From Acidobacteriota bacterium (GTDB lineage: Bacteria; Acidobacteriota; Aminicenantia; Aminicenantales; Saccharicenantaceae): 64,000 nt of DNA. Below, one piece after another: positions 1 through 64,000 of this stretch. Under the pieces are notes generated by a model. It saw only the letters and a program-made list of their open reading frames with translations, was not told the origin of the DNA and did not search any database. Numbering within the stretch: the first letter of the stretch is position 1; every line of letters begins with the position of its first letter. Location: NCBI GenBank assembly GCA_039683095.1, contig JBDKSB010000001.1, positions 574,567 to 638,566 on the forward strand, given 5' to 3'. Position numbers and translations under genes: made by a program.

Positions 1-316
1 AGATCATGACCCCGATGCCTACGACGTCAAAGGACCCTACGACAATGATGATCCGGGCGCAGGCGCGGTTCGTTTTCGCCTGGCCTAGGAGGAAGAACAG
101 GATGATGTGGGCGACGAGGACCGCGATGCGGATAGCCAGGAATATGCCGAAGAGCGTCTGTGGGGCGTGGACCCAATCGAGGAAGATGAACGAAGCGTAG
201 AGAAGGGCGCTTAGGGTAATGACCAGCCGGCCTCGGCTCTTGAGACCGTACTCCTGATAAAGGCGCTCTTCGAACTCGGGGTCCCGTGCGGCCTTTAGAG
301 TTTCTGCCTTAGTCAT
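1..316 (-). CDS. Partial integral membrane protein (N-terminal part only)
   Basis: An open frame starts at the ATG on 316-314 and runs off the left window edge, giving about 105 residues with no stop. It opens with a charged stretch (MTKAETLKAARDPEFEERLY) and then at least three hydrophobic segments, around residues 32-48, 54-76 and 87-105. The start lies inside the end of the upstream fusion gene (8-base overlap), so the two are translationally coupled. A charged leader followed by a bundle of helices is common in membrane-anchored nucleotide cyclases and sensor proteins, but the output domain is outside the window. A cyclase would fit the PilZ domains of its neighbour; that is only an inference. 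Confidence 0.7.
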   Translation of the reverse strand, partial: MTKAETLKAARDPEFEERLYQEYGLKSRGRLVITLSALLYASFIFLDWVHAPQTLFGIFLAIRIAVLVAHIILFFLLGQAKTNRACARIIIVVGSFDVVGIGVMI

Positions 317-3300
317 GGGTCACTCTCGGTTTGGCTACGACGATATAGCCCTGGGGTGGGTCGCCATAGGTCACGATCCTCCGGACCGTGACCCAGCCGG
401 CTTCATCCAGCAGGGTTTCGAGCTTCTCAGGGTCGAAGAAATCGAATGTGCCCGCCTCTTCGAGCTCGTTGAGTTCCTGAACGTCGTTGAGGAACGAACG
501 CAACGAATCAAGCAGGAGCGATTTCGGCATTTCGGACGGCAGGGATTCGTCGGGCATGGCCTCGATCCGCTCAAGCAACCGGGTAAAGGGCCCCGAGGCA
601 TCTGTGTCTGGCCGCATGCTCGACAAGACGAGCAGGCCGCCCGGCTCGATGATCCGCCTGACTTCGCGGAGCGTCTCTGCCGGGTTGAAGATGTAGGACA
701 GGACAAGGCTCATCAGCACCTTGTTGTAGCCGCCGGACCCGAATGGCAGGCGGCATGTTCCCTCCAGGTTCCCGGGCAGGATAAGCCTACGGTATTCCGG
801 AGCTGCCTGATCCAGGCGACGGACGAAACGAGCGGCAGAATTGAAGTCGGTGATGATCCGGTATTCATAGAGATCGAAGCGGGTCTTTAGCCAGTCGTCA
901 TGATCCCCGGTAATCCTTTCGCCACGAAGGATACGGTGCAGGCGAGGCGAGTAGTCTTCCTGGATCTTCCGGGCACTCTCGAGGGTCAGGTTCTCAACCT
1001 TATCGGCCATTTCCTCGAATGTGCCGATCTCGCCGTCGAGGAAGCGGCGGACGGCCCGATAGCGGCTCATCTCCAGATCGAGGGCGACGAAATTGACGCG
1101 CCCGCGCTGATCTGCAGGGACGCCGAGGGTCCGAAGCTTCTCTTGGGCTTGGGCCATTGCATCCGGGACGAGGTCGGCGATGGTGATCTCGACTGGAATA
1201 CCGCCGTGCCCCTGGACGACATGCTCGAGAAAGTTGCCAGTTCCGCCGCCGAGGTCGAGAAGCCGGTCGCCGGGACGAAGGTCCAGCGCGCGGAGCTGAT
1301 CTCGCATTAGCTGCTGATACTCCTCGGCCATGGCCATGACGCCGAAGCCCAGCAGGTGCCCCTCGCCGACGAGGTAGTGACGCCAATAGCTCTTCTTGTT
1401 CTTGAGGTCCCGAGGCGGCAGCCGGTCCTTCTCGGCCCGGCGCATGATCTCCATGTCTTTCCGGCTCGGCATGAGCGGCTGGATGGTCGAGCCCTCGAGG
1501 AACCGGTGGATGAGCGACGTGACTGTGCCGAACACGCGCAGGGCCTCGCGCGAGGTCCTGGCGTTATGGCCAATGGGTACGGCGATGACCTCACGGGGGA
1601 CATCAACCTGGACGCTCATCACATCGCGGACGAATTCGTGCTTGATCCACTTGTCGTGTTGGCCGTAGATCCAGGTCACAGGCAGACTTACCCGGCCCAT
1701 ATCTTCGCGGGCCTGCTCAAGCGTGCCAACCCCGTTGGCGATAATATCCGACGCATATGGCATGTGGCGGATATGGTTCCCCAGGATAGGATAGACGCCT
1801 AGGTCGATGCCGAGTTGGTATTGTTCGAGGAGGTCCAGGCCACAGTTGATCCGGTTCATCATGTGCCGGAACTCGAGGGCCCCCATGCAGGAAATCCAAT
1901 AGTGAATCCGCCCTCGATATTCGGGGTCCCGGAGAACGACCCGGGCTTCCAAGGCTGCCAGGGAAAACGTGGCCAGGATGACGGGACCGGCCTTGAGCTT
2001 GGGATTAGCGTGTATCCAATTGATCACCGCCCGGATATCATCAGCGCCTTGGCTGGTGCTCGAATTGAGGGTTTCCCATGGTGGCTCGGATGCTTCCGGG
2101 TCCTTGTAACTCTCTCCCTTGCGCCGTATTCCGTCATAGCGGAGGACGGCCAGGGGCTTGCCCATGGCCCGGAAATTCTGGACTAATGTCAGCGCCAACC
2201 CGAACAGGATCTCCTTTGTCTTGCCGAAAGCAGGTGGGACGATGACGACCGGAACGGGCTGGTTATCCAGAGGCAAGGATGTATTCAGCAAGCCGACGAT
2301 CTCTTCGCCGCGAGAATTCTCCATGCGGACAACGTGAGGGGTCGCCAAGTCTATTGCAGAGACATCGGCCGGCAAGACCGGTGCGATCCGGACGACGTCC
2401 GATTCGGAAGTCTCGTCGCTGCGCCGGGCAAAATCCGCGTCGGGGGCGTGGACGGACTGGATGCTCATGCGGCTGATGCCGAACTGGACGCCGTACTTCA
2501 GTCCCGGACCCTCGTCCCGGCCGGCCCGGGCCACGTAGCGGACCTCGCCGGTCTCCTGCCACAGGACCTGGTCGCCGTCGAGGATGGACATGGTTTCGAT
2601 CGGCGTCCCCTTGAGGAGGACCGGCGTGTCCCCGTTGGCGACGAAGCTCACGCCGTTCGGGCTGATGTCAGTGATGACGCCCCGGACCTTGCGGTCATAC
2701 GGGGGCGGCAGGGGGATCTCGACCCGCAGGTCGCCGGCCGGGGTGATCCGCCGCTCGGCCCGCTTCTCCGAGTAGAACATGACCCGGGGGTAGAGACAGA
2801 CCATGGTCTGGCCGTCGGCGGCGATCCGGGCGATCATGGTCTCGAAATTGTAGGTGGCGTAGCCGATCTGGTAGGAGACGAAGAGGAGGTCGGAAGTCTT
2901 GAACTTGACGTCCAGCTTCTCGCCTGCGATCTGGCAGACCGACGGGGCATCGATCTCAGAGAACGAAAGGATCTCCGGAGTTCCAGCCGACCGGGCCGGC
3001 ACCGCGGCCACCTCGACCTTGCGGGCCAGGGCCTCGCGCATGAGCGATTCGATCTTGACCGAATCGGTGAACAGGACCATCTCGTCGGTCTTGAGGAACG
3101 GGTAACGCAGCTTGAGCTCGTCGAGGTCGCGGATGGCGACATAGTCGGCCATGAACTGGAGGATCGATAAGCGGCTGGCGTCGTCGAGAGATTGGAACTC
3201 GACCGCGACCCCGCCCTGGTCGGCGTCCTGGCGGACTATCCGGCTTTCGAGCGTGTACCGGCGCCCATCGGGAAGCGAAATGTGCAGGGGGACGGCCGAG

Positions 3301-3857
3301 CCCTCGGGCGTGGGCGACAGGGTCCGCAGGAACATGCCGTTCTCGCTGAGGTTGACCAGCGTGGCCTCGCCGAGGGCCTCGGTCTCGATGAGGATGTCCT
3401 TCGAGTCGTCCAGGGTCACGCGCATGGATGAGCGCTTCTCGCGCGACCGCTGGGCGATGAGGAAGCTGACCTTGCGCCGGATGACGGCCGGATCGGAAGG
3501 CTTGGCCAGGCAGCAGTCGATGCGGCCGTAGCTGGCCAGGTCGATCGTCGTCCCGTTCGAGGCGTTCTCGGTCAGCAGGATCTTGATGATGGCGTCGGAG
3601 TTCTTGAAGATCTCGTTGAGGAAGCGCAGCAGCTCGGTGCCCTTCATCCGGGGCAGATCCTCGTTGACCACGAGGACGTTGACCTCCGGCAGGGACTTGA
3701 TCAGATGGATGGCCTCGACGCCGCTGGTCGTGGTATGGACCGTGTAGTGGTCGCGCAGGGTGCGCTGGAGCTTCTCGAGATAGGCGAGGTCGTCATCTAC
3801 GACAAGAACGACGGGCAGGCCGCCCGCCGGCGTCTTTTCCGTGTGTTCATGGGCCAT
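309..3857 (-). CDS. Pseudo-receiver / PilZ / PilZ / alpha-beta hydrolase / SAM methyltransferase fusion
   Basis: This 1182-residue protein joins signalling and enzyme domains. Residues 14-137 form a receiver domain that keeps the acidic DDD (21-23), Thr96 and Lys119, but the phospho-acceptor is Asn65 in VVNEDLP, so classical phosphorylation is unlikely. Residues 140-235 are a PilZ domain with RSSMR (142-146) and NLSENG (169-174). Residues 260-360 look like a YcgR-type N-terminal domain, and 366-485 are a second PilZ with RAERR (366-370) and DISPNG (397-402). Both carry the full c-di-GMP-binding signature. An alpha/beta hydrolase of the thioesterase/LuxD kind follows (about 520-800; likely Ser in ATFSLAA, acid in YGQHDKW, His in IGHNAR). 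A class I methyltransferase (about 850-1180) has motif I LLDLGGGTGNF. Substrates are unknown; acyl or lipid modification under c-di-GMP control is an inference. Confidence 0.85.
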   Translation of the reverse strand: MAHEHTEKTPAGGLPVVLVVDDDLAYLEKLQRTLRDHYTVHTTTSGVEAIHLIKSLPEVNVLVVNEDLPRMKGTELLRFLNEIFKNSDAIIKILLTENASNGTTIDLASYGRIDCCLAKPSDPAVIRRKVSFLIAQRSREKRSSMRVTLDDSKDILIETEALGEATLVNLSENGMFLRTLSPTPEGSAVPLHISLPDGRRYTLESRIVRQDADQGGVAVEFQSLDDASRLSILQFMADYVAIRDLDELKLRYPFLKTDEMVLFTDSVKIESLMREALARKVEVAAVPARSAGTPEILSFSEIDAPSVCQIAGEKLDVKFKTSDLLFVSYQIGYATYNFETMIARIAADGQTMVCLYPRVMFYSEKRAERRITPAGDLRVEIPLPPPYDRKVRGVITDISPNGVSFVANGDTPVLLKGTPIETMSILDGDQVLWQETGEVRYVARAGRDEGPGLKYGVQFGISRMSIQSVHAPDADFARRSDETSESDVVRIAPVLPADVSAIDLATPHVVRMENSRGEEIVGLLNTSLPLDNQPVPVVIVPPAFGKTKEILFGLALTLVQNFRAMGKPLAVLRYDGIRRKGESYKDPEASEPPWETLNSSTSQGADDIRAVINWIHANPKLKAGPVILATFSLAALEARVVLRDPEYRGRIHYWISCMGALEFRHMMNRINCGLDLLEQYQLGIDLGVYPILGNHIRHMPYASDIIANGVGTLEQAREDMGRVSLPVTWIYGQHDKWIKHEFVRDVMSVQVDVPREVIAVPIGHNARTSREALRVFGTVTSLIHRFLEGSTIQPLMPSRKDMEIMRRAEKDRLPPRDLKNKKSYWRHYLVGEGHLLGFGVMAMAEEYQQLMRDQLRALDLRPGDRLLDLGGGTGNFLEHVVQGHGGIPVEITIADLVPDAMAQAQEKLRTLGVPADQRGRVNFVALDLEMSRYRAVRRFLDGEIGTFEEMADKVENLTLESARKIQEDYSPRLHRILRGERITGDHDDWLKTRFDLYEYRIITDFNSAARFVRRLDQAAPEYRRLILPGNLEGTCRLPFGSGGYNKVLMSLVLSYIFNPAETLREVRRIIEPGGLLVLSSMRPDTDASGPFTRLLERIEAMPDESLPSEMPKSLLLDSLRSFLNDVQELNELEEAGTFDFFDPEKLETLLDEAGWVTVRRIVTYGDPPQGYIVVAKPRVTHD

Positions 3858-3985
3858 TTAGGGGCCAGCCTCTCTATATCCAATGATGATATTTAGTCGG
3901 CCGAGCCGCTTCGCCGGGCGGCAAGCCCGGACGGGGCACAATGCAGGACCCCAAAAGTAGTTGCTGGCCATTGTAATCCACACTA

Positions 3986-4015
3986 AATCTAGTATATAAG
4001 CGGCGAGACTGTCAA
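3986..4015 (-). promoter_or_regulatory. Sigma-70-like promoter for the PilZ fusion gene
   Basis: Read on the minus strand, TTGACA (4015-4010) is followed after 18 bp by TAGATT (3991-3986). It lies about 130 bp before the ATG of the fusion gene in an otherwise gene-free, relatively AT-rich stretch. Confidence 0.5.
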
Positions 4016-4053
4016 GAATTTCTTGGCCGGACAGGCGGCCGGGCCGGCGGATC

Positions 4054-4968
4054 CTAGCGGTTGAAGCTCTGGCCGATGAACCTCAGCCCGTCGACGATGC
4101 CGGTCCGCCAGTACGTCCAGGTGTGGCCGCCGTCGCGGACCCGGAACTCGTGGGTGATCCTACGGTCAGTCAGGAGCAGATGCAGGGCGCAATTGCCCCT
4201 GATCAGGAAATCGTCGTCGCCGCAGTCGATGTAATAGCGCACCTTCTTCAGCGAGTCCTCTGGCAGCGATCCGGCCAGGGCGAGAGGGCTGACCTCCCGG
4301 AAATGGGGGCTCAGGCGGTCGCGGCCCGCCTTCCCCGCCGCTCCGAACAGGGGGCCGAGGAGGCCGTCCCAGTCCTTCTGCTTCATGCCGGCGATGTCGT
4401 CATCGGACCAGACCGCCGCGCTGAAGGCCGCCCCGGCGGCGAAGAGATCGGGATGGCGGAACGAGTAAACCAGCGTGCCCCAGCCGCCCATCGACAACCC
4501 GGCGACGCCGCGGAACTCGCGGTCCGGCCGGGTGCGGTACGTCCGGTCGATGTACGGGATGAGCTCCCGGACGAACATGTCCTCATAGCGGACCTTGCCC
4601 GCCGCGTCGTTGATATAGAACGTGACGCCGCCATCGGGCATGACGATGATCATCGGCGGGATCTCCCGGTCGGCGATGGCTCGGTCGGCGGCCAGCTGGA
4701 TCTCACCGAACTGGATCCAGCCGGATTCGTCGTCCGTGTAGCCGTGCAGGAGATAGACGACGGGGAATCGCCGGGTCGACGCTTCGTAACCCGGCGGCAG
4801 ATAGACGGCGTAGGCGACGTCGCGGCCGAGGATGGCGCTCGGGAGCTTGAGTCCCTCGAGGACCTGCCCGGACGGGGCGTCGGCGGCGAGCGCGGGCCGG
4901 GGCGCAAGGGCCAGCGCGGTCAGGGCGCCGGCCAAGAGGAGAACGCCCGAAATCTGGCGAGGCTTCAT
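4054..4968 (-). CDS. Exported esterase of the esterase D / feruloyl esterase family
   Basis: This 304-residue alpha/beta hydrolase matches the putative esterase family that includes esterase D, feruloyl esterases and enterochelin esterases. An N-terminal signal peptide (hydrophobic residues 8-27, cleavage near APRPALAADA) sends it out of the cytoplasm. The nucleophile elbow is GLSMGGWG, and the catalytic His is probably in DGGHTWTYW near the C-terminus. VVYLLHGYTDDESGW is the typical oxyanion-side motif. It stands alone with its own promoter. Cleavage of carbohydrate acyl or feruloyl esters would suit the polymer-degrading neighbours, but the sequence does not fix the substrate. Confidence 0.88.
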   Translation of the reverse strand: MKPRQISGVLLLAGALTALALAPRPALAADAPSGQVLEGLKLPSAILGRDVAYAVYLPPGYEASTRRFPVVYLLHGYTDDESGWIQFGEIQLAADRAIADREIPPMIIVMPDGGVTFYINDAAGKVRYEDMFVRELIPYIDRTYRTRPDREFRGVAGLSMGGWGTLVYSFRHPDLFAAGAAFSAAVWSDDDIAGMKQKDWDGLLGPLFGAAGKAGRDRLSPHFREVSPLALAGSLPEDSLKKVRYYIDCGDDDFLIRGNCALHLLLTDRRITHEFRVRDGGHTWTYWRTGIVDGLRFIGQSFNR

Positions 4969-4998
4969 GAAGGTCTCCTTTCGCGCCGGTTCCAGGGA

Positions 4999-5028
4999 AT
5001 CTTAAGGGGAGAGGGGGCCCGGGGTCAA
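4999..5028 (-). promoter_or_regulatory. Sigma-70-like promoter for the esterase gene
   Basis: On the minus strand TTGACC (5028-5023) and TAAGAT (5004-4999) are 18 bp apart, about 30 bp before the esterase ATG at 4968. The -35 box overlaps the last codons of the upstream methyltransferase gene. Confidence 0.45.
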
Positions 5029-5678
5029 GCCGGGGCCTTCTTCCTGAAGCTCAGGGACATCCCGCCGCTCGCGGCCCCGTCGATGGTCGTGTCCATGAAA
5101 TCGAGGCCGCGGACCTTCTCCAGGAAATCGCGGATGCCCTTCATGTAGCCCAGGCTCGAAACGTTGTGGACGGCGAAGCAGCCGCCCGGGGCCAGCTTGG
5201 GGAGCAGAACCTCGAAATAGTTGAGGGTCCAGTTCTTGTCGGCGTCGATGAAGATGAGATCGAACGGCCCGTCGAGCCCCGCGACGATCCGGCGGGCGTC
5301 GCCCAGGCGGGCGTCGATGAGGCCGTCGAGCCCGGCGGCCTTGAAGTTCCGGACCGCGGCCAGGTGGCGGAACTCCTCGATCTCGACGGTGATGAGCGAG
5401 CCGCCGGTCTTGCTCAGCGCCCAGGCCTGCCAGATGCCCGAGTGGCCCGTGGAGGTGCCGATCTCGAGGGCCCGGGTGTAGCGCTTCTTGAGGATGAGGT
5501 CGTAGAGCAGCCTGCCGTCGGTCTCCGTGACGTTCTCCTCGCGCCACTGGTCCTTCTGGGAGTCGAGAAAGCGGCGGACGCGGTCGTCGAGCGACTGGCC
5601 GGGGCCGGAGGATCGAGCGGCAGCGAGCAACGAAAGGGCGAAACCGATCAGGAGCAGGGGTCCGACAGCTTTTCTCAT
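5025..5678 (-). CDS. Exported O-methyltransferase (class I, CCoAOMT-like)
   Basis: The 217-residue product starts with MRKAVGPLLLIGF and a hydrophobic stretch to about residue 20 that looks like a signal peptide or anchor. The rest is a class I SAM-dependent O-methyltransferase: motif I ALEIGTSTGHSGI, the acidic VEIEE strand end, and IFIDADKNW, the metal/catalytic Asp region of the caffeoyl-CoA/catechol O-methyltransferase group. I chose the ATG at 5678 because a strong promoter lies just upstream; a longer frame to 5834 would run through that promoter. An intact SAM enzyme behind an export signal is odd because SAM is cytoplasmic. It may remain anchored with its domain inside. Confidence 0.82.
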   Translation of the reverse strand: MRKAVGPLLLIGFALSLLAAARSSGPGQSLDDRVRRFLDSQKDQWREENVTETDGRLLYDLILKKRYTRALEIGTSTGHSGIWQAWALSKTGGSLITVEIEEFRHLAAVRNFKAAGLDGLIDARLGDARRIVAGLDGPFDLIFIDADKNWTLNYFEVLLPKLAPGGCFAVHNVSSLGYMKGIRDFLEKVRGLDFMDTTIDGAASGGMSLSFRKKAPA

Positions 5679-5696
5679 CGTGGGCCGCCCGCAAGC

Positions 5697-5725
5697 ATCA
5701 TAGGGGAGGGCCGGAGGGTTGTCAA
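5697..5725 (-). promoter_or_regulatory. Strong sigma-70-like promoter for the exported O-methyltransferase
   Basis: On the minus strand TTGACA (5725-5720), a 17-bp spacer and TATGAT (5702-5697) form one of the best promoter matches in the window. It ends 19 bp before the ATG at 5678, which supports that start. Confidence 0.65.
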
Positions 5726-5728
5726 ACG

Positions 5729-5757
5729 GGGGGCACGGGCCCGTCGCCCGTGCCCCC
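5729..5757 (-). terminator. Terminator-like hairpin after the selenoprotein gene
   Basis: A perfect 12-bp inverted repeat (GGGGGCACGGGC / GCCCGTGCCCCC) with a CCGTC loop sits 7 bases beyond the stop codon of the selenoprotein gene and directly before the next promoter. There is no clear T run, but the stem is long and very GC-rich. Confidence 0.6.
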
Positions 5758-5763
5758 TTGACG

Positions 5764-7317
5764 CTATTTCTTGGCCATGGCTTCCTGGATCTGCTTGACG
5801 AGGTTCTCGTATTGCTGGATCGGGAAGCCCTCATATTTAGCGGCCATCGGCTTGACCAGCTCGACGGCCTTCTCCGCGGCCTTGAGGGCCTCGGGGTAAT
5901 CCTTCAGCTTGAACAGGACCTGGGCCAGGACGAAGTTGTTGTAATAATCGGAGGTCAGCTCGACCGACCGCTTGGCCGCGGCCAGGGCGCTGTCCAGGTT
6001 CGTCCCCTGGCGGTTCCAGAAGCCGGCATAGCTCGCCAGGGCCCCCTGATCGTCCCAGTTCTTCTTGGCGATCTCCGGGCCGTAGACGGCCAGGGCCTTG
6101 TCTCCCTTCTTGAGCTTGCCGAAGATGCCGGCCACCTGGGACAGGAAGTAGGCCGGGGCCTCCTTCATGGCGCCGATGCCGGCCGCCGCGATATCAGCCG
6201 CCTCCTCAGCGCTGTCGAGGTTCCGGCCCTGGTCGATCCAGAAGCTGGCATAGCCGGTCAAGGCGGAGATCACGCTCGTGACGTAGCTCGAGGCGAAATC
6301 CTGGCCGTATTCCTCGTCGGCCTTGGCCGCATCCTCCTTGAGCGCGTAGAGCTGGGCCAGGTTCTGCTGGTAGTCCGGGTTGGGGGGATAGCCGGCCATC
6401 TCCTGGAGCTTGAGGGCCAGCCCGATGCCCTTGTCGAGCGGGTCCTTGTCCTTGATGATGCGCTCGACATAGCCGTTGAGCGCGGACTTGTTGTCCGGGT
6501 ACTTGGCCGTGTACTCGTCGAAGAACTTGTCCGCATCTTCCTTGACGGCCACTTGGCCATAGTAATAACCGAGGTAAGCATATGCGTTCTTGACGAACGG
6601 GCTGTTCGGGCGCTTCCCGATGAAGGCCCGGAGGGGCGCCGGGTCGGGCTTGCGGCCGAAGGCGGCCGCCTGGCCGAGCGCGAATTCGGCGGCCTCGACG
6701 TAGGGCACCGTGGCCTTGAGATTCTCGTCATAGAAGGAGGCCGTCCGGCCGTCGATGTCCATGGTCAGGATCTTCTTGTAGAGATCCTGGGACCGGGCCG
6801 TCAGCGCGTCGGAATAACGCTCGCTGCATTTCTCGGCCAGCTTGTAGGCGACTTCGATGTTGGCCGGGTCCTTGGCGTAGAGCGCGTTCAGGGAGGCGTA
6901 GGTGTCGATGCCGGCCAGCGACTTCTTGACCCGTTCGAGGCGCTTGTCGGCGGGCGGGCCGTAGCCGACGATCCAGTCGACCTCCTGGCCGTTCTTGTCG
7001 ACGAAGAGCTCCGTCGGGGTGGCGTTGATCTTGAACCGCTCGTAGATCGCGTCCCCGATCTTGTCGCCCCGGGTGGCCCGGTAGAGGATGACGTTCTTGT
7101 TGAGGAAATCGGCGTACTTGGGATTGTTGTAGAACTGCTGAACCAGCAGTCTGCAGCTCCCTCAGCCACCCGAGTAGAAATCGAGCAGGATGAGCTTGTT
7201 CTCTTTCTTGGCCTTGGCCAGCGCCTCGTCGAAAGGTCCGGAGAGGACCGTCGCCGTCTGGGCGGCGGCGAACGCGGCGACGAGGAGGAGGCTGGCGAAC
7301 GCGGCAACCTTCTTCAT
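5764..7317 (-). CDS. Selenoprotein: exported thioredoxin-like domain (UGSC) with C-terminal TPR-like region
   Basis: One frame from the ATG at 7317 to the stop at 5764 codes 517 residues if the single in-frame UGA (7164-7162, codon 52) is read as selenocysteine. Residues 1-19 are a signal peptide. Then comes a thioredoxin fold: KLILLDFYSGG, the redox motif U52-G-S-C55 where relatives have CxxC, and the cis-Pro strand NATPTELFVDKNG. From about residue 150 on the protein is helical with tetratricopeptide-like repeats. The frame is uninterrupted on both sides of the UGA and both halves are needed to complete the fold. A SECIS-like hairpin follows the UGA. The start is set by AGGAGG 6 bases before the ATG. 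A conventional caller would report a 51-residue stub plus a headless protein from 6762. The likely role is extracytoplasmic thiol-disulfide or peroxide chemistry. Confidence 0.86.
7134..7150 (-). promoter_or_regulatory. Bacterial SECIS-like hairpin downstream of the selenocysteine UGA
   Basis: On the minus strand ACTGCTG-GTT-CAGCAGT forms a perfect 7-bp stem (8 with a G-U pair) with a GUU loop. The first loop base is 19 nt after the UGA. The E. coli fdhF SECIS also puts its GGU loop 19 nt after the UGA, and published bacterial SECIS models ask for a G at the start of a small apical loop. The stem lies in coding sequence (RLLVQQF). Confidence 0.7.
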
Positions 7318-7351
7318 GTCGACCTCCTGCGGATTCGGTCTCGCGTGACGA

Positions 7352-7380
7352 AGAATACAGGATGCGGCGGACACGGTCAA
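7352..7380 (-). promoter_or_regulatory. Sigma-70-like promoter for the selenoprotein gene
   Basis: On the minus strand TTGACC (7380-7375), 17 bp and TATTCT (7357-7352) precede the ATG at 7317, leaving a leader of about 28 bases that contains AGGAGG. Confidence 0.55.
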
Positions 7381-7511
7381 GACCTTTTCGGTCCCGGTCC
7401 TGCCGGGCCCTCGAGGGAGCGGCAGGCCAAAAAGGCGCCGGGCGCCCGGGCCGCGTTGCAACGGCCGGCCGCGCATGCTAACATCATTCCGAGTCCGCCA
7501 AGGAGCGAGCG

Positions 7512-8957
7512 ATGTCGAACGTCGATGCGATGCCCTCCGAAGCCGACCGGAGGGAAAAGCGCGGGGCCGCCTGGAGCTCCGTCGGCGCGGCCGTCTGCCT
7601 GACCGGGATGAAGCTCGTCGTCGGGCTACTGACCGGATCGCTGGGCATCCTGGCGGAAGCGGCGCATTCCGGCCTCGACCTCGTGGCCGCGGTCGTCACC
7701 CTGGTCGCCGTCAGCATCTCGGACCGGCCGGCCGACGAAGGCCATCCGTACGGCCACGGCAAGATCGAGAACTTCTCGGCCCTCATCGAAACCGTCCTGC
7801 TCTTCGTCACCTGCGCCTGGATCATCTATGAGGCCGTCGAGCGCATCTTCTTCCGCCCGGTGCCGGTCGACCCGAGCCTCTGGGCTTTCCTGGTGGTCGT
7901 CGTCTCGATCGCCATCGACGTCACCAGGTCCCGGATGCTCCTGCGGGCCGCCCGGAAGCACCGGAGCCAGGCCCTCGAGGCCGATGCGCTGCACTTCTCG
8001 ACCGACATCTGGAGCTCGGCAGTCGTTCTCGTCGGCCTGGTCCTCGTCTGGACCGGCAAGAACGTCGCCCCGAAGCACGCCGCCGTGCTCAACCGGGCCG
8101 ACGCGGTGGCCGCCCTGGGCGTCGCCGTGCTCGTCCTTTTCGTCAGCTACAAGCTGGGCAAGCGGACGGTCAACGTCCTGCTCGACAGCGCCCCCGACGG
8201 GCTCAGGGACAAGATCGCGGCGGCCGCCGGCGCGGTCGAAGGCGTCATCAAGGCCGGCCAGGTCCGGCTCCGCCGCTCCGGCCCTCAGGTCTTCATCGAC
8301 ATGACCATCGAGGTCGACCGCAACCTGACGGTCGAGCGGACCGACGCCATCGCCAGCGGCGTCGAGGCCCGCATCCAGGGCCTTGTCCCCGGCGCCGATG
8401 TCGTCGTTCACACCGATCCCGGCGAGGTCGAACGGGAGAACCTGGCCCGGCGCATCCGCGGCATCGCCGAGCGGAACCAGATCCCGGCCCACAACATCAG
8501 CGTCCACGAGGAAAACGGCGAGATCCACGTCGATCTGCACATCGAGGTCGACGATCATCTCCTGCTTCACCAGGCCCACGATCTGGCCAGCCACGTCGAG
8601 CAGGACCTCCGGGCCGAGATCCCGACCCTGGCCCGCGTCACGACCCATATCGAATCGCGCGGCACGGGCGTCTCGACCGGCCGGGACGTCACGGCCGAGG
8701 AGGGGCCGCTCGTCGAGCGGATCAGGACCGTCACGGACGTCGTGGCCGGGCGGGCCTGCTGCCACAGCATCGTCGTCCGCCGCCTGGGCGATCGGCTGGC
8801 GGTCTCCCTCCACTGCGGCTTCGACCGGAACCTGCCGGTCCGGGAGGCTCACCGGACGTCGACCCGGATCGAGGAAGCCCTGAAGGCCGCCGTCCCCGAG
8901 ATCGAACAGGTCGTCGTCCATACCGAGCCGGAGCAGCGGCCCGATGGGACCCGATAA
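7512..8957 (+). CDS. Cation diffusion facilitator with three C-terminal domains
   Basis: This 481-residue protein is a CDF-family divalent metal/proton antiporter of the inner membrane. About six helices span residues 20-215. The metal-site signatures are HSGLD in TM2 and HFSTD in TM5, with a His-containing loop HPYGHGK after TM2. The cytoplasmic part is unusual: instead of one dimerisation domain (about 80 residues) there are three tandem copies, recognisable from their related closing strands VVVHTDP (about 305), VTTHIES (about 384) and VVVHTEP (about 473). It overlaps the following YbaK gene by 14 bases. The transported metal (Zn, Fe, Mn or other) cannot be read from sequence alone. Confidence 0.9.
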   Translation: MSNVDAMPSEADRREKRGAAWSSVGAAVCLTGMKLVVGLLTGSLGILAEAAHSGLDLVAAVVTLVAVSISDRPADEGHPYGHGKIENFSALIETVLLFVTCAWIIYEAVERIFFRPVPVDPSLWAFLVVVVSIAIDVTRSRMLLRAARKHRSQALEADALHFSTDIWSSAVVLVGLVLVWTGKNVAPKHAAVLNRADAVAALGVAVLVLFVSYKLGKRTVNVLLDSAPDGLRDKIAAAAGAVEGVIKAGQVRLRRSGPQVFIDMTIEVDRNLTVERTDAIASGVEARIQGLVPGADVVVHTDPGEVERENLARRIRGIAERNQIPAHNISVHEENGEIHVDLHIEVDDHLLLHQAHDLASHVEQDLRAEIPTLARVTTHIESRGTGVSTGRDVTAEEGPLVERIRTVTDVVAGRACCHSIVVRRLGDRLAVSLHCGFDRNLPVREAHRTSTRIEEALKAAVPEIEQVVVHTEPEQRPDGTR

Positions 8958-9429
8958 GACGCCGATGACGCCGGCCGTCCGGGCTCTCCGGCAGGCCGGG
9001 GTCGAGTTCAAGGGGCAGCCGTATGCCTATGTCGAGCACGGCGGCACCGCCGCGTTCGCGGCCCAGAGCGGCATAGACGAACACGGCGTCATCAAGACGC
9101 TGATCATGGAGGATGAGGCCAAACGGCCGTTCGTCATCCTCATGCATGGCGACCGCGAGGTCTCGACCAGGGAGATGGCCAGGATCCTGGCGGTCAAGTC
9201 CGTGCATCCCTGCGCGCCGGAGACGGCCGAGCGGCACTCCGGCTACCAGGTCGGCGGCACGTCTCCCTTCGGGCTGCGCAAACCCCTGCCGATCTATGTC
9301 GAAGCGTCCATCCTCGAGCTACCGAGGATCTGGATCAACGGGGGCAAGCGCGGCTTCCTGGTCGAGATCGATCCCCGGGACCTCGTCCGCGTCCTCAAGC
9401 CCACGCCCGTCCGCGTCGCCATTCCCTAG
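8944..9429 (+). CDS. YbaK/EbsC-type aminoacyl-tRNA deacylase
   Basis: The 161-residue protein belongs to the YbaK/ProX editing superfamily. Bacterial YbaK hydrolyses Cys-tRNA(Pro) and related misacylated tRNAs in the cytoplasm. Diagnostic stretches are TPAVRALRQAG at the N-terminus, VIKTLIMED, the FVILMHGDREVSTREMA strand-helix unit with the conserved Lys further on (AVKSVHP), and GYQVGGTSPFGLRK, the typical G-x-SPFG loop. Its length equals the family norm. The start overlaps the CDF gene by 14 bases, so the two are co-transcribed although their functions are not obviously linked. Confidence 0.9.
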   Translation: MGPDKTPMTPAVRALRQAGVEFKGQPYAYVEHGGTAAFAAQSGIDEHGVIKTLIMEDEAKRPFVILMHGDREVSTREMARILAVKSVHPCAPETAERHSGYQVGGTSPFGLRKPLPIYVEASILELPRIWINGGKRGFLVEIDPRDLVRVLKPTPVRVAIP

Positions 9430-9442
9430 CGAAACCCATCGG

Positions 9443-9458
9443 CCGGCGCAGACGCCGG
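9443..9458 (+). terminator. Possible terminator hairpin after the ybaK-like gene
   Basis: CCGGCG-CAGA-CGCCGG is a perfect 6-bp stem with a 4-base loop, 14 bases after the stop codon. Only a weak T-containing tail follows, so termination is plausible but not certain. Confidence 0.4.
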
Positions 9459-9459
9459 A

Positions 9460-9488
9460 TTCCCATTCTCCGGGGATTGGACTAAAAT
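9460..9488 (+). promoter_or_regulatory. Possible promoter for the stand-alone sensor gene
   Basis: TTCCCA (9460-9465), 17 bp and TAAAAT (9483-9488) lie about 39 bp before the ATG at 9527. The -10 box is good and the -35 box weak. Confidence 0.4.
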
Positions 9489-9526
9489 AGATGCGGTTTC
9501 ATCTGAGGACGGTGGCAGGGGGTTCC

Positions 9527-10315
9527 ATGACACTCAAGAAGAAAATGACCCTGGGCCTGGGTTTCCTGTTCTTCATCATCTTCGCTCTTGTGATCTTCAG
9601 CGCCTATCATATTGGCAGGCTTTCGCAGGACGCGGCGAACATCCTCAAGGACAACTACAATTCCCTGGTCTTCTCCAGGAACATGACCTCAGCGCTCGAG
9701 GACATGCGGACGGCCGTCGGCAACATCGCGCTTAATCCGGCCGGGACGGAGAAGGCTTCGGACTACCAGGTCAAGCTCTTTGAAGCCGCCCGGACAGAAT
9801 TCGAGAGCAACTTCAACTCCGAACGCGGCAACATCACCGAGATCCACGAGCAGGAATACGTGAACTCGGTTAAAAAGGGCTATGGGCTGTACGCCGCCAT
9901 CTGCTTTCGGATCCTCAAGGGGGAGGGCGGCCGCGCCCTGTACTTCGACGAGTACCTGCCCGCCTTCGAGGGGCTCCGGCGCACGGTCTCCAACATCACC
10001 GACCTCAACATGCAGGCGGTCGAGCGGAAGAGCCTGGCGGCGAAGAGCGATTCGGAGAGGATCATCAGGCTCATGGCCGGGGTCGGGGTCCTCGGCCTGA
10101 TCCTGGCATTCGGCTATTTCTGGTATTTTCCGTTCTACGTCTCCAACTCCATCGCCTATCTCGCGGACAGGATGAAGGCGCTCCTGCATAACTCCGGCCT
10201 CCGGGCCGAGATCAAGACCGACGACGAGGCCTTCGTCATCCTTCAGGGGATCAATCTTCTGGAGAACAGGCTGGAGGGCAAAGACAAGCCCGCCGGGACG
10301 GGCGCCGCCGGCTGA
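9527..10315 (+). CDS. Stand-alone membrane sensor, paralogue of the kdp kinase sensor module
   Basis: The 262-residue protein has a transmembrane helix at about residues 8-30, a helical extracytoplasmic domain of about 150 residues and a second transmembrane helix near 182-203. It ends in a short cytoplasmic tail with no kinase, HAMP, cyclase or chemotaxis signalling domain. The N-terminal half resembles that of the histidine kinase at 16574-18418 (LGLGFLFFIIF with DNYNSLVFSRNM here, LSLGFGGLLVI with ENYRSVIACQEM there), as in four-helix-bundle sensors. A start at 9527 is preferred over an upstream ATG at 9491 because GCAGGGGG lies just before it. It sits tail-to-tail with the kdp operon, and could modulate that kinase by heterodimerising with it; this is an inference. 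Confidence 0.7.
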   Translation: MTLKKKMTLGLGFLFFIIFALVIFSAYHIGRLSQDAANILKDNYNSLVFSRNMTSALEDMRTAVGNIALNPAGTEKASDYQVKLFEAARTEFESNFNSERGNITEIHEQEYVNSVKKGYGLYAAICFRILKGEGGRALYFDEYLPAFEGLRRTVSNITDLNMQAVERKSLAAKSDSERIIRLMAGVGVLGLILAFGYFWYFPFYVSNSIAYLADRMKALLHNSGLRAEIKTDDEAFVILQGINLLENRLEGKDKPAGTGAAG

Positions 10316-10325
10316 GGCCGCGGGA

Positions 10326-12029
10326 TCACTCCCGGCTTTCCCGGGCTTCCCAATCGCAGATTGCCCGGACGGCCTCCTCCGGCGTCCGGACGGACCGCAG
10401 GACCTGCATGAGGCGCCGGTTCTGCGCCGCCCGGCTGGCGAGGCCCAGGAGCCTGACCTGGGCCTCGGGGACCTCGGCGGGGGACAGGAGGAGGAAGACG
10501 ATCTCGATGGGCTTTTCCGCGGCCACGCCTATGACCCCTTCCTTCGTCAGCCCGAGCGCGACGACGGGCCCGGCCAGCCCCTCGACGCGAACGTGAGGGA
10601 AGGCGACGCCCTCGTTGAAGAATGTCGATCCCTCGCTCTCCCGCTTCATGACGGATCCGAACAGGGTTTCCGCATCCCCGTCCCCGGCCTCCGGTCCGAC
10701 GGTCGAGGCCAGGGCCCTCAGGACCTCCGCCTTGCCCGCGGCCGTTTCCCAGATGACGATCCGCCGGGGGGACATCCACCGGCTCAGCCGCCCGCTGCCG
10801 GCCTCCGCCGCGTCCGAGAGGCCGGCGGTCGCGGTCTCGGCTGTCGCATCCTCGGGGACCTCGGGTTGGGGCCGGACGGTTCCCGGCGGCTCCGCGCCGG
10901 TGTCGAGGACGATGACGGTGATGCCCCGGGCGTTCCGGATGAGGGTCTCGACGATGTTCGTGTTCCGTCCGAAGCGCTTCCAGAGAGGCTTGGGCTGGGC
11001 CCGGCCGACGACCATGTGGCCGACCCGGTACTCCCGGGCGAACCGGAGCAGCGTGTCGGCGATGTCCTCGCCCTGATAGGTGAAGACCATGGCCCCGAGC
11101 GCTTTGGCCAAGGTCAGGGATTCGGAGAGGTGGCGCTGGACCGCGGCGTCGATGACCGTGGCTTCCTCCGACGGCGTCTGGACGTAGACGGCGTACCAGT
11201 TGCGGTTGAGCCGGCCGGCCAGGCGCGATCCGTAGCGCAGGAGCCTTTCGCTGTTCGGTCCGTGCGAGCTCAGGCAGACCATGACCAGGTCGGACGAGGC
11301 GCCCGCTTCCGCCCCCTGGGCCTCCCGCCGCCGCAGATCGATCTGCGAAGCGAGCTCGCGCAGCGTCATCTCGCGCAGCTTCTCCAGGTTGGACGGGGTG
11401 AAGAAGTTCGTCAGCGCGGCCTCGATCCGTTCGGCCGGGTAGATCTTCCCCTCCTCCAGGCGCTGCCTCAGGTCCGCGGTCGCCAGGTCGACGTCCACGA
11501 TCTCGTCGGCCTCGGCCAGGATCGAGTCGGGGATGCGCTCGCGGACCTTGACCCCGACCGCATTCTCGACCACGTTGTAGAGGCTTTCGAGGTGCTGGAC
11601 ATTGAGGGTGCTGATGACGTGGATGCCGGCGGCCAGGATATCCTGGACATCCTCGTACCGCTTGGCGTTCCGGCTGCCGGGGACGTTCGTGTGAGCGAGC
11701 TCGTCGATGAGGGCGACCTGGGGCTTGCGGGCCAGGATGGCGTCGACATCCATCTCCTCGACGGCGATGCCGTGGTATTCCTGCATCCGCCGGGGGACCG
11801 CCTCAAGGCCCTGGGCCAGCTTGGCGATGTCGGCCCGGCCATGCGTCTCGAGGAGCCCGATGACGGCGTCGATGCCCTCGGCCTTGAGCCGGTGGCCTTC
11901 CTCGAGCATCCGGTAAGTCTTGCCGACCCCGGCCGAATAACCGAGATAGACCTTCAGGCGCCCCCGCTGGGCGTTGCGGATCAGGCGCAGGAAGGCGTCG
12001 GCCCTATCGTCCGCCACGGGCAACTCCAT
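10326..12029 (-). CDS. Kinase-less KdpD: KdpD domain / USP / PTS EIIA-Ntr-like fusion
   Basis: This 567-residue protein carries the N-terminal half of KdpD: the KdpD ATP-binding domain (about 18-230, Walker A GYSAGVGKT at 30-38, ALIDELAHTN as Walker B) followed by a universal-stress-protein domain (about 245-380, ending VGHMVVGRAQ). Canonical KdpD then has four helices and a histidine kinase; this one has neither. Its C-terminal 150 residues look like a PTS EIIA type 2 / nitrogen-PTS domain, with the likely phospho-His in GVAFPHVRV. It is the last gene of the kdp operon and overlaps kdpC by 26 bases. The separate histidine kinase is encoded at the operon head. The fusion suggests K+ control linked to PTS-Ntr phosphorylation state, which is an inference. 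Confidence 0.85.
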   Translation of the reverse strand: MELPVADDRADAFLRLIRNAQRGRLKVYLGYSAGVGKTYRMLEEGHRLKAEGIDAVIGLLETHGRADIAKLAQGLEAVPRRMQEYHGIAVEEMDVDAILARKPQVALIDELAHTNVPGSRNAKRYEDVQDILAAGIHVISTLNVQHLESLYNVVENAVGVKVRERIPDSILAEADEIVDVDLATADLRQRLEEGKIYPAERIEAALTNFFTPSNLEKLREMTLRELASQIDLRRREAQGAEAGASSDLVMVCLSSHGPNSERLLRYGSRLAGRLNRNWYAVYVQTPSEEATVIDAAVQRHLSESLTLAKALGAMVFTYQGEDIADTLLRFAREYRVGHMVVGRAQPKPLWKRFGRNTNIVETLIRNARGITVIVLDTGAEPPGTVRPQPEVPEDATAETATAGLSDAAEAGSGRLSRWMSPRRIVIWETAAGKAEVLRALASTVGPEAGDGDAETLFGSVMKRESEGSTFFNEGVAFPHVRVEGLAGPVVALGLTKEGVIGVAAEKPIEIVFLLLSPAEVPEAQVRLLGLASRAAQNRRLMQVLRSVRTPEEAVRAICDWEARESRE

Positions 12030-12597
12030 CGAGCGCGAGGTTCAGTGCCAGGACGTTGACGCGGGGCTCGCCGAGGACGCCGAGCGTCCGGCCCTCTGTC
12101 GATGCCTCGATCAGGGCGAGCACGCGGGCCTCGGCCAGGCCGCGGGCCCGGGCGACGCGGCCGGCCTGGAGCCGGGCGTTCTCGGGCGAGATGTGGGGAT
12201 CGAGCCCGCTCCCCGAGGCGGTCACCGCGTCGGCCGGCAGGGGCGTGCCCGCGCCGAGCCCGTTCTCCGCCCGGTACTCGGCGGCGCGCCGGGCCACGGC
12301 CTCGACCAGCTTGCGCGAGAGCGGCCCCAGGTTCGAGCCGCCGGATCGCCCGGCGTCGCGGCCGCCGTCGGCCGCCGACGGACGCGGATGGAAATAGGCC
12401 GGACCCGAGAACCCCCGGCCGATGAGGTCCGAGCCGACGACGACCCCCTTCGCCGTCCGGAGGGACCCGTTGGCCCGGCCGGGGAAGAGAACCTGGGCCG
12501 CGACCCAAGAGGTCAGCGGATAGAAGCCGCAGAGGATGACCGCGAGGGCCGCCACGGCCATGAACGACCGCCGGAGTTCCGCGAGCCCGTTTGTCAT
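12004..12597 (-). CDS. kdpC: KdpC, potassium-transporting ATPase subunit C
   Basis: KdpC is the single-span subunit that stabilises and stimulates ATP binding by KdpB in the KdpFABC K+ pump. The 197-residue product has one N-terminal helix (about 12-34), the conserved GVVVGSDLIGRGF and FHPRPSA stretches and the typical GSGLDPHISPENA motif. Its length is close to E. coli KdpC (about 190). It starts 21 bases after kdpB and overlaps the KdpD-like gene. Confidence 0.95.
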   Translation of the reverse strand: MTNGLAELRRSFMAVAALAVILCGFYPLTSWVAAQVLFPGRANGSLRTAKGVVVGSDLIGRGFSGPAYFHPRPSAADGGRDAGRSGGSNLGPLSRKLVEAVARRAAEYRAENGLGAGTPLPADAVTASGSGLDPHISPENARLQAGRVARARGLAEARVLALIEASTEGRTLGVLGEPRVNVLALNLALDGVARGGR

Positions 12598-12618
12598 GTC
12601 CGCGCTCCTTTCCTCCTG

Positions 12619-14640
<2,022 letters not shown>

Positions 14641-14652
14641 ATCTCAACCCTC

Positions 14653-16398
14653 CTAGAACAGGACGCCCGACCCGGTCATCAGGAAGTGCTCGACGATCGG
14701 GCCGAGGGCCAGCGCGGGCAGGAACGTCAGGGCGCCGACGATGACGACGGTCCCGACGAGGATGCCGATGAACATCGCCCCGCTCACCGGGAAGCTCGTC
14801 TCGCCGGCCGGGACGAGCTTCTTCCGCGCCAGGCTTCCGGCCAAGGCCATGACGGGCACGATCATGACAAAGCGGCCGCAGAGCATGGCCAGGGCCAGGG
14901 TGAGGTTGTACGCCGGCGTGTTCCCGTCGAGGCCGGCGAAGGCGCTGCCGTTGTTGCCCGCCGCCGAGGAGAAGGCATAGAGGATCTCGCTCAGGCCGTG
15001 GGGGCCGGCGTTGCCGAGGCCGGCCAGGCCCCACCGGCCGACCGAGGCCGCGGCGGAGAAGCCGAGGATGGCGAAGATGGGGACGAGGATGGCCAGGACG
15101 GAGACCTTGACGTCATAGGCCTCGATCTTCTTGCCCAGGTACTCGGGGGTCCGCCCGACCATCAGGCCCGTCAGGAAGACGGCCAGGACGATGAAGACGA
15201 TCATCCCGTAGAGGCCCGAGCCGACGCCGCCGAAGACGACCTCGCCGAGCTCGATGTTGACGAGCGGGACGAGCCCGCCGAGCGGCGTGAAGGAGTCGTG
15301 CATGGCGTTGACCGCGCCGCACGAGGCGTCCGTGGTGACGGTGGCGAAGAGAGCCGAGGCCGGAACGCCGAAGCGGACCTCCTTGCCTTCCATGCTGCCG
15401 CCGCGCGGGTCGAGGCCGAGGGCCCGGAGGCGGAGATTGCCGGCGCTCTCGGCCTTCCAGCAGACGATGGCCGCGACGAGGAAGAGGAGGGCCATGGACG
15501 TCCAGACAGCCCAGCCGTGCTTCCGGTTCTTGACCTTGCGGCCCAGGTAATAGGTCAGGCCGGCCGGGATGAGGAAGATCGCGAGCATCTGGATGAAGTT
15601 CGAAAGGGGGGTCGGATTCTCGTAGGGGTGGGCGGCGTTGGCGTTGAAGAACCCGCCGCCGTTCGTGCCGAGCATCTTGATGGCGACCTGGGAGGCCGCC
15701 GGGCCCTGCGGCAGGACCTGCGCCGCGATCGCGTTGCCGGCCCCGGCGCCCGTCGCTCCCTCGACGGCCGCCGTTTTGACGTACGGCCGGAAGTTCTGGA
15801 CGACCCCCTGGGAGGCGAGGAAGAGCGAGAGGACGAGCGACAGGGGGAGGAGCAGATAGAGGTTGACGCGGACCAGGTCGACCCAGAAGTTCCCCACCGT
15901 CCGGGACGCGTGCCGGGCGAGGCCGCGGACCAGGGCCGCTGCGACGGCGATGCCGGCGGCGGCGGAGACGAAGTTGTGGAAGACGAGCCCGACCATCTGG
16001 GAGAAATATGACAGCGTCGTCTCCCCGGCGTAGTTCTGCCAGTTCGTGTTGGTCGCGAAGCTGGCCGCGGTGTTGAAGGCGAGGTCGGGCGCCAGAGGCC
16101 CGAATCGCTGCGGATTCAACGGCAGGCGGTGCTGGAGACGGAGGACGGCATAGGTGAAGAGAAGCCCGGCCAGGCTGAAGAGGAGAAGCGAGCGGGTGTA
16201 GGCGTGCCAGTCCTGCTCTTTTCCCGGGTCGACGCCGAGAAGCCTGTACAAGAGGCGTTCGACCGGCTTCACCGGCCGGTCCAGCCAGGTCCGGCCGCCG
16301 GGGTCCAGGACCCGGTCCAGGCAGAGGCCGACCGGCTTGGTCAGGAGGAAGAGACATACCAGGAAGAGCGCCAGCTGGAGTCCGCCGAAGACGTTCAT
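14653..16398 (-). CDS. kdpA: KdpA, K+-binding subunit of the K+ pump
   Basis: KdpA is the channel-like K+-selective subunit of KdpFABC, related to the Trk/Ktr superfamily. The 581-residue product has about ten hydrophobic segments and the selectivity-loop motif GTNGGGFFNANAAHP with the following YENPTPL; another filter loop reads AGNNGSAFAGL. It follows kdpF by 13 bases. Length is slightly above E. coli KdpA (557). Confidence 0.96.
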   Translation of the reverse strand: MNVFGGLQLALFLVCLFLLTKPVGLCLDRVLDPGGRTWLDRPVKPVERLLYRLLGVDPGKEQDWHAYTRSLLLFSLAGLLFTYAVLRLQHRLPLNPQRFGPLAPDLAFNTAASFATNTNWQNYAGETTLSYFSQMVGLVFHNFVSAAAGIAVAAALVRGLARHASRTVGNFWVDLVRVNLYLLLPLSLVLSLFLASQGVVQNFRPYVKTAAVEGATGAGAGNAIAAQVLPQGPAASQVAIKMLGTNGGGFFNANAAHPYENPTPLSNFIQMLAIFLIPAGLTYYLGRKVKNRKHGWAVWTSMALLFLVAAIVCWKAESAGNLRLRALGLDPRGGSMEGKEVRFGVPASALFATVTTDASCGAVNAMHDSFTPLGGLVPLVNIELGEVVFGGVGSGLYGMIVFIVLAVFLTGLMVGRTPEYLGKKIEAYDVKVSVLAILVPIFAILGFSAAASVGRWGLAGLGNAGPHGLSEILYAFSSAAGNNGSAFAGLDGNTPAYNLTLALAMLCGRFVMIVPVMALAGSLARKKLVPAGETSFPVSGAMFIGILVGTVVIVGALTFLPALALGPIVEHFLMTGSGVLF

Positions 16399-16411
16399 GC
16401 CTGTCGGCCTT

Positions 16412-16495
16412 TCAGAATTTTTCCGGCCGGAGGACGCTCAGCAGTAGGTAGCCGATGAGCAGGAGGCCGATGGCGAGGCCGGCGATGTCGATCAT
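16412..16495 (-). CDS. kdpF: KdpF, 27-residue stabilising subunit
   Basis: A 28-codon frame encodes a single hydrophobic helix (IAGLAIGLLLIGYLLLSVL) ending in RPEKF. Position directly before kdpA, size and the helix followed by a P-E-x-F-like tail fit KdpF, the small lipid-like subunit that stabilises the KdpFABC complex. It is too short for most gene callers. It begins 2 bases after the stop of the preceding micro-ORF. Confidence 0.88.
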   Translation of the reverse strand: MIDIAGLAIGLLLIGYLLLSVLRPEKF

Positions 16496-16497
16496 GG

Positions 16498-16581
16498 TCA
16501 AAGCCTTTCACCGGACCGGACGTACCGGTCGCAGTGTCCGAAGAAGGCGCCGGCGATGGGCGCGAACAGGAGATCACTCAT
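16498..16581 (-). CDS. 27-residue micro-ORF between the sensor kinase and kdpF
   Basis: A 28-codon frame (start 16581, stop 16498) has a short hydrophobic half (DLLFAPIAGAFFGHC) and a polar tail DRYVRSGERL. It overlaps the end of the histidine kinase gene by 8 bases and stops 2 bases before the kdpF ATG, so it fits exactly between coupled genes. From memory, tiny proteins with a helix and a C-x-R-L-like tail occur before kdpF in other phyla, but I cannot verify that here. Function is unknown; a further small subunit or translational coupler is possible. Confidence 0.55.
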   Translation of the reverse strand: MSDLLFAPIAGAFFGHCDRYVRSGERL

Positions 16582-18418
16582 GACGGGCCTCCTCCGCGCG
16601 GCCGCCGCCGGCCTTCTTCAGCGTGAAAAAGAACGTTGCGCCCTGGCCCTCACGGCTTTCGACGCCGACTTTGCCTCCGTGAGCCTCGACGATCTCCTTG
16701 GCGATGGCCAGGCCGAGTCCCGCCCCCTGGCTTTCCTTCCGGCCCGGGACGCGGAAGAACGGCTCGAAGACCTTGGGCAGAAAGGCTTCCGGGATGCCGC
16801 CGCCGGTATCCGAGATCGAGATGCGGACCTCCCCGCCCCTTTCTTCGGCGCTGACCGTGATCCTCCCCCCGGGCGGCGTATGCTGGAGGGCGTTCGTGAT
16901 GATATTGCCGAAAACGAAGCCGAGGCGGGAGCGATCGACCCGGACGCCGGCCAGGTCGCCGGGGATGTCGGCGGCCAGGGTGACGCCCTGGTCCTGGGCG
17001 ACCCGGCGGAATGGCTCGAGGGAGTCAAGGATAAGCGCCCGGGGCGAGACCATCTCGAGATCGAGGCGGGCCTGGCCCGCCTCCAGGCGGCTGATGTCGA
17101 GCAGGTTGTTCAGGATCACGTGGAGCCGTTCGCTGTCCTCCCGGGCCGCGACCAGGAGCTCGACCTGCTTTTCGTTGAGGGCCCCGATTTTCTCTTCTAG
17201 CAGGAGATGGATGGCCAGGCGCACCGACGTCAGGGGGGTTTTCAGCTGATGCGAAACGGTCCGGATGACGTTTCGCTTGATCTCGTCCTGCTGGCGTAGC
17301 TGGGTCACGTCCTGAAGGACGAGGATGACCCCCGTCGGCTGCCGCCCGGCGTCCAGGATCGGGACAGCCTCGGGCCGGTAAAAGCGCTCCTCGCCGCCGA
17401 CGAACTGCTGGATGAGCTTCTGTTGGGAGCGCGGCGGCACCGGCCGTCCGTCGGCCAGGGCCCGGCCGAACAGGCCGTCAAGGTCCGGCGGCAGGTCGCG
17501 GACCGAGGCCCCCGGCCGCAGGCCGAAGACCTTCCGGGCCGACTCCGTGGAGACCTCGACCCGGCCGTCGAGGTCGAGGACGGCGATCGGGTCGGCCAGA
17601 CGGTCGAACGCCTGCTCGGTCGCCCGCCGGACGCGAGCGAGCCTGGCCCGGTCGGACCGACGGAATTCCCGGAGGCTCGCCGCCATGGCGTTGAAGGACT
17701 CGGCGAGGTGGCCGATCTCGTCGTGCGAGCCGACCGGGACGACCAGGTCGAGGTTGCCGCGGCGGATCTCGTCGGCGGACTTGATCAGGCTCCGGACAGG
17801 CCGCAGGATCCAGCGCCGCGAGAAGACGACGAGCGCCAGGGCGACGAGCGTTCCCAGGCCGAGGAGCAGGTACATCTGCCGCCGGGCCGCCCGGGCGTCC
17901 TGCCGGGCCCGATTGTTGGCGTCGTTCATGTTCTGCTGATTCATCTGGAGGATGGCGTCGGCCGTGGCCTTGATCCGGCCGAAGAGAGGCAGGAGGGTCC
18001 GGAAGTAGGCATCCCGGCGGACCTCCGGCGGCGCCGTCGCGTCCTTGACCTTGTCGAGGGCCGCCGCATAACGCCCGTATTCGTCCCTGAGGAGCCGGGC
18101 TTTCTCGCCCTCCCCGGGGAGCGTGATCGTATTCATCTCGACCTGGAGCCCCGCTTCGAAGACGCCCTTGTTCTTCAGGATGAGCGCTTCTCCCTGCGGG
18201 GAGTCCCCGAGGAGCGTGAACAACACGCCGCTGTCGATGCGCTCCAGGGCCTCCTTCATCTCCTGGCAGGCGATGACGCTTCGGTAGTTCTCGCGCAGGA
18301 TGACGTCAATGGACTGGCCGAGCCGCGACAGGTAGGCGATGCTTTGGGCCCCGATGACGGCGATGATGACAAGCAATCCTCCAAAGCCAAGCGATAATTT
18401 CTGACGGAGTCCGAGCAT
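16574..18418 (-). CDS. Sensor histidine kinase heading the kdp operon (HAMP-PAS-HisKA-HATPase)
   Basis: The 614-residue kinase has a transmembrane helix (about 8-30), a helical sensor domain, a second helix (about 187-205), HAMP, a PAS domain, a HisKA domain with the phospho-His in VSHQLKTPLTS, and a HATPase domain with GNIITNALQHTP, SDTGGGIP and GAGLGLAIAKE. The ATG at 18418 is preferred because AAGGA lies 9 bases upstream and a sigma-54 promoter is placed just before it. It is the first gene of the operon that runs on to kdpFABC, and the NtrC-type regulator upstream is its likely partner. Unlike KdpD it lacks the KdpD/USP region, which here is encoded separately at the operon end. Confidence 0.88.
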   Translation of the reverse strand: MLGLRQKLSLGFGGLLVIIAVIGAQSIAYLSRLGQSIDVILRENYRSVIACQEMKEALERIDSGVLFTLLGDSPQGEALILKNKGVFEAGLQVEMNTITLPGEGEKARLLRDEYGRYAAALDKVKDATAPPEVRRDAYFRTLLPLFGRIKATADAILQMNQQNMNDANNRARQDARAARRQMYLLLGLGTLVALALVVFSRRWILRPVRSLIKSADEIRRGNLDLVVPVGSHDEIGHLAESFNAMAASLREFRRSDRARLARVRRATEQAFDRLADPIAVLDLDGRVEVSTESARKVFGLRPGASVRDLPPDLDGLFGRALADGRPVPPRSQQKLIQQFVGGEERFYRPEAVPILDAGRQPTGVILVLQDVTQLRQQDEIKRNVIRTVSHQLKTPLTSVRLAIHLLLEEKIGALNEKQVELLVAAREDSERLHVILNNLLDISRLEAGQARLDLEMVSPRALILDSLEPFRRVAQDQGVTLAADIPGDLAGVRVDRSRLGFVFGNIITNALQHTPPGGRITVSAEERGGEVRISISDTGGGIPEAFLPKVFEPFFRVPGRKESQGAGLGLAIAKEIVEAHGGKVGVESREGQGATFFFTLKKAGGGRAEEARHE

Positions 18419-18444
18419 GATATGTTTTCCTTGGATTGGAATAT

Positions 18445-18462
18445 AAGCAAGACCCATGCCAA
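18445..18462 (-). promoter_or_regulatory. Sigma-54 (-24/-12) promoter of the kinase-kdpFABC operon
   Basis: On the minus strand TTGGCATGGGTCTTGCTT matches the sigma-54 consensus TGGCACG-N4-TTGCW with only one mismatch (T for C) and correct GG/GC spacing. Transcription would start near 18435, giving a leader of about 17 bases that contains the AAGGA ribosome site of the kinase gene. The NtrC-family activator is encoded immediately upstream. Confidence 0.78.
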
Positions 18463-18524
18463 GGCTTTATCCAATTAAAATGTTTATATTGAATAATATA
18501 CGAAAAGACGCCGGGAGGGCATCG

Positions 18525-18537
18525 TGCATATCGCAAG
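18525..18537 (-). promoter_or_regulatory. Candidate enhancer site for the NtrC-type regulator
   Basis: The 13-mer CTTGCGATATGCA (minus strand) lies about 100 bp upstream of the predicted sigma-54 start site, a usual enhancer distance. The same 13-mer occurs within the regulator gene's own promoter at 20013-20025. Confidence 0.55.
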
Positions 18538-18560
18538 TCTCGACCGGGTTGTTGATTGAA

Positions 18561-18575
18561 AGATGCAATGCATCT
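18561..18575. promoter_or_regulatory. Inverted repeat upstream of the sigma-54 promoter
   Basis: AGATGCA-A-TGCATCT is a perfect 7-bp inverted repeat with a 1-base centre, about 130 bp upstream of the predicted sigma-54 start. It may be a second activator half-site pair, though its TGC-GCA spacing differs from the 13-mer element. Confidence 0.35.
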
Positions 18576-18611
18576 GCCGGAAGCCGCTATGGGAAAAGAC
18601 GGGCTGCTTCG

Positions 18612-19979
18612 TCAGATGCCGTACTTCTTCCGCCTGCGCCAGAGCGTCGCTTGGTCGATGTCCAGCACGGAAGCCGCTTCCTGAAGCGAACGGGTGGCGG
18701 CCAGCACGCGCCGGATGTGCTGTTCTTCGAGCTTGTCCAGACTGACGCGATCCCCGATCCTGATCTCGGCGTCGCCGGCCGCGAGTCCCGGCGGCAGGCA
18801 CTCGGCGCCGATGCGGTCCTCCCGGCAGATGATCGCGGCCCGTTCGATGGTATTGCTCAGTTCGCGAACGTTCCCCGGCCAGCCATAGCCGGTCAGGGCG
18901 CGGACGACTTCATCGGTGAAGCACAGGAACGTCCGATGATTGGCGCGGGCGTGGAAGGCCAGCAGCCGCTCGGCCAGCCCGGGGATGTCGCCGGGCCGGT
19001 CCCGCAGCGCTGGGATCTCGATGGGGATGACGCTGAGGCGATAGAATAGGTCCTCCCGGAAACGGCCGTCCCGGACCGCCTCTTCGAGCCGCCGGTTCGT
19101 GGCCGCGATCAGCCGAACGTCCGCCCTCCGGGTGACCGTATCGCCCACGCGCTCGTATTCCCGTTCCTGGATGAACCGCAGGAGCTTCGGCTGCAGCGCC
19201 AGAGGCAGGTCGCCGATCTCGTCCAGGAAGAGCGTCCCGCCTTCGCCCGCGGCGATCCGGCCCGGGTTGTCCCGGATGGCGCCGGTAAAGGCGCCGCGCA
19301 CGTGGCCGAAGAGCTCGCTGTCCAGGAGGTCCGGCGCGAAGGACGGACAGGAGACGGCGATGAACGGCTTCCCGGCCCGGCGGCTCCAGCCGTGGATGGC
19401 CCGGGCCAGGACGGTCTTCCCCGTCCCGCTCTCGCCGAGCAGCAGGATCGTCGCCTCGGAAGACGCGGCCTGACGGGCCAGGGCCACGGCCCTCTGCATG
19501 GCCGGGCTCGTGCTCGTGAGGTCGATCTCGGGATGCTGGCGGCCCAGGTCCTCCTGAAGGGCCGCGACCTTCTGTTCGAGCGACCGGACCTCGAAAACCT
19601 TGCGGACGGCCAGGTCGATCTGGGCCGGGGTGAACGGCTTGGGGATGTAGTCGGAAGCGCCGCGGCGGATGGCCTCGACGGCCGTTTCGATGGACGCGTA
19701 GGCCGTGATGACGATGATCTTGAGCCCGGGCGTCGCGGCGAGAAGGGCCGGGATGAGATCGAGGCCGTCATCGACGCCGAGCCGCAGGTCGACGAAGGCC
19801 AGATCGAACGGGCGGCGGGAGGCCTCGGCCAGGGCATCCTTGACGTTGCTGACCGCGGTCACGGCGTGGCCCGCGGTTTCGAGGCAGAGCGCGAGCGTCT
19901 TGCGGATGTTGAGCTCGTCGTCGACGACGAGAATCTGGAGCTGCAAATCCGCCTTGGCCGGGCTTGTGTCAGGATCCAT
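18612..19979 (-). CDS. NtrC-family sigma-54-dependent response regulator
   Basis: The 455-residue activator has a receiver domain (about 15-130; ILVVDDE, phospho-Asp in AFVDLRLG, Lys in YIPKPFT), a sigma-54-interacting AAA+ domain (about 160-385; Walker A GESGTGKT, the sigma-54 contact loop GAFTGA, Walker B TLFLDEIGD) and a Fis-type helix-turn-helix at the end (QEAASVLDIDQATLWRRRKK). It is intact. The gene is upstream of the kinase-kdp operon, separated by 193 bp that hold a sigma-54 promoter, so kdp is the probable target. No KdpE-type regulator is present in the window. Confidence 0.93.
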   Translation of the reverse strand: MDPDTSPAKADLQLQILVVDDELNIRKTLALCLETAGHAVTAVSNVKDALAEASRRPFDLAFVDLRLGVDDGLDLIPALLAATPGLKIIVITAYASIETAVEAIRRGASDYIPKPFTPAQIDLAVRKVFEVRSLEQKVAALQEDLGRQHPEIDLTSTSPAMQRAVALARQAASSEATILLLGESGTGKTVLARAIHGWSRRAGKPFIAVSCPSFAPDLLDSELFGHVRGAFTGAIRDNPGRIAAGEGGTLFLDEIGDLPLALQPKLLRFIQEREYERVGDTVTRRADVRLIAATNRRLEEAVRDGRFREDLFYRLSVIPIEIPALRDRPGDIPGLAERLLAFHARANHRTFLCFTDEVVRALTGYGWPGNVRELSNTIERAAIICREDRIGAECLPPGLAAGDAEIRIGDRVSLDKLEEQHIRRVLAATRSLQEAASVLDIDQATLWRRRKKYGI

Positions 19980-19997
19980 TTTGCCCCCTGCAGTCCC

Positions 19998-20026
19998 AGG
20001 ATAGCGGACAATCTTGCGATATGCAA
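19998..20026 (-). promoter_or_regulatory. Promoter of the NtrC-type regulator gene
   Basis: On the minus strand TTGCAT (20026-20021), 17 bp and TATCCT (20003-19998) lie 18 bp before the ATG at 19979. The -35 box is inside the inverted repeat at 20013-20027. Confidence 0.5.
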
Positions 20027-20027
20027 G
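20013..20027. promoter_or_regulatory. Candidate autoregulatory operator (CTTGC-GATAT-GCAAG)
   Basis: A 5-bp inverted repeat with a 5-base centre overlaps the -35 box of the regulator promoter and spacer. Its first 13 bases recur upstream of the sigma-54 promoter at 18525-18537, which suggests one protein binds both and that the regulator represses or tunes its own gene. Confidence 0.5.
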
Positions 20028-20057
20028 GCCGGGCGGGCGGTCGCTATCCGGCGGCGA

Positions 20058-20855
20058 TCAGACGAGGATCTCGCCCCTGACGACGGTGACGGCCCGGCCG
20101 GCTATCTTGACCCGGCCGCCGTCGAGGCGGAGACGCAGGATGCCGCCGCGGGCCGAGGCCTGATAGGCCGTGAAAGACGTCTTCCCCAGCCGTGCCGCCC
20201 AGTATGGCGCGAGGACCGTGTGGGACGAGCCAGTCACCGGGTCCTCGTCGATGCCGACCGCTGGCGCGAAGAAACGCGAGACGAAGTCGAAGCGGGGATC
20301 GGCGGACCGGCTGGTGACGATGACGCCGCGGGCCGGCAGGGCCCCCAGGGCCGCGAAGTCGGGCTCGACGCTCCGCACGGCGCCCTCGTCCATCGCCTCG
20401 AAAAGGACGTCCTCGGCGCTCAGGACGATGGCCCGGGGCTTGATGCCCAGCGCTCCGGCCACCGCGTCGGACCATGGCGGCGTCCCGGGGAGAGGCGGCC
20501 GGGCCGGGAAGTCGAGCTCGACGAGAGAGCCGTCGCGGCGGGCCGTCAGGACCCCGCTCAGGGTCTCGAACCGGGCCTCGCGGTCCGGGGCGAGCAGGCC
20601 GCGCTCCCAGAGGACGTGGGCCGCGGCCAGGGTGGCGTGGCCGCAGAGCCTGACCTCGGTCTTGGGCGTGAACCAGCGCAGGCGGAAGCCGTCGCCCTCG
20701 GCCAGAGGGAAGGCCGTTTCGGCCACGTTCATCTCGGCCGCGACGCTTTGCATCCAGCCCGGATCGGCCGGCGTCGGGATCAGACAGACGCCGGCCGGGT
20801 TGCCTTTGAACGGCTCCTCGGCGAAAGCGTCGACCTGGCAGATCGGGATGGCCAT
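20058..20855 (-). CDS. PhzF family protein (isomerase/epimerase fold)
   Basis: The 265-residue protein is a member of the PhzF family, whose best-known member isomerises DHHA in phenazine synthesis; most members have unknown substrates. The family signatures are present in order: QVDAFAEEPFKGNPAGVCL at the N-terminus, VAETAFPL with the catalytic Glu, RLCGHATLAAAHVLWE, and DPVTGSSHTVLAPYW. It is divergent from the next gene and shows no phenazine pathway neighbours, so a metabolite-repair or isomerase role is more likely. Confidence 0.9.
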   Translation of the reverse strand: MAIPICQVDAFAEEPFKGNPAGVCLIPTPADPGWMQSVAAEMNVAETAFPLAEGDGFRLRWFTPKTEVRLCGHATLAAAHVLWERGLLAPDREARFETLSGVLTARRDGSLVELDFPARPPLPGTPPWSDAVAGALGIKPRAIVLSAEDVLFEAMDEGAVRSVEPDFAALGALPARGVIVTSRSADPRFDFVSRFFAPAVGIDEDPVTGSSHTVLAPYWAARLGKTSFTAYQASARGGILRLRLDGGRVKIAGRAVTVVRGEILV

Positions 20856-20899
20856 GGCCGTCCTCCTTCGACGATCTCAAGGGCCTCGGGGCAGCGCAT

Positions 20900-20928
20900 T
20901 TGCCAAGACCCTTCATCTCCCGTATCAT
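20900..20928 (+). promoter_or_regulatory. Promoter for the methyltransferase at 20947
   Basis: TTGCCA (20900-20905), 17 bp and TATCAT (20923-20928) are each one base from consensus. A short leader with AAGGAG precedes the ATG. Confidence 0.6.
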
Positions 20929-20946
20929 AACAAAAAAGGAGACCTC

Positions 20947-21744
20947 ATGCCTGACAGCGCCAGCCAGCCCTCGCCTTACGAAGCGCCCGAGCTCTACGAC
21001 CTGTTGTTCGACGGGCTCGATTTCGACCTGCCGTACTGGCTCGAGACGGCGCGAACGGCCGGCGGCCCGGTGCTCGAGCTCGGCTGCGGCACGGGCCGGG
21101 TCCTCCTGGCCCTCCGCCGGGCCGGCCTGGACGCCGACGGGCTCGACGCCAGCGCGGCGATGATCGAGCGCCTCCGCGACAAGGCCGCCGAGGCGGGCCT
21201 TCCGGTCCGGGCCGAGGTCGCCGATATGCGGTCCTTCGAGCTGGGCCGGCGCTATGCCCGCATTTTCTGCGCCTTCAACGGCTTCGCCCACTGCGAGACG
21301 AGCGCCGACCAGATCGCCTGCCTGCGGGCGGCCCTGGCGCACCTCGAGCCGGGCGGGGCGCTCGTCCTCCACTTGTCCTATCCCGGACCGGCCTACTGGC
21401 AGGAGCCGGAAGGCCGCTCCGTGTTCGAGCACGAGGCCCCCTTGCCCGGCGGCGGCAAGGTCCAAATGTGGGACAACCGGCATAAGGACGTCGTCGGCCA
21501 GCGGCAGGACTCGCAGGTCGAGATCTGGGAGCTCGACGCCGCCGAGCGCCCGAAGTCCGTTCATCAGTTCAGGATGTCCCAACGCTGGGTCTACCGGTTC
21601 GAGCTCGAGCTCCTCTTCGCCGCGGCCGGCTTCGCCCGCTGGGAGATCTTCGGCGGCTTCGACCGGCAGCCGCTCCGGACGCCCGACGAGCAGATGATCG
21701 CCTGGGCCTACAAGGCGGACGCCGCCGCCCCGGACGCCCGCTGA
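20947..21744 (+). CDS. Class I SAM-dependent methyltransferase
   Basis: The 265-residue cytoplasmic protein is a class I methyltransferase: motif I VLELGCGTGRVLLAL, acidic strand end DGLDASAAM, DMRSFELGRRYARIFCAFN as motif II region, and LEPGGALVLHLSYP as motif III. The start at 20947 is set by AAGGAG 6-9 bases upstream and a good promoter; a longer frame begins inside the PhzF gene on the other strand and is not real. The substrate is unknown. A hairpin follows the stop. Confidence 0.87.
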   Translation: MPDSASQPSPYEAPELYDLLFDGLDFDLPYWLETARTAGGPVLELGCGTGRVLLALRRAGLDADGLDASAAMIERLRDKAAEAGLPVRAEVADMRSFELGRRYARIFCAFNGFAHCETSADQIACLRAALAHLEPGGALVLHLSYPGPAYWQEPEGRSVFEHEAPLPGGGKVQMWDNRHKDVVGQRQDSQVEIWELDAAERPKSVHQFRMSQRWVYRFELELLFAAAGFARWEIFGGFDRQPLRTPDEQMIAWAYKADAAAPDAR

Positions 21745-21748
21745 GCCG

Positions 21749-21768
21749 GGCCCGGCGACGGCCGGGCC
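21749..21768. terminator. Bidirectional terminator-like hairpin between convergent genes
   Basis: GGCCCGGC-GACG-GCCGGGCC is a perfect 8-bp stem with a 4-base loop filling the 27-bp gap between the methyltransferase and the S9 peptidase genes. There is no T run. Confidence 0.5.
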
Positions 21769-21771
21769 AGG

Positions 21772-24684
21772 TCACTTCTTCGGCTCTTCGCCGCCCTTCG
21801 CCGCGGGCTCGAACAGCGCGTCGATGTCCCGCCGGCCGCGCTCGAGGTAGGGGACGCCCTTGTCCATCCACTCCGGCCGGGGCTTGCCCAGGAGGAAGTG
21901 GTCGAAGAACTCGTCCAGATGGACGGTCCAGTACTTCTGCGCCGGCCGCTCCCGCAGGCCGTGCTTCTCGCCGTTGAAGTTGAACATGTAGGCCTCTTTG
22001 CCGAGGCGGCGGAGAGCCGAGAAGAACTCGATCCCCTGGTACCACGGCACGGCGTCGTCCTCGTCGTTGTGGATGGTCAGGTACGGCGTCCGGACCCGCT
22101 CGACCCAGAAGAGGGGCGAATTCTCGATGAACTGCAGGGCCCGCGACCAGAGCGGCGCGCCGATGCGGCTCTGGGTCTTCTCGTACTGGAAGGCCCGGGA
22201 CATGCCCGTGCCCCAGCGGATGCCGCCGTAGGCGCTGGTCATGTTGACGACCGACGCGCCGGCCTCGACCGCGGCGAAGAGATCCGTCTGGGTGATCATG
22301 TAGCTGATCTCGTAGCCGCCCCAGCTGTGGCCCTGGATGCCGATCCGCTTCGGATCGATGAAGCCCATCCCCAGGACCTTCTCGACGGCCGGGACCACGC
22401 ATTTCAGGGCGCTCGGCCCGGGATAGCCGACCTCGTAGACGATGTCCGGGCTCAGCAGGACGTAGCCGTTGCTGACGTAGCGGGTGAAGTTGATGTTCGT
22501 CCCGGGCGCGGGCGGATAATAGCGGTTCAGGCCCACGGCCTCGGTCTCGTAGATATAGACCATCAGGGGATATTTCTTCGACGGGTCGAAGTCCTCGGGC
22601 TTGATGAGAACGGCCGGCAGAACCTTGCCGTTGCCGTTCGTGTACTCGACGAGCTCCGCTTTGCCCCAATTGTAGTCGGCCTGCTGCGGGTTGGCGTCGC
22701 TCGCGCGGCGCGCCGCGGCGAGATCGGGCCCGCTCACCCAGAGGTCGGGGAACTCGTCGAAGCGCTGCTCGGTGCGGACGTAAACATCCGCGTTCTTCGC
22801 CCTGCGCAGGCCGCCGAGCTGCTTATCCCGCATGACGATCCGGACCGGATCGCCGGGCGCCGCCAGGCTGACCCGATAGAAGCCCGTGGCCTTGGTCGTC
22901 TCGTTCGTCGCCGCGAGGAGGATCGGCTCCTTGGCCGGAACGGTCTTCCGCTCCGGGTCGAGGCTCACGTAGCGGAACGCGATCTTGTCCCGCCGGCCGA
23001 TGCCGCCGGTGATCATCCGGGCCCCGGAACCGTCGGGCGCGACCTCCCAGACGTCGTAGCGGTCGTAGACGAGGACGGCGGCGTCGCCGTCGGTCCAGCC
23101 GCCCAGGCCGTACGGGTTCGGCTCGTCCGGCGTGTCCCAGGTCTCGTCGACGAGGCTGACGCCGAGCTTGGCCGTGAGATTGAAGGTCCTGCCGTCGGCG
23201 ACGCGGTAAGCACGGTAGCTGCGGTCGTCGTCGTTGAAATAGGTCAGGTACTTGCCGCCCGGCGAGATCCGGGCGCCGTACGGGCTCTTCGCCAGCACCT
23301 GCTTCCGCGAGCCGTCGGCCAGGCTGACCAGGTAATCGTCCTCGTAGCCGCGGTCCCAGGACACGAGCTGGCGGTAGGGGAGATCGGACCTGCCCAGGGC
23401 CAGCTTGGCGTCCTCGGAGAGATCGATCTCCGGAACATCGGCCGTGGCCAGCCGGACGAATGTCTTGTCCTTGGGGCCGAGGTGCATGACGCACATCTGC
23501 GTCCGCTTCCGGTCCTCCTCGGCCTGGGCCTTCTGCATCGGCTGGAGGGTGGGATCCTTCCAGTTCCAGATATCGACCTTGACCGGCTCGGGCGCGTCCT
23601 TCGGCTCCGGCTTGGGGGCCTCGGCGATGCCGAAAAAGAGCCGGGCGCCGTCCTTGGAGAAGCGGGGCATGCCGTTCTCGCTGACGGCCAGGCCAGCCGG
23701 AAAGCCCTTGGCCAGCGCCGGCGCGAGCTCGACGGCCGCCGCGGCCATGGCCGTCCAATGATAGAGCCTGGAAGCCGGCTTCTCCGACTTGTAGTCGTCC
23801 CGGTCGCTGGTGAAGGCCAGCTGGCCGCCCTTCTCGTCGAAGGCGAAGTTCTTGTAATTGCCCAGGCCCCTGAGCAGGACGGCCGTACGGCCGGTCGCCG
23901 GCTCGAGGACGAAAGCGCCGTCGTTCTCGGGCGCCTTCGAGGACACGGAGTAGGCGAGCCGGCTGCCCGGCTTGTTCCAGGCGTAGTCGACGACTTCGGC
24001 GATCTTCGTTTCCTTGCCGGTCGCAAGTTCGCGCAGGACGAAGTCGGTGCCGGGCTCCTTCTTCTTTTCCTCTTTTTTCGGCTCGTCCTTCTTGGCTTCC
24101 CCGGCTTTGGCCGCCGGCTTTTCGGCCGGCTTGGCCTCGGGCTTGACCTCTTCCTTCTTCGCTTCGTCCTTCTTCTCGTCGGGATCCTTCAGCGGCGGCT
24201 CGAGCAGGTAGGCTACGAAGGCGCCGGACTCTTCCGGGACCTTGAAGCTCTTGACCCGCTCGATCGTTGTCACCTGGCCGGCAGCCAGGTCCATGATCCC
24301 CAGCCCGCTCTTGGGCTGCTCCTCGGGCTTCTTCTTGTCCTTCCTGGCCTTTTCGACGTCCGCTCTGGCCGGGGCGACGGCGAAGACGACGAACTTGCCG
24401 TCGGCGGTGACGACCGGCTGCTTGCCCCTCGCCGCGCGGAATTCCTTGTTGGCCTGCAGGTCGAGGGCGACGAGCTCGCCGTCCCCGTCCTGCGGGACAA
24501 GGGCGTAGACGAGCCAGCGGCCGTCCCGCGAGAGGTCGGTCCCCTGGATGGAGCGCCAGCCGTTGCAGGCGTCGTAGCCGAGGGGCTTCTTGACGGCCTG
24601 GGCGTGGCCGGCCGCGGCCGCGAAGGCCAGGACCAGGACGGCGGCGAAAAGGACGGACCTGGAGAGCGAGCCGATGCGTTTCAT
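21772..24684 (-). CDS. Exported S9-family prolyl oligopeptidase-type peptidase
   Basis: This 970-residue protein has a signal peptide (hydrophobic residues 10-27), a beta-propeller region up to about 650 and an alpha/beta-hydrolase peptidase domain at the C-terminus. The nucleophile Ser is in GIQGHSWGGYEIS, the Asp in HNDEDDAVPW and the His in NGEKHGLRER. An unusual Lys/Glu/Pro-rich insert lies at roughly residues 160-220, coded near 24040-24210. Such enzymes degrade proline-containing peptides in the periplasm or outside, which fits a peptide-scavenging lifestyle. A good promoter is 50 bp upstream. Confidence 0.92.
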   Translation of the reverse strand: MKRIGSLSRSVLFAAVLVLAFAAAAGHAQAVKKPLGYDACNGWRSIQGTDLSRDGRWLVYALVPQDGDGELVALDLQANKEFRAARGKQPVVTADGKFVVFAVAPARADVEKARKDKKKPEEQPKSGLGIMDLAAGQVTTIERVKSFKVPEESGAFVAYLLEPPLKDPDEKKDEAKKEEVKPEAKPAEKPAAKAGEAKKDEPKKEEKKKEPGTDFVLRELATGKETKIAEVVDYAWNKPGSRLAYSVSSKAPENDGAFVLEPATGRTAVLLRGLGNYKNFAFDEKGGQLAFTSDRDDYKSEKPASRLYHWTAMAAAAVELAPALAKGFPAGLAVSENGMPRFSKDGARLFFGIAEAPKPEPKDAPEPVKVDIWNWKDPTLQPMQKAQAEEDRKRTQMCVMHLGPKDKTFVRLATADVPEIDLSEDAKLALGRSDLPYRQLVSWDRGYEDDYLVSLADGSRKQVLAKSPYGARISPGGKYLTYFNDDDRSYRAYRVADGRTFNLTAKLGVSLVDETWDTPDEPNPYGLGGWTDGDAAVLVYDRYDVWEVAPDGSGARMITGGIGRRDKIAFRYVSLDPERKTVPAKEPILLAATNETTKATGFYRVSLAAPGDPVRIVMRDKQLGGLRRAKNADVYVRTEQRFDEFPDLWVSGPDLAAARRASDANPQQADYNWGKAELVEYTNGNGKVLPAVLIKPEDFDPSKKYPLMVYIYETEAVGLNRYYPPAPGTNINFTRYVSNGYVLLSPDIVYEVGYPGPSALKCVVPAVEKVLGMGFIDPKRIGIQGHSWGGYEISYMITQTDLFAAVEAGASVVNMTSAYGGIRWGTGMSRAFQYEKTQSRIGAPLWSRALQFIENSPLFWVERVRTPYLTIHNDEDDAVPWYQGIEFFSALRRLGKEAYMFNFNGEKHGLRERPAQKYWTVHLDEFFDHFLLGKPRPEWMDKGVPYLERGRRDIDALFEPAAKGGEEPKK

Positions 24685-24734
24685 GATCGTCCCCCGAGGA
24701 ATAGAGTTGTCAGGCCGATGGCCATGAGCCCGCG

Positions 24735-24764
24735 AGTATACCAGGGCGCTTCGCGGGCCGTCAA
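24735..24764 (-). promoter_or_regulatory. Promoter of the S9 peptidase gene
   Basis: On the minus strand TTGACG (24764-24759), 18 bp and TATACT (24740-24735) precede the ATG at 24684 by about 50 bp. Confidence 0.55.
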
Positions 24765-24783
24765 CCCGCCGCGGCCGCCGTCC

Positions 24784-26538
24784 TCATCCGGTGAAGTAGA
24801 TGTAGGCGGCGGCGATCAGGGCCAGGACGATGATGGAGCTGATGACGTCCGCCCTGGTCCAGCTGGCCCGCGATTCCTTCCTGTGCTCGGCCGTGACCGT
24901 GCCGTAGGTCAGGCCGCTGATCCTCTCGTAGGACGGCGCCTCGGTCGCGTAGCTGACGACGATCATGACCAGGACGCTGACGAGGAAGATGATCAGGCTG
25001 AAGTACTGGAAGAAGATGTGGTTGACGATCCACAGGAACGAGCCCTGGGGATAGGAGAATCCCGGGATGAGCTTGACCGGCGTGTCGACGGCCAGCCGGA
25101 AGAGGCCGAGGGCGAAACCCGTGCCGAGGGCGGCCAGGCAGCCTTTGGCGTTCAGCCGCTTCATGAAGATGCCGAAGAAGAAAACGACGAATATCGGCGG
25201 GGCCAGGTAGGACTGGACCCCCTGGAGGTAATCGTATAGCCCCTTGCCGCCGCGGATGACCGGGATCCACAGGAGCCCGATGAGGACCATGACGCCCGTG
25301 GCCACCCGGCCGACCCAGACGAGCTTCTCCTGGGTCACGTGCGGCTTCAATCGCGAGTAGAAGTCCATTGTGAAAAGCGTCGAGGCGGCGTTGAAGGCGC
25401 CGGCGAGCGAGCTCATGAGCGCCGCCAGCAGCCCGGCCACGACCATGCCCCGGACGCCGACCGGAAGAACGTTGGCGACCAGCATGGGGAAGGCCTTTTG
25501 GGCGTTGGCGCGGATGAGCTCCGTGCCGCCGCCGAAGAGCTCCTGACGCAGGGGCTGGTTCAGGCCGCTCTTGGCCAGGGCGAAGGCGATCATGCCGGGG
25601 ATGATGAAGATGAAGACGGGGAGCAGTTTCAAGAAAGCCGCCGAGATGGCGCCGCGCCGGGCTTGGCGCTCGTTGGGGGCGCCGAGGACCCTCTGGACGA
25701 TGTACTGGTCGGTGCACCAGTACCACAGGCCGACGATCGGGGCGCAGAAGAGCATGCCGATCCAGGGATAGTTGTCGTTGAAGTACCAGGCCATCCGCCC
25801 GGCCTCCTTGACCGGGGCCCAGGTCCCCTGGATCCCGTGGGGGACGAGGGGCTTCCAGAGGTTGAACATCTCCGAGCCGGCGATGCGGCGCAGCTCGCCC
25901 CAGCCGCCCAGGGCCTTCAGCCCGAAATAGGTCACCAGGGCCGAGCCGATGATGAAAATGAACGTCTGGATGGCCTCCGTGTAGGCGACCGCCTTGAGCC
26001 CGCCGAGGACGGTGTAGAGGCCGGTTATGAGGATGACCAGGATCGAGCCGATCCAGAAGCTGTCGAGGCCGAACCAGTTCAGCTCCGGCAGGAGGACGCT
26101 GAAGACGATGCCGCCGGCGAAGATGCCGACGGCCATCTTGGTCAGGACGTAGGCGACGAGGGAGATGAGGGACAGGACCGTCCGGGCCGTCGGCGAGAAG
26201 CGCCTCTCCAGGAACTCGGGCATGGTGAAGACCTTGGAGCGCATGTAGAACGGCACCATGACCCAGGCCAGGACGAGCAGGCACCAGGCGTGGAGCTCGT
26301 AGTGGGCCATGGCCACGCCGTCGGTCGCGCCCGAACCGGCCAGGCCGACCAGGTGCTCGGCGCCGATGTTCGAGGCGAAGATGGACGCGCCGATGATGAG
26401 CCAACCCAGGTTGCGGCCGGCCAGGAAATAGTCGGTCGAGGTCCGCTGCTTCTCGCGCATGACCTTCCAGGCGATGCCGAGAACGATGGCGAAGTAGCCG
26501 AGGACGATGAGCCAGTCGACGGGTTTGAGCACGCCCAT
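24784..26538 (-). CDS. Sodium:solute symporter (SGLT-like)
   Basis: This 584-residue inner-membrane protein has about fourteen hydrophobic segments and is a member of the solute:sodium symporter family close to Na+/sugar cotransporters. Typical stretches are TSTDYFLAGRNLGW, ASIFASNIGAEHLVGLAGSG (the SGLT sodium-site loop) and KVFTMPEFLERRF. GTKG-type sugar residues cannot be assigned with certainty, so sugar is likely but not proven. It lies 98 bp after the phosphoesterase gene and 99 bp before the S9 peptidase gene, all on the minus strand. Confidence 0.9.
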   Translation of the reverse strand: MGVLKPVDWLIVLGYFAIVLGIAWKVMREKQRTSTDYFLAGRNLGWLIIGASIFASNIGAEHLVGLAGSGATDGVAMAHYELHAWCLLVLAWVMVPFYMRSKVFTMPEFLERRFSPTARTVLSLISLVAYVLTKMAVGIFAGGIVFSVLLPELNWFGLDSFWIGSILVILITGLYTVLGGLKAVAYTEAIQTFIFIIGSALVTYFGLKALGGWGELRRIAGSEMFNLWKPLVPHGIQGTWAPVKEAGRMAWYFNDNYPWIGMLFCAPIVGLWYWCTDQYIVQRVLGAPNERQARRGAISAAFLKLLPVFIFIIPGMIAFALAKSGLNQPLRQELFGGGTELIRANAQKAFPMLVANVLPVGVRGMVVAGLLAALMSSLAGAFNAASTLFTMDFYSRLKPHVTQEKLVWVGRVATGVMVLIGLLWIPVIRGGKGLYDYLQGVQSYLAPPIFVVFFFGIFMKRLNAKGCLAALGTGFALGLFRLAVDTPVKLIPGFSYPQGSFLWIVNHIFFQYFSLIIFLVSVLVMIVVSYATEAPSYERISGLTYGTVTAEHRKESRASWTRADVISSIIVLALIAAAYIYFTG

Positions 26539-26637
26539 GGGACGCTCCTTGGGTCCGGATTATGAGCCGCGCCGATTTTACATCATGTTCGTTACCGCAG
26601 GAAAGAGCTATTTTTACAGGTCCGCCGGCCCTTCAGC

Positions 26638-29337
26638 CTAATCGTCGTCCTCCTCGACCAGCGTCACGGCCCAGGCGGGGTAGGGGGCGGCGCTGCCCTT
26701 GACGGCGTGCCAGAGGATGCGGTTGAGCGTGTCCTCGGGACAGGCGTCGACCTGGCGGAAGTTCAGCCGGCCGGACTGGACGGCGTGGCGGCGCAGGAGG
26801 GCGTCGGCGATCTGACCCTTGGGCGGGTTCATCGTGTCGAGCGGGATGTTGTTGGGCACCGGCTCGAACGGCCTGAAGTCCGGCTCGGCCGTGAAGCAGT
26901 CGAACATCGGCGTGGCCGTGGCGTCGAACTGGTTCATGGGCGGCAGGCCGAGGATCTGCTCGATCGTCCGCAGCAGGCTGGTCGTGTTGTACTGGGTGCT
27001 GACCACGGCGCCGCGCCTGGTGTAGGGGCTGGCGCAGTAGGCCGTCGTCCGGTAGCCGCTGACGTGGTCCCAGCCGTTCTGGGGGTCGTCCTCGATGCCG
27101 AAGATCACCGTCTCCTTCCAGAAGGAGCTGCGGCCGAAGGCCTCGACGATGCGGGCGAAGGCCAGGTCGTTGTCGGCGGCGCAGGCCTCCGGTGTCGGCG
27201 ACCCCTCGCTCGTGCCGCTGGTGTGGTCGTCGGGCAGGCAGATGAGGATGAGCTGGGGCAGGCGGCCCTCTTTTTCCCAGGCGGCGACCTGGTCGACGAC
27301 GTAACGGGCCCGCCACTGGTCGGGGACGGCCATGTTCCAGCCGACCGTGTCGGCCGGGGAAAAGGGGGCGACAGTCGGGATGGCCGGCCGGCTGCCTATC
27401 CTCACCAGGCCGCGGCCATTGACGTACTCGTCCCAGTAGTCCGCCCACCTGGGCTCGCCCTTGAGAGCGGGGTCCTTCCAGCCGCAGTCCTGCATGGTGA
27501 ACTCGCCGAAGTTCCAGATCGTGACGCCGTGCTTCAGGGCGTTGTCCCAGATGAAGCCGCTCGGAGCGTAGGCCAGGGCGTCGACCTCGTCCGGGCCCAT
27601 GCCGTCAGGATAGCTCCGCGGCCAGCCGGCGAAGGAGCGCTCGAGGTAATCCGTGCCGAAGGCCGTCGTGGACCACTGGTGCCCGTCGGCGCTGAGGATG
27701 CCGCTGCAGTAGGTGTTGTCGAGGAGGACGAAATCCCGGACGAGCTTGTGCTGGTTGGGCGTCACCTTCTCGCCGAAGATGCAGAGGGCCGGATCGCCGT
27801 TCCCGGCGGCGACGTCGCCGAGGACCTGATCGTAAGTCCGGTTCTCCTTGATGACGTAGACGACGTGCTTGAAGACGCTCGGCTCGCCGATCCGTTCGGG
27901 CACGGGCCGGGCCGGCTGGCCCGGCCGGGCCGGCAGCAGGGCCCGGGCGATGCGGTCGCGGCGCTCGTTCGCGTAGACGATGGCGGTCAGGTCCCGGAGC
28001 TCCTGCCGGCGCGGCTCGGCGAATATCGAGACCGAGCCGTGATACTGGTGCGAATTGAAGCCCGGGGCGCCGGTCTGCTTGTACGGGATCTTTTCGACGG
28101 CGTGGCCCTTGATGTTGGCGACATAGAGCCTGCCCTGCCTGGCGTTCAGGGCCAGCGCGCCGGGGAACCAGCCGGCCGGGATGAGCCCCACCAGCCTGGA
28201 TCTCCGCCGGGCCGGGCTGAACTTGATCGCGGCCACGGCGTTCTGGGTCCCGTTGGCGGCGTACAGGGTCTTGCCGTCGCCCGAGAAGGCCAGGGCGTTG
28301 GGCGAGGCGCCGAAGAGGTCGGCCGGCGAGGCCTTGACCCAGATCGTCTCGGCCACGGCGTCGGTCGCCGTATCGATGACGCTGAGGTTGTCCGAGGCGG
28401 CGTTGGCGCAGACGAGCCAGCGGCCGTTGGGCGACAGGGCCAGGGCCGAGGCGTGGAGCTGGACGAGGATCTCCCCGGCGACCGTCCCGGCGCCGAGATC
28501 GACGACGCTCACGGAACCCTCGCTGGCGATGTGCCGGACCGGGTCGACGCGGACCTCGGTGCCCTGCCCGGCCGGGCCGGTCAGGTCGCCGGGGGCGGGG
28601 CGCCGGCCGCCCCAGTTGCTGACGTAGGCCTTGCCCCGGGCCAGGACGACCGCGAACGGCGCCACGCCGACGTCGAACGTCCGCAGGACCTTGGCCGTGC
28701 CCGTGTCGATCTCGAGGAGCCGGTTGGACAGGTTGCCGCAGACATAGAGCCTTTGGCCGTCGGGCGTCAGGGCCAGGCCGGACGGGATCTCCTCGGCCCG
28801 CTTCGGCGCTCCGGCCAGGGGCAGGGGGATCGTGTGCGAAGGCCGGACCTCGCCGTCCGGGCCGACGGCGAAGACCTTGACGCTGCCGTCGACGTTGCTC
28901 ATGTAGATCCGGCGGCCGTCGGCGGCGAAGACGAGGCCGGTGTAGCTAAGCTGTCCCTTCTCGTCGGGCTCGAGGATCATCGGGGAGACCGTCTCGGGGG
29001 GATAGTCCGCCTGCTCCTCGCCCGGCAGTGCGACCTGCTGTTTCAGCCGGCCGCTGCGGGCGTCGATGATGACCAGCTCGGACGTCTTGCCGGACACGGC
29101 CAGGAGCGTCCCGTCGGGCGACAGGGCCAGGGCCTGGGGCCGGAGCCCGGGCAAGGTCAGCTGGGTGCCGTAGGGAGTCACGACCTGGTTGACCGGCAGG
29201 ACCGTGCGGCCAGCGCCCTTCGGCCCGACGGTCTCCTTGTCCTGGGCCGCCGGGACGCCGCTCCGGACGGACGCGGCGAGGAGAAGGATCATGATCGAGG
29301 CCGCGGCGGGGACGGCGCGGCGGGACCGGAATGCCAT
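26638..29337 (-). CDS. YncE-type beta-propeller fused to phosphoesterase (phospholipase C-like)
   Basis: The 899-residue exported protein begins with a signal peptide (about 8-28), followed by YVTN/NHL-like propeller repeats to about residue 450 (for example LALSPDGTLLAVSG, LALTPDGQRLYVCGN, LAFSGDGKTLYAAN). The C-terminal half is a phosphoesterase domain of the phospholipase C / acid phosphatase type, with HVVYVIKENRTYDQVLGDV, SADGHQWST and FGIEDDPQNGWDHV metal-site stretches. Propeller-phosphatase fusions of this layout are widespread, with unknown substrates. It starts 21 bases after the ABC permease gene, so it may belong to that operon. Confidence 0.87.
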   Translation of the reverse strand: MAFRSRRAVPAAASIMILLLAASVRSGVPAAQDKETVGPKGAGRTVLPVNQVVTPYGTQLTLPGLRPQALALSPDGTLLAVSGKTSELVIIDARSGRLKQQVALPGEEQADYPPETVSPMILEPDEKGQLSYTGLVFAADGRRIYMSNVDGSVKVFAVGPDGEVRPSHTIPLPLAGAPKRAEEIPSGLALTPDGQRLYVCGNLSNRLLEIDTGTAKVLRTFDVGVAPFAVVLARGKAYVSNWGGRRPAPGDLTGPAGQGTEVRVDPVRHIASEGSVSVVDLGAGTVAGEILVQLHASALALSPNGRWLVCANAASDNLSVIDTATDAVAETIWVKASPADLFGASPNALAFSGDGKTLYAANGTQNAVAAIKFSPARRRSRLVGLIPAGWFPGALALNARQGRLYVANIKGHAVEKIPYKQTGAPGFNSHQYHGSVSIFAEPRRQELRDLTAIVYANERRDRIARALLPARPGQPARPVPERIGEPSVFKHVVYVIKENRTYDQVLGDVAAGNGDPALCIFGEKVTPNQHKLVRDFVLLDNTYCSGILSADGHQWSTTAFGTDYLERSFAGWPRSYPDGMGPDEVDALAYAPSGFIWDNALKHGVTIWNFGEFTMQDCGWKDPALKGEPRWADYWDEYVNGRGLVRIGSRPAIPTVAPFSPADTVGWNMAVPDQWRARYVVDQVAAWEKEGRLPQLILICLPDDHTSGTSEGSPTPEACAADNDLAFARIVEAFGRSSFWKETVIFGIEDDPQNGWDHVSGYRTTAYCASPYTRRGAVVSTQYNTTSLLRTIEQILGLPPMNQFDATATPMFDCFTAEPDFRPFEPVPNNIPLDTMNPPKGQIADALLRRHAVQSGRLNFRQVDACPEDTLNRILWHAVKGSAAPYPAWAVTLVEEDDD

Positions 29338-29358
29338 GGGACGCTCCTATGAGAAGGT

Positions 29359-30126
29359 CTATTTGATCAGGCGCTTCCGCATCATCCGGGTGGAGACCAA
29401 GAACGCGGCCGCGGCCATGACGACGAGCAGGAGCAGGCTCCAGCCCAGGCCCGGGGCCGAGTCGCCGGTGAAGACGGCCCGCGAGATCCGGACGGCGTGG
29501 GTCAGCGGGAGGAACTCGGCCAGGACCTTCATCCAGGCCGGGAAGTGGTCGAGCGGGAAGAAGACCCCGGAGAAGAACAGCATCGGGGTGATGACGAGCT
29601 CGGTGTAATAGCTGAAGAAATCGAAGCTCGGCGAGATCGAGGTGACGATCATGGCCAGGGAGCCGAAGAGGACGCCGACGAAGATCATGAAAACGACCAG
29701 GACGGCCGCCCGCCAGGCCGCCGCCGGGGCGACGCCCATGAACAGGGCCACGATCATCATCAGGCCGCCGCTGATCAGGCCCCGGAAGGAGCCCCAGGCG
29801 ATGTCCCCGGCTACGGCGTCGTCGGCCGAGACCGGCGTGGCGATCAGGGAATCGTAGACCCGCTCGTGGACGATCTTGACGTAGGTGCCGTAGAGGCATT
29901 CGAACGAGGCGGACATCATCGCCGTCGAGGCCAGGACGCCGGGCACCAGGAAATCGAGATAGGGCTTGCCGCCGAAGGCGCCCATGTAGGCGCCCATGCC
30001 GATGCCGAAGGTGACCAGATAGAACAGCGGCTCGACGAGGCTGACCAGGAACGTCGGCAGGACGAAGCGCTTGTAGGAGTAGAGGTTCCTCAGGAAGACG
30101 TAGGCGATGCGGTAGGAGAGGCTCAT
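29359..30126 (-). CDS. ABC-2 type permease (NodJ-like)
   Basis: The 255-residue protein has six hydrophobic segments and is the membrane half of an ABC exporter of the ABC-2/NodJ-DrrB type. The conserved block FECLYGTYVKIVHERVYDSL before the central helices is typical of this family. It overlaps the ATPase gene by 4 bases (ATGA). The cargo is unknown; drugs, lipids or polysaccharides are all known for the family. Confidence 0.9.
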   Translation of the reverse strand: MSLSYRIAYVFLRNLYSYKRFVLPTFLVSLVEPLFYLVTFGIGMGAYMGAFGGKPYLDFLVPGVLASTAMMSASFECLYGTYVKIVHERVYDSLIATPVSADDAVAGDIAWGSFRGLISGGLMMIVALFMGVAPAAAWRAAVLVVFMIFVGVLFGSLAMIVTSISPSFDFFSYYTELVITPMLFFSGVFFPLDHFPAWMKVLAEFLPLTHAVRISRAVFTGDSAPGLGWSLLLLVVMAAAAFLVSTRMMRKRLIK

Positions 30127-31040
30127 TCGTGGAGGCTCCGTCCGGTGAGCTTGAGGAAAACGTCTTCGAGCGTGGCCGGCCGGTTCAGGGTGTTGGGCAG
30201 GTCGAGCTCGAGGAGCTTCTTCATCAGGCCGTGGCCGTCGCGGCAGTAGAAATAGAGGGTGTCGCCGACGCGCTCGTGGGCGCAGCCGAGGCCGGCCAGA
30301 TAGCCGAGGATCCGGCCGTCGTCGTCAGGCGGCGTCCGGACCTCGACGACCTCGCGGCCGATCTCCTCCTCGACCAGCCGCGACGGCGTGCCCTCCTTGA
30401 GGATCCTGCCCTGGTGCATGACCACCAGCCGGTCGCAGAGCTGCTGGGCCTCCTCCATGTACTGGGTCGTCAGGACAAGCGTCGCGCCCTGGGCCTTGAG
30501 TTGGCGGAGCCGCTGCCAGATGAGGTGGCGGGCCTGGGGGTCGAGGCCGGTCGTCGGCTCGTCGGCGACGATGAGCCGGGGCCGGTTGATCAGGGCCCGG
30601 GCGATGAGCAGGCGGCGCTTCATGCCAGTCGACAGGTCCGAGATCTTGCAGTCGGCCTTGGCCTCGAGCTCGACGAAGCGGAGGAGCTCGGCCAGCCGGG
30701 CCTTGGCCTCCCGGCGGCGGATGTCGAAGAAGCGGGCGAAGATGATGAGGTTCTCCTCGACGGTCAGGTCGTTGTCGAGGTTGATCTCCTGGGGGATGAC
30801 CCCGGTGATCATCTTGAGGGCCCGGTTGTCGATCCCGGACGGCAGGCCGCCGACCGTGAGCGTTCCAGCCGTCACCGGGGAGACGCAGTGGATCATTCGC
30901 ACCGTGGTCGTCTTGCCGGCCCCGTTCGGGCCGAGGAAGCCGAAGCACTCGCCTTCCTCGATCTCGAAATCGATGCCGGCCACGGCGACGAGGTCGCCGT
31001 ACTTCTTGGTCAGTCCGGAAGCTTTGACAAGCGTGGGCAT
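30123..31040 (-). CDS. ABC transporter ATPase (NodI/DrrA-like)
   Basis: The 305-residue ATPase has Walker A GPNGAGKTT, the signature DLSTGMKRRL, Walker B LIVADEPTTGLDP and the H-loop LTTQYMEEAQ. The C-terminal extension of about 80 residues is the DrrA/NodI type. The ATG at 31040 follows the kinase gene by 10 bases; a longer frame upstream is only the kinase gene read in another phase. It pairs with the overlapping permease. Confidence 0.94.
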   Translation of the reverse strand: MPTLVKASGLTKKYGDLVAVAGIDFEIEEGECFGFLGPNGAGKTTTVRMIHCVSPVTAGTLTVGGLPSGIDNRALKMITGVIPQEINLDNDLTVEENLIIFARFFDIRRREAKARLAELLRFVELEAKADCKISDLSTGMKRRLLIARALINRPRLIVADEPTTGLDPQARHLIWQRLRQLKAQGATLVLTTQYMEEAQQLCDRLVVMHQGRILKEGTPSRLVEEEIGREVVEVRTPPDDDGRILGYLAGLGCAHERVGDTLYFYCRDGHGLMKKLLELDLPNTLNRPATLEDVFLKLTGRSLHE

Positions 31041-31050
31041 GGGCGTTCGT

Positions 31051-33222
31051 TCACATCCTCTCGAGCAGGGCCTTGAACCTGGGGTGGCAGCGCAGGGAGT
31101 CGAGGTCGCCGTCGTGTTCGTACCAGCCCTTCTGGAGCAGCCCGCCGGCCGCGGCCCGCTCCAGGCAATCGATGGCCTCCTCGACGTCGCCGGCCAGGGC
31201 GTGGATGCAGCCGAGGTTGTAGAGCAGCATGGGGTCGTCGGGATCGATGCGGCGGGCCCGCCGGGCCCACTCCAGTCCCTTGTCCTTTTCGCCCAGGGCG
31301 ACGAGGCCGTTGGCGCCCATGTACAGGGCCCTCGCGTCGTCGGGGTGGAGGTCGATGTGCTTCTCGACCAGGGCCACGCCGCGCTCGCGGGCGGCCCTGG
31401 CGTCCTCGGGGCGGCCCAGCTCCTGGTAGACCTGGGCGACGAGGAGGGGCGCGTAGAAATCCCCGGGCCGGACGCGCATGGCCTCCTCATAGAGCGTGCG
31501 GGCCTTGGGCAGGTCGCCGCTGGCGAAGGCCTGCCGGGCGTAGAAGTACCAGGCCTCGTAGAGCGTCGGGTCGAGCCGGATGGCTTTCTCGAAGGCGGCC
31601 TGCGCCTCCTCCTTGGCGGGGCCGAGCGAGAGAGCCGCGCCGAGGGAAGCCTGGGCCTGGGCGCATTCGGGGGCCAGCTCGACGGCCCTCCGGCCGGCCG
31701 CCTCGGCCTGGAGGCGGACGGCGTCCTTCCGCTCGGCATAAAGATAGATATATGACCAGCAGTCGGCCTGCCCGGCGCAGGCCATGGCGTATTCGGGGTC
31801 GAGATCGGTCGCCCGCGAGAAGAGCTGCAGGGCGAATTCGATGTCATGGCGGCCGTAGCGATAGTAGAAGCTGCGGCCGCGCAGGTAATAGTCATAGGCC
31901 TGGACGTGGCTCGTCGGGACCTCGGCCAGGGCCCCCTTCTCCTGCGGGCTGAGGGTGACCCGGAGCGACCGGACCACGGCGCGGGCGATCTCCTGCTGGA
32001 TGGCGAACACGTCGTGGAGATCGCGGTCGAAGGATTCCGACCAGAGGTGGAAGCCGCGGGCGGCCTCGATCAGCTGGACCGTGATGCGCAGCCGGTTCCC
32101 GGACTTGCGGACGCTGCCTTCGAGGATGTTGTCGACCCGGAGGGCCAGGCCGATCTCGCGCAGGCCGGCCGACGAGTCCTTGAACTGGAACGAGCCGGTG
32201 CGGGAGGCGACCCGCAGGCCCTGCACCCGGCAGAGGGCGTTGATGATCTCCTCGGCGATGCCGTCGCAGAAATAAGCCTGGTCCTTCTCGCGGCTCATGT
32301 CGGCGAACGGCAGGACGGCGATGGATGGAAGCTCGGGCGGGCGCGGGCCGGCGCCGGCGGCCCGGAGCGCCTCGAGCGCGGCCCTCAGGTCCTTGGCCGA
32401 GGCCAGCCGCAGGAGGGGGTCCTTCTCGAGGCAGAAGCCGAGGATGCGGTCGATCTCGCGGGGAAGCCGGGGGTTGAGCTCGGCGGCCGAAAGAGGCTCG
32501 TCCTTGAGGACGGCGGCGATCCGCTCCGGCCCCGACTTGCCGGCGAAGGGCTGGCGGCCCGTCGCCCACTCGAAGAGGATGACGCCGAGCGAGAAGATGT
32601 CCGTGCGGTGGTCGAGCGGCTTGCTCCGCAGCTGCTCGGGCGACATGTAAGCGATCGTCCCGGCGAAATCGGAGTCCAGCGTGGCCGTGGACGGCTCGTC
32701 GGGGCCGAGGGCCCGGGGCAGCGGGGACAGGATTCGGGCCAGGCCGAAATCGAGGATCTTGGGCGTGCCCGCGGCGTCGATCATGATGTTCTGCGGCTTG
32801 AGGTCGCGGTGGATGATGCCCCGGGCGTGGGCGGCGGCCACGGCGCCCGCGAGCGGCAGGGCCAGCCCGAGGAAGCGGTCGAGATCGACGCCGCCCGGCT
32901 CGATCAGCTTCGAAAGCGGCTGCCCGTCGACCAGCTCCATGGTGAAGAACGTCGTTCCCTCGGCCTCGCCGACGGCGTAGACGGTGACGATGTTGGGATG
33001 GCTCAGGGCGGCGACGGCCTTGGCCTCGCGCTCGAAGAAGGCCCGCCGCTCGGGATCGCCCGCCGTGCCCTCGGGCAGGAGCTTGAGGGCGACATCGCGG
33101 TCGAGCTTGAGGTCGCGGGCCTTCCAGACGACGCCCATGCCGCCCGTGCCGAGCTCCTCGACCAGGCGATAGTTGCCGAGAACGAGATCTTTCTTGAGGT
33201 CCATCGCGGAAACGCTCTTCAT
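31051..33222 (-). CDS. Ser/Thr protein kinase fused to a FlgO-like domain and TPRs
   Basis: The 723-residue protein starts with a Hanks-type kinase domain (about 15-280): glycine loop ELGTGGMGVVWKA, catalytic HRDLKPQN, DFGLA and the APE-equivalent SPEQL. Residues 300-420 form the domain often seen in acidobacterial kinases and cyclases (SIAVLPFADMSREKDQAYFCDGIAEE in part). TPR repeats fill about 430-720. No transmembrane segment separates kinase and TPRs, so it should be cytoplasmic. It is the first gene of an operon with the ABC exporter, which it may regulate. Confidence 0.92.
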   Translation of the reverse strand: MKSVSAMDLKKDLVLGNYRLVEELGTGGMGVVWKARDLKLDRDVALKLLPEGTAGDPERRAFFEREAKAVAALSHPNIVTVYAVGEAEGTTFFTMELVDGQPLSKLIEPGGVDLDRFLGLALPLAGAVAAAHARGIIHRDLKPQNIMIDAAGTPKILDFGLARILSPLPRALGPDEPSTATLDSDFAGTIAYMSPEQLRSKPLDHRTDIFSLGVILFEWATGRQPFAGKSGPERIAAVLKDEPLSAAELNPRLPREIDRILGFCLEKDPLLRLASAKDLRAALEALRAAGAGPRPPELPSIAVLPFADMSREKDQAYFCDGIAEEIINALCRVQGLRVASRTGSFQFKDSSAGLREIGLALRVDNILEGSVRKSGNRLRITVQLIEAARGFHLWSESFDRDLHDVFAIQQEIARAVVRSLRVTLSPQEKGALAEVPTSHVQAYDYYLRGRSFYYRYGRHDIEFALQLFSRATDLDPEYAMACAGQADCWSYIYLYAERKDAVRLQAEAAGRRAVELAPECAQAQASLGAALSLGPAKEEAQAAFEKAIRLDPTLYEAWYFYARQAFASGDLPKARTLYEEAMRVRPGDFYAPLLVAQVYQELGRPEDARAARERGVALVEKHIDLHPDDARALYMGANGLVALGEKDKGLEWARRARRIDPDDPMLLYNLGCIHALAGDVEEAIDCLERAAAGGLLQKGWYEHDGDLDSLRCHPRFKALLERM

Positions 33223-33372
33223 GACACTACAAGAATAGCGGAACGCCTGTCAACCGCCAACCCGCCGGGCCGCTCCCGCCCGGGCGTGTCGTCCCCCCTG
33301 CCGGCCGCTTGAGACGGCTTCGGCGGGGTGATAAAATGGAAGGGAACGAGGTAGAAGAAGGGGAGGATAGTC

Positions 33373-33585
33373 ATGTCCAGCGTGGTCTATGCCTGCGCGG
33401 TCTGCGGAAAGCAGGTCACCGTCTGTACGGGGAAGCCCGTGCCGCTGTGCTGCCGGAAGGAGATGGGTCCCCTGCCGGTCTGCACCTTGGCGCCGAATCC
33501 GGAGATGGCCCGGAACTACGACGAAGACGAGCCCTGCAACGACGGGACCCTGGCCGGGCCCAAGCCCGGGCCCAAGGAGAAGTGA
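33373..33585 (+). CDS. Desulforedoxin-like rubredoxin-fold protein
   Basis: The 70-residue protein has Cys8-x2-Cys11 and Cys26-Cys27 in VYACAVCGKQV and LCCRKEM. This CxxC plus adjacent CC spacing is that of desulforedoxin and of the N-terminal domain of desulfoferrodoxin, which bind one iron by four thiolates. The last 35 residues are an acidic then Pro/Lys-rich tail of unknown role. GGGGAGG 6-8 bases before the ATG fixes the start. It is a single gene ending in a terminator-like hairpin. Electron transfer in oxidative defence is plausible. Confidence 0.7.
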   Translation: MSSVVYACAVCGKQVTVCTGKPVPLCCRKEMGPLPVCTLAPNPEMARNYDEDEPCNDGTLAGPKPGPKEK

Positions 33586-33590
33586 GGCCG

Positions 33591-33610
33591 GCCGGGCCAT
33601 GCGGCCCGGC
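33591..33610. terminator. Bidirectional terminator-like hairpin
   Basis: GCCGGGCC-ATGC-GGCCCGGC, a perfect 8-bp stem with a 4-base loop, fills the gap between two convergent genes. It has the same design as the hairpin at 21749-21768. Confidence 0.5.
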
Positions 33611-34120
33611 TCAGCGCGCCCCGGCGGCCGCGGCCCTGCCCTCGGCGCCGCGGAGCAGGCCGTCGCAGGCGGCCCGGTCCGGCGCCTCCAGGACGACGAT
33701 CAGGACCCGGCCCCGCCGGGCGGCCCCGGTCCAGTCGCCCGTCTCGATCCTTTCGACGAACCGGGGTGAGGCGCCGTCGAACGCCCCGGAGAAAAAATCA
33801 CGCCCGAACCGCCCGTAGATCCGGCCGGCTTCGGCCGCCGACGGATAGACGGCGACGAGCAGGAGCGCTTCCCCCTCCCCGGTCCCGTAGCGGGCGAAGA
33901 CCGCGTCGGTCTTCCGGCCGAGCCCGAGCACGGCCTCGTCGGCGAGGTAATAGTGGGCGTCGAGGTCTTTCGGTCCGCGCAGGACGGCGACGCTAGAAGC
34001 CGCGAGCCCCTCGGCCGGGAGGATATCGCGGGCCCGGACCGCGGCCGCGTCCAGGCCGGCCGTTCCCAGGGCGGCCAGGCCGGCGGCGAGGAACGCGACG
34101 AGGCGGATCACTTTTCGCAC
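33611..34120 (-). CDS. Exported protein of unknown function (DUF6599-like)
   Basis: The 169-residue protein starts at a GTG (34120), with GGAGAGGG about 7 bases upstream, and has a signal peptide (hydrophobic residues 5-24). The mature part opens with RDILPAEG and includes DLDAHYYLADEAVLGLG and IYGRFGRDFF. These resemble a family of acidobacterial exported proteins (DUF6599, from memory). No catalytic motif is visible. It follows the PiT transporter gene by 14 bases and so probably shares its operon. Confidence 0.7.
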   Translation of the reverse strand: MRKVIRLVAFLAAGLAALGTAGLDAAAVRARDILPAEGLAASSVAVLRGPKDLDAHYYLADEAVLGLGRKTDAVFARYGTGEGEALLLVAVYPSAAEAGRIYGRFGRDFFSGAFDGASPRFVERIETGDWTGAARRGRVLIVVLEAPDRAACDGLLRGAEGRAAAAGAR

Positions 34121-34134
34121 GGCCGGACCCTCTC

Positions 34135-35145
34135 CTAGAGGATGAACTTGTCGACGAGGTTGATGAGGAAGAAGAAGACGCCGCCGACCAGGGCGGCGCC
34201 GGGGATGGTGAAGAGCCAGGCCCAGACGATCCTCAGGGTCACGCCCCAGCGGACGGCCGTCAGCCGCTTGGCCGCCCCGACCCCCGAGATGGCCCCGGTG
34301 ATAACGTGGGTCGTGCTGACCGGGACGCCGGCGTGCGTCGCGAAGAAGATGCTGATGGCGCTGGCCGTCTCGGCGCAGAAGCCGTCGATCGGCCTGAGCT
34401 TGGTGATCTTCTGGCCCATGGTCTTGACGATGCGCCAGCCGCCGGACAGGGTGCCGAGAGCGATCGCCGCCTGGGCCGAGAGGACGACCCAGAGCGGGAT
34501 GTGGAAGGATCTTGTCCAGCCGGCGGCGAAGATCAGGCTGGCGATGATGCCCATGGTCTTCTGGGCGTCGTTGCCGCCGTGGCCGAGGCTGTAGAGGGCC
34601 GCCGACAGGAGCTGGAGCTTGCGGGCGGCCTTGTTGATGCGGGCCGGGTTCTTGCGGCGGACGACCCAGGTCGTGATGGTGATGAAGAGGACGCCGAGGA
34701 GCAGGCCCATCAGGGGGGCGATGAAGATGAACAGGACCGTCTTGACCCAGCCCGAGGCGATGATGACCTTCGGGCCGGCCTTGACGATGGCCGCCCCGGC
34801 GTAGCCGCCGATGAGGGCGTGGGAGGAGCTCGTCGGCAGGCCCATGTACCAGGTGAAGAGGTTCCAGCCGATGGCCCCGAGCAGGGCGGCGAAGATGACC
34901 GGCGGCGTCACGACCGAGATGTCGATCATGCCCGCGCCGATCGTGTGGGCGACCCTGGTGCCGAAGATGAGGAAGGCGGCGAAGTTGAAGAAGGCGGCCC
35001 AGAGGACGGCCTGGCGCGGCGTCAGGACCCGGGTCGAGACGACCGTGGCGATGGAGTTGGCCGCGTCGTGCATGCCGTTGGTGAAGTCGAAGGCCAACGC
35101 GACCAGGATGATGAAGACGACGAACAAGAAACCGGCGCTGGGCAT
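34135..35145 (-). CDS. PiT-family low-affinity phosphate transporter
   Basis: The 336-residue inner-membrane protein belongs to the PiT family of phosphate:H+ or Na+ symporters. It has about ten helices and two inverted-repeat signature motifs, FDFTNGMHDAANSIAT near the N-terminus and GHGGNDAQKTMGI in the second half. The ATG at 35145 lies 5 bases after the PhoU-like gene, the usual pairing of PiT with its accessory protein. Confidence 0.95.
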   Translation of the reverse strand: MPSAGFLFVVFIILVALAFDFTNGMHDAANSIATVVSTRVLTPRQAVLWAAFFNFAAFLIFGTRVAHTIGAGMIDISVVTPPVIFAALLGAIGWNLFTWYMGLPTSSSHALIGGYAGAAIVKAGPKVIIASGWVKTVLFIFIAPLMGLLLGVLFITITTWVVRRKNPARINKAARKLQLLSAALYSLGHGGNDAQKTMGIIASLIFAAGWTRSFHIPLWVVLSAQAAIALGTLSGGWRIVKTMGQKITKLRPIDGFCAETASAISIFFATHAGVPVSTTHVITGAISGVGAAKRLTAVRWGVTLRIVWAWLFTIPGAALVGGVFFFLINLVDKFIL

Positions 35146-35150
35146 GAGGC

Positions 35151-35777
35151 TCAGGTGGACTTGACGATGATCTCTTCGATGACGTTGGCCACGTCCTCGC
35201 AGCGGTCGGCGGCGATCTCGAGCCGGGAGTAGATCTCCTTGAGCATGATGAGATCCTTGATCTCGGCGGGCGTCTCGGCCTTGGCGAAGAGATCGGAGAT
35301 GGCCTCCCGGCAGATGACGTCGGCCTCGTACTCGAGGATGTTGATCTGCTTGCAGAAGGCGTGGACATGGGCCAGCGATTTGAGGTGGTCGACGGCCTCG
35401 AAGATCTGGTCGACGGCCTGGACGATGATGTCGACGAGCTTCTTGATCTCGGGCGTCGGCCGGCCCAGCTTGTAGGTCCACATCCGGCTGGCCACGCCCT
35501 CGATGCAGTCGAGGACGTCGTCCAGGCCGCTGGACAGGCCGTGGATGTCCTCCCGCTCGAGCGGCGTGACGAAGGTGTCGCGCAGCCGGGCGAAGAGCTC
35601 GTGGGTGAGGTTGTCGCCCTGGTGCTCGATAGCCTTGAGGCGCTGGTACTTGCCCTCGACGTCCTCGTAATGGTCGACGAGGTCCTGCAGGGCCCGGGCG
35701 CCCTCCCGCAGATTGGCGGCGTCTTCCCGGAAGAGGTCGAAGAACTTGTGGTCCTTGGGGAACAGGTGCAGTTTCAT
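35151..35777 (-). CDS. PhoU-like (DUF47) accessory protein of the PiT transporter
   Basis: The 208-residue all-helical protein matches the DUF47/PhoU-like family that accompanies PiT transporters and is thought to control them. Typical features are EHQGDNLTHEL, TPLEREDIHGLSSGLDDVLD with the metal-binding acidic residues, and EIYSRLEIAADRCEDVANVIEE at the end. It is the first gene of the PiT operon. Confidence 0.93.
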   Translation of the reverse strand: MKLHLFPKDHKFFDLFREDAANLREGARALQDLVDHYEDVEGKYQRLKAIEHQGDNLTHELFARLRDTFVTPLEREDIHGLSSGLDDVLDCIEGVASRMWTYKLGRPTPEIKKLVDIIVQAVDQIFEAVDHLKSLAHVHAFCKQINILEYEADVICREAISDLFAKAETPAEIKDLIMLKEIYSRLEIAADRCEDVANVIEEIIVKST

Positions 35778-35829
35778 GACGGTTGTCTTGTACCCGAGTC
35801 GCCAATAGTATCGGAGCTTCGGGGGGATG

Positions 35830-36780
35830 TCAATCCGCGGCCGCCGCCCCCGCCGCCCCGGCTGCGACCTTGATCTCGAAGATCTGCCGGATCTTTCCGC
35901 CGCGCTCGCCCTGGCCCATGACGATCACGTCGACAAAGTGCGTGCCGGGCTTCAGGGGCTGGGCGAAACGGAACTCGACGGTCTTGCGGGCGTCGAGCTC
36001 GGCGCCCGTCATCGCGGCCTTCCGGGCGTCGGCGAAGCTCCGCTTGTCCGCGCCTTCGTCGGCGTAGATGTAGACGAGGAAGCGGAGGCCGATCTCCTGG
36101 AGGCCGTCATCGTTCTCCCGGAAGATCAGGCCCTTGGCCGGGAGCCGGACCACGATCTCCCGGGCTGCGGGATCGTAGACCGTCTCGAACTTGACGAACG
36201 GGCTGGCGAAGACGTCGTCGGGCCCGACGCGGCGGCCGAGCTTCATGAGGTCCATGGCCCCGAAGAAATCGCCTTCGGTCTCCACGATGCGGAACCTGCC
36301 GTCGCCTTTCTCGTCGGCGAAGACCACGGCCAGCTGGCGGCCGTAGTAGACCCAGATGTCGGTGAAGCCGTGGACGGAGGTGGTGTAGTCCGGGTTGTAC
36401 TCCTCGACCTTGTCCGGCGGGCCCATGAAGAGATAGACGCGGCCGCGGTCGGTGTTGTAGCCGGGGCCGCCTTCCTTGTTGAACCGCTTGTTGACATAGG
36501 CGACGCGGGCCTCGAACTCCCTGCGGAACTCGTTCTCCGGCGTGCCGGGATCGGGATCGCGCTTGAGCCAGAAGTCGGCGATGAACTCCCGGCGGCTCAC
36601 GGCGTCAGGCAGCCGCGCCCAGATCCTGGACTCTTCCCTGGTCATGATCAGGCGGGCGGTCTCGTAGAACGTCCGGCTTTCGGGATCGAGCTTGGGCTTG
36701 GCCGCCGCGATGGCCGCGGCGGCGAGGGCCGCGAGGCCGAAGGCCAAAGGAACGACTGCCGCCAGGACGCGTTTTTTCAT
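35830..36780 (-). CDS. Exported GWxTD-domain protein
   Basis: The 316-residue protein has a signal peptide (1-26) and the GWxTD domain, recognised by REFIADFWLKRDPDPGTPE followed by an EFEARVAYVNKRF helix and GRVYLFMGPPDKVEEY. The domain is common in acidobacterial and Bacteroidetes exported proteins, with unknown function. The ATG at 36780 is preceded by GGGAGGA. It stands alone, with a 131-bp gap upstream in which I see only a weak TAGAAT -10-like box (minus strand, 36819-36814). Confidence 0.87.
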   Translation of the reverse strand: MKKRVLAAVVPLAFGLAALAAAAIAAAKPKLDPESRTFYETARLIMTREESRIWARLPDAVSRREFIADFWLKRDPDPGTPENEFRREFEARVAYVNKRFNKEGGPGYNTDRGRVYLFMGPPDKVEEYNPDYTTSVHGFTDIWVYYGRQLAVVFADEKGDGRFRIVETEGDFFGAMDLMKLGRRVGPDDVFASPFVKFETVYDPAAREIVVRLPAKGLIFRENDDGLQEIGLRFLVYIYADEGADKRSFADARKAAMTGAELDARKTVEFRFAQPLKPGTHFVDVIVMGQGERGGKIRQIFEIKVAAGAAGAAAAD

Positions 36781-36911
36781 CGCTTCCTCCCGACCTGCTG
36801 TTTCTTTCATTCTACCACCCGGCGCGGCGCCGGAAAAGCGGCCCGCCGCCGGTGTGTGCTGGCCAGGATAAGGTTTCGCCTTCCGAAGGGAGGATGGCAG
36901 GCAGGAGCCGG

Positions 36912-38174
36912 TCAGAGCTTCAGGACGAGCCCGGCCCGGGTCAGCAGGGCCGTCAGCAGGAGGACGAGCCCGGTCATGACCGCCGCGTTGATCATGCCGG
37001 GGAGGCCGCCCGTCCCCGCCAGCGGCCAGAGCAGGCCGTCGATGTCGGCGTGAAGGAGCGTCCCAAGGAGGCCGGCCGCGTTCCCGATGAGCCCGGGCAG
37101 AAGGTAGGCCAGGAGAGGGTTCCGGCCTGCCGGGACGAGGAACCGGGCCGCTTTCCGGCCCTTGAGGACGTCGAGGCCCAAATAAAAAAGCAGGAAGAGA
37201 AGGCAGCAGAGGCCGGCCGTGGCCAGGCAATAGGATTCCGTGCCCCAGATCTTGCTGAAGCCGTGCAGCGGCCGGAGGATGAACCCGGCCAGGACGAGCG
37301 CTCCGCCGAGGAGACCCAGGAAGCGGGTCCGCCGGGCCGGCGTCCCGACATCGTTCCCCGGCAGGAAGACCGTCCCTGCCAGCATCCCCGACGTGACGAT
37401 GGCCGCGTGGGAGCCGAACAGGCTGCCGATGTTGAGGAACTCCGCGACCGGGCCGAGGAAGTCGAGGGCGCCGTGCCGGGCCCCGATGTAAAGGGCCGTC
37501 ATCAATCCGATGGCCCCGGCCAGGACAGTCCGGTCGCCGCGGCAGGCCAGAAAAAGCAGGCTCGCGGCCAGGTAGCACCAGCCGATCATGCCCAGGATGC
37601 CCCACCACGAGGTCTGGAGCGCGGTCACCCGGCCCTCGGCGCCCTGGCCCCGGAAGACGATGACGAGGACGAGAAGAACGATCGCGGCGGCGATCTTGAG
37701 GCCGAGGAGGGGGCGCCTCGTCCTCGCCGTCGCGCTTTTCGGGACGACGGTCCAGAGCGCGAAGACGGCCAGCGTGGCCAGGAAGTACCAGAGGTCCCGG
37801 CTCAGGCCCGTCGCCGCCGCCGAGAAGCGGTCCTCGTTGACGAGGATGACGCCCAGGAAGAGCAGGGCCAGGGTCCGGACGAGCACGTGGCCGATCAGGG
37901 CCGGGCCGGACCGGCCCTCGGCCCGCCGTTTCGTCAGGGCCAGGGGGATGGAGACCCCGACGATGAAGAGGAAGCCGGGGAAGACGACATCGGTCAGCGT
38001 GAAGACGTTCTGATCGGCTTTGGCGTGGCGAAGGATGAAGGGGATGGCCTTCATCCCGGCGATATAGTTGACGAAGATCATCGTCAGGATGTCGAAACCG
38101 CGGAAGGCGTCCAGGCTGGCCAGCCGCTCTTTTGCCGTGGCAGGGGCTGTCGCTCGACCGGGTGTTTCCATCAC
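36912..38174 (-). CDS. DUF5009 / NagX-like membrane acyltransferase family protein
   Basis: The 420-residue protein has about ten helices and starts with RLASLDAFRGFDILTMIFVN, the signature of the heparan-alpha-glucosaminide N-acetyltransferase-like (DUF5009) family. FTLTDVVFPGFLFIVGVSIPLAL is the next conserved block. Members occur in glycan-utilisation loci and may acetylate amino sugars at the membrane. It lies 17 bases after the TIM-barrel gene, so the two are probably co-transcribed. Confidence 0.87.
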   Translation of the reverse strand: MMETPGRATAPATAKERLASLDAFRGFDILTMIFVNYIAGMKAIPFILRHAKADQNVFTLTDVVFPGFLFIVGVSIPLALTKRRAEGRSGPALIGHVLVRTLALLFLGVILVNEDRFSAAATGLSRDLWYFLATLAVFALWTVVPKSATARTRRPLLGLKIAAAIVLLVLVIVFRGQGAEGRVTALQTSWWGILGMIGWCYLAASLLFLACRGDRTVLAGAIGLMTALYIGARHGALDFLGPVAEFLNIGSLFGSHAAIVTSGMLAGTVFLPGNDVGTPARRTRFLGLLGGALVLAGFILRPLHGFSKIWGTESYCLATAGLCCLLFLLFYLGLDVLKGRKAARFLVPAGRNPLLAYLLPGLIGNAAGLLGTLLHADIDGLLWPLAGTGGLPGMINAAVMTGLVLLLTALLTRAGLVLKL

Positions 38175-38191
38175 GGATCGCCTCCTCGGGA

Positions 38192-39061
38192 TCAGGATCT
38201 TCTGTTCGAACCTCCGGCCATGGCCGCCAGCGCCCCACGGACGTAGCCGACGGATTCCGCCAGGCCGGGGAGGGGGTCCCGGCCGTCCTTCTCGTGCTCG
38301 AAAGCGAGCGTGCCCCGGTAGCCGATCCGCCCCAGGGCGCCGAGCAGGCGGGGGACGTCGATGACGCCCCGGCCCACCTCGACCGTGACGCCCTCGGCCG
38401 TCGCCGCGGAGACGTCCTTCATGTGAACGTCGAGGATCAGCGGACCCAGACGGGCGGCCTCCGCCGCCGGATCAAGGCCTGCCCGGGCGCAATGGCCGAC
38501 GTCAAAACAGACCCCGATCCGAGGGTCGCGGCCGCCGATCCGTTCCAGGATCGACCGCGGCGTCGGGTAGCGGAGATCGCCCGGCCCATGGTTATGGATG
38601 GCCAGCCGGATGCCCGTTTCGCGGGCCCGCCGCTCGGCCCGGTCGAGCAGGCCGTGCTCGGGGACGCCGATCATGATCTCGAAGCCGCCGGCCCTGGCGT
38701 AGGCGAAGGCCCGGTCGACCTCGGCTTCGGTCGTCATGTAGATGACGCCGCAGCCGTAGGGGACGAATCCCTGGGCCCGGACCTTGTCGACCGTCGCCCG
38801 GATGGCCTCGGGCGGGCTCTCGAGCGGCAGGTGCATGTCCTTCAGGGTCAGGCGGGTGAGGCCGGCCCGGCGGGACTGGGCCAGCGTCGCGTCGAGATCG
38901 AACTCCCGGAAGGTGTAGGAGGCCAGGCCGAGCGCGAAATCCCCGGCCTGGGCCGGCCCGAAGTCGCCCGGCGCGGCGGCCGCCGCCGCTGGCCGGGACG
39001 CGGCGGCCGCGGCCGCGGCCAAAGACCCTCCGAGGAATCTCCGCCTTGTCAGCGTGTCCAT
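38192..39061 (-). CDS. Tat-exported sugar phosphate isomerase/epimerase-like TIM barrel
   Basis: The 289-residue protein has a twin-arginine signal (TRRRFLGGSLAA, then a long Ala run) and an AP endonuclease 2 / xylose isomerase-like TIM barrel. Metal-site stretches include IAIHNHGPGDL (as RLAIHNHGPGD), IGVCFDVGHCARAG and LILDVHMKD. The start at 39061 puts the twin Arg at the N-terminus; a longer frame to 39112 would run through the promoter. With that promoter the mRNA would be nearly leaderless. Exported relatives are frequent near carbohydrate genes in Acidobacteria and Planctomycetes, with unknown substrates. Confidence 0.85.
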   Translation of the reverse strand: MDTLTRRRFLGGSLAAAAAAASRPAAAAAAPGDFGPAQAGDFALGLASYTFREFDLDATLAQSRRAGLTRLTLKDMHLPLESPPEAIRATVDKVRAQGFVPYGCGVIYMTTEAEVDRAFAYARAGGFEIMIGVPEHGLLDRAERRARETGIRLAIHNHGPGDLRYPTPRSILERIGGRDPRIGVCFDVGHCARAGLDPAAEAARLGPLILDVHMKDVSAATAEGVTVEVGRGVIDVPRLLGALGRIGYRGTLAFEHEKDGRDPLPGLAESVGYVRGALAAMAGGSNRRS

Positions 39062-39067
39062 ACGGGC

Positions 39068-39097
39068 ACTATAACGGCTTTTCGCCGGCCCGGTCAA
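39068..39097 (-). promoter_or_regulatory. Promoter of the Tat TIM-barrel gene
   Basis: On the minus strand TTGACC (39097-39092), 18 bp and TATAGT (39073-39068) lie so close to the ATG at 39061 that transcription would begin at or within a base or two of the start codon. No ribosome site is visible. Confidence 0.55.
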
Positions 39098-39105
39098 TTC
39101 TCCCG

Positions 39106-39135
39106 TTGACATCCCCTTCGGCCCTGAATTAGCAT
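39106..39135 (+). promoter_or_regulatory. Promoter of the Tat isomerase-like gene at 39185
   Basis: TTGACA (39106-39111), 18 bp and TAGCAT (39130-39135). Its -35 box is 8 bp from the -35 box of the divergent promoter at 39068-39097, so the two genes may be co-regulated. Confidence 0.55.
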
Positions 39136-39184
39136 CGTCCGGGCGCCCGCGCCCTCATATCGCCAGACGAAACCGGGAGGTCAG

Positions 39185-40753
39185 ATGAACAAGCGAAAGA
39201 TCCCGTCAGGATGTTCCGGCTGCGCCTTGAGCCGTCGCCGCTTTCTGACCACGGCAGCCACGGCCGGGACCCTGGGCGTGCTGGCGCCGGCCGGCCTGTT
39301 CCAGGCCTGCTCCAGGGCGGAGAAGCTGAAGATCCGCGTCGTCTATGCCCTCCACGCCGTCGTCCAGCCCGGGCCCGACTGGCCCAATGTCGGCTTCGAC
39401 TTCCGGCCGGTCATGGACCGGACCACGGCGGCCCTGCGCCAGGCTTTCCCGGGGTGGGAGCTCCTGACGGCCATGGCCAAGGGAGAGGAGGAGGCCAGGA
39501 AGATCCTGGCCGGCGACGCCGCCGCGCCCATGGATGGCTACATCGTCGTCCAACTCAATTGCTGGAACCGGGTTGTCCAGACGATCGCCGCGTCCGGCAA
39601 GCCCACGCTCTACGTCGATTTTCCGTACGGCGGGAGCGGCGGCTTCCTGGTCTACACGGCCGAATTTCTGCGCAAGAAGACCCCCAACCTCGGCTTCGTC
39701 GCTTCGTCGAGGCCCGAGGATCTCGTCGCGGCCTGCCGCGCGTTCGTCCAGGTGAAGAGAAGCGGCGCGGCGAACGATTTCGGCGGGCTTGTCGCCGCGG
39801 CCCGGCGCGCGGCGACCCCGGCCCCGGGCGATCTCACCGTGACGGCCGACGACGTCGCCGTCCTGGCCCCGGCCGACTGCCTGAGGAAGATGAAGGAATC
39901 GAGGATCCTGGCCGTCGGCGGCGGCTGGCCCGGCATCGCCCCGGCCGTCAAGGAGGGGATGGGCATCGACGTCGTCGACGTGCCCTTCGCCAAGGTCAAC
40001 GAGGCCTGGGCCGCGGCCGACAAGGACGAGGCCAGGACCGTCGCCGGCCGCTGGGCAAGGACTGCGGCCAAGGTCGAGGGGGTCAGCCCCGAAACCCTCG
40101 TCACCTCGGCGGCCATGTATCTCGGCCAGAAGGCCGTCCTCAAGGAATACGGCGCCAACGCCATCACGATCAACTGCCTGGGCGGGTTCTACGGCGGCCA
40201 CATCCACGCCTATCCCTGCCTCGGCTTCCACGAGCTCAACAACGAAGGGCTCGTCGGCGGCTGCGAGTGCGACGTCCGCTCGGCGGCGGCCATGCTGACC
40301 GTGAACGCCCTGACGAACGGCCGGCCCGGCTACATCTCCGACCCGGTCATCGACACGTCCCGGCGGGAGATCATCTACGCCCATTGCGTCGCCTCGAACC
40401 GGCCTTTCGGCCCGGGCGGCCCGGCCAACCCGTTCGAGATCCTGACCCACTCCGAGGACCGCCAGGGCGCCGCGGTCCGCTCGATCCTGCCCGCGGGCTA
40501 TATGACCACCACGATCGAGGTCTCGCCGGAGCGGAAGCTCGTCCTCTTCCACCAGGCCAAGGCCGTCGGCAACTCGCCGGACGACCGGGCCTGCCGGACC
40601 AAGCTGGTCGCCGAGCCCGTCGGCGACATCGAGAAGCTCTTCGCCGAGTGGGACCAGTGGGGCTGGCACCGGGTGACCGTCTACGGCGACCTCCGGAAGC
40701 CGGTCTTCGAGCTGGCCGACGCCCTGGGCTGGAAGGCGCTCGAAGAGGCCTGA
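39185..40753 (+). CDS. Tat-exported L-fucose/L-arabinose isomerase-fold protein
   Basis: The 522-residue protein has a twin-arginine signal (LSRRRFLTTAATAGTLG) and a lipobox-like LFQAC ending at Cys42, so it may be a Tat lipoprotein. The mature part resembles the FucI/AraA isomerase fold, with GYIVVQLNCWNRVVQ, DFPYGGSGGFLVYTAEF, AITINCLGGFYGG and the late GWHRVTVYGDL. Cytoplasmic FucI interconverts L-fucose and L-fuculose; why this relative is exported is unknown. GGGAGG lies about 5 bases before the ATG. A GH29 fucosidase is encoded 3 kb further on, which makes a role in fucose or related deoxy-sugar use attractive but unproven. Confidence 0.82.
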   Translation: MNKRKIPSGCSGCALSRRRFLTTAATAGTLGVLAPAGLFQACSRAEKLKIRVVYALHAVVQPGPDWPNVGFDFRPVMDRTTAALRQAFPGWELLTAMAKGEEEARKILAGDAAAPMDGYIVVQLNCWNRVVQTIAASGKPTLYVDFPYGGSGGFLVYTAEFLRKKTPNLGFVASSRPEDLVAACRAFVQVKRSGAANDFGGLVAAARRAATPAPGDLTVTADDVAVLAPADCLRKMKESRILAVGGGWPGIAPAVKEGMGIDVVDVPFAKVNEAWAAADKDEARTVAGRWARTAAKVEGVSPETLVTSAAMYLGQKAVLKEYGANAITINCLGGFYGGHIHAYPCLGFHELNNEGLVGGCECDVRSAAAMLTVNALTNGRPGYISDPVIDTSRREIIYAHCVASNRPFGPGGPANPFEILTHSEDRQGAAVRSILPAGYMTTTIEVSPERKLVLFHQAKAVGNSPDDRACRTKLVAEPVGDIEKLFAEWDQWGWHRVTVYGDLRKPVFELADALGWKALEEA

Positions 40754-40793
40754 AAACGAGAACGTCCCCGAACCGCATCCGGGATTGACCAAG

Positions 40794-40822
40794 TTGAAGC
40801 CACGCGCCAATTAGGATAATAT
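40794..40822 (+). promoter_or_regulatory. Promoter of the NYN-LOTUS gene
   Basis: TTGAAG (40794-40799), 17 bp and TAATAT (40817-40822) precede the ATG at 40861; AAAGGA serves as the ribosome site. Confidence 0.45.
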
Positions 40823-40860
40823 AAGGCGGGGATTGTCCAGAAACGAAAGGAATACCCTAT

Positions 40861-41715
40861 ATGGCCGAGCCGTTCATCGAAGAGAAAACGAGAAAGGTCG
40901 CCCTGCTCATCGACGGCGACAACGCCCAGCCCTCGCTCATCGGCCAGATCCTGGCCGAGGCCGGCAAATACGGCCTGGTGACCATCCGCCGCATCTACGG
41001 CGACTGGACGACCGTGAATATGTCCGGCTGGAAGAGCGCCCTCAACGACAACGCCATCCAGCCGATCCAGCAGTTCCGCTACACCATCGGCAAGAACGCC
41101 ACCGACAGCGCCATGATCATCGACGCCATGGACATCCTCCACGGCCACCTCGTCGACGGCTTCTGCCTCGTCTCGAGCGACAGCGACTACACCCGCCTGG
41201 CCACCCGCGTCCGGGAGATGGGCTTCTTCGTCATGGGCGTCGGCAAGCGCTCGACGCCCAAGGCCTTCGTCAACGGCTGCAACATCTTCATCTACACCGA
41301 AAACCTCGTCCCGAAGCGGAGCGAGCGGGAGCCGCGGCGCCGCGACCGCGGCGGGTCCGGCCGCAAGGGCGGGGCCAAGGAAGCCAAGGAAGCGAAGGAA
41401 GCGAAGGAGCCGAAGGAGCCGAAGGAGGAGCGCGAAGAGCCCGAAGAGCGCGCCGAGGGGAGCGGCAAGTTCGACCCGGTCCCCCTGCTCAAGGGCGCCC
41501 TAGACATGGCTGTCCACGAGGACGGCTGGGCCAACCTCGGCGAGATCGGCTTCTATCTGCGCCAGCTCGATCCCGGCTTCGATCCCAGGACCTACGGCTT
41601 CAAGCAGCTGTCCCAGCTCATCAAGAGCCAGGAGAACCTCTTCGAGGTCCGGTCGCGGGCCGACGAGGCCGGCGGCGCGGCCATCTACATCCGCCTGCGC
41701 GAGAACCGCGACTAG
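40861..41715 (+). CDS. NYN (PIN-like) RNase with C-terminal OST-HTH/LOTUS domain
   Basis: The 284-residue protein begins with a NYN/LabA-type PIN-like nuclease domain (residues 10-150): VALLIDGDNAQPS with the first catalytic Asp pair, TDSAMIIDAMDIL and VSSDSDYTRLATRVRE with the later acidic residues. A charged Lys/Glu/Pro repeat linker (about 175-200) leads to an OST-HTH (LOTUS) domain (about 205-280), a fold that binds RNA or G-quadruplex RNA in other proteins. The same NYN-linker-LOTUS layout is known in many bacteria. A role in RNA turnover is likely; its target is unknown. Confidence 0.9.
   Translation: MAEPFIEEKTRKVALLIDGDNAQPSLIGQILAEAGKYGLVTIRRIYGDWTTVNMSGWKSALNDNAIQPIQQFRYTIGKNATDSAMIIDAMDILHGHLVDGFCLVSSDSDYTRLATRVREMGFFVMGVGKRSTPKAFVNGCNIFIYTENLVPKRSEREPRRRDRGGSGRKGGAKEAKEAKEAKEPKEPKEEREEPEERAEGSGKFDPVPLLKGALDMAVHEDGWANLGEIGFYLRQLDPGFDPRTYGFKQLSQLIKSQENLFEVRSRADEAGGAAIYIRLRENRD
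41386..41452 (+). repeat. Imperfect 9- to 12-base repeats coding a KEAKE/KEPKE linker
   Basis: Runs of GAAGCGAAG and GAAGGAGCC units encode KEAKEAKEAKEPKEPKEE within the NYN-LOTUS gene. It looks like a slippage-prone flexible linker. Confidence 0.7.
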
Positions 41716-41727
41716 CGGCCCTGGCGC

Positions 41728-41988
41728 TCAGGCCTTCTTCTTGCCGTTCCGCTTGACGAAGGCGGTCAGGAGGAAGCCGCAGCCGACCGCCAGCATCAGG
41801 ATCCCCCAGACCAGGTTGAGGTTGATGCCGAGCGAGATCGCGTACATGGCTTTGTCCGAAAGCAGGCCGTAAACCGTCAGCAGGACGCCGTAGGCGCTGA
41901 GCAGCCAGCCGATCGGGAGCTTGAGGTCGAGGAAGTGGCCTTGGCTCATGCCCGTCCCGGTATCTTTGGTTTCGTTCGTGTCGTTCAT
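41728..41988 (-). CDS. Small membrane protein co-encoded with a sodium symporter
   Basis: The 86-residue protein has two or three hydrophobic segments (about residues 27-45, 47-58 and 60-78) and a Lys-rich end (KRNGKKKA). It starts 28 bases after the symporter gene on the same strand. SSS symporters sometimes have a small partner (DUF485 with ActP, DUF4212 with its symporter). This protein has that size and position but lies downstream, and I do not recognise its family. Confidence 0.72.
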   Translation of the reverse strand: MNDTNETKDTGTGMSQGHFLDLKLPIGWLLSAYGVLLTVYGLLSDKAMYAISLGINLNLVWGILMLAVGCGFLLTAFVKRNGKKKA

Positions 41989-42016
41989 GGTTGACTCCTG
42001 CGGGACGCGGCGTCCG

Positions 42017-43636
42017 TCACCAGAAGAGGATGTTGAGGAGGACGGCCAGCAAAATGGCCACGGTCCCCCAGACGGCCGGCCGGGCGTACCAGCGGGCCTC
42101 GGTCTTGGGCTTCGGCGTCAGGCCGAAGACCAGGCCGGCGAGCTCCTTGGGGTCCCTCTTGACCGTGAACAGGCTGACCGCGATCGTGACGCCGAAGTCG
42201 GCCAGCCAGGCCCACCAGGCCTGGTAGAAGTTGGCCGCCATGTCGCTGTGATAGCTCAGGATGCCGGCCTTGTAAAGGATGTAGTGCCCGGCCGCCGTCA
42301 GGATGCCCGTGAGCAGGCCCCAGAAGCCGCCCCAGGCCGTGGCCCCTTTCCAGAACATGCCCAGGAGGAAGGTGGCGAAGAGGGGGGCGTTGAAGAACGA
42401 GAAGATGAGCTGCATGTAGTCCATGAGGTTCTTGAAGCCGAGGGCGATGTAGGCCGTGCCGATCGAGATGAGGATCCCGACGACCGTGGCCCACTTTCCG
42501 ACCTTGACGTAATGGGCGTCCGGGCGGCCTTTCCGGATGTAGCTGCCGTAGATGTCGTAGGTCCAGATGGTGTTGAAGGCGGTGACGTTGCCGGCCATGC
42601 CGGACATGAAGCTGGCCAGCAGGGCGGTGATGGCCAGCCCGAGGACGCCGTTCGGCAGGTAATGCTTCATCAGCAGGATCAGGGCCGAGTTGTAATCGGC
42701 CGTGCCCGCCGCGGCCTGGCCGATCTCGGGCAGGACGATCAGGGCGACCAGGCCGGGGATGACGACGATGATGGGCACGAGCATCTTCGGGAAGGCGGCC
42801 ATGACCGGGGTCAGCCGGGCCGCGTTGAGGTTCTTCGAGGCCAGGGCCCGCTGGATGACCAGGAAGTCCGTCGTCCAGTAGCCGAAGGACAGGACGAAGC
42901 CCAGGCCCATGACCACGCCGAACCAGTCGACCCCGAGCGGATTGTTGCTCGTGCCCAGGTACTTGACGGAATGGAGGAGAGGCCCCTGGAGCTTGGCCGC
43001 GAGCCCGGCGACGCCGCCGACCTGCTTGAGGCCGAGCAGGACGACCGGCAGCAGGCCGAGCCAGATGAGGAAGAACTGGATGACCTCGTTGTAGATCGAG
43101 GAGGACAGGCCGCCCCAGAAGACGTAGACGAGGACGATCGCGGCGGCGAAGATGACCGACGTGCTGAACGGCCAGTTGAGCATCGTCTTGAAGAGCAGGG
43201 CCATGGCGTAAAGGCTGATGCCGCTCATCAGGATGGTCATGATGGCGAAGGAGATGGCGTTGAGGCCGCGGGTGGCCTCGTTGTAGCGGAGCTTGAGGTA
43301 TTCCGGCACGGTTCGGACCCGGCTGCCGTAATAGAAGGGCATCATGAAGATGCCCAGAAAAACCATGGCCGGGATGGCCCCGATCCAGTAGAAGTGGACC
43401 GTCGAGATGCCGTACTTGGCCGAGTTGGCCACCATGCCGATGATCTCGAGGGCGCCGAGGTTGGCCGAGATGAAGGCCAGGCTGGTGATCCAGCCGGGCA
43501 GCGACCGGCCGGAGAGGAAGAAATCCTCGCCGGTCTTCATGTATTTCTTGAGCGAGTAGCCGACCAGGACCATGACCAGGACGTAGCCGGCGATGATGGC
43601 GTAGTCGACGGCGTTCAGAGTGATGACGGGGTCCAT
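42017..43636 (-). CDS. Sodium:solute symporter
   Basis: The 539-residue inner-membrane protein has about 13-14 helices and belongs to the SSS family. TGEDFFLSGRSLPGWITSLAF and FISANLGALEIIGM are the usual N-terminal blocks, and KVGKWATVVGILISI lies in the second half. It differs clearly from the symporter at 24784-26538. A good promoter is 50 bp upstream and the fucosidase gene is divergent, so a sugar such as fucose is a reasonable guess for the substrate. Confidence 0.92.
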   Translation of the reverse strand: MDPVITLNAVDYAIIAGYVLVMVLVGYSLKKYMKTGEDFFLSGRSLPGWITSLAFISANLGALEIIGMVANSAKYGISTVHFYWIGAIPAMVFLGIFMMPFYYGSRVRTVPEYLKLRYNEATRGLNAISFAIMTILMSGISLYAMALLFKTMLNWPFSTSVIFAAAIVLVYVFWGGLSSSIYNEVIQFFLIWLGLLPVVLLGLKQVGGVAGLAAKLQGPLLHSVKYLGTSNNPLGVDWFGVVMGLGFVLSFGYWTTDFLVIQRALASKNLNAARLTPVMAAFPKMLVPIIVVIPGLVALIVLPEIGQAAAGTADYNSALILLMKHYLPNGVLGLAITALLASFMSGMAGNVTAFNTIWTYDIYGSYIRKGRPDAHYVKVGKWATVVGILISIGTAYIALGFKNLMDYMQLIFSFFNAPLFATFLLGMFWKGATAWGGFWGLLTGILTAAGHYILYKAGILSYHSDMAANFYQAWWAWLADFGVTIAVSLFTVKRDPKELAGLVFGLTPKPKTEARWYARPAVWGTVAILLAVLLNILFW

Positions 43637-43686
43637 CGCGTTCTCCTTGGCTTGGCGGCGCCGGGGGGCCTCATGATTCGCGAAGG

Positions 43687-43715
43687 AGCATAAATCACGG
43701 TCGCCGCGTTGTCAA
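43687..43715 (-). promoter_or_regulatory. Promoter of the symporter gene at 42017-43636
   Basis: On the minus strand TTGACA (43715-43710), 17 bp and TATGCT (43692-43687) precede the ATG at 43636 by about 50 bp. Confidence 0.6.
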
Positions 43716-43826
43716 ACGCCGCGGGGCTTGCCGGCGACTGAAGACCGGCCTCCGTTTTATCCTCGTCCCTCTTCCTGATATAGTGTCCGGCGGCGATCGT
43801 CGATCTCATCGGACGGTGGAGAGCGC

Positions 43827-45422
43827 ATGAAGAAGAAAGCTTCCGGCCTGGCCCTCATTCCCGCCGCGCTGGCTATTGGCCTGGTCTCCCTGGCCGCGTG
43901 TCATCGGCCCGGACGTCCGGCGCCCGGGCCCGTCGCCATCGGGCCGGCCGATACCATCGCCGGGCTCGAGGCCAAGGCGGCCCGGGTGGTGCCCTCGGAA
44001 CGGCAGATCCGCTGGCAGGCGCTCGAGTTCCAGGCCTTCGTCCACTTTGGCATGAACACCTTCACCGACCGGGAGTGGGGCGAGGGGACGGAAGATCCGA
44101 GGCTCTTCAACCCGGCCGATCTCAGTGCCGAGCAGTGGGTCGAGGCGGTAAAGGCGGCCGGCATCCGCGGGCTCGTCATCACGGCCAAGCACCACGACGG
44201 CTTCTGCCTGTGGCCGAGCCGCTACACCGAACACTCGGTCAGGAATTCGCCCTGGAAACAGGGGAAGGGCGACGTCGTCGGCGAGGCCGCGGCCGCGTGC
44301 CGGAAAGGCGGATTGGCTTTCGGGGTTTATCTTTCGCCCTGGGACCGCCACGAGCCGAGCTACGGCGACTCGCCCAAGTACAACCAGCATTTCAAGGACC
44401 AGCTCCGGGAGCTCCTGACGGACTACGGCGAGATCTCCGAGGTCTGGTTCGACGGGGCCTGCGGCGAGGGGCCGAACGGCAAGCGTCAGGTCTACGACTG
44501 GCCGGGCTATTTCGCCCTCGTCCGCGAGCTCCAGCCGAAGGCCGCGATCTCGATCGTCGGGCCGGACGCCCGCTGGATCGGGAACGAGGCCGGCGTGACC
44601 CGGCCGAGCGAATGGAGCGTCATCCCGGTCGCCGGCTCCGGCGACGGGCCCGACGGGAAGGATCCCGGCGGCTTCATTAGCCTGGACGCCCAGGCCCAGG
44701 ACCTCGGCTCCATCGACCGGATCGCCGAAGTGGCGAGGCAGGGCGGGCGGCTGATCTGGTATCCGGGCCAGGTCGACGTCTCCATCCGCCCGGGCTGGTT
44801 CTATCACGCCGCGGAGGACGACCAGGTCAAGCCGCTCGACCAGCTGCTCGACATCTATTACACCTCGGTCGGCGGGAACGCCCAGCTTCTCCTCAACATC
44901 CCGCCGGACAAGCGCGGCCGAATCCACGAGAACGACGTCCGCCGGCTCAAGGAGCTCGGGGACCGGCTCGGGGCGACCTTCGCCGGGAACCTGGCGGCGG
45001 GGGCCCGGGTGACGGCGGCCGGGAGCTCGACGGCATTGCAGCGGCCCGGGAGGAGCGGGGCCGTTCACAACGGTGACCATCCCCCCGGGGAAGCGGGACA
45101 GCCTGAAGATCGGCATAACGCCGCCTGGATCTACGACCTGGGCGGGCCCAAGCTCTTCAACATCGCTATGATCGGGGAGGACATCCGTTACGGACAGCGC
45201 GTCGAGTCCTTCGCCCTGGACGCCTGGGACGGGAAGGATTGGAAGGAGATCGCCCGGGGAACGACGGTCGGCTACAAGAAGCTCCTGCGCTTTCCGGCCG
45301 TCGATACCGACAGGGTCCGGTTGCGCATCCTGAGGGCTCGGGGGGCGGTTTTACCCATCCTGCCGCCGGCGAGCTTCGGGGTCTTCCTGGATCCGAGCCG
45401 TCATTCTCTTCCGGCACGATAG
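43827..45422 (+). CDS. Alpha-L-fucosidase lipoprotein (GH29) with C-terminal discoidin-like domain
   Basis: The 531-residue protein has a lipoprotein signal with lipobox SLAAC (Cys25), then a GH29 catalytic domain. Signatures are FQAFVHFGMNTFTDREWG, LVITAKHHDGFCLWPS, NSPWKQGKGDVVGE, YLSPWDRHEPSYGDS and VWFDGACGEG, whose Asp is the expected nucleophile. The end (about 390-530) resembles the F5/8-type carbohydrate-binding beta domain. It would release L-fucose from glycans at the cell surface. The divergent symporter and the exported isomerase-like protein nearby suggest a small fucose-use cluster. Confidence 0.92.
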   Translation: MKKKASGLALIPAALAIGLVSLAACHRPGRPAPGPVAIGPADTIAGLEAKAARVVPSERQIRWQALEFQAFVHFGMNTFTDREWGEGTEDPRLFNPADLSAEQWVEAVKAAGIRGLVITAKHHDGFCLWPSRYTEHSVRNSPWKQGKGDVVGEAAAACRKGGLAFGVYLSPWDRHEPSYGDSPKYNQHFKDQLRELLTDYGEISEVWFDGACGEGPNGKRQVYDWPGYFALVRELQPKAAISIVGPDARWIGNEAGVTRPSEWSVIPVAGSGDGPDGKDPGGFISLDAQAQDLGSIDRIAEVARQGGRLIWYPGQVDVSIRPGWFYHAAEDDQVKPLDQLLDIYYTSVGGNAQLLLNIPPDKRGRIHENDVRRLKELGDRLGATFAGNLAAGARVTAAGSSTALQRPGRSGAVHNGDHPPGEAGQPEDRHNAAWIYDLGGPKLFNIAMIGEDIRYGQRVESFALDAWDGKDWKEIARGTTVGYKKLLRFPAVDTDRVRLRILRARGAVLPILPPASFGVFLDPSRHSLPAR

Positions 45423-45489
45423 CGGATATGCCGCCCAACCGCCGGAGGCGCAGTCCGCGACGGGCCCGAGCCGGCCGCGGATGCAGCTC

Positions 45490-45648
45490 TCAACGGCGGA
45501 ATTCTTCGACGATCGGGATTTCGAACCGTTGCGCCTTCGGGTCAAGAAGGGTGGCCGGGACGTATTCGGCGACGAGCCGGCTGCCGACGCCCTTGTGGGT
45601 GTCGCTATAACGAATGTGAACTAGGCTATCTGATGCAAGAGATACCAT
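45490..45648 (-). pseudogene. Orphan Rhs-core fragment
   Basis: In one frame this stretch reads GVGSRLVAEYVPATLLDP, nearly the same as IYMGSRLVAEFVPATSQ in the Rhs remnant 1.4 kb away; the DNA over this block (about 45549-45583 and 46967-47001) is about 90% identical. The following sequence (KAQRFEIPIVEEFRR, stop) is unrelated. Duplicated Rhs core ends followed by different tips are typical of displaced Rhs C-terminal cassettes. The 66 bp between it and the fucosidase gene hold nothing that I can identify. Confidence 0.5.
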
Positions 45649-45682
45649 GGATATGCCACAGGTGCGAATGGTAGGATCCCCT

Positions 45683-45982
45683 CTAATTCTTCCTATCCTT
45701 TTTCCTAAACACGGAGCACAACGCAAATGATCCGGCAAAGATGCCGAGAATCTCAATGGCTAGAATGTCATGACGGACAGGATAATCATATTCGTGGATC
45801 TTTATGTTCAAGGCCCCGGTGTCACGCGTTCTGGTGAGTCCCGATTGAGGCAATTTCCACCTTGTGTGATCCCCGATAGGCCGTCCGCTGGAATCCATAT
45901 CGTATTCTCGATATGGCATGAAGATTAAGGCGATTCCAAGAAAAATAATGGCGCATACGATAACTATTCTGCACTTTTTCAT
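45683..45982 (-). CDS. Small membrane protein, candidate immunity protein of the Rhs tip
   Basis: The 99-residue protein has hydrophobic segments at about residues 5-24 and 73-91 flanking a polar loop. GGAG sits about 7 bases before the ATG. It is AT-rich compared with the rest of the window and lies 127 bp downstream of the Rhs C-terminal tip on the same strand, which is where immunity genes of polymorphic toxins are found. I do not recognise a family. A membrane immunity protein is an inference from position and size. Confidence 0.55.
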   Translation of the reverse strand: MKKCRIVIVCAIIFLGIALIFMPYREYDMDSSGRPIGDHTRWKLPQSGLTRTRDTGALNIKIHEYDYPVRHDILAIEILGIFAGSFALCSVFRKKDRKN

Positions 45983-46109
45983 AGGTCACTCCAGACAAAA
46001 CGGCCCATTTCTCCCCAAGGCTTGCCCAAGGCGGTCCCTTCTGCTTCTGCGGCCATTATTCTTATCCCCATTAATAGCCCGCCATTATTTGCTGGCCCCG
46101 AACGGATTC

Positions 46110-47275
46110 CTACCAGATTTCATTCGGATAGTGAAGCCCCTTTGGAAGGACTTTATCCCAAATGAAACCCGCGATTTTCAAGCATATTTCCTCGTTCCTA
46201 TCCTTGTTAAACCTACCCGCAGCACTTGTTGCTTCGTTTTCCGAACCAAATCTCATCTGTTCTAATTTTTCTGACGCCGCGACAACTCGCTTGAATGTCC
46301 TCACAAGATCGGTCAAATGGCAACCAATCTCATGGTTGATCACTTCGTCGACATTTTTAGGATCCGTGCTTTGAAATCCGTATACGGGATCATTGGCCTG
46401 GGGAATTAAAACTTCTGCCGAGACGGATATGGCGACCGTGACGCTCCAAGTCCCATCACTATTTTGCTTTGGCTTGCCTTTGGCATAAAAATTGCCGATT
46501 AAGGCTCCATCTCTACTTAGCTTACCTGTCCACGCATAATTGTCCCGGGAGGAGGCGAACGTAATTTTCAGCGTGAAGCTAATGACCGCTCTGCCATCGG
46601 GGTCCATATTGGAAATGGGATTGTTCCCAGAATATGTATAAAAATTCCACAGTTGGGAGTTGGCGATAGCTTTGCTTCTATCAAGAACCGGATCTAATGA
46701 AAGCCATCTATAACTTCCACTTGCATGACCGTCTGCCCATCCGGGAGCGGAATAATACCTCGCTCCGAAATAGTCCAGCCCCGTTTCTTCGTCCCGCTCC
46801 TTGTCCGAGAACTTGCGCTTCGGGTCGAACGTGTTCACCCAGGTCTTCTGGATCCCGCCGTACGGATCGTGGGCTTCGGCATAGACGACCGTCCCCGCAT
46901 CGTCCGTCACGACACGGGTCGAGCCGATCTGGTCCTGGGCGTAATAAATAGTAATATTGGGATGTGGCCGGGACGAATTCCGCTACGAGACGGCTGCCCA
47001 TGTAGATGTAGTCCCTGAGGCAGTTTCCGTAGATATCGTATTCCGCCAAGAGGCGGCCGTCAAAGGTGTAGATATAGAAACTTCCCGTCCGGGGGGTGGA
47101 CATCGTCGCCATCGCCGCGGCCGATCCGGCGGCCTCCTGGGAAGCTGTGGTGAGCGAGGTTGCCTGGCTTGTTTGGGAAGCGCCCGCCGCTCGAAATGAA
47201 GGTGACAACCCTCCCGAAGCCGTCCGTGATCTTCTTCAGCGTCGGGTATTGACCGTAGACGATCGTGTTGTATTC
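46110..47275 (-). pseudogene. Frameshifted Rhs-family remnant with a distinct C-terminal tip
   Basis: Rhs/YD-type sequence is spread over three reading frames: GQYPTLKKITDGFGRVVTF (about 47275-47195), then YIYTFDGRLLAEYDIYGNC to GSRLVAEFVPATSQYYY (about 47103-46950), then DDAGTVVYAEAHDPYGG with the core end GLDYFGARYYSAPGW and NPISNMDPDGRA (to 46580). The second shift maps to an AT-rich run near 46940-46957. The tip after the DPDGRA junction (about 160 residues) contains INHEIGCHLTDL, a possible metal-binding HExxxH, and is AT-rich, as recently acquired toxin tips are. The gene is truncated at its 5' end. The 310 bp between it and the ABC permease gene hold only a TATAAT at 47521-47526. Confidence 0.75.
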
Positions 47276-47585
47276 GATCGGACCGAAATCGGGACGCTTT
47301 CGCGAAAAGACGGGTTTGCCCTCTCCCAACATCGGCCTCTCCTGATGATAAAGACATCGGAAACGGCCTTTTCTCCCCGTCGCCGAAAAATATTTCCGAC
47401 GTCGCGCTCGTCTGCGGCGTTCCGGCCCGGAAGACCGAACGGCCGGCCCGGGCTCTGGATCGCGAGAGCATTCCGGCCGGCCAGGTCCCGGAGGGCCTGA
47501 ACCGGCCGGGCCGTTTGTCGTATAATACCGGGGGGACTCGCGTGCGGGTCCCGCGCATCCACCCTTTCGAGCCAAGGAGGTCGGC

Positions 47586-48992
47586 ATGCTCCGCGACATC
47601 ATCCGGAAAGAGATCCTCGACAACATCACCAGCCCCAAGTTCGTCTTCACCTTCCTTCTTTGCACCATCCTCATCCTGCTCTCGGTCTACACGGGGACGA
47701 CGAACTACCGGGCCGAGAAGAAAGAGTACGCGGCCTCGCTGGCCCTCAACAAGAAGAACATGGAGGCCCAGCCGAACTACAACTCGCTGGCCGGGCTGGG
47801 GGTCAAGATCAGCAAGCCGCCGCAAGTGCTCGGGACCGTCGTGATCGGCATCGAGGAGGCCGTCGGGCGGGTCGCGCCGGTCAACATCGCCTCCGACCCC
47901 AACCTCGTCGATTCGAAGTACAGCAGCAACCCGGTCTTCGCCGTCTTCGGCGCCCTCGACCTGATGTTCATCGTCAAGATCGTCCTCAGCCTCTTCGCCA
48001 TCCTCTTCACCTACGACGCCATCGTCGGCGAGAAGGAGAAGGGGACGCTCAAGCTGGCCCTGTCGAACGACCTGCCGCGCGACCGGCTCATCCTGGGCAA
48101 GGCCATCGGCGGCTACATCAGCCTGCTGCTGCCGCTGCTCATCCCGCTCCTGCTCAGCTTGCTCTTCCTTATCATCATGCCCGACATCTCTCTCGGCGGG
48201 CAGGACTGGGCCCGGCTGCTGCTCATCTTCCTGATGTTCTTCCTCTACCTCTCGGTCTTCTTCAGCCTGGGCCTGTTCGTCTCGGCCCGGACCTCGCGCT
48301 CGTCGACGAGCTTCCTGGTCCTGCTCTTCGCCTGGGTGGTCATCGTCATGGTCATCCCCAAGGCCGCGGTCATCACGGCCGCCCAGGTCCGGCCCATCCC
48401 CTCGGTCCACGAGATCACGGCCAAGAAGGACGCCTTCCTCCAGCAGATCCAGGTCGAGGGCCAGAAGGGCGCCCGGGATTGGGTGACCAAGAACCAGGCC
48501 GAGGCGGCCAAGGACCCCAAGGCCTGGCAGGAGAAGTTCAGGCAGTTTATCCAGGACTATCAGCAGGAGCTGACGACGAAGATCGACCAGAACAACGCCG
48601 CCCTCGAGCGCGACTACCAGCAGAAGAAGAAGGTCCAGCAGGACCTGGCCGTCAACCTGTCCCGGATCTCGCCGGCCTCGGCCCTGACCTTCGGCTCGAT
48701 GACCCTGGCCCGGACCGGCGTCGACGAGTACGACCGCTTTCTGGCCTCGCTCCGGGCTTACAAGCCGATCTACACCAAGTGGATCAACTCCAAGCTCGGC
48801 CAGAGCCTCAACTTCCAGACGGGCGAGCAGGCCAAGATCAGCCTCGACGACATGCCCCAGCATGTCTATCAGGAGGAGTGGTTGAGCCGGTCGCTCGTCC
48901 GGGCCATCCCCGACTTCGCCCTGCTCATCGTCCTGATCATCGCCTTCTTCGTCGGGGCGTACGTGTCGTTCCTGCACTACGACGTCCGCTAA
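47586..48992 (+). CDS. ABC-2 type permease with large external loop
   Basis: The 468-residue protein starts with LRDIIRKEILDNITSPKFVF, typical of ABC-2 permeases of the ABC2_membrane_2 type. A hydrophobic segment near residues 20-37 is followed by an extracytoplasmic stretch, a block of four helices (about 118-255), a polar Gln/Lys-rich domain of about 170 residues (YQQELTTKIDQNNAALERDYQ) that may form a coiled coil outside, and a last helix (about 435-460). It is followed after 10 bases by its ATPase. A TATAAT lies at 47521-47526. The cargo is unknown. Confidence 0.88.
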   Translation: MLRDIIRKEILDNITSPKFVFTFLLCTILILLSVYTGTTNYRAEKKEYAASLALNKKNMEAQPNYNSLAGLGVKISKPPQVLGTVVIGIEEAVGRVAPVNIASDPNLVDSKYSSNPVFAVFGALDLMFIVKIVLSLFAILFTYDAIVGEKEKGTLKLALSNDLPRDRLILGKAIGGYISLLLPLLIPLLLSLLFLIIMPDISLGGQDWARLLLIFLMFFLYLSVFFSLGLFVSARTSRSSTSFLVLLFAWVVIVMVIPKAAVITAAQVRPIPSVHEITAKKDAFLQQIQVEGQKGARDWVTKNQAEAAKDPKAWQEKFRQFIQDYQQELTTKIDQNNAALERDYQQKKKVQQDLAVNLSRISPASALTFGSMTLARTGVDEYDRFLASLRAYKPIYTKWINSKLGQSLNFQTGEQAKISLDDMPQHVYQEEWLSRSLVRAIPDFALLIVLIIAFFVGAYVSFLHYDVR

Positions 48993-49002
48993 GGAGATCC
49001 CC

Positions 49003-49746
49003 ATGCTCGAAGCCATCAATCTGACCAAGCGTTACGAGGACGGCGAGCTGGCCCTCGACGGCCTGACCTTCAAGGTCGAGCCGGGCGAGATCTTCTGCAT
49101 GTTCGGGGCCAACGGCGCCGGCAAGACGACGACCATCAACCTCCTGCTCGGCTTCATCCCGCCGACGTCGGGCACGGCCCTGATCGAGGGCGTCGACGTG
49201 GCCAAGGACCCGCTCCAGGCCAAGCGCCATGTCTCGTTCGTCTCCGAGAACGTCATGCTCTACGGCAATTTCACGGCCATCCAGAACCTCGACTACTTCA
49301 GCAAGCTGGCCGGAAAACGTGGCCTGACCAAGAAGGATTACGCCGCGGTCCTCGACCGGGTCGGCCTCCAGATGGAGGCCTTCGACCGCCGGGTCAAGAA
49401 CTTCTCCAAGGGCATGCGCCAGAAGCTCGGCATCGCCATCGCCGTGGTCAAGGACGCCCCCAACGTCCTGCTCGACGAGCCGACCTCGGGCCTCGATCCG
49501 CAGTCGGGCCGCGAGTTCCTGGAGATCCTCGTCCAGATGCGCGACAAGGGCAAGTCCGTTTTCATGTCGACCCACGACATCTTCCGGGCCAAGCTCATAG
49601 CCGACCGGATCGGCTTCATGCGCAAGGGCAAGCTGGTCATGCTGAAGACGGCCAAGGAGCTGGCCCACGAGGACCTGACGGACCTCTACATCCAATACAT
49701 GGAGGAGAAGCCGGCCCAGGCCGCCGCCGCCCCGTCCGGGATATAG
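49003..49746 (+). CDS. ABC transporter ATPase
   Basis: The 247-residue ATPase has Walker A GANGAGKTT, the signature NFSKGMRQKLGIA, Walker B NVLLDEPTSGLDP and the H-loop MSTHDIFRA. It pairs with the permease at 47586-48992, from which it is 10 bases away. The size and motifs fit ABC-2 exporters of the CcmA/NatA type. Confidence 0.94.
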   Translation: MLEAINLTKRYEDGELALDGLTFKVEPGEIFCMFGANGAGKTTTINLLLGFIPPTSGTALIEGVDVAKDPLQAKRHVSFVSENVMLYGNFTAIQNLDYFSKLAGKRGLTKKDYAAVLDRVGLQMEAFDRRVKNFSKGMRQKLGIAIAVVKDAPNVLLDEPTSGLDPQSGREFLEILVQMRDKGKSVFMSTHDIFRAKLIADRIGFMRKGKLVMLKTAKELAHEDLTDLYIQYMEEKPAQAAAAPSGI

Positions 49747-49839
49747 CCCGCCGGGCCGTCGCCCTCGCGGATGTCGGGGGCGATATGGACCTTAAGCGGG
49801 ATCCCGGGGAGCGCCGGCGCGCGTCCGCGATCAGGGCTT

Positions 49840-50118
49840 TTAGAGCAGCCGCATCTTTTTGAGGGCCATGTCGCCGCGGCTCATCTCCGGCCCTTCGCCG
49901 GGCAGGTAGAGCATGACCCCGCCCTTGACCGGCCGGAGAACGATCTTGCCCAGCCGGGCCAGCTCGTCCGTGGCCTCGACCGGGTTGGCGCCGTCGTAGT
50001 AGCTCTTGAAGGCGTCGTTGAAGCCGCTGTAGACCGAGTGGATGCCCTTGTAGTTCTCGAGGCGCAGGCGGCCGACGGCCAGCTTGACAAATTCCTCGGG
50101 ACTAAGCTTGCTTTTCAT
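49840..50118 (-). CDS. Conserved-looking small protein of unknown function
   Basis: The 92-residue protein begins KLSPEEFVKLAVGRLR and contains KGIHSVYSGFNDAFKSYY and LGKIVLRPVKGGVMLYLPGEG. The helix-rich start with a later beta hairpin resembles a winged-helix layout, but no specific family is recognised. GGGAGG lies about 5 bases before the ATG at 50118; an earlier ATG at 50133 overlaps that ribosome site. It ends 93 bp from the ABC ATPase gene, which is convergent; I see nothing in that gap. Confidence 0.65.
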   Translation of the reverse strand: MKSKLSPEEFVKLAVGRLRLENYKGIHSVYSGFNDAFKSYYDGANPVEATDELARLGKIVLRPVKGGVMLYLPGEGPEMSRGDMALKKMRLL

Positions 50119-50174
50119 GGGACCTCCCTTCATGTCGCGTCATGAGAGAGGACGTTCCGCGGGCCGGGTTTGTC

Positions 50175-50783
50175 TCAGGGCGCGGGGGAGGGGTCGGGCC
50201 GGCTCCGGGTCGGCTGCTTGATCTCGATCTCCACCAGCTCCCGGTCGGGATCGAGCCGTCCCTTGGTCCGGAAATACTCGCTGGCCTCCCACTGGGTCAG
50301 GGCCCGGGTCCCGGTCCGCCCGTAGCGCCCCTTGGCGAAGGCGTAGCGCGAGACGATGGACATGTCGCCGCCCTGTTTCCAGTAGGTTTCCAGCCGGGCG
50401 TAGCCGGCGTCGGTCTCGCGGCCGACGAAGATGACGGCGCCGATGATGATGCCGTGGCCCGTCTCGGTGACCGGATCGAAGACGAGCCATTGGTAGCCCC
50501 CGGATTGGGCCGGGACGCCGCAGAGCACGACCTTCTCGGCCTGGCCGTCGCCGTTGAGGTCGAGGGCGACCGACTTGAGCGGGCCGCCGTCGTCCTTCTC
50601 GAATTCCTCGCGGATCGCGTCCGGGATCGAGGCGTCGGGCGCGGCCGAGCGGACGGTGAAGTACGTCCGCATCGGGAATTCCGGGACGGGAGCGCCGACC
50701 TGGGCCCCGGACGGACGGCCGGGGACGGCCAGGAAGGCGACGGCCAGCAGGGCCGCGAAGGGAAGCGCGAATGTTCGTCTCAT
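50175..50783 (-). CDS. Exported protein of unknown function
   Basis: The 202-residue protein has a signal peptide (MRRTFALPFAALLAVAFLA) and a mature domain with ALDLNGDGQAEKVVLCG, a stretch like the calcium loops of FG-GAP/VCBS repeats, and YQWLVFDPVTETGHG. No enzyme motif is visible. The ATG at 50783 follows a TTGACA-N16-TATACT promoter by about 12 bases, so its leader is very short. It is divergent from the aldo/keto reductase. Confidence 0.72.
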   Translation of the reverse strand: MRRTFALPFAALLAVAFLAVPGRPSGAQVGAPVPEFPMRTYFTVRSAAPDASIPDAIREEFEKDDGGPLKSVALDLNGDGQAEKVVLCGVPAQSGGYQWLVFDPVTETGHGIIIGAVIFVGRETDAGYARLETYWKQGGDMSIVSRYAFAKGRYGRTGTRALTQWEASEYFRTKGRLDPDRELVEIEIKQPTRSRPDPSPAP

Positions 50784-50794
50784 GGCCGCAACGA

Positions 50795-50822
50795 AGTATA
50801 GTCCCGGGGCGTGAAATGTCAA
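50795..50822 (-). promoter_or_regulatory. Promoter of the exported protein gene at 50175-50783
   Basis: On the minus strand TTGACA (50822-50817), 16 bp and TATACT (50800-50795). It is back-to-back with the promoter at 50846-50873. Confidence 0.6.
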
Positions 50823-50845
50823 ACCACGGCGGCCCGGGCCTTCCT

Positions 50846-50873
50846 TTGACATTCGGCCGGCCTCCGGTACAAT
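50846..50873 (+). promoter_or_regulatory. Promoter of the aldo/keto reductase gene
   Basis: TTGACA (50846-50851), 16 bp and TACAAT (50868-50873) precede the ATG at 50924 by 50 bp; GGAGGA is the ribosome site. Confidence 0.65.
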
Positions 50874-50923
50874 GGACGCCCGCGCCAGCGGGAACGTATC
50901 GCCGAGGCCGGCCGGAGGAATCG

Positions 50924-52165
50924 ATGACGGACGAGAACAGGGGATTCGGAAGAAGGAGCTTCATAAAGAAGGGGCTGACCGGATTGGCGGCCGCCGGGGC
51001 CGTGCCCGGCGCAGTCCGGGCCGCCGCGTTCGGGGCGCCCGTCGCGGGCCAGGCCGCCGCCGGGACGGCTGCCGGCAAGCCCATCGTCCGGACCCTGGGC
51101 AAGACCGGGCTCAAGATGCCCATCGTCAGCATGGGCGTCATGAACGCCGACAATCCCGCCGTCGTCCAGGCCGCCCTGGAGACGGGGATCACGCTCCTCG
51201 ACACCGCCTGGGGCTACCAGCGCGGCCGGAACGAACAGATGATCGGCGAGGTCGTCAAGGGCCGGCCCCGGGACTCTTACCTGGTCGCGACCAAGATCCA
51301 CGGCCCGTTCAGGGACAAGGCCCTCGTGGGCCTGAAGGGCGAGGCCTTCGAAAAGCCCTTCCTGGCCAAGCTCGACGTCTGCCTCGGGCGCCTCGGCCTC
51401 GATCACGTCGACATCCTGTACCTCCACAACAACACGGCCGCGGAGCACGTCCAGGACGAGGGCGTCATCGCCGCCTTCGAGAAGGCCAAGAAGTCGGGCA
51501 AGGCCCGGTTCGTCGGCATCACCACCCACGGCAACGAACCGGCCGTCATCCGCTGCACGATCGCCGCGAAGGCCTACGATGTCATCCTGACCGGCTACAA
51601 CTTCATGATGGATTACCGCGAGGACCTGCGCCGGGCCGTGGCCGAGGCGGCCGCGGCCGGATTGGGCGTCATCGCCATGAAGACCCAGGCCGGCGTCTAT
51701 TGGGACAAGGCCAAGACGCAGAAGATCAACATGAAAGCGGCCCTCAAGTGGGTCCTCAACGATCCCAACGTCACCACGGCCGTCCCGGGCTTCACGACGT
51801 TCGATCAGCTCAAAGAGGACTGGTCGGTCGTCTCCGACATCCGCCTCACGCCCGAGGAGCTCAAGGACCTCCGGCTGGGAGAGCCGGTGGCGGGGGCGGG
51901 CCTCTATTGCCAGCAGTGCGGGCACTGCGTCCCCGGCTGCCCGAAGTCCCTGCCGATCCCCGACCTGATGCGGGGCTACATGTACGCCTACGGCTACCGT
52001 AACCTCGAGGCGGCCCACGACCTCGTCAGCTCGCTCGAGATCGACGGCGATCCCTGCGGCTCCTGCGCGTCCTGCTCGGCCGTCTGCGTCAAGGGTTTCG
52101 ACGTCGCCGGCCGGGTCAGGGACATCGTCAGGCTGCGGGCCGTCCCCGGCGACTTCTTCGCCTAG
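50924..52165 (+). CDS. Tat-exported aldo/keto reductase with two Cys-rich (ferredoxin-like) motifs
   Basis: The 413-residue protein has a twin-arginine signal (FGRRSFIKKGLTGLAAAGA), an aldo/keto reductase barrel (about 48-330; LLDTAWGYQRGRNEQMIGE with catalytic Asp/Tyr, LVATKIHG with Lys, and YLHNNTAAE in the His position) and a C-terminal part with CQQCGHCVPGCPKS and CGSCASCSAVCVKG. These two clusters are spaced as in 4Fe-4S ferredoxin-like domains of this AKR subgroup. Tat export suggests that cofactors are inserted before secretion. The substrate is unknown. GGAGGA precedes the ATG. Confidence 0.88.
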   Translation: MTDENRGFGRRSFIKKGLTGLAAAGAVPGAVRAAAFGAPVAGQAAAGTAAGKPIVRTLGKTGLKMPIVSMGVMNADNPAVVQAALETGITLLDTAWGYQRGRNEQMIGEVVKGRPRDSYLVATKIHGPFRDKALVGLKGEAFEKPFLAKLDVCLGRLGLDHVDILYLHNNTAAEHVQDEGVIAAFEKAKKSGKARFVGITTHGNEPAVIRCTIAAKAYDVILTGYNFMMDYREDLRRAVAEAAAAGLGVIAMKTQAGVYWDKAKTQKINMKAALKWVLNDPNVTTAVPGFTTFDQLKEDWSVVSDIRLTPEELKDLRLGEPVAGAGLYCQQCGHCVPGCPKSLPIPDLMRGYMYAYGYRNLEAAHDLVSSLEIDGDPCGSCASCSAVCVKGFDVAGRVRDIVRLRAVPGDFFA

Positions 52166-52242
52166 CGGCCGGGAGCGAAGCCCGGGAGTCCCTGCCTTGC
52201 CCCGGCCGGAGGCCCCAGTCCCGACAGGAACGGATAACCCCC

Positions 52243-52272
52243 TTGACAGTAATATCGTAATGATATTATAGT
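52243..52272 (+). promoter_or_regulatory. Promoter with embedded inverted repeat before the SPFH operon
   Basis: TTGACA (52243-52248), 18 bp and TATAGT (52267-52272). Inside it TAATATC-GTAAT-GATATTA (52250-52268) is a perfect 7-bp inverted repeat that fills the spacer and touches the -10 box, the position of a repressor operator. The upstream gap holds nothing else that I can identify. Confidence 0.65.
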
Positions 52273-52294
52273 GATACTAACCAAGGAGGTCCTC

Positions 52295-53182
52295 ATGAAC
52301 GATATCCAGGAAAAGAACGTTTTCGCCCTCAACGGCTGGGTCATGGTCGGCATCGACCTCGTCGTCGGCCTTATCTGCGTCCTGCAGCTCGTCCCGGCCG
52401 TCGCCGACGCCGCCCGGCCCGGGCCGACACCCGTGCTGATCGGGTCCGTGCTGGGCTGCATCCTCGTGTTCCTGACCTTCGGGGGATTCTTCCTGATCCA
52501 GCCGAACGAGTCCAAGGTCTTCACCTTCCTCGGCAAGTACGTCGGCAGCGCCAGGACCGCGGGCTTCTTCTGGACCAATCCCTTCGTGGTCAAGAAGAAG
52601 GTGACCCTGCGCATCTTCAACTTCAACAGCGAGACGATCAAAGTCAATGACGCCCTCGGCAACCCGATCGAGATCGCCGCGGTCGTCGTCTGGCGCGTCG
52701 TCGATTCGGCCAAGGCCCTGTTCAACGTCGAGAGCTACCAGAACTTCGTGGCCATCCAGAGCGAGACGGCCATCCGCCAGCTGGCCACGCATTATCCGTA
52801 CGACGCCCATGACAAGGACACCGAGTCCCTGCGGGCCAACCCCGACGAGATCGCGTCCAAGCTCAAGGACCACGTCCAGAACCGCCTCGACGCGGCCGGC
52901 ATCCACGTCGTCGAGGCCCGGCTGTCGCACCTGGCCTACGCTCCAGAGATCGCCCAGGCCATGCTCCGGCGCCAGCAGGCCGAGGCCATCATCGCCGCCC
53001 GGGCCAAGATCGTCGACGGCGCCGTGGGCATGGTCGAGATGGCCCTGCGCAGCCTCGAGGCCCAGGGGGTCGTCAAGCTCGACGAGGAGCGGAAGGCGGC
53101 CATGGTCAACAACCTGCTCGTCGCCCTCGTCTCCGAGTCCGAGGCCCAGCCGATCATCAATACGGGGACGCTCTACGCCTGA
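52295..53182 (+). CDS. SPFH/stomatin-family membrane protein
   Basis: The 295-residue protein has two N-terminal hydrophobic segments (about 11-32 and 47-65) and an SPFH/band-7 domain: [54 protein letters not shown] and the helical end [29 protein letters not shown] proteins form oligomeric membrane scaffolds. The ATG at 52295 has a perfect AAGGAGG upstream. It heads a three-gene operon with a ribbon-helix-helix protein and a membrane micropeptide. Confidence 0.9.
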
Positions 53183-53195
53183 GAGGCCGTGAGCC

Positions 53196-53366
53196 TTGGC
53201 CGATAAGAAGAAGTTCCTTCTGCGGCTCGACGCCGAGCTCTACGACGCCCTCGAGAAGTGGGCGGCCGACGAGATGCGGAGCATCAACGCCCAGATGGAA
53301 TATGTCCTCAAGGAAGCGGTCCGGAAGGCGCGCCGCCTGCCGCGGGGACAGGAGAAGCCCAAATGA
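53196..53366 (+). CDS. Small ribbon-helix-helix (Arc-like) DNA-binding protein
   Basis: From a TTG start the frame gives 56 residues: KKKFLLRLDAELYDALEKWA is a typical beta strand and first helix of Arc/MetJ-type ribbon-helix-helix proteins, and MRSINAQMEYVLKEAVRKA is the second helix. The gene follows the SPFH gene by 13 bases and overlaps the next micropeptide (ATGA). It could bind the inverted repeat in the operon promoter as an autoregulator. From memory, SPFH genes in other genomes are often followed by such a protein. Confidence 0.75.
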   Translation: MADKKKFLLRLDAELYDALEKWAADEMRSINAQMEYVLKEAVRKARRLPRGQEKPK

Positions 53367-53434
53367 AGATCTTCGTCCGGGTCCTCGTCTGGACCGCCCT
53401 GGCGATCGTCGCCCTGCTCCTCGTGATGTTCTGA
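53363..53434 (+). CDS. 23-residue membrane micropeptide in the SPFH operon
   Basis: The frame overlaps the end of the ribbon-helix-helix gene by the ATGA junction and codes a single hydrophobic helix (KIFVRVLVWTALAIVALLLV, ending MF). The coupling and the clean helix argue that it is translated. It might associate with the SPFH scaffold. No homologue is known to me. Confidence 0.5.
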   Translation: MKIFVRVLVWTALAIVALLLVMF

Positions 53435-53514
53435 CGGCGGGGAGACGCTCCGGCGCCGTTGACATCACGGCGGGCGTGTTCTACCTTTGAAAGGACGATC
53501 CCCGGGAGCGGGAC

Positions 53515-54420
53515 ATGAAGATGACAATGAGCCGGAAGCGCGTCGTTCAGGCGGTCATCGTCGCCGCCTTCTCGGTCCTGGCCGTCCTGGCGCTCTTCGT
53601 CGGGCGGCCGGGCCGCGAAGCGAAGAACCGGGTCGACCTGACGGCCGGCCCGGCCGGGCCGGCGCCGCTCCGCGAGGAGACGACCCTCCGGAACGTCACC
53701 AAGAAACCCGTCTCCTACACGATCATGCCCGGCCGCCCCGGCACGGTCGCCCATACCCGGACGCTGGCCGTCGGCGCAGTGGACCGCATCGCCACGGCCG
53801 ACCCGGTCGAGATCAGCTTCGACAGCGGCCGGCGGACCATGACCTATCTCGTCCACCCGGGCAAGCCGTACTCCTTCCGCTATGACGAGAGCGGCGTCAT
53901 CCGGATCTACCCGGGCTCCCACGGCCGCGAGGACGCGGCCGATCTCGCGCCGTTCGTCCCGACCCCTCCCGAGGTCGTGGCCCGGATGATCGAGCTGGCT
54001 GACATCGGCCCGAAGGACGTCGTCTACGACCTCGGGTGCGGCGACGGCCGGATGGTCATCGCCGCGGCCAAGGCCCGGGGCTGCCGCGGCGTCGGCATCG
54101 AGATCGATCCCGCGCTCCTCGACGAGTGCCGGGCCTCGGCTAAACGCGAAGGCGTCGACCATCTGGTCCGCTTCCTGCAGCTGGACGCCACGAAGGCCGG
54201 CCTGGCCGAGGCCACGGTCCTGCTGCTCTACCTGCTGCCGGAATCCCTCGAGGCCCTCACCCCCGCCTTCGAGCGGGACCTGCCGCCGGGGGCCCGGATC
54301 GTCTCCCATGATTACCGGATCCCCGGCTGGGACGCCCGCATCGTCCGGACCGAGGTCCTGCCCGGCCAGGGCGGCCGCGACCATCGGGTGATCCTCTATC
54401 GCTGGCCGGGGAAGCGATGA
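53515..54420 (+). CDS. Membrane-anchored class I SAM methyltransferase with N-terminal beta domain
   Basis: The 301-residue protein has a transmembrane or signal segment (about 10-30), a beta-rich domain (about 50-140; REETTLRNVTKKPVSYTIMP) and a class I methyltransferase domain (about 145-300) with PPEVVARMIELADIGPKDVV, VYDLGCGDGRMVIAA and GIEIDPALL, resembling the DOT1-like group. The catalytic domain would lie outside if the anchor exports it, which is puzzling for a SAM enzyme. The gene overlaps addB-like by 4 bases. A TTGACA at 53460-53465 may be its promoter. Confidence 0.8.
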   Translation: MKMTMSRKRVVQAVIVAAFSVLAVLALFVGRPGREAKNRVDLTAGPAGPAPLREETTLRNVTKKPVSYTIMPGRPGTVAHTRTLAVGAVDRIATADPVEISFDSGRRTMTYLVHPGKPYSFRYDESGVIRIYPGSHGREDAADLAPFVPTPPEVVARMIELADIGPKDVVYDLGCGDGRMVIAAAKARGCRGVGIEIDPALLDECRASAKREGVDHLVRFLQLDATKAGLAEATVLLLYLLPESLEALTPAFERDLPPGARIVSHDYRIPGWDARIVRTEVLPGQGGRDHRVILYRWPGKR

Positions 54421-57400
54421 GCGCCCTGGTCCGCCGCCTGGCCGGGTTCTGCCGCGAACATACGCTCGACGAGAAGGTCCTGGTCGTTCCCTCGTTCGTT
54501 TCCGGCCGCGAGACCGGCGAGTCCCTGGCGCGCGAAGCGGGGGCCTGGGTCAACCTCCGCTTCGTCACGACGCCGGGGCTCGCGGCCGAGGCCCTGCAGT
54601 GGGGCGGGGAAGAGGCCGCGGCCCGGCCCATGACCGCCACGGCCGAGCTGGCCCTGACCGACCGGCTGTTCCGCGAGCTCCTGGCCGAGGGCCGGCTCGA
54701 GTACTTCCGCCGGGCAGGCGCGTCGCCGGGGCTGTCTCAGGCGCTCCACCGGGCCGTCCGCGAGCTCCGCCTCGACGGCCGGACCAGCGCCGACCTCCGG
54801 CCCGACCGTTTCCTGGTGAAGGCGAAGGGCCGCGAATTGGCCCTGCTCCTCGGCCGCTACGAGCGGGCCCTCGAGGAAGCGGGCCTCCTCGACCTGGCCG
54901 GGCTCTTCGCCGCGGCGGCCCGGGCCTCGTCCCGCGGCCCGGCCGACCGGCCGTGGCTCCTCTGTCCGGCGGACCTGCCGCTCAGCCGCCTCGAGGCCGA
55001 CCTGGTCCGAAGCGCGGCGGCGGACCGTCTCGTCCTCGTTCCGGGCGAGCCTGTCTTCGGTTTGGAGGAACCGCGCTCCCCCTGGCCGTCCCGGCCCGCG
55101 GCGGATCCCGCGGCGGCCGGCCGCCTGTCCTGGCTCTTCGACCCGCGCCGGGCGGTCCCCGCCGGGATAGCCGGAGAGACGGAGATCGACATATTCCGGG
55201 CCCTCGGCCCGGCCAACGAGTGCCGAGAGATCCTGCGCCGGCTCTACGACGGACGCGTCCCCTTCGATCAGGCCGAGGTCCTGGCGCCTCCGGGATCGGC
55301 CCACGCGACGGTCTTCTACCTCCTGGCGGCCCGCACGAACCTGCCGGTCACGTTCGGGGACGGCATCCCCGTTTCCTTCACCTCGCCCGGCCGGCTGTTC
55401 TTCGGGCTGGCCGCCTGGCTGGCGGACGACTTCTCGAGCGACATCCTCTGCCGCCTGCTCGAGAACGGGGACCTCGTGCTCCCGGCCGGCCCGTCGGGGT
55501 CGCCGCTCGCGGCCCGCGCCGCCTGCCGCCATCTCCGGACCGCCATGATCGGGTGGGGCCGGGACCGTTATGCCGACCGGCTGGCCGCCCTTCGGGAGGG
55601 CAAGAAGGCCGACCTCGAAGCCCTGAAGGATCGCCCTGACGACGGCGAGGACGACGAGGCCGCGAACGGGGAAGGGCGGCGGGCCGGCCTGCTTGCGGCC
55701 ATCGCCGAGATCGGATCGCTCGCATCAGCCGTCGACCTGATCCTGGCCCTCATCCCGGAGCCGGATGCGGCCGGCGAATGCGGCATCCAGAGCCTGGGCC
55801 GGGCCTTCTCCCGGCTCGTCCGGGACTTCGGCAGGAACGGGTCCGACGTCGACCGCCGGGCCGCCGAGATGCTGCTCGAGCGCCTGGACGAGTTCGTCGC
55901 GGACGACCGCTTCCCGCCCCTGCCGCTCAAGGCGGCCCTCGACCTCGTCCGGACCGCCGGCGCCTCGCTCCGGGTGGGGGCCTCGCCGCCCCTGCCCGGC
56001 CATCTCCACGTCGCCGGGCTCTCGACGGGCGGCCGCTCGGGCCGCCGGGTCACGTTCGTGGCCGGGCTCGACGAGTCCGCTTTCCCGGGCCGCGGCCTCC
56101 AGGACCCCGTCCTCCTCGACGAGGAGCGGGCGGCCGTCTCGCCGTCGCTCGCGACGTCGGCCGACGTGCTGCGGTCGCGCCTCTACGGGCTGGCCTCGAC
56201 CCTGGCCGGCCGGCGCGGCCGGGTCGTACTGAGCTACTCCTCATTCGACCTCGTCGAGGGCCGGGCCTCGTTCCCGTCCTCGATCGTTCTCCAGGCTTTC
56301 CGGGTCCTGCGCGGCGACCCCGATCTCGATTATGCCGCCCTCGACGCCGGGCTGCCCGAAGCGTCCGGCTTCCTGCCCGGCGGGGCCGGCCGGGCCTTCG
56401 ACGAGGCCGACTGGTGGCTCGACCGGCTGACCGCCGATCCCCGGCCCGACGGGCCTCTCACGGTCGCGGCCAACTTCCCCGGCCTCGCGGCCGGCCTGGC
56501 CGCGGCTGAAGCCCGGGCCGGCGGGAAGCTGACGGCCTACGACGGGCTCGTCGATATCGGGCCTCTCCGGGACGAGATCGATCCCCTGGCCGGCCGGAAA
56601 GCAGTCATGTCGGCGACGCGGCTGGAGCTGCTGGCCAAGTGTCCCTTCGCCTACTTCCTGCGCCACGTCCTCGGGGTCCGGCCGCCGGAGGAGGCGGTCT
56701 ATGATCGCTCCCGCTGGCTCGATCCGCTCCAGCGGGGCAGCCTCATCCACGGCATCCTCTGCGATTTCATGACCGAGGCGGCGAAGAACGGCGAGGAGGT
56801 CGAGGCGGCGCGGCACGCCCCGCTCATGGACCGGATCGCCGCCAGGGAGATCGCCGCGACGCGCCGGCGGATCCCGCCGCCCTCGGGCGAGATCTTCGAG
56901 AGCGAGTGCCGGGACATCCGGACGGCGCTCGACATCTTCCTCGCCGCCGAGGAGAAACGCGAGCCCCGGGGCCGGCCGCTGGCCTTCGAGAAGCCGATCG
57001 AGGGCGAGGAGATCGCTATCGGCGACGGGAGATCGTTCCTGTTCCGGGGCTTCATCGACCGCGTCGACCGGCTCGGCGAGGACGCCTACCGGATCATCGA
57101 CTACAAGACGGGGAGCCCCGCGCCCTACGAGGACGTCGTCCATTTCGGCCGCGGCCGGACCCTCCAGCCGGCCCTCTATGCCGTCGCCCTCGAGCAGATC
57201 CTGGCCCGGGAGCGGCCCGGGCGGGCGGCCCGGGTCGTCGAGAGCGGCTATCTCTTCCCGTCCCTCCGCGGCGAGGGCCATGAGATCATGGTCCGGAACT
57301 TCGACCGGGCCCGGCTCCGGCTCCTGCTCGGCGATCTCCTCGGCCTGCTCGAGAAGGGCTATTTCATCGCCGGCCCGGAGGTCAAGTGCGCCTATTGCGA

Positions 57401-57506
57401 TTTTCTTCCGGTCTGCGTCTCCGGCGGGCCGTCGAGATCGGCCGCGAAGCGCGACGCCGATCCCGAGGTCTTCGCCGCCTACGACAGGCTGGGCGAGTAT
57501 AAATGA
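54417..57506 (+). CDS. AddB-like nuclease subunit with C-terminal PD-(D/E)XK domain
   Basis: The 1029-residue protein fits AddB/RexB-type subunits of the AddAB helicase-nuclease used in double-strand break repair. The N-terminus (VLVVPSFVSGRETGES) lacks a Walker A motif, as in inactive-helicase subunits. The nuclease domain at the end has ATRLELLAKCPFAYFLR, FIDRVDRL and IIDYKTGSP with the metal ligands. The Cys in AKCPF plus CAYCDFLPVC match the four-Cys iron-sulfur staple of AddB. It overlaps the addA-like gene by 4 bases. Confidence 0.87.
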   Translation: MSALVRRLAGFCREHTLDEKVLVVPSFVSGRETGESLAREAGAWVNLRFVTTPGLAAEALQWGGEEAAARPMTATAELALTDRLFRELLAEGRLEYFRRAGASPGLSQALHRAVRELRLDGRTSADLRPDRFLVKAKGRELALLLGRYERALEEAGLLDLAGLFAAAARASSRGPADRPWLLCPADLPLSRLEADLVRSAAADRLVLVPGEPVFGLEEPRSPWPSRPAADPAAAGRLSWLFDPRRAVPAGIAGETEIDIFRALGPANECREILRRLYDGRVPFDQAEVLAPPGSAHATVFYLLAARTNLPVTFGDGIPVSFTSPGRLFFGLAAWLADDFSSDILCRLLENGDLVLPAGPSGSPLAARAACRHLRTAMIGWGRDRYADRLAALREGKKADLEALKDRPDDGEDDEAANGEGRRAGLLAAIAEIGSLASAVDLILALIPEPDAAGECGIQSLGRAFSRLVRDFGRNGSDVDRRAAEMLLERLDEFVADDRFPPLPLKAALDLVRTAGASLRVGASPPLPGHLHVAGLSTGGRSGRRVTFVAGLDESAFPGRGLQDPVLLDEERAAVSPSLATSADVLRSRLYGLASTLAGRRGRVVLSYSSFDLVEGRASFPSSIVLQAFRVLRGDPDLDYAALDAGLPEASGFLPGGAGRAFDEADWWLDRLTADPRPDGPLTVAANFPGLAAGLAAAEARAGGKLTAYDGLVDIGPLRDEIDPLAGRKAVMSATRLELLAKCPFAYFLRHVLGVRPPEEAVYDRSRWLDPLQRGSLIHGILCDFMTEAAKNGEEVEAARHAPLMDRIAAREIAATRRRIPPPSGEIFESECRDIRTALDIFLAAEEKREPRGRPLAFEKPIEGEEIAIGDGRSFLFRGFIDRVDRLGEDAYRIIDYKTGSPAPYEDVVHFGRGRTLQPALYAVALEQILARERPGRAARVVESGYLFPSLRGEGHEIMVRNFDRARLRLLLGDLLGLLEKGYFIAGPEVKCAYCDFLPVCVSGGPSRSAAKRDADPEVFAAYDRLGEYK

Positions 57507-60500
57507 TGAGCGCCAGAAGGACTCCGCCGCCCGACCAGGCCGCCCGCGACCGCATCCGCGACGACCTCGGCACGACCTTCCTCGTCGAGGCCGGGGCCGG
57601 CTCGGGCAAGACCAGGAGCCTGGTCGACCGGATGATCGCCCTGCTGGCCTCGGGCCGCGCGCCCATCGAAACCCTGGCCGCCGTGACCTTCACCCGAAAG
57701 GCCGCGGCCGACCTCCGCGGCCGCTTCCAGGTGGCCCTGGAGCGGGCCCGCCTCGGGGAGAAGGACGCGGTCGTCCGGGGCCGGCTCGAGGCCGCCCTGA
57801 CCGGTCTTGAACGGACGTTCATCGGGACCATCCACTCCTTCTGCGCCCGGCTCCTGCGCGAACGCCCGATCGAGGCCGGCATCGACCCGGACTTCCGCGA
57901 GCTCGAAGAGCACGAGGACACGGTCCTGCTGGAGAAGAGCTGGGACGAGTACCAGGCCCGGGCCCGGCTCGAGAACGAGACGGCCCTGGCCGGGCTCGAC
58001 GGGGCCGGCCTCCAGCCGTCCGACCTCGAAGCCGCCTTCAAGGCCGTGGCCGCGTTCCCCGACGTCATGCAGGCACGGGGCCGGACCGCGCCGCCCGAGC
58101 TCGGGACCGTCCGCCGCGAGCTCGGGCGGCTCATCGACCTGGCCTCGGATCTCGTCCCCCGCGAGAGGCCGGCGAAAGGCCGCGATCCGCTCCAGGCCCT
58201 GTTCGTCCGCCTGTTCCGCCGGCGCCGCAACCTTGGCTTCGACGACCCGCGGCTGCTCATGGAGTCGGTCGAGCTGTTCGACAAGGAACTCGGCGTGACC
58301 AAGAACCGCTGGCCCGAGAAATCGGACGCCGAGCGGCTCCTGGCCGCGGCCCGCGAGTTCCAGGAGACGGCCGCCGCGCCCGCGCTCCGCGAGTGGCGCG
58401 AGTTCCGCCACGACCGGGCCCTGGCCTTCCTCGGCCCGGCCGTCGATTTCTACGCCGAGCGGCGGCGGGCCGAAGGCCGCCTGAACTTCCAGGACCAGCT
58501 CATGCTCGCGGCCAGGCTCCTGCGCGACAATCCCGAGGTCCGCGCCTACTTCCGCAAGCGCTTCCATCCGGTCCTCGTCGACGAGTTCCAGGATACCGAT
58601 CCCATCCAGGCCGAGATCCTGTTCCTTCTCGCGGCGACGTCCGACACGGAGAAGGACTGGACCCGGCTGGTCCCCGCGCCCGGCTCGCTCTTCCTGGTCG
58701 GCGACCCCAAGCAGTCGATCTACCGCTTCCGGCGGGCCGACATCGATATCTACAACCTGGTCAAGGAACGGATCACGGCCGCGGGGGGAGAGGTCCTGGC
58801 GCTGAGCGCGAACTTCCGCTCCCTGCGCCCGATCGCCGATTGGGTCAACCCGGTCTTCGATCCTGGCCGCGGCGGGATCTTCCCGGCCGAAGCGGACGAG
58901 TATCAGGCCGGCTTCATGCCCCTGGAGACGGTGCGCGGCCGCGGCCGGGGAACGCTTTCCGGCGTCTTCAAGGCCACGGTCCCGGCGGTCTCCCGGCACG
59001 TCAAGGAGGAGATCACCGGGATCGACGCCGGCCGGGTGGCCGGGTTCGTCGCCTGGGCCCTGGACAGCCACCTCCTCCTCGACGACGGGGAAGGCGGAGC
59101 GCGGCCGGCCGAGCCGGGCGACTTCCTCATCCTTTTCCGCTACAAGGACCGGATGAGCAAGTACGCCCGGAAGCTCGAGGAGCTGGGCGTTCCCTTCGAG
59201 ATCGCCGGCAGCGACGCCTTCGCCCAAAGCCCCGAGATCGCCGAGGTCCTGAACCTCCTCCGGGCCATCGACGATCCCGATGATCCGGTGGCCGCGGTCG
59301 CCGTCCTGCGCGGCCTGTTCTTCGGCCTGAGCGACCAGGAGCTGCTGGAGCACCGCGCCGCCGGGGGCGGGTTCTGCTGCCTCGAGATCCCGGAGGACGG
59401 GGCCGGCGCGGCCGGCGTGAGGCGGGCCCTCGGCGTCCTCCGCGACTGGCGCGATCTCGCGACGCGGGTGCCGCCGTCCGTGGCCCTGGAGACCATCCTC
59501 CAGCAGTCCGGCCTTCTCAACCACCTGGTCGCGGCCGAGACGGGCGGCAGCCGGGCCGGCAACGTCCTGAAGCTCGTCGAGGTACTGCGGAGCCGGGAGA
59601 ACGAGGACATGACCACGTTCGCCTCCGCCGTCGCCTTCATGGAGGAATGGGTCGGCGCCCGGCCCGTCGAGGAGATGAGCCTGGCGCCGGGCCGCCGCGA
59701 CGCCGTCCGGCTGATGAACCTGCACAAGGCCAAGGGCCTCGAAGCCCCGGTCGTCTGGCTGGCCAACCCGGCCGGGTGCGCCGATTTCGAGCCCGACCGG
59801 CACGTCCGCCGGACGGGCCGGTCGCCGATCGGCCACTTCCGCTTCACCAAGCCGGCGGGCGAATTCCGGACGAAGACGGTCTCCCAACCCGCCGGCTGGG
59901 ACGAGAGCGCGGCCGAGGAGAAGAAGTACGGGGCGGCCGAGGAGGACCGGCTGATGTACGTAGCGGCGACGCGGGCCCGGGACCTCCTCGTCGTCAGCGC
60001 CTACGAGGGCGACCTGGGGGCGCGAAGCGCCTGGGGGCCGCTGGGCAAGGGCTTGTCCGGGATCGAGGAGCTCCCGGAATATCCGCCGGTTCCGGGCCGA
60101 GGTCCGTCGCGCCCGGCGACGCCTTCCGGAAAGCGGAGCGGCGTGAAGGCCGGCGAGGTGATCAAGGGCCGGGAGGAGCTGAGGCGGAAGATGGCCGGCG
60201 CCTCCCTCGCCTCTTCGCTCCACGAGACCGTGACCGCGCTGGCCCGGCGCGAGGCCGAGCCGCCGGCCTGGGCCAAGGGCGGGCTCGGCCTTTGGGGCTC
60301 GGAGGTCCATATCATGTTGAAGACCCTGGCCTCGTCCTGGCCGGGACCGGCCGCGGGCGGCGTTGCGGACGGCGCGCTTGTCCGTCTGGCCCGGAACGTC
60401 CTGGTCGCGGCCGGCCGGGGACCCGCGGACGCCGGGGAGCTGGCCGCCCATGTCGGCGGCATCCTCCGCTCGCCGTTCTGGACGAGGGCCATGCGGGCCG

Positions 60501-60901
60501 GCCGCCGTCTCTACGAGGTTCCCTTCTCGGTCGTCGTCGGACCGGGCGAGCCCGGGTACGAGGATCTGGCCGCGGCCGTCGGACCCGTCCCCGCCGCCGG
60601 AGGCCGGCCGGTCGTGCCCGTTCCCGGAGCGCCCATTTCGCTTGCCGGCGCGGTCGACCTGCTCTTTGAGGAGCCGGACGGCTGGGTCATCGCCGATTAC
60701 AAGACCGACCGCCTGCCCGCGGCCGTCGAGGGGGCCGGGGCGGACGACCGGGAGAAGGCGCTGGCCGCGCTGGCCGGCCACTACCGTCCCCAGGTGCGGC
60801 TCTACACGCGGTTCTGGGGCCGGATCACGGGCGAAAAGGTCAAGGAATCTGGCCTATATTTCACCGCCCTCGACCGCTGGATCAGGATCGAGTGCGACTG
60901 A
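57503..60901 (+). CDS. AddA-like UvrD-family helicase-nuclease
   Basis: The 1132-residue protein has the UvrD/Rep helicase core: Walker A EAGAGSGKTRSLV, AAVTFTRKAAADL, Walker B VDEFQDTDPIQ, VGDPKQSIYRFRRAD, NFRS, LMNLHKAKGLEAPVVWL and LMYVAATRARDLLV. A PD-(D/E)XK domain closes it with VIADYKTDRLP. It would be the 3'-5' helicase and one of the nuclease activities of an AddAB complex with the upstream subunit. Two adjacent ATGs (57503, 57506) are possible starts. Confidence 0.92.
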   Translation: MMSARRTPPPDQAARDRIRDDLGTTFLVEAGAGSGKTRSLVDRMIALLASGRAPIETLAAVTFTRKAAADLRGRFQVALERARLGEKDAVVRGRLEAALTGLERTFIGTIHSFCARLLRERPIEAGIDPDFRELEEHEDTVLLEKSWDEYQARARLENETALAGLDGAGLQPSDLEAAFKAVAAFPDVMQARGRTAPPELGTVRRELGRLIDLASDLVPRERPAKGRDPLQALFVRLFRRRRNLGFDDPRLLMESVELFDKELGVTKNRWPEKSDAERLLAAAREFQETAAAPALREWREFRHDRALAFLGPAVDFYAERRRAEGRLNFQDQLMLAARLLRDNPEVRAYFRKRFHPVLVDEFQDTDPIQAEILFLLAATSDTEKDWTRLVPAPGSLFLVGDPKQSIYRFRRADIDIYNLVKERITAAGGEVLALSANFRSLRPIADWVNPVFDPGRGGIFPAEADEYQAGFMPLETVRGRGRGTLSGVFKATVPAVSRHVKEEITGIDAGRVAGFVAWALDSHLLLDDGEGGARPAEPGDFLILFRYKDRMSKYARKLEELGVPFEIAGSDAFAQSPEIAEVLNLLRAIDDPDDPVAAVAVLRGLFFGLSDQELLEHRAAGGGFCCLEIPEDGAGAAGVRRALGVLRDWRDLATRVPPSVALETILQQSGLLNHLVAAETGGSRAGNVLKLVEVLRSRENEDMTTFASAVAFMEEWVGARPVEEMSLAPGRRDAVRLMNLHKAKGLEAPVVWLANPAGCADFEPDRHVRRTGRSPIGHFRFTKPAGEFRTKTVSQPAGWDESAAEEKKYGAAEEDRLMYVAATRARDLLVVSAYEGDLGARSAWGPLGKGLSGIEELPEYPPVPGRGPSRPATPSGKRSGVKAGEVIKGREELRRKMAGASLASSLHETVTALARREAEPPAWAKGGLGLWGSEVHIMLKTLASSWPGPAAGGVADGALVRLARNVLVAAGRGPADAGELAAHVGGILRSPFWTRAMRAGRRLYEVPFSVVVGPGEPGYEDLAAAVGPVPAAGGRPVVPVPGAPISLAGAVDLLFEEPDGWVIADYKTDRLPAAVEGAGADDREKALAALAGHYRPQVRLYTRFWGRITGEKVKESGLYFTALDRWIRIECD

Positions 60902-60926
60902 GGTCCGCCCGCCGGGACGCCGCCGG

Positions 60927-61829
60927 CTAGCGGATGGCGGGCATCGGGGCTTCGGCGTTGAGCAGGACGACCTCGGCGAAGGCCGAGAACGAAAAGGGGA
61001 AACTGGCCAGCCGCTCCTGCCCCTTCTTCATGACGAAGGCGGCGTCCGTCTTGAAATCCACGCGGTATTCGGAGAAGTAGCCCCGGTCGACATGGACCTG
61101 GAGCGACCCCGCGCCGACGCCCTCGCCCTCGAACACCCCCTGGGTCCCGCTGAGGTCCCTGGACCCGGAGACCGTGACCTTGTAGACCGACGAGACGAGG
61201 GCCAGCCGTCCGTCGTCGGCCGGCAGGATGTCGTCGAGCGTCGAGGTGATGGCCAGGTCGACCTGGAGGTCGAGGCCCTGGAAGGGGATGGTCAGGCGCC
61301 GGCTCTCGAGCCAGCTCTCGCCGCGGCTGACCGGCTGGGCCGGGAAGGCCGGGAAATAGTCGCGCAGGATCTGAGGGATGGAGATGTTGAAGGGATTGCC
61401 GCCGCCGAGGGCCTCGGGGTTGCGGATGGATTCCACCTTGCCGGTCCGGTTGAAGACGACGTCGAGGGGCTCTCCCTGGGTCGCGCCGATCTTCTGGGAG
61501 ACGACCTTCTCCGGCAGGCGGATATTGACGTCGATGCCCGGGCTGGTCATGTCGGCCCGGACGGTGTCGCGCGGCGAGGGCTTGGCCAGGAGCCGGATCT
61601 CGCCCCGGGAGTCGGCGTTGAGGGCCAGGTCCGTGCCCATGAAATTCTTGCCGTCGACGTTGATGACGCTCGAAATGGTGTAGGTCAGGCGGACGCCCTC
61701 GGCCGGACCGAAACGCAGGGCGATCTTTTCCGGCGGGGCCAGCTCCTGGGCCGGTAAAAGGGCCGGGGCCGCGGCCAGGGCGACGGCCGCCAGGACCGCC
61801 GCGAGGGGTTTTCTCGGGATCATGGTCAA
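60927..61829 (-). CDS. Exported protein of unknown function (DUF6263-like)
   Basis: The 300-residue protein has a signal peptide (residues 8-26, cut near LLPAQE) and a beta-rich mature domain with GVRLTYTISSVINVDG, PVSRGESWLESR and DLQVDLAITSTLDD. It resembles exported proteins of the DUF6263 type (from memory). No catalytic motif is seen. The ATG at 61829 is followed by another at 61823. It lies 29 bp after the M16 gene on the same strand. Confidence 0.72.
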   Translation of the reverse strand: MTMIPRKPLAAVLAAVALAAAPALLPAQELAPPEKIALRFGPAEGVRLTYTISSVINVDGKNFMGTDLALNADSRGEIRLLAKPSPRDTVRADMTSPGIDVNIRLPEKVVSQKIGATQGEPLDVVFNRTGKVESIRNPEALGGGNPFNISIPQILRDYFPAFPAQPVSRGESWLESRRLTIPFQGLDLQVDLAITSTLDDILPADDGRLALVSSVYKVTVSGSRDLSGTQGVFEGEGVGAGSLQVHVDRGYFSEYRVDFKTDAAFVMKKGQERLASFPFSFSAFAEVVLLNAEAPMPAIR

Positions 61830-61858
61830 CGTCCTCCTTGGCCCCTTTCCCTCCCGGG

Positions 61859-63262
61859 CTAGAACCCGGGGTCGCTGATCCTCTTCTCCTGCCAGGCGCC
61901 GTACTTGGCCAGGAGCGGCCGGATCTCCGCCGCCTTGCCGACGACGACCAGCACAAAATCATTCCGCGGCAGCAGCCTGGCGGCGGCCGCCTTCAGGGCC
62001 GCCGGGTCGAGCCTGCCGATCTCGTCGAGGTACTTGTCGTACTCGTCGAAGCCGCGCTTGTAGAAGGCCAGCCGCACGTAAGCGGCGGCCTTCCGGGCGT
62101 TGGTCTCCAGGGTCGGCGGGAACTGGCCGAGGATGTAGTTGCGGGCGCTCTCGGTCTCCTCCGCGCCGAACCCGCCGCCGGCCTTCTTGAGCAGGTCGAA
62201 GACGATGTCCAGCATCTCGCCGATCTTGTCGTTCTTGGTGTAGGAGCTGATCGTCGTGAGGCCGCCCGCGGCCCAGCTGCTGGCCCCGCTCCGCGCGCCG
62301 TACGTCAGGCCCCTCTTGATCCGCAGCTCGGTGTTGAGCCAGGAGGTGAACCGGCCGCCGAAGAGCGTGTTCATGGCCGAGGCCGCGGCCGTGATCTTGT
62401 CCCCCATGGCATAGCCGGGCGCGCCGAGCATGAAGTAGGCCTGGGTGGCATCGGGCTTGTCGATGAGGACGAGCTTCTTGCCGGACGGCCGGGGCAGGGC
62501 GGGGATGGCCGCGGCGGGCGCGGGCCCGGCCGGCCTGGCCATGCGGCCGAGGGTCTTTTCGAGCAGCGGCTTGAGCGCCTCAGCGTCGATGTCGCCGACG
62601 ACTGCGGCGACGGCCCGGTCGGGCCGGTAATGCGCCTTATAGAAATCCCTGACCGTCTGCACGGTCATCTTCCCGAGGGCCGCCTCCGTGCCCGAGGCCA
62701 GGCGGCCCATCGGGTGGTCGCCGAAATAGGCCTTCTGGAAATAATAGCCGACGGCCGTTCCGGGATCGTCCTTGGCCGCCTTGAGGCCGTCGACGCGCAG
62801 GTCCCGCTCCTTCTTGAACTCCGCCTCGGCGAAAGCCGGGTCGGTGATGGCGGCCGCGGCGATCTCCAGGAGGCGGGGGAAGTGCTGGGCCAGGCTGTCG
62901 CCGTAAACCTGGGCGTATTCCTCGGCGGCGCCGATGCCGAAATTGGCGCCCATGAAGTCGAGCGCCTCGGCGACGGCATCCGCGTTCATCTTCGAGGTGC
63001 CCTTGGTCAGCAGCGCGGCCGTCAGTCCGGCGGCGCCTTCGGCCGAGGCCGGTTCGGCCGCCGAGCCGGCGCCGCCGATGAACATCCGGAAGCTCACGAG
63101 CGGCACGCCGGCATTCCGCAGGAAATAGACGGTCAGGCCGTTCCCGAGGACGATCCTGGCCGGGGCCGGCAGCTGCGGGGCGGCCGGCAAGGGCCGGACG
63201 GCGGCCGCCGTCAGGGCGACGGCCAGGACAAGGACCAGGGCCGCGCGGCTGAAGCGTCTCAT
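61859..63262 (-). CDS. M16-family peptidase-like protein lacking the zinc motif
   Basis: The 467-residue exported protein (signal peptide about 5-25) has the two M16 half-domains. The N-terminal half aligns with LVSFRMFIGGAGSAAEP and GAAGLTAALLTKGTSKM, where active M16 peptidases have HxxEH; here the zinc ligands are missing. The second half includes FTSWLNTELRIKRGLTYGARS, the R/Y substrate-binding block. It is therefore the non-catalytic partner of a heterodimeric M16B pair. It overlaps the preceding M16 gene by 4 bases (ATGA). Confidence 0.88.
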   Translation of the reverse strand: MRRFSRAALVLVLAVALTAAAVRPLPAAPQLPAPARIVLGNGLTVYFLRNAGVPLVSFRMFIGGAGSAAEPASAEGAAGLTAALLTKGTSKMNADAVAEALDFMGANFGIGAAEEYAQVYGDSLAQHFPRLLEIAAAAITDPAFAEAEFKKERDLRVDGLKAAKDDPGTAVGYYFQKAYFGDHPMGRLASGTEAALGKMTVQTVRDFYKAHYRPDRAVAAVVGDIDAEALKPLLEKTLGRMARPAGPAPAAAIPALPRPSGKKLVLIDKPDATQAYFMLGAPGYAMGDKITAAASAMNTLFGGRFTSWLNTELRIKRGLTYGARSGASSWAAGGLTTISSYTKNDKIGEMLDIVFDLLKKAGGGFGAEETESARNYILGQFPPTLETNARKAAAYVRLAFYKRGFDEYDKYLDEIGRLDPAALKAAAARLLPRNDFVLVVVGKAAEIRPLLAKYGAWQEKRISDPGF

Positions 63263-64000
63263 TTCGCACCTCCCTCGGGAACGAGCCGGCCGACGGTCTT
63301 GTTAGTCTCGACCAGGTACTTGGCGGCGGCCTCCCGGACGCGATCGACCTTGACCGCGGCGTAGTCGTCCATGATGGTGAAGAGCCTGGCGAAGTCGCCG
63401 TAGAGGACCTCGGTCGCGCCGAGCTGGTTGGCCCGGCCGGCGGCCGTCTGCAGGCCCTGGTAGAATCCGGTCCGGATGATGTTCAGGGCCTTGTCGAATT
63501 CCTGCGGGGTGATGCCGCCCGTCCGGACCTTGGCCAGCTCCTCTTCGAGGACCCGCTCGATCCGGTCCAGGTCGGCCCCGGGCCGGGGCTTGATATAGAT
63601 CGTGAACAGCTGGGGATCGATGGTCTCCTGGATGCCGCCGCCGACGTCGATGGCCAGCTCCTCCTCGCGGACGAGCCGGCGGTAGAGGCGGCTGCTCTCG
63701 CCCTCGAGCAGGGGCTTGGCCAGGATCGAGAGCGGCAGGAAATCGGGGTCCTTGACGCTCGGCCCGTGCCAGACGGCCAGGAAGGACGGGACCTGGGCCT
63801 CCTTGCGCATGAGGACGGCCTTGGGCCCGATCTGGGGCGGCTCGACCGTCGTAACCGGCGGCGGGGGAGGGGAGGACTTGACCGGGCCGTAATATTTCTC
63901 GATCAGGGCCATCGTTTTGGCGGGCTCGATGTCGCCGACCACGACCAGGATGGCGTTGCTCGGGGCGTAGAACGTCCGGTAATAGGCCATGACCTCGTCC
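63259..64000 (-). CDS. M16-family peptidase, C-terminal part (runs off the window)
   Basis: The frame continues without a stop to the right edge; a caller may place a start at 63990, but the residues before it are in the same domain. The visible 247 residues include AYYRTFYAPSNAILVVVGDI, the end of the first half-domain, and SRLYRRLVREEELAIDVGGG with the R/Y-type substrate block replaced. The HxxEH motif, if present, lies beyond the edge. Given the zinc-less partner next door, this is probably the catalytic subunit. Confidence 0.88.
   Translation of the reverse strand, partial: DEVMAYYRTFYAPSNAILVVVGDIEPAKTMALIEKYYGPVKSSPPPPPVTTVEPPQIGPKAVLMRKEAQVPSFLAVWHGPSVKDPDFLPLSILAKPLLEGESSRLYRRLVREEELAIDVGGGIQETIDPQLFTIYIKPRPGADLDRIERVLEEELAKVRTGGITPQEFDKALNIIRTGFYQGLQTAAGRANQLGATEVLYGDFARLFTIMDDYAAVKVDRVREAAAKYLVETNKTVGRLVPEGGAK

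Follow-up and report, generated by a model that had tools for sequence, protein, structure and literature searches.

An In-Frame TGA at a Thioredoxin Active Site Points to an Exported Selenocysteine Thioredoxin-TPR Oxidoreductase in Aminicenantes

Thioredoxin-like UxxC selenoproteins are well known as a class. E. coli CnoX is a cytosolic protein, shorter than the one described below and devoid of selenocysteine (Sec). Cytosolic CnoX/YbbN has been described as a chaperedoxin that combines a thioredoxin (Trx) domain with tetratricopeptide (TPR) repeats (PMC6282202, PMC8129009). A 2026 inventory counts 119 prokaryotic selenoprotein families or subfamilies, and neither "TPR" nor "tetratricopeptide" occurs in its text; the entry nearest to the present case (Table 1 therein) is a thiol:disulfide interchange protein, the PF13098 UxxC selenoprotein family (PMC13188914). 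In the window analyzed here, a stretch of 64,000 nucleotides from an Aminicenantales bacterium (GCA_039683095.1), we investigated a frame in which TGA occupies the first position of a thioredoxin active site (Table 1). The evidence set out below makes it very probable that this frame encodes an exported, UGA-decoded selenocysteine thioredoxin-TPR oxidoreductase.

Table 1. Features of the selenoprotein locus, in coordinates of the window.
Feature	Position	Strand	Basis or remark
Selenoprotein gene, 517 codons + TAG, codon 52 TGA read as Sec	5764..7317	-	
In-frame TGA, predicted Sec52 of U-G-S-C	7162..7164	-	TGA in 47/47 distinct family frames
Probable signal peptide (MKK, hydrophobic core, AFAAA/Q)	7261..7317	-	Sequence inspection
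Thioredoxin-like domain, residues 27-136, with UxxC and cis-Pro motif ATPT	6910..7239	-	
TPR-type helical repeat tail, residues 140-517	5767..6900	-	Family profile, structure
bSECIS-like hairpin, 8 bp, loop GUU	7133..7151	-	Conservation, covariation, bSECIS rules
AGGAGG ribosome-binding site	7323..7328	-	
Sigma-70-like promoter TTGACC-17-TATTCT	7352..7380	-	9/12 consensus matches
12-bp GC hairpin 3' of the stop, short T run	5729..5757	-	-31.5 kcal/mol, z -4.4

As stated in the preliminary description of this DNA, the frame is interrupted by one TGA only, which replaces the first Cys of a thioredoxin CxxC motif. A coding signal was confirmed on both sides of it. GC contents at codon positions 1/2/3 are 0.63/0.41/0.88 before the TGA and 0.60/0.38/0.91 after it, the profile of coding sequence in a GC-rich genome, and dN/dS is below 1 on either side in comparison with three relatives (for example 0.045/0.21 upstream and 0.090/0.24 downstream). 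Standard gene calling would split such a gene at the TGA. A reading with translation table 11 does end at 7162, and ordinary genes in the window also terminate in TGA; that the codon is a true stop, leaving a pseudogene split in two or a short peptide with an independent ORF downstream, is nevertheless very improbable, as purifying selection acts on both sides, the same TGA is kept at 26-85% identity across several phyla, the SECIS element described below covaries and read-through restores the whole fold. A sequencing error at 7162-7164 is excluded because independently assembled relatives with 44-85% identity have the same TGA, and the frame is unbroken in the homologues.

On the opposite strand, a 627-aa ORF (5719-7602, +) is open and longer than the sense frame, yet the probability that it is the real gene is practically negligible. 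Its codon-position GC of 0.86/0.44/0.62, compared with 0.60/0.38/0.90 in the sense frame, and its lack of conservation mark it as a GC-rich shadow. In many relatives it is interrupted, by as many as 20 stops, no conserved family was seen on the plus strand, and the Pfam and structure matches belong to the sense frame.

Within the family, the gene was found in 10 of 34 genomes, and each copy spanning the site has exactly one TGA. Extraction from the order, the phylum and a named genome collection yielded 47 different frames, in which 40 different TGA contexts occur. Codon 52 is TGA in all 47; in the 32 aligned members, TGA at this codon is accompanied by invariant Cys55, Pro101 and Thr102. More distant full-length Trx+TPR relatives (about 430 aa; L109, L110, L120, L123) have Cys at the site, so that an alignment for Cys at codon 52, as suggested earlier, separates close relatives with TGA from distant ones with Cys. 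The named hosts are Candidatus Aminicenantes and Acidobacteria MAGs and, beyond these, a Calditrichaeota MAG (L047), an unplaced bacterium (L048) and a Neomarinimicrobiota MAG (L049), all three with selA. The family extends through Aminicenantes and beyond them into at least Calditrichota and Neomarinimicrobiota.

Tandem duplication has given several genomes two to four copies of the gene. Three to four tandem copies, each with an in-frame TGA, are found in L043 (5962-10713), L143 and G178:C101:25527-31979. Directly upstream of tandem selenoprotein genes lies an OsmC-like (PF02566) gene (L040:5374-5802; similar in L034 and L042). Other thioredoxin-like genes with TGA at CxxC were also observed (L112, L116, L119, L124, L071, L074, L077, L078, L080, L084, L085) in other Acidobacteriota, Nitrospirota, Fimbriimonas, Zixibacteria and actinobacterial MAGs; these are probably further selenoproteins of the PF13098 class.

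A bSECIS-like hairpin begins 10 nt 3' of the TGA. Published bSECIS rules give a stem of 4-16 bp, a loop of 3-9 nt with G in the first two positions, a location 16-37 nt after UGA and an MFE of at most -7.5 (PMC13188914); the hairpin agrees with 8 bp, a GUU loop located 18 nt after UGA and -10.1 kcal/mol. Since a different fold competes in a longer RNA segment, the case for the hairpin is built on covariation and not on energy. Its inner seven pairs form at 38 of the 40 distinct sites; elsewhere in the same genes, only 16 of about 21,770 in-frame windows form them, and pairing falls from 94% to 16-63% if the partner is slid by 1-3 nt. Upon a change from Gln to Glu the closing pair switches from G-C to C-G. 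The opposite Leu codon is CTG in 29 Gln sites and CTC in 8/8 Glu sites and the combinations are never crossed, while both codons are about equally used across these genes. Further changes are CTG...CAG to TTG...CAA in two separate lineages (L032/L131/L136; L048) and A-U to C-G in L142. The coupling of the Leu wobble position with Gln or Glu goes beyond what protein coding alone explains. Conservation and covariation thus indicate that this hairpin directs Sec insertion, with UGA codon 52 being decoded by SelB and tRNA-Sec. Short of chemistry, Sec insertion at codon 52 appears near certain.

The search for selA, selB, selC and selD proposed in the preliminary description returned the Sec machinery: selA, selB, selD and tRNA-Sec are all present in the source genome, with selD and selB beside selA and the tRNA-Sec gene about 13 kb away. 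Together with the conserved TGA and the Cys in distant relatives, this supports the original selenoprotein reading. The covarying hairpin, the connection with the sel genes and the occurrence in further phyla go beyond the preliminary description. Across 94 genomes of the order, 29 have both the gene and selA, 4 only the gene, 6 only selA and 55 neither (Fisher p 3e-14, with kinship ignored). The genomes with the gene thus contain selA in 29 of 33 cases, and those with no selA match (G012, G418, G421, G454) are mostly fragmented or incomplete assemblies. Several Cys-only genomes in other Acidobacteriota families also have selA, so the Cys/Sec-versus-selA control there carried no information. 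An open frame alone cannot discriminate Sec from another amino acid (Trp, Gly or Cys) inserted by general recoding or readthrough. We regard the latter as highly unlikely, given that TGA also serves as a stop in the window, the Sec machinery is complete, a SECIS is present, Cys is found at the site in distant relatives and the gene co-occurs with selA.

In some genomes the gene is part of the sel cluster. L140, L141 and L145 show the order selA-selD-gene-selB, with the gene between selD and selB on the selA strand, and in L142 it neighbors selA-selB in convergent orientation. Because the gene lies inside the sel cluster in these genomes and tracks selA, it offers a testable reason why uncultured lineages keep selenocysteine.

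Several further observations were made around the sel genes. In L144 (G418:C1:668000-678000), from a relative with a single-contig assembly, selB is kept, the gene copy is matched from about residue 109 on, no selA match was obtained and a run of N lies nearby, pointing either to an assembly flaw or to decay of the Sec trait. SelD (L027:12780-14039 (-), L140:8063-9259, L141, L145) carries an N-terminal Cys-rich extension, CICNPK.PCPC...NVCLCAGERL, which precedes the usual GCASK active site and is conserved between distant genera. Downstream of the selenoprotein gene, the sel cluster encodes a 676-aa protein that apparently carries a signal peptide (L140:4206-6233 (-), L145:3366-5396 (-)), for which no Pfam or NCBIfam match was found with the L140 copy.

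The domain structure of the protein was investigated with profiles and structure prediction. According to its N-terminus the protein is probably exported; the signal peptide region is conserved in the family and exhibits low pLDDT at residues 1-18. The following domain belongs to the thioredoxin-like superfamily, as it scores 40.7 bits with PF13098 and 33.7 bits with PF13899 (curated cutoff 27 each) and UxxC and the cis-Pro are invariant in 32 sequences. Modelling of the read-through frame with AlphaFold2 from the 32-sequence alignment gave a mean pLDDT of 93.1. In this model, a strand (42-48) and a helix (53-63) flank residue 52 in a thioredoxin-like manner, and residues 140-517 form helical repeats. 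The proposed TPR tail is clear in the family profile and the predicted structure, but stays below the Pfam single-repeat cutoffs in this protein. Among solved structures, the sequence profile of the tail retrieved TPR proteins, and that of the head 2KUC, thioredoxins and DsbD-gamma. For residues 10-143 structure matching (VIA Z) gave DsbH (16.6), 2KUC (15.1) and DsbD-gamma (14.0), and the Trx+TPR arrangement was matched by E. coli YbbN/CnoX (3qou) at Foldseek rank 14.

On this basis, the mature protein would be a Thioredoxin_2/7-class oxidoreductase near DsbH, DsbD-gamma and the 2KUC disulfide isomerase. Alignment and model suggest that Sec52 attacks, Cys55 resolves and Pro101 acts as the cis-proline, and partners or unfolded clients probably bind to the long TPR superhelix. 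As its role, we infer most likely disulfide exchange in the cell envelope, with the direction of reduction or isomerisation slightly favoured.

In several genomes, a small exported DsbD-alpha-like protein (PF11412; for example L027:15461-16021) with an invariant YQxCxDxxC is encoded beside the sel genes. In L140 and L141 its gene separates the selenoprotein gene from selB; in L142 it precedes selA, and in the source genome it lies immediately 5' of selA. This protein would be the best candidate for a redox partner, and a relay between the two is plausible, although somewhat short of probable. The DsbD_TM/CcdA membrane domain PF02683 gave no match in the source genome (95% complete), and a PF13386 match considered as membrane electron donor proved to be a NicO-like protein, which leaves a reductive relay without a source of electrons. 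These findings suggest a Se-based way of handling envelope disulfides in bacteria that possibly have no DsbD. More tentatively, the Sec-thioredoxin-TPR protein and the free-standing DsbD-alpha-like protein might constitute a two-component, sel-linked and Se-dependent envelope redox module that is a main reason for Aminicenantes lineages to keep Sec and has grown in some of them to three to four selenoprotein genes in tandem.

Alternatively, the main function of this selenoprotein might be that of a chaperedoxin in the envelope, with the TPR tail holding unfolded clients and Sec52/Cys55 protecting or repairing their thiols in the manner of cytosolic CnoX/YbbN. Thioredoxin plus TPR is the CnoX architecture, as reflected in the YbbN match, and tandem gene expansion would fit a diversity of clients. 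By profile and structure, however, the domain is nearer to DsbH, 2KUC and DsbD-gamma, and the probable export and the DsbD-alpha-like link point to electron relay. A predominantly chaperedoxin function consequently seems rather unlikely to us, and the two roles are compatible with each other.

Within the window, the selenoprotein gene stands alone between a cation-efflux gene and an O-methyltransferase gene, one on each side, with its own promoter-like site and hairpin, and in the source genome it does not adjoin the sel genes. The AGGAGG reported before the start is present. The "strong promoter" of the preliminary description exists as a sigma-70-like site, yet its strength is worded generously because the site matches only 9/12 consensus positions. 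The hairpin 3' of the stop, described earlier as a terminator, is real, but the T run after it is short and the terminator scan did not include it. An Rfam scan of the whole window at the gathering threshold and a search of a plasmid collection gave no match.

The 2026 inventory and the NCBIfam search, in which no model was matched over its cutoff, are in line with the earlier statement that this is not a described standard family. Related thioredoxin-like domains occur in the Trx7/PDZ selenoprotein NF041199 and the rhodanese/DsbD selenoprotein TsoB (NF045694), which are also selenoproteins but differ by CxxU or UxxxxU motifs and other partner domains; the match to TsoB covers only its DsbD-like end (36.6 bits, cutoff 805). 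The UGSC-containing protein NF041046 gave no match at E up to 1, and the four letters in common appear to be a coincidence. In the open-licence literature, we found no Trx-TPR selenoprotein and no paper joining "selenoprotein" and "Aminicenantes".

The PF13098 UxxC selenoprotein family of the inventory shares the Pfam thioredoxin-like class, the UxxC motif and a single Sec with the protein described here, but is listed without a TPR tail or sel-cluster context, a comparison made by table entry. CnoX/YbbN (3qou) likewise has a thioredoxin domain followed by TPR repeats, whereas the Sec protein probably starts with a signal peptide and its thioredoxin-like domain is closer to DsbH and DsbD-gamma. 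The gamma domain of DsbD (1uc7, 2fwe, 1vrs) is an exported thioredoxin-like CxxC domain, and here the sel genes have a DsbD-alpha-like gene as neighbor; in contrast to DsbD, the Sec protein has no membrane domain (PF02683), contains Sec for the first Cys and carries an additional TPR tail. DsbH (2ju5) and the putative disulfide isomerase from Bacteroides (2kuc), the closest solved folds of residues 10-143, are single domains without such a tail. As the text of the inventory makes no mention of TPR and no NCBIfam model was matched over cutoff, the protein is a new architecture, absent from the inventory, within a known kind, the UxxC thioredoxin-like selenoproteins. With this class being well known, the novelty lies in architecture and context and not in principle.
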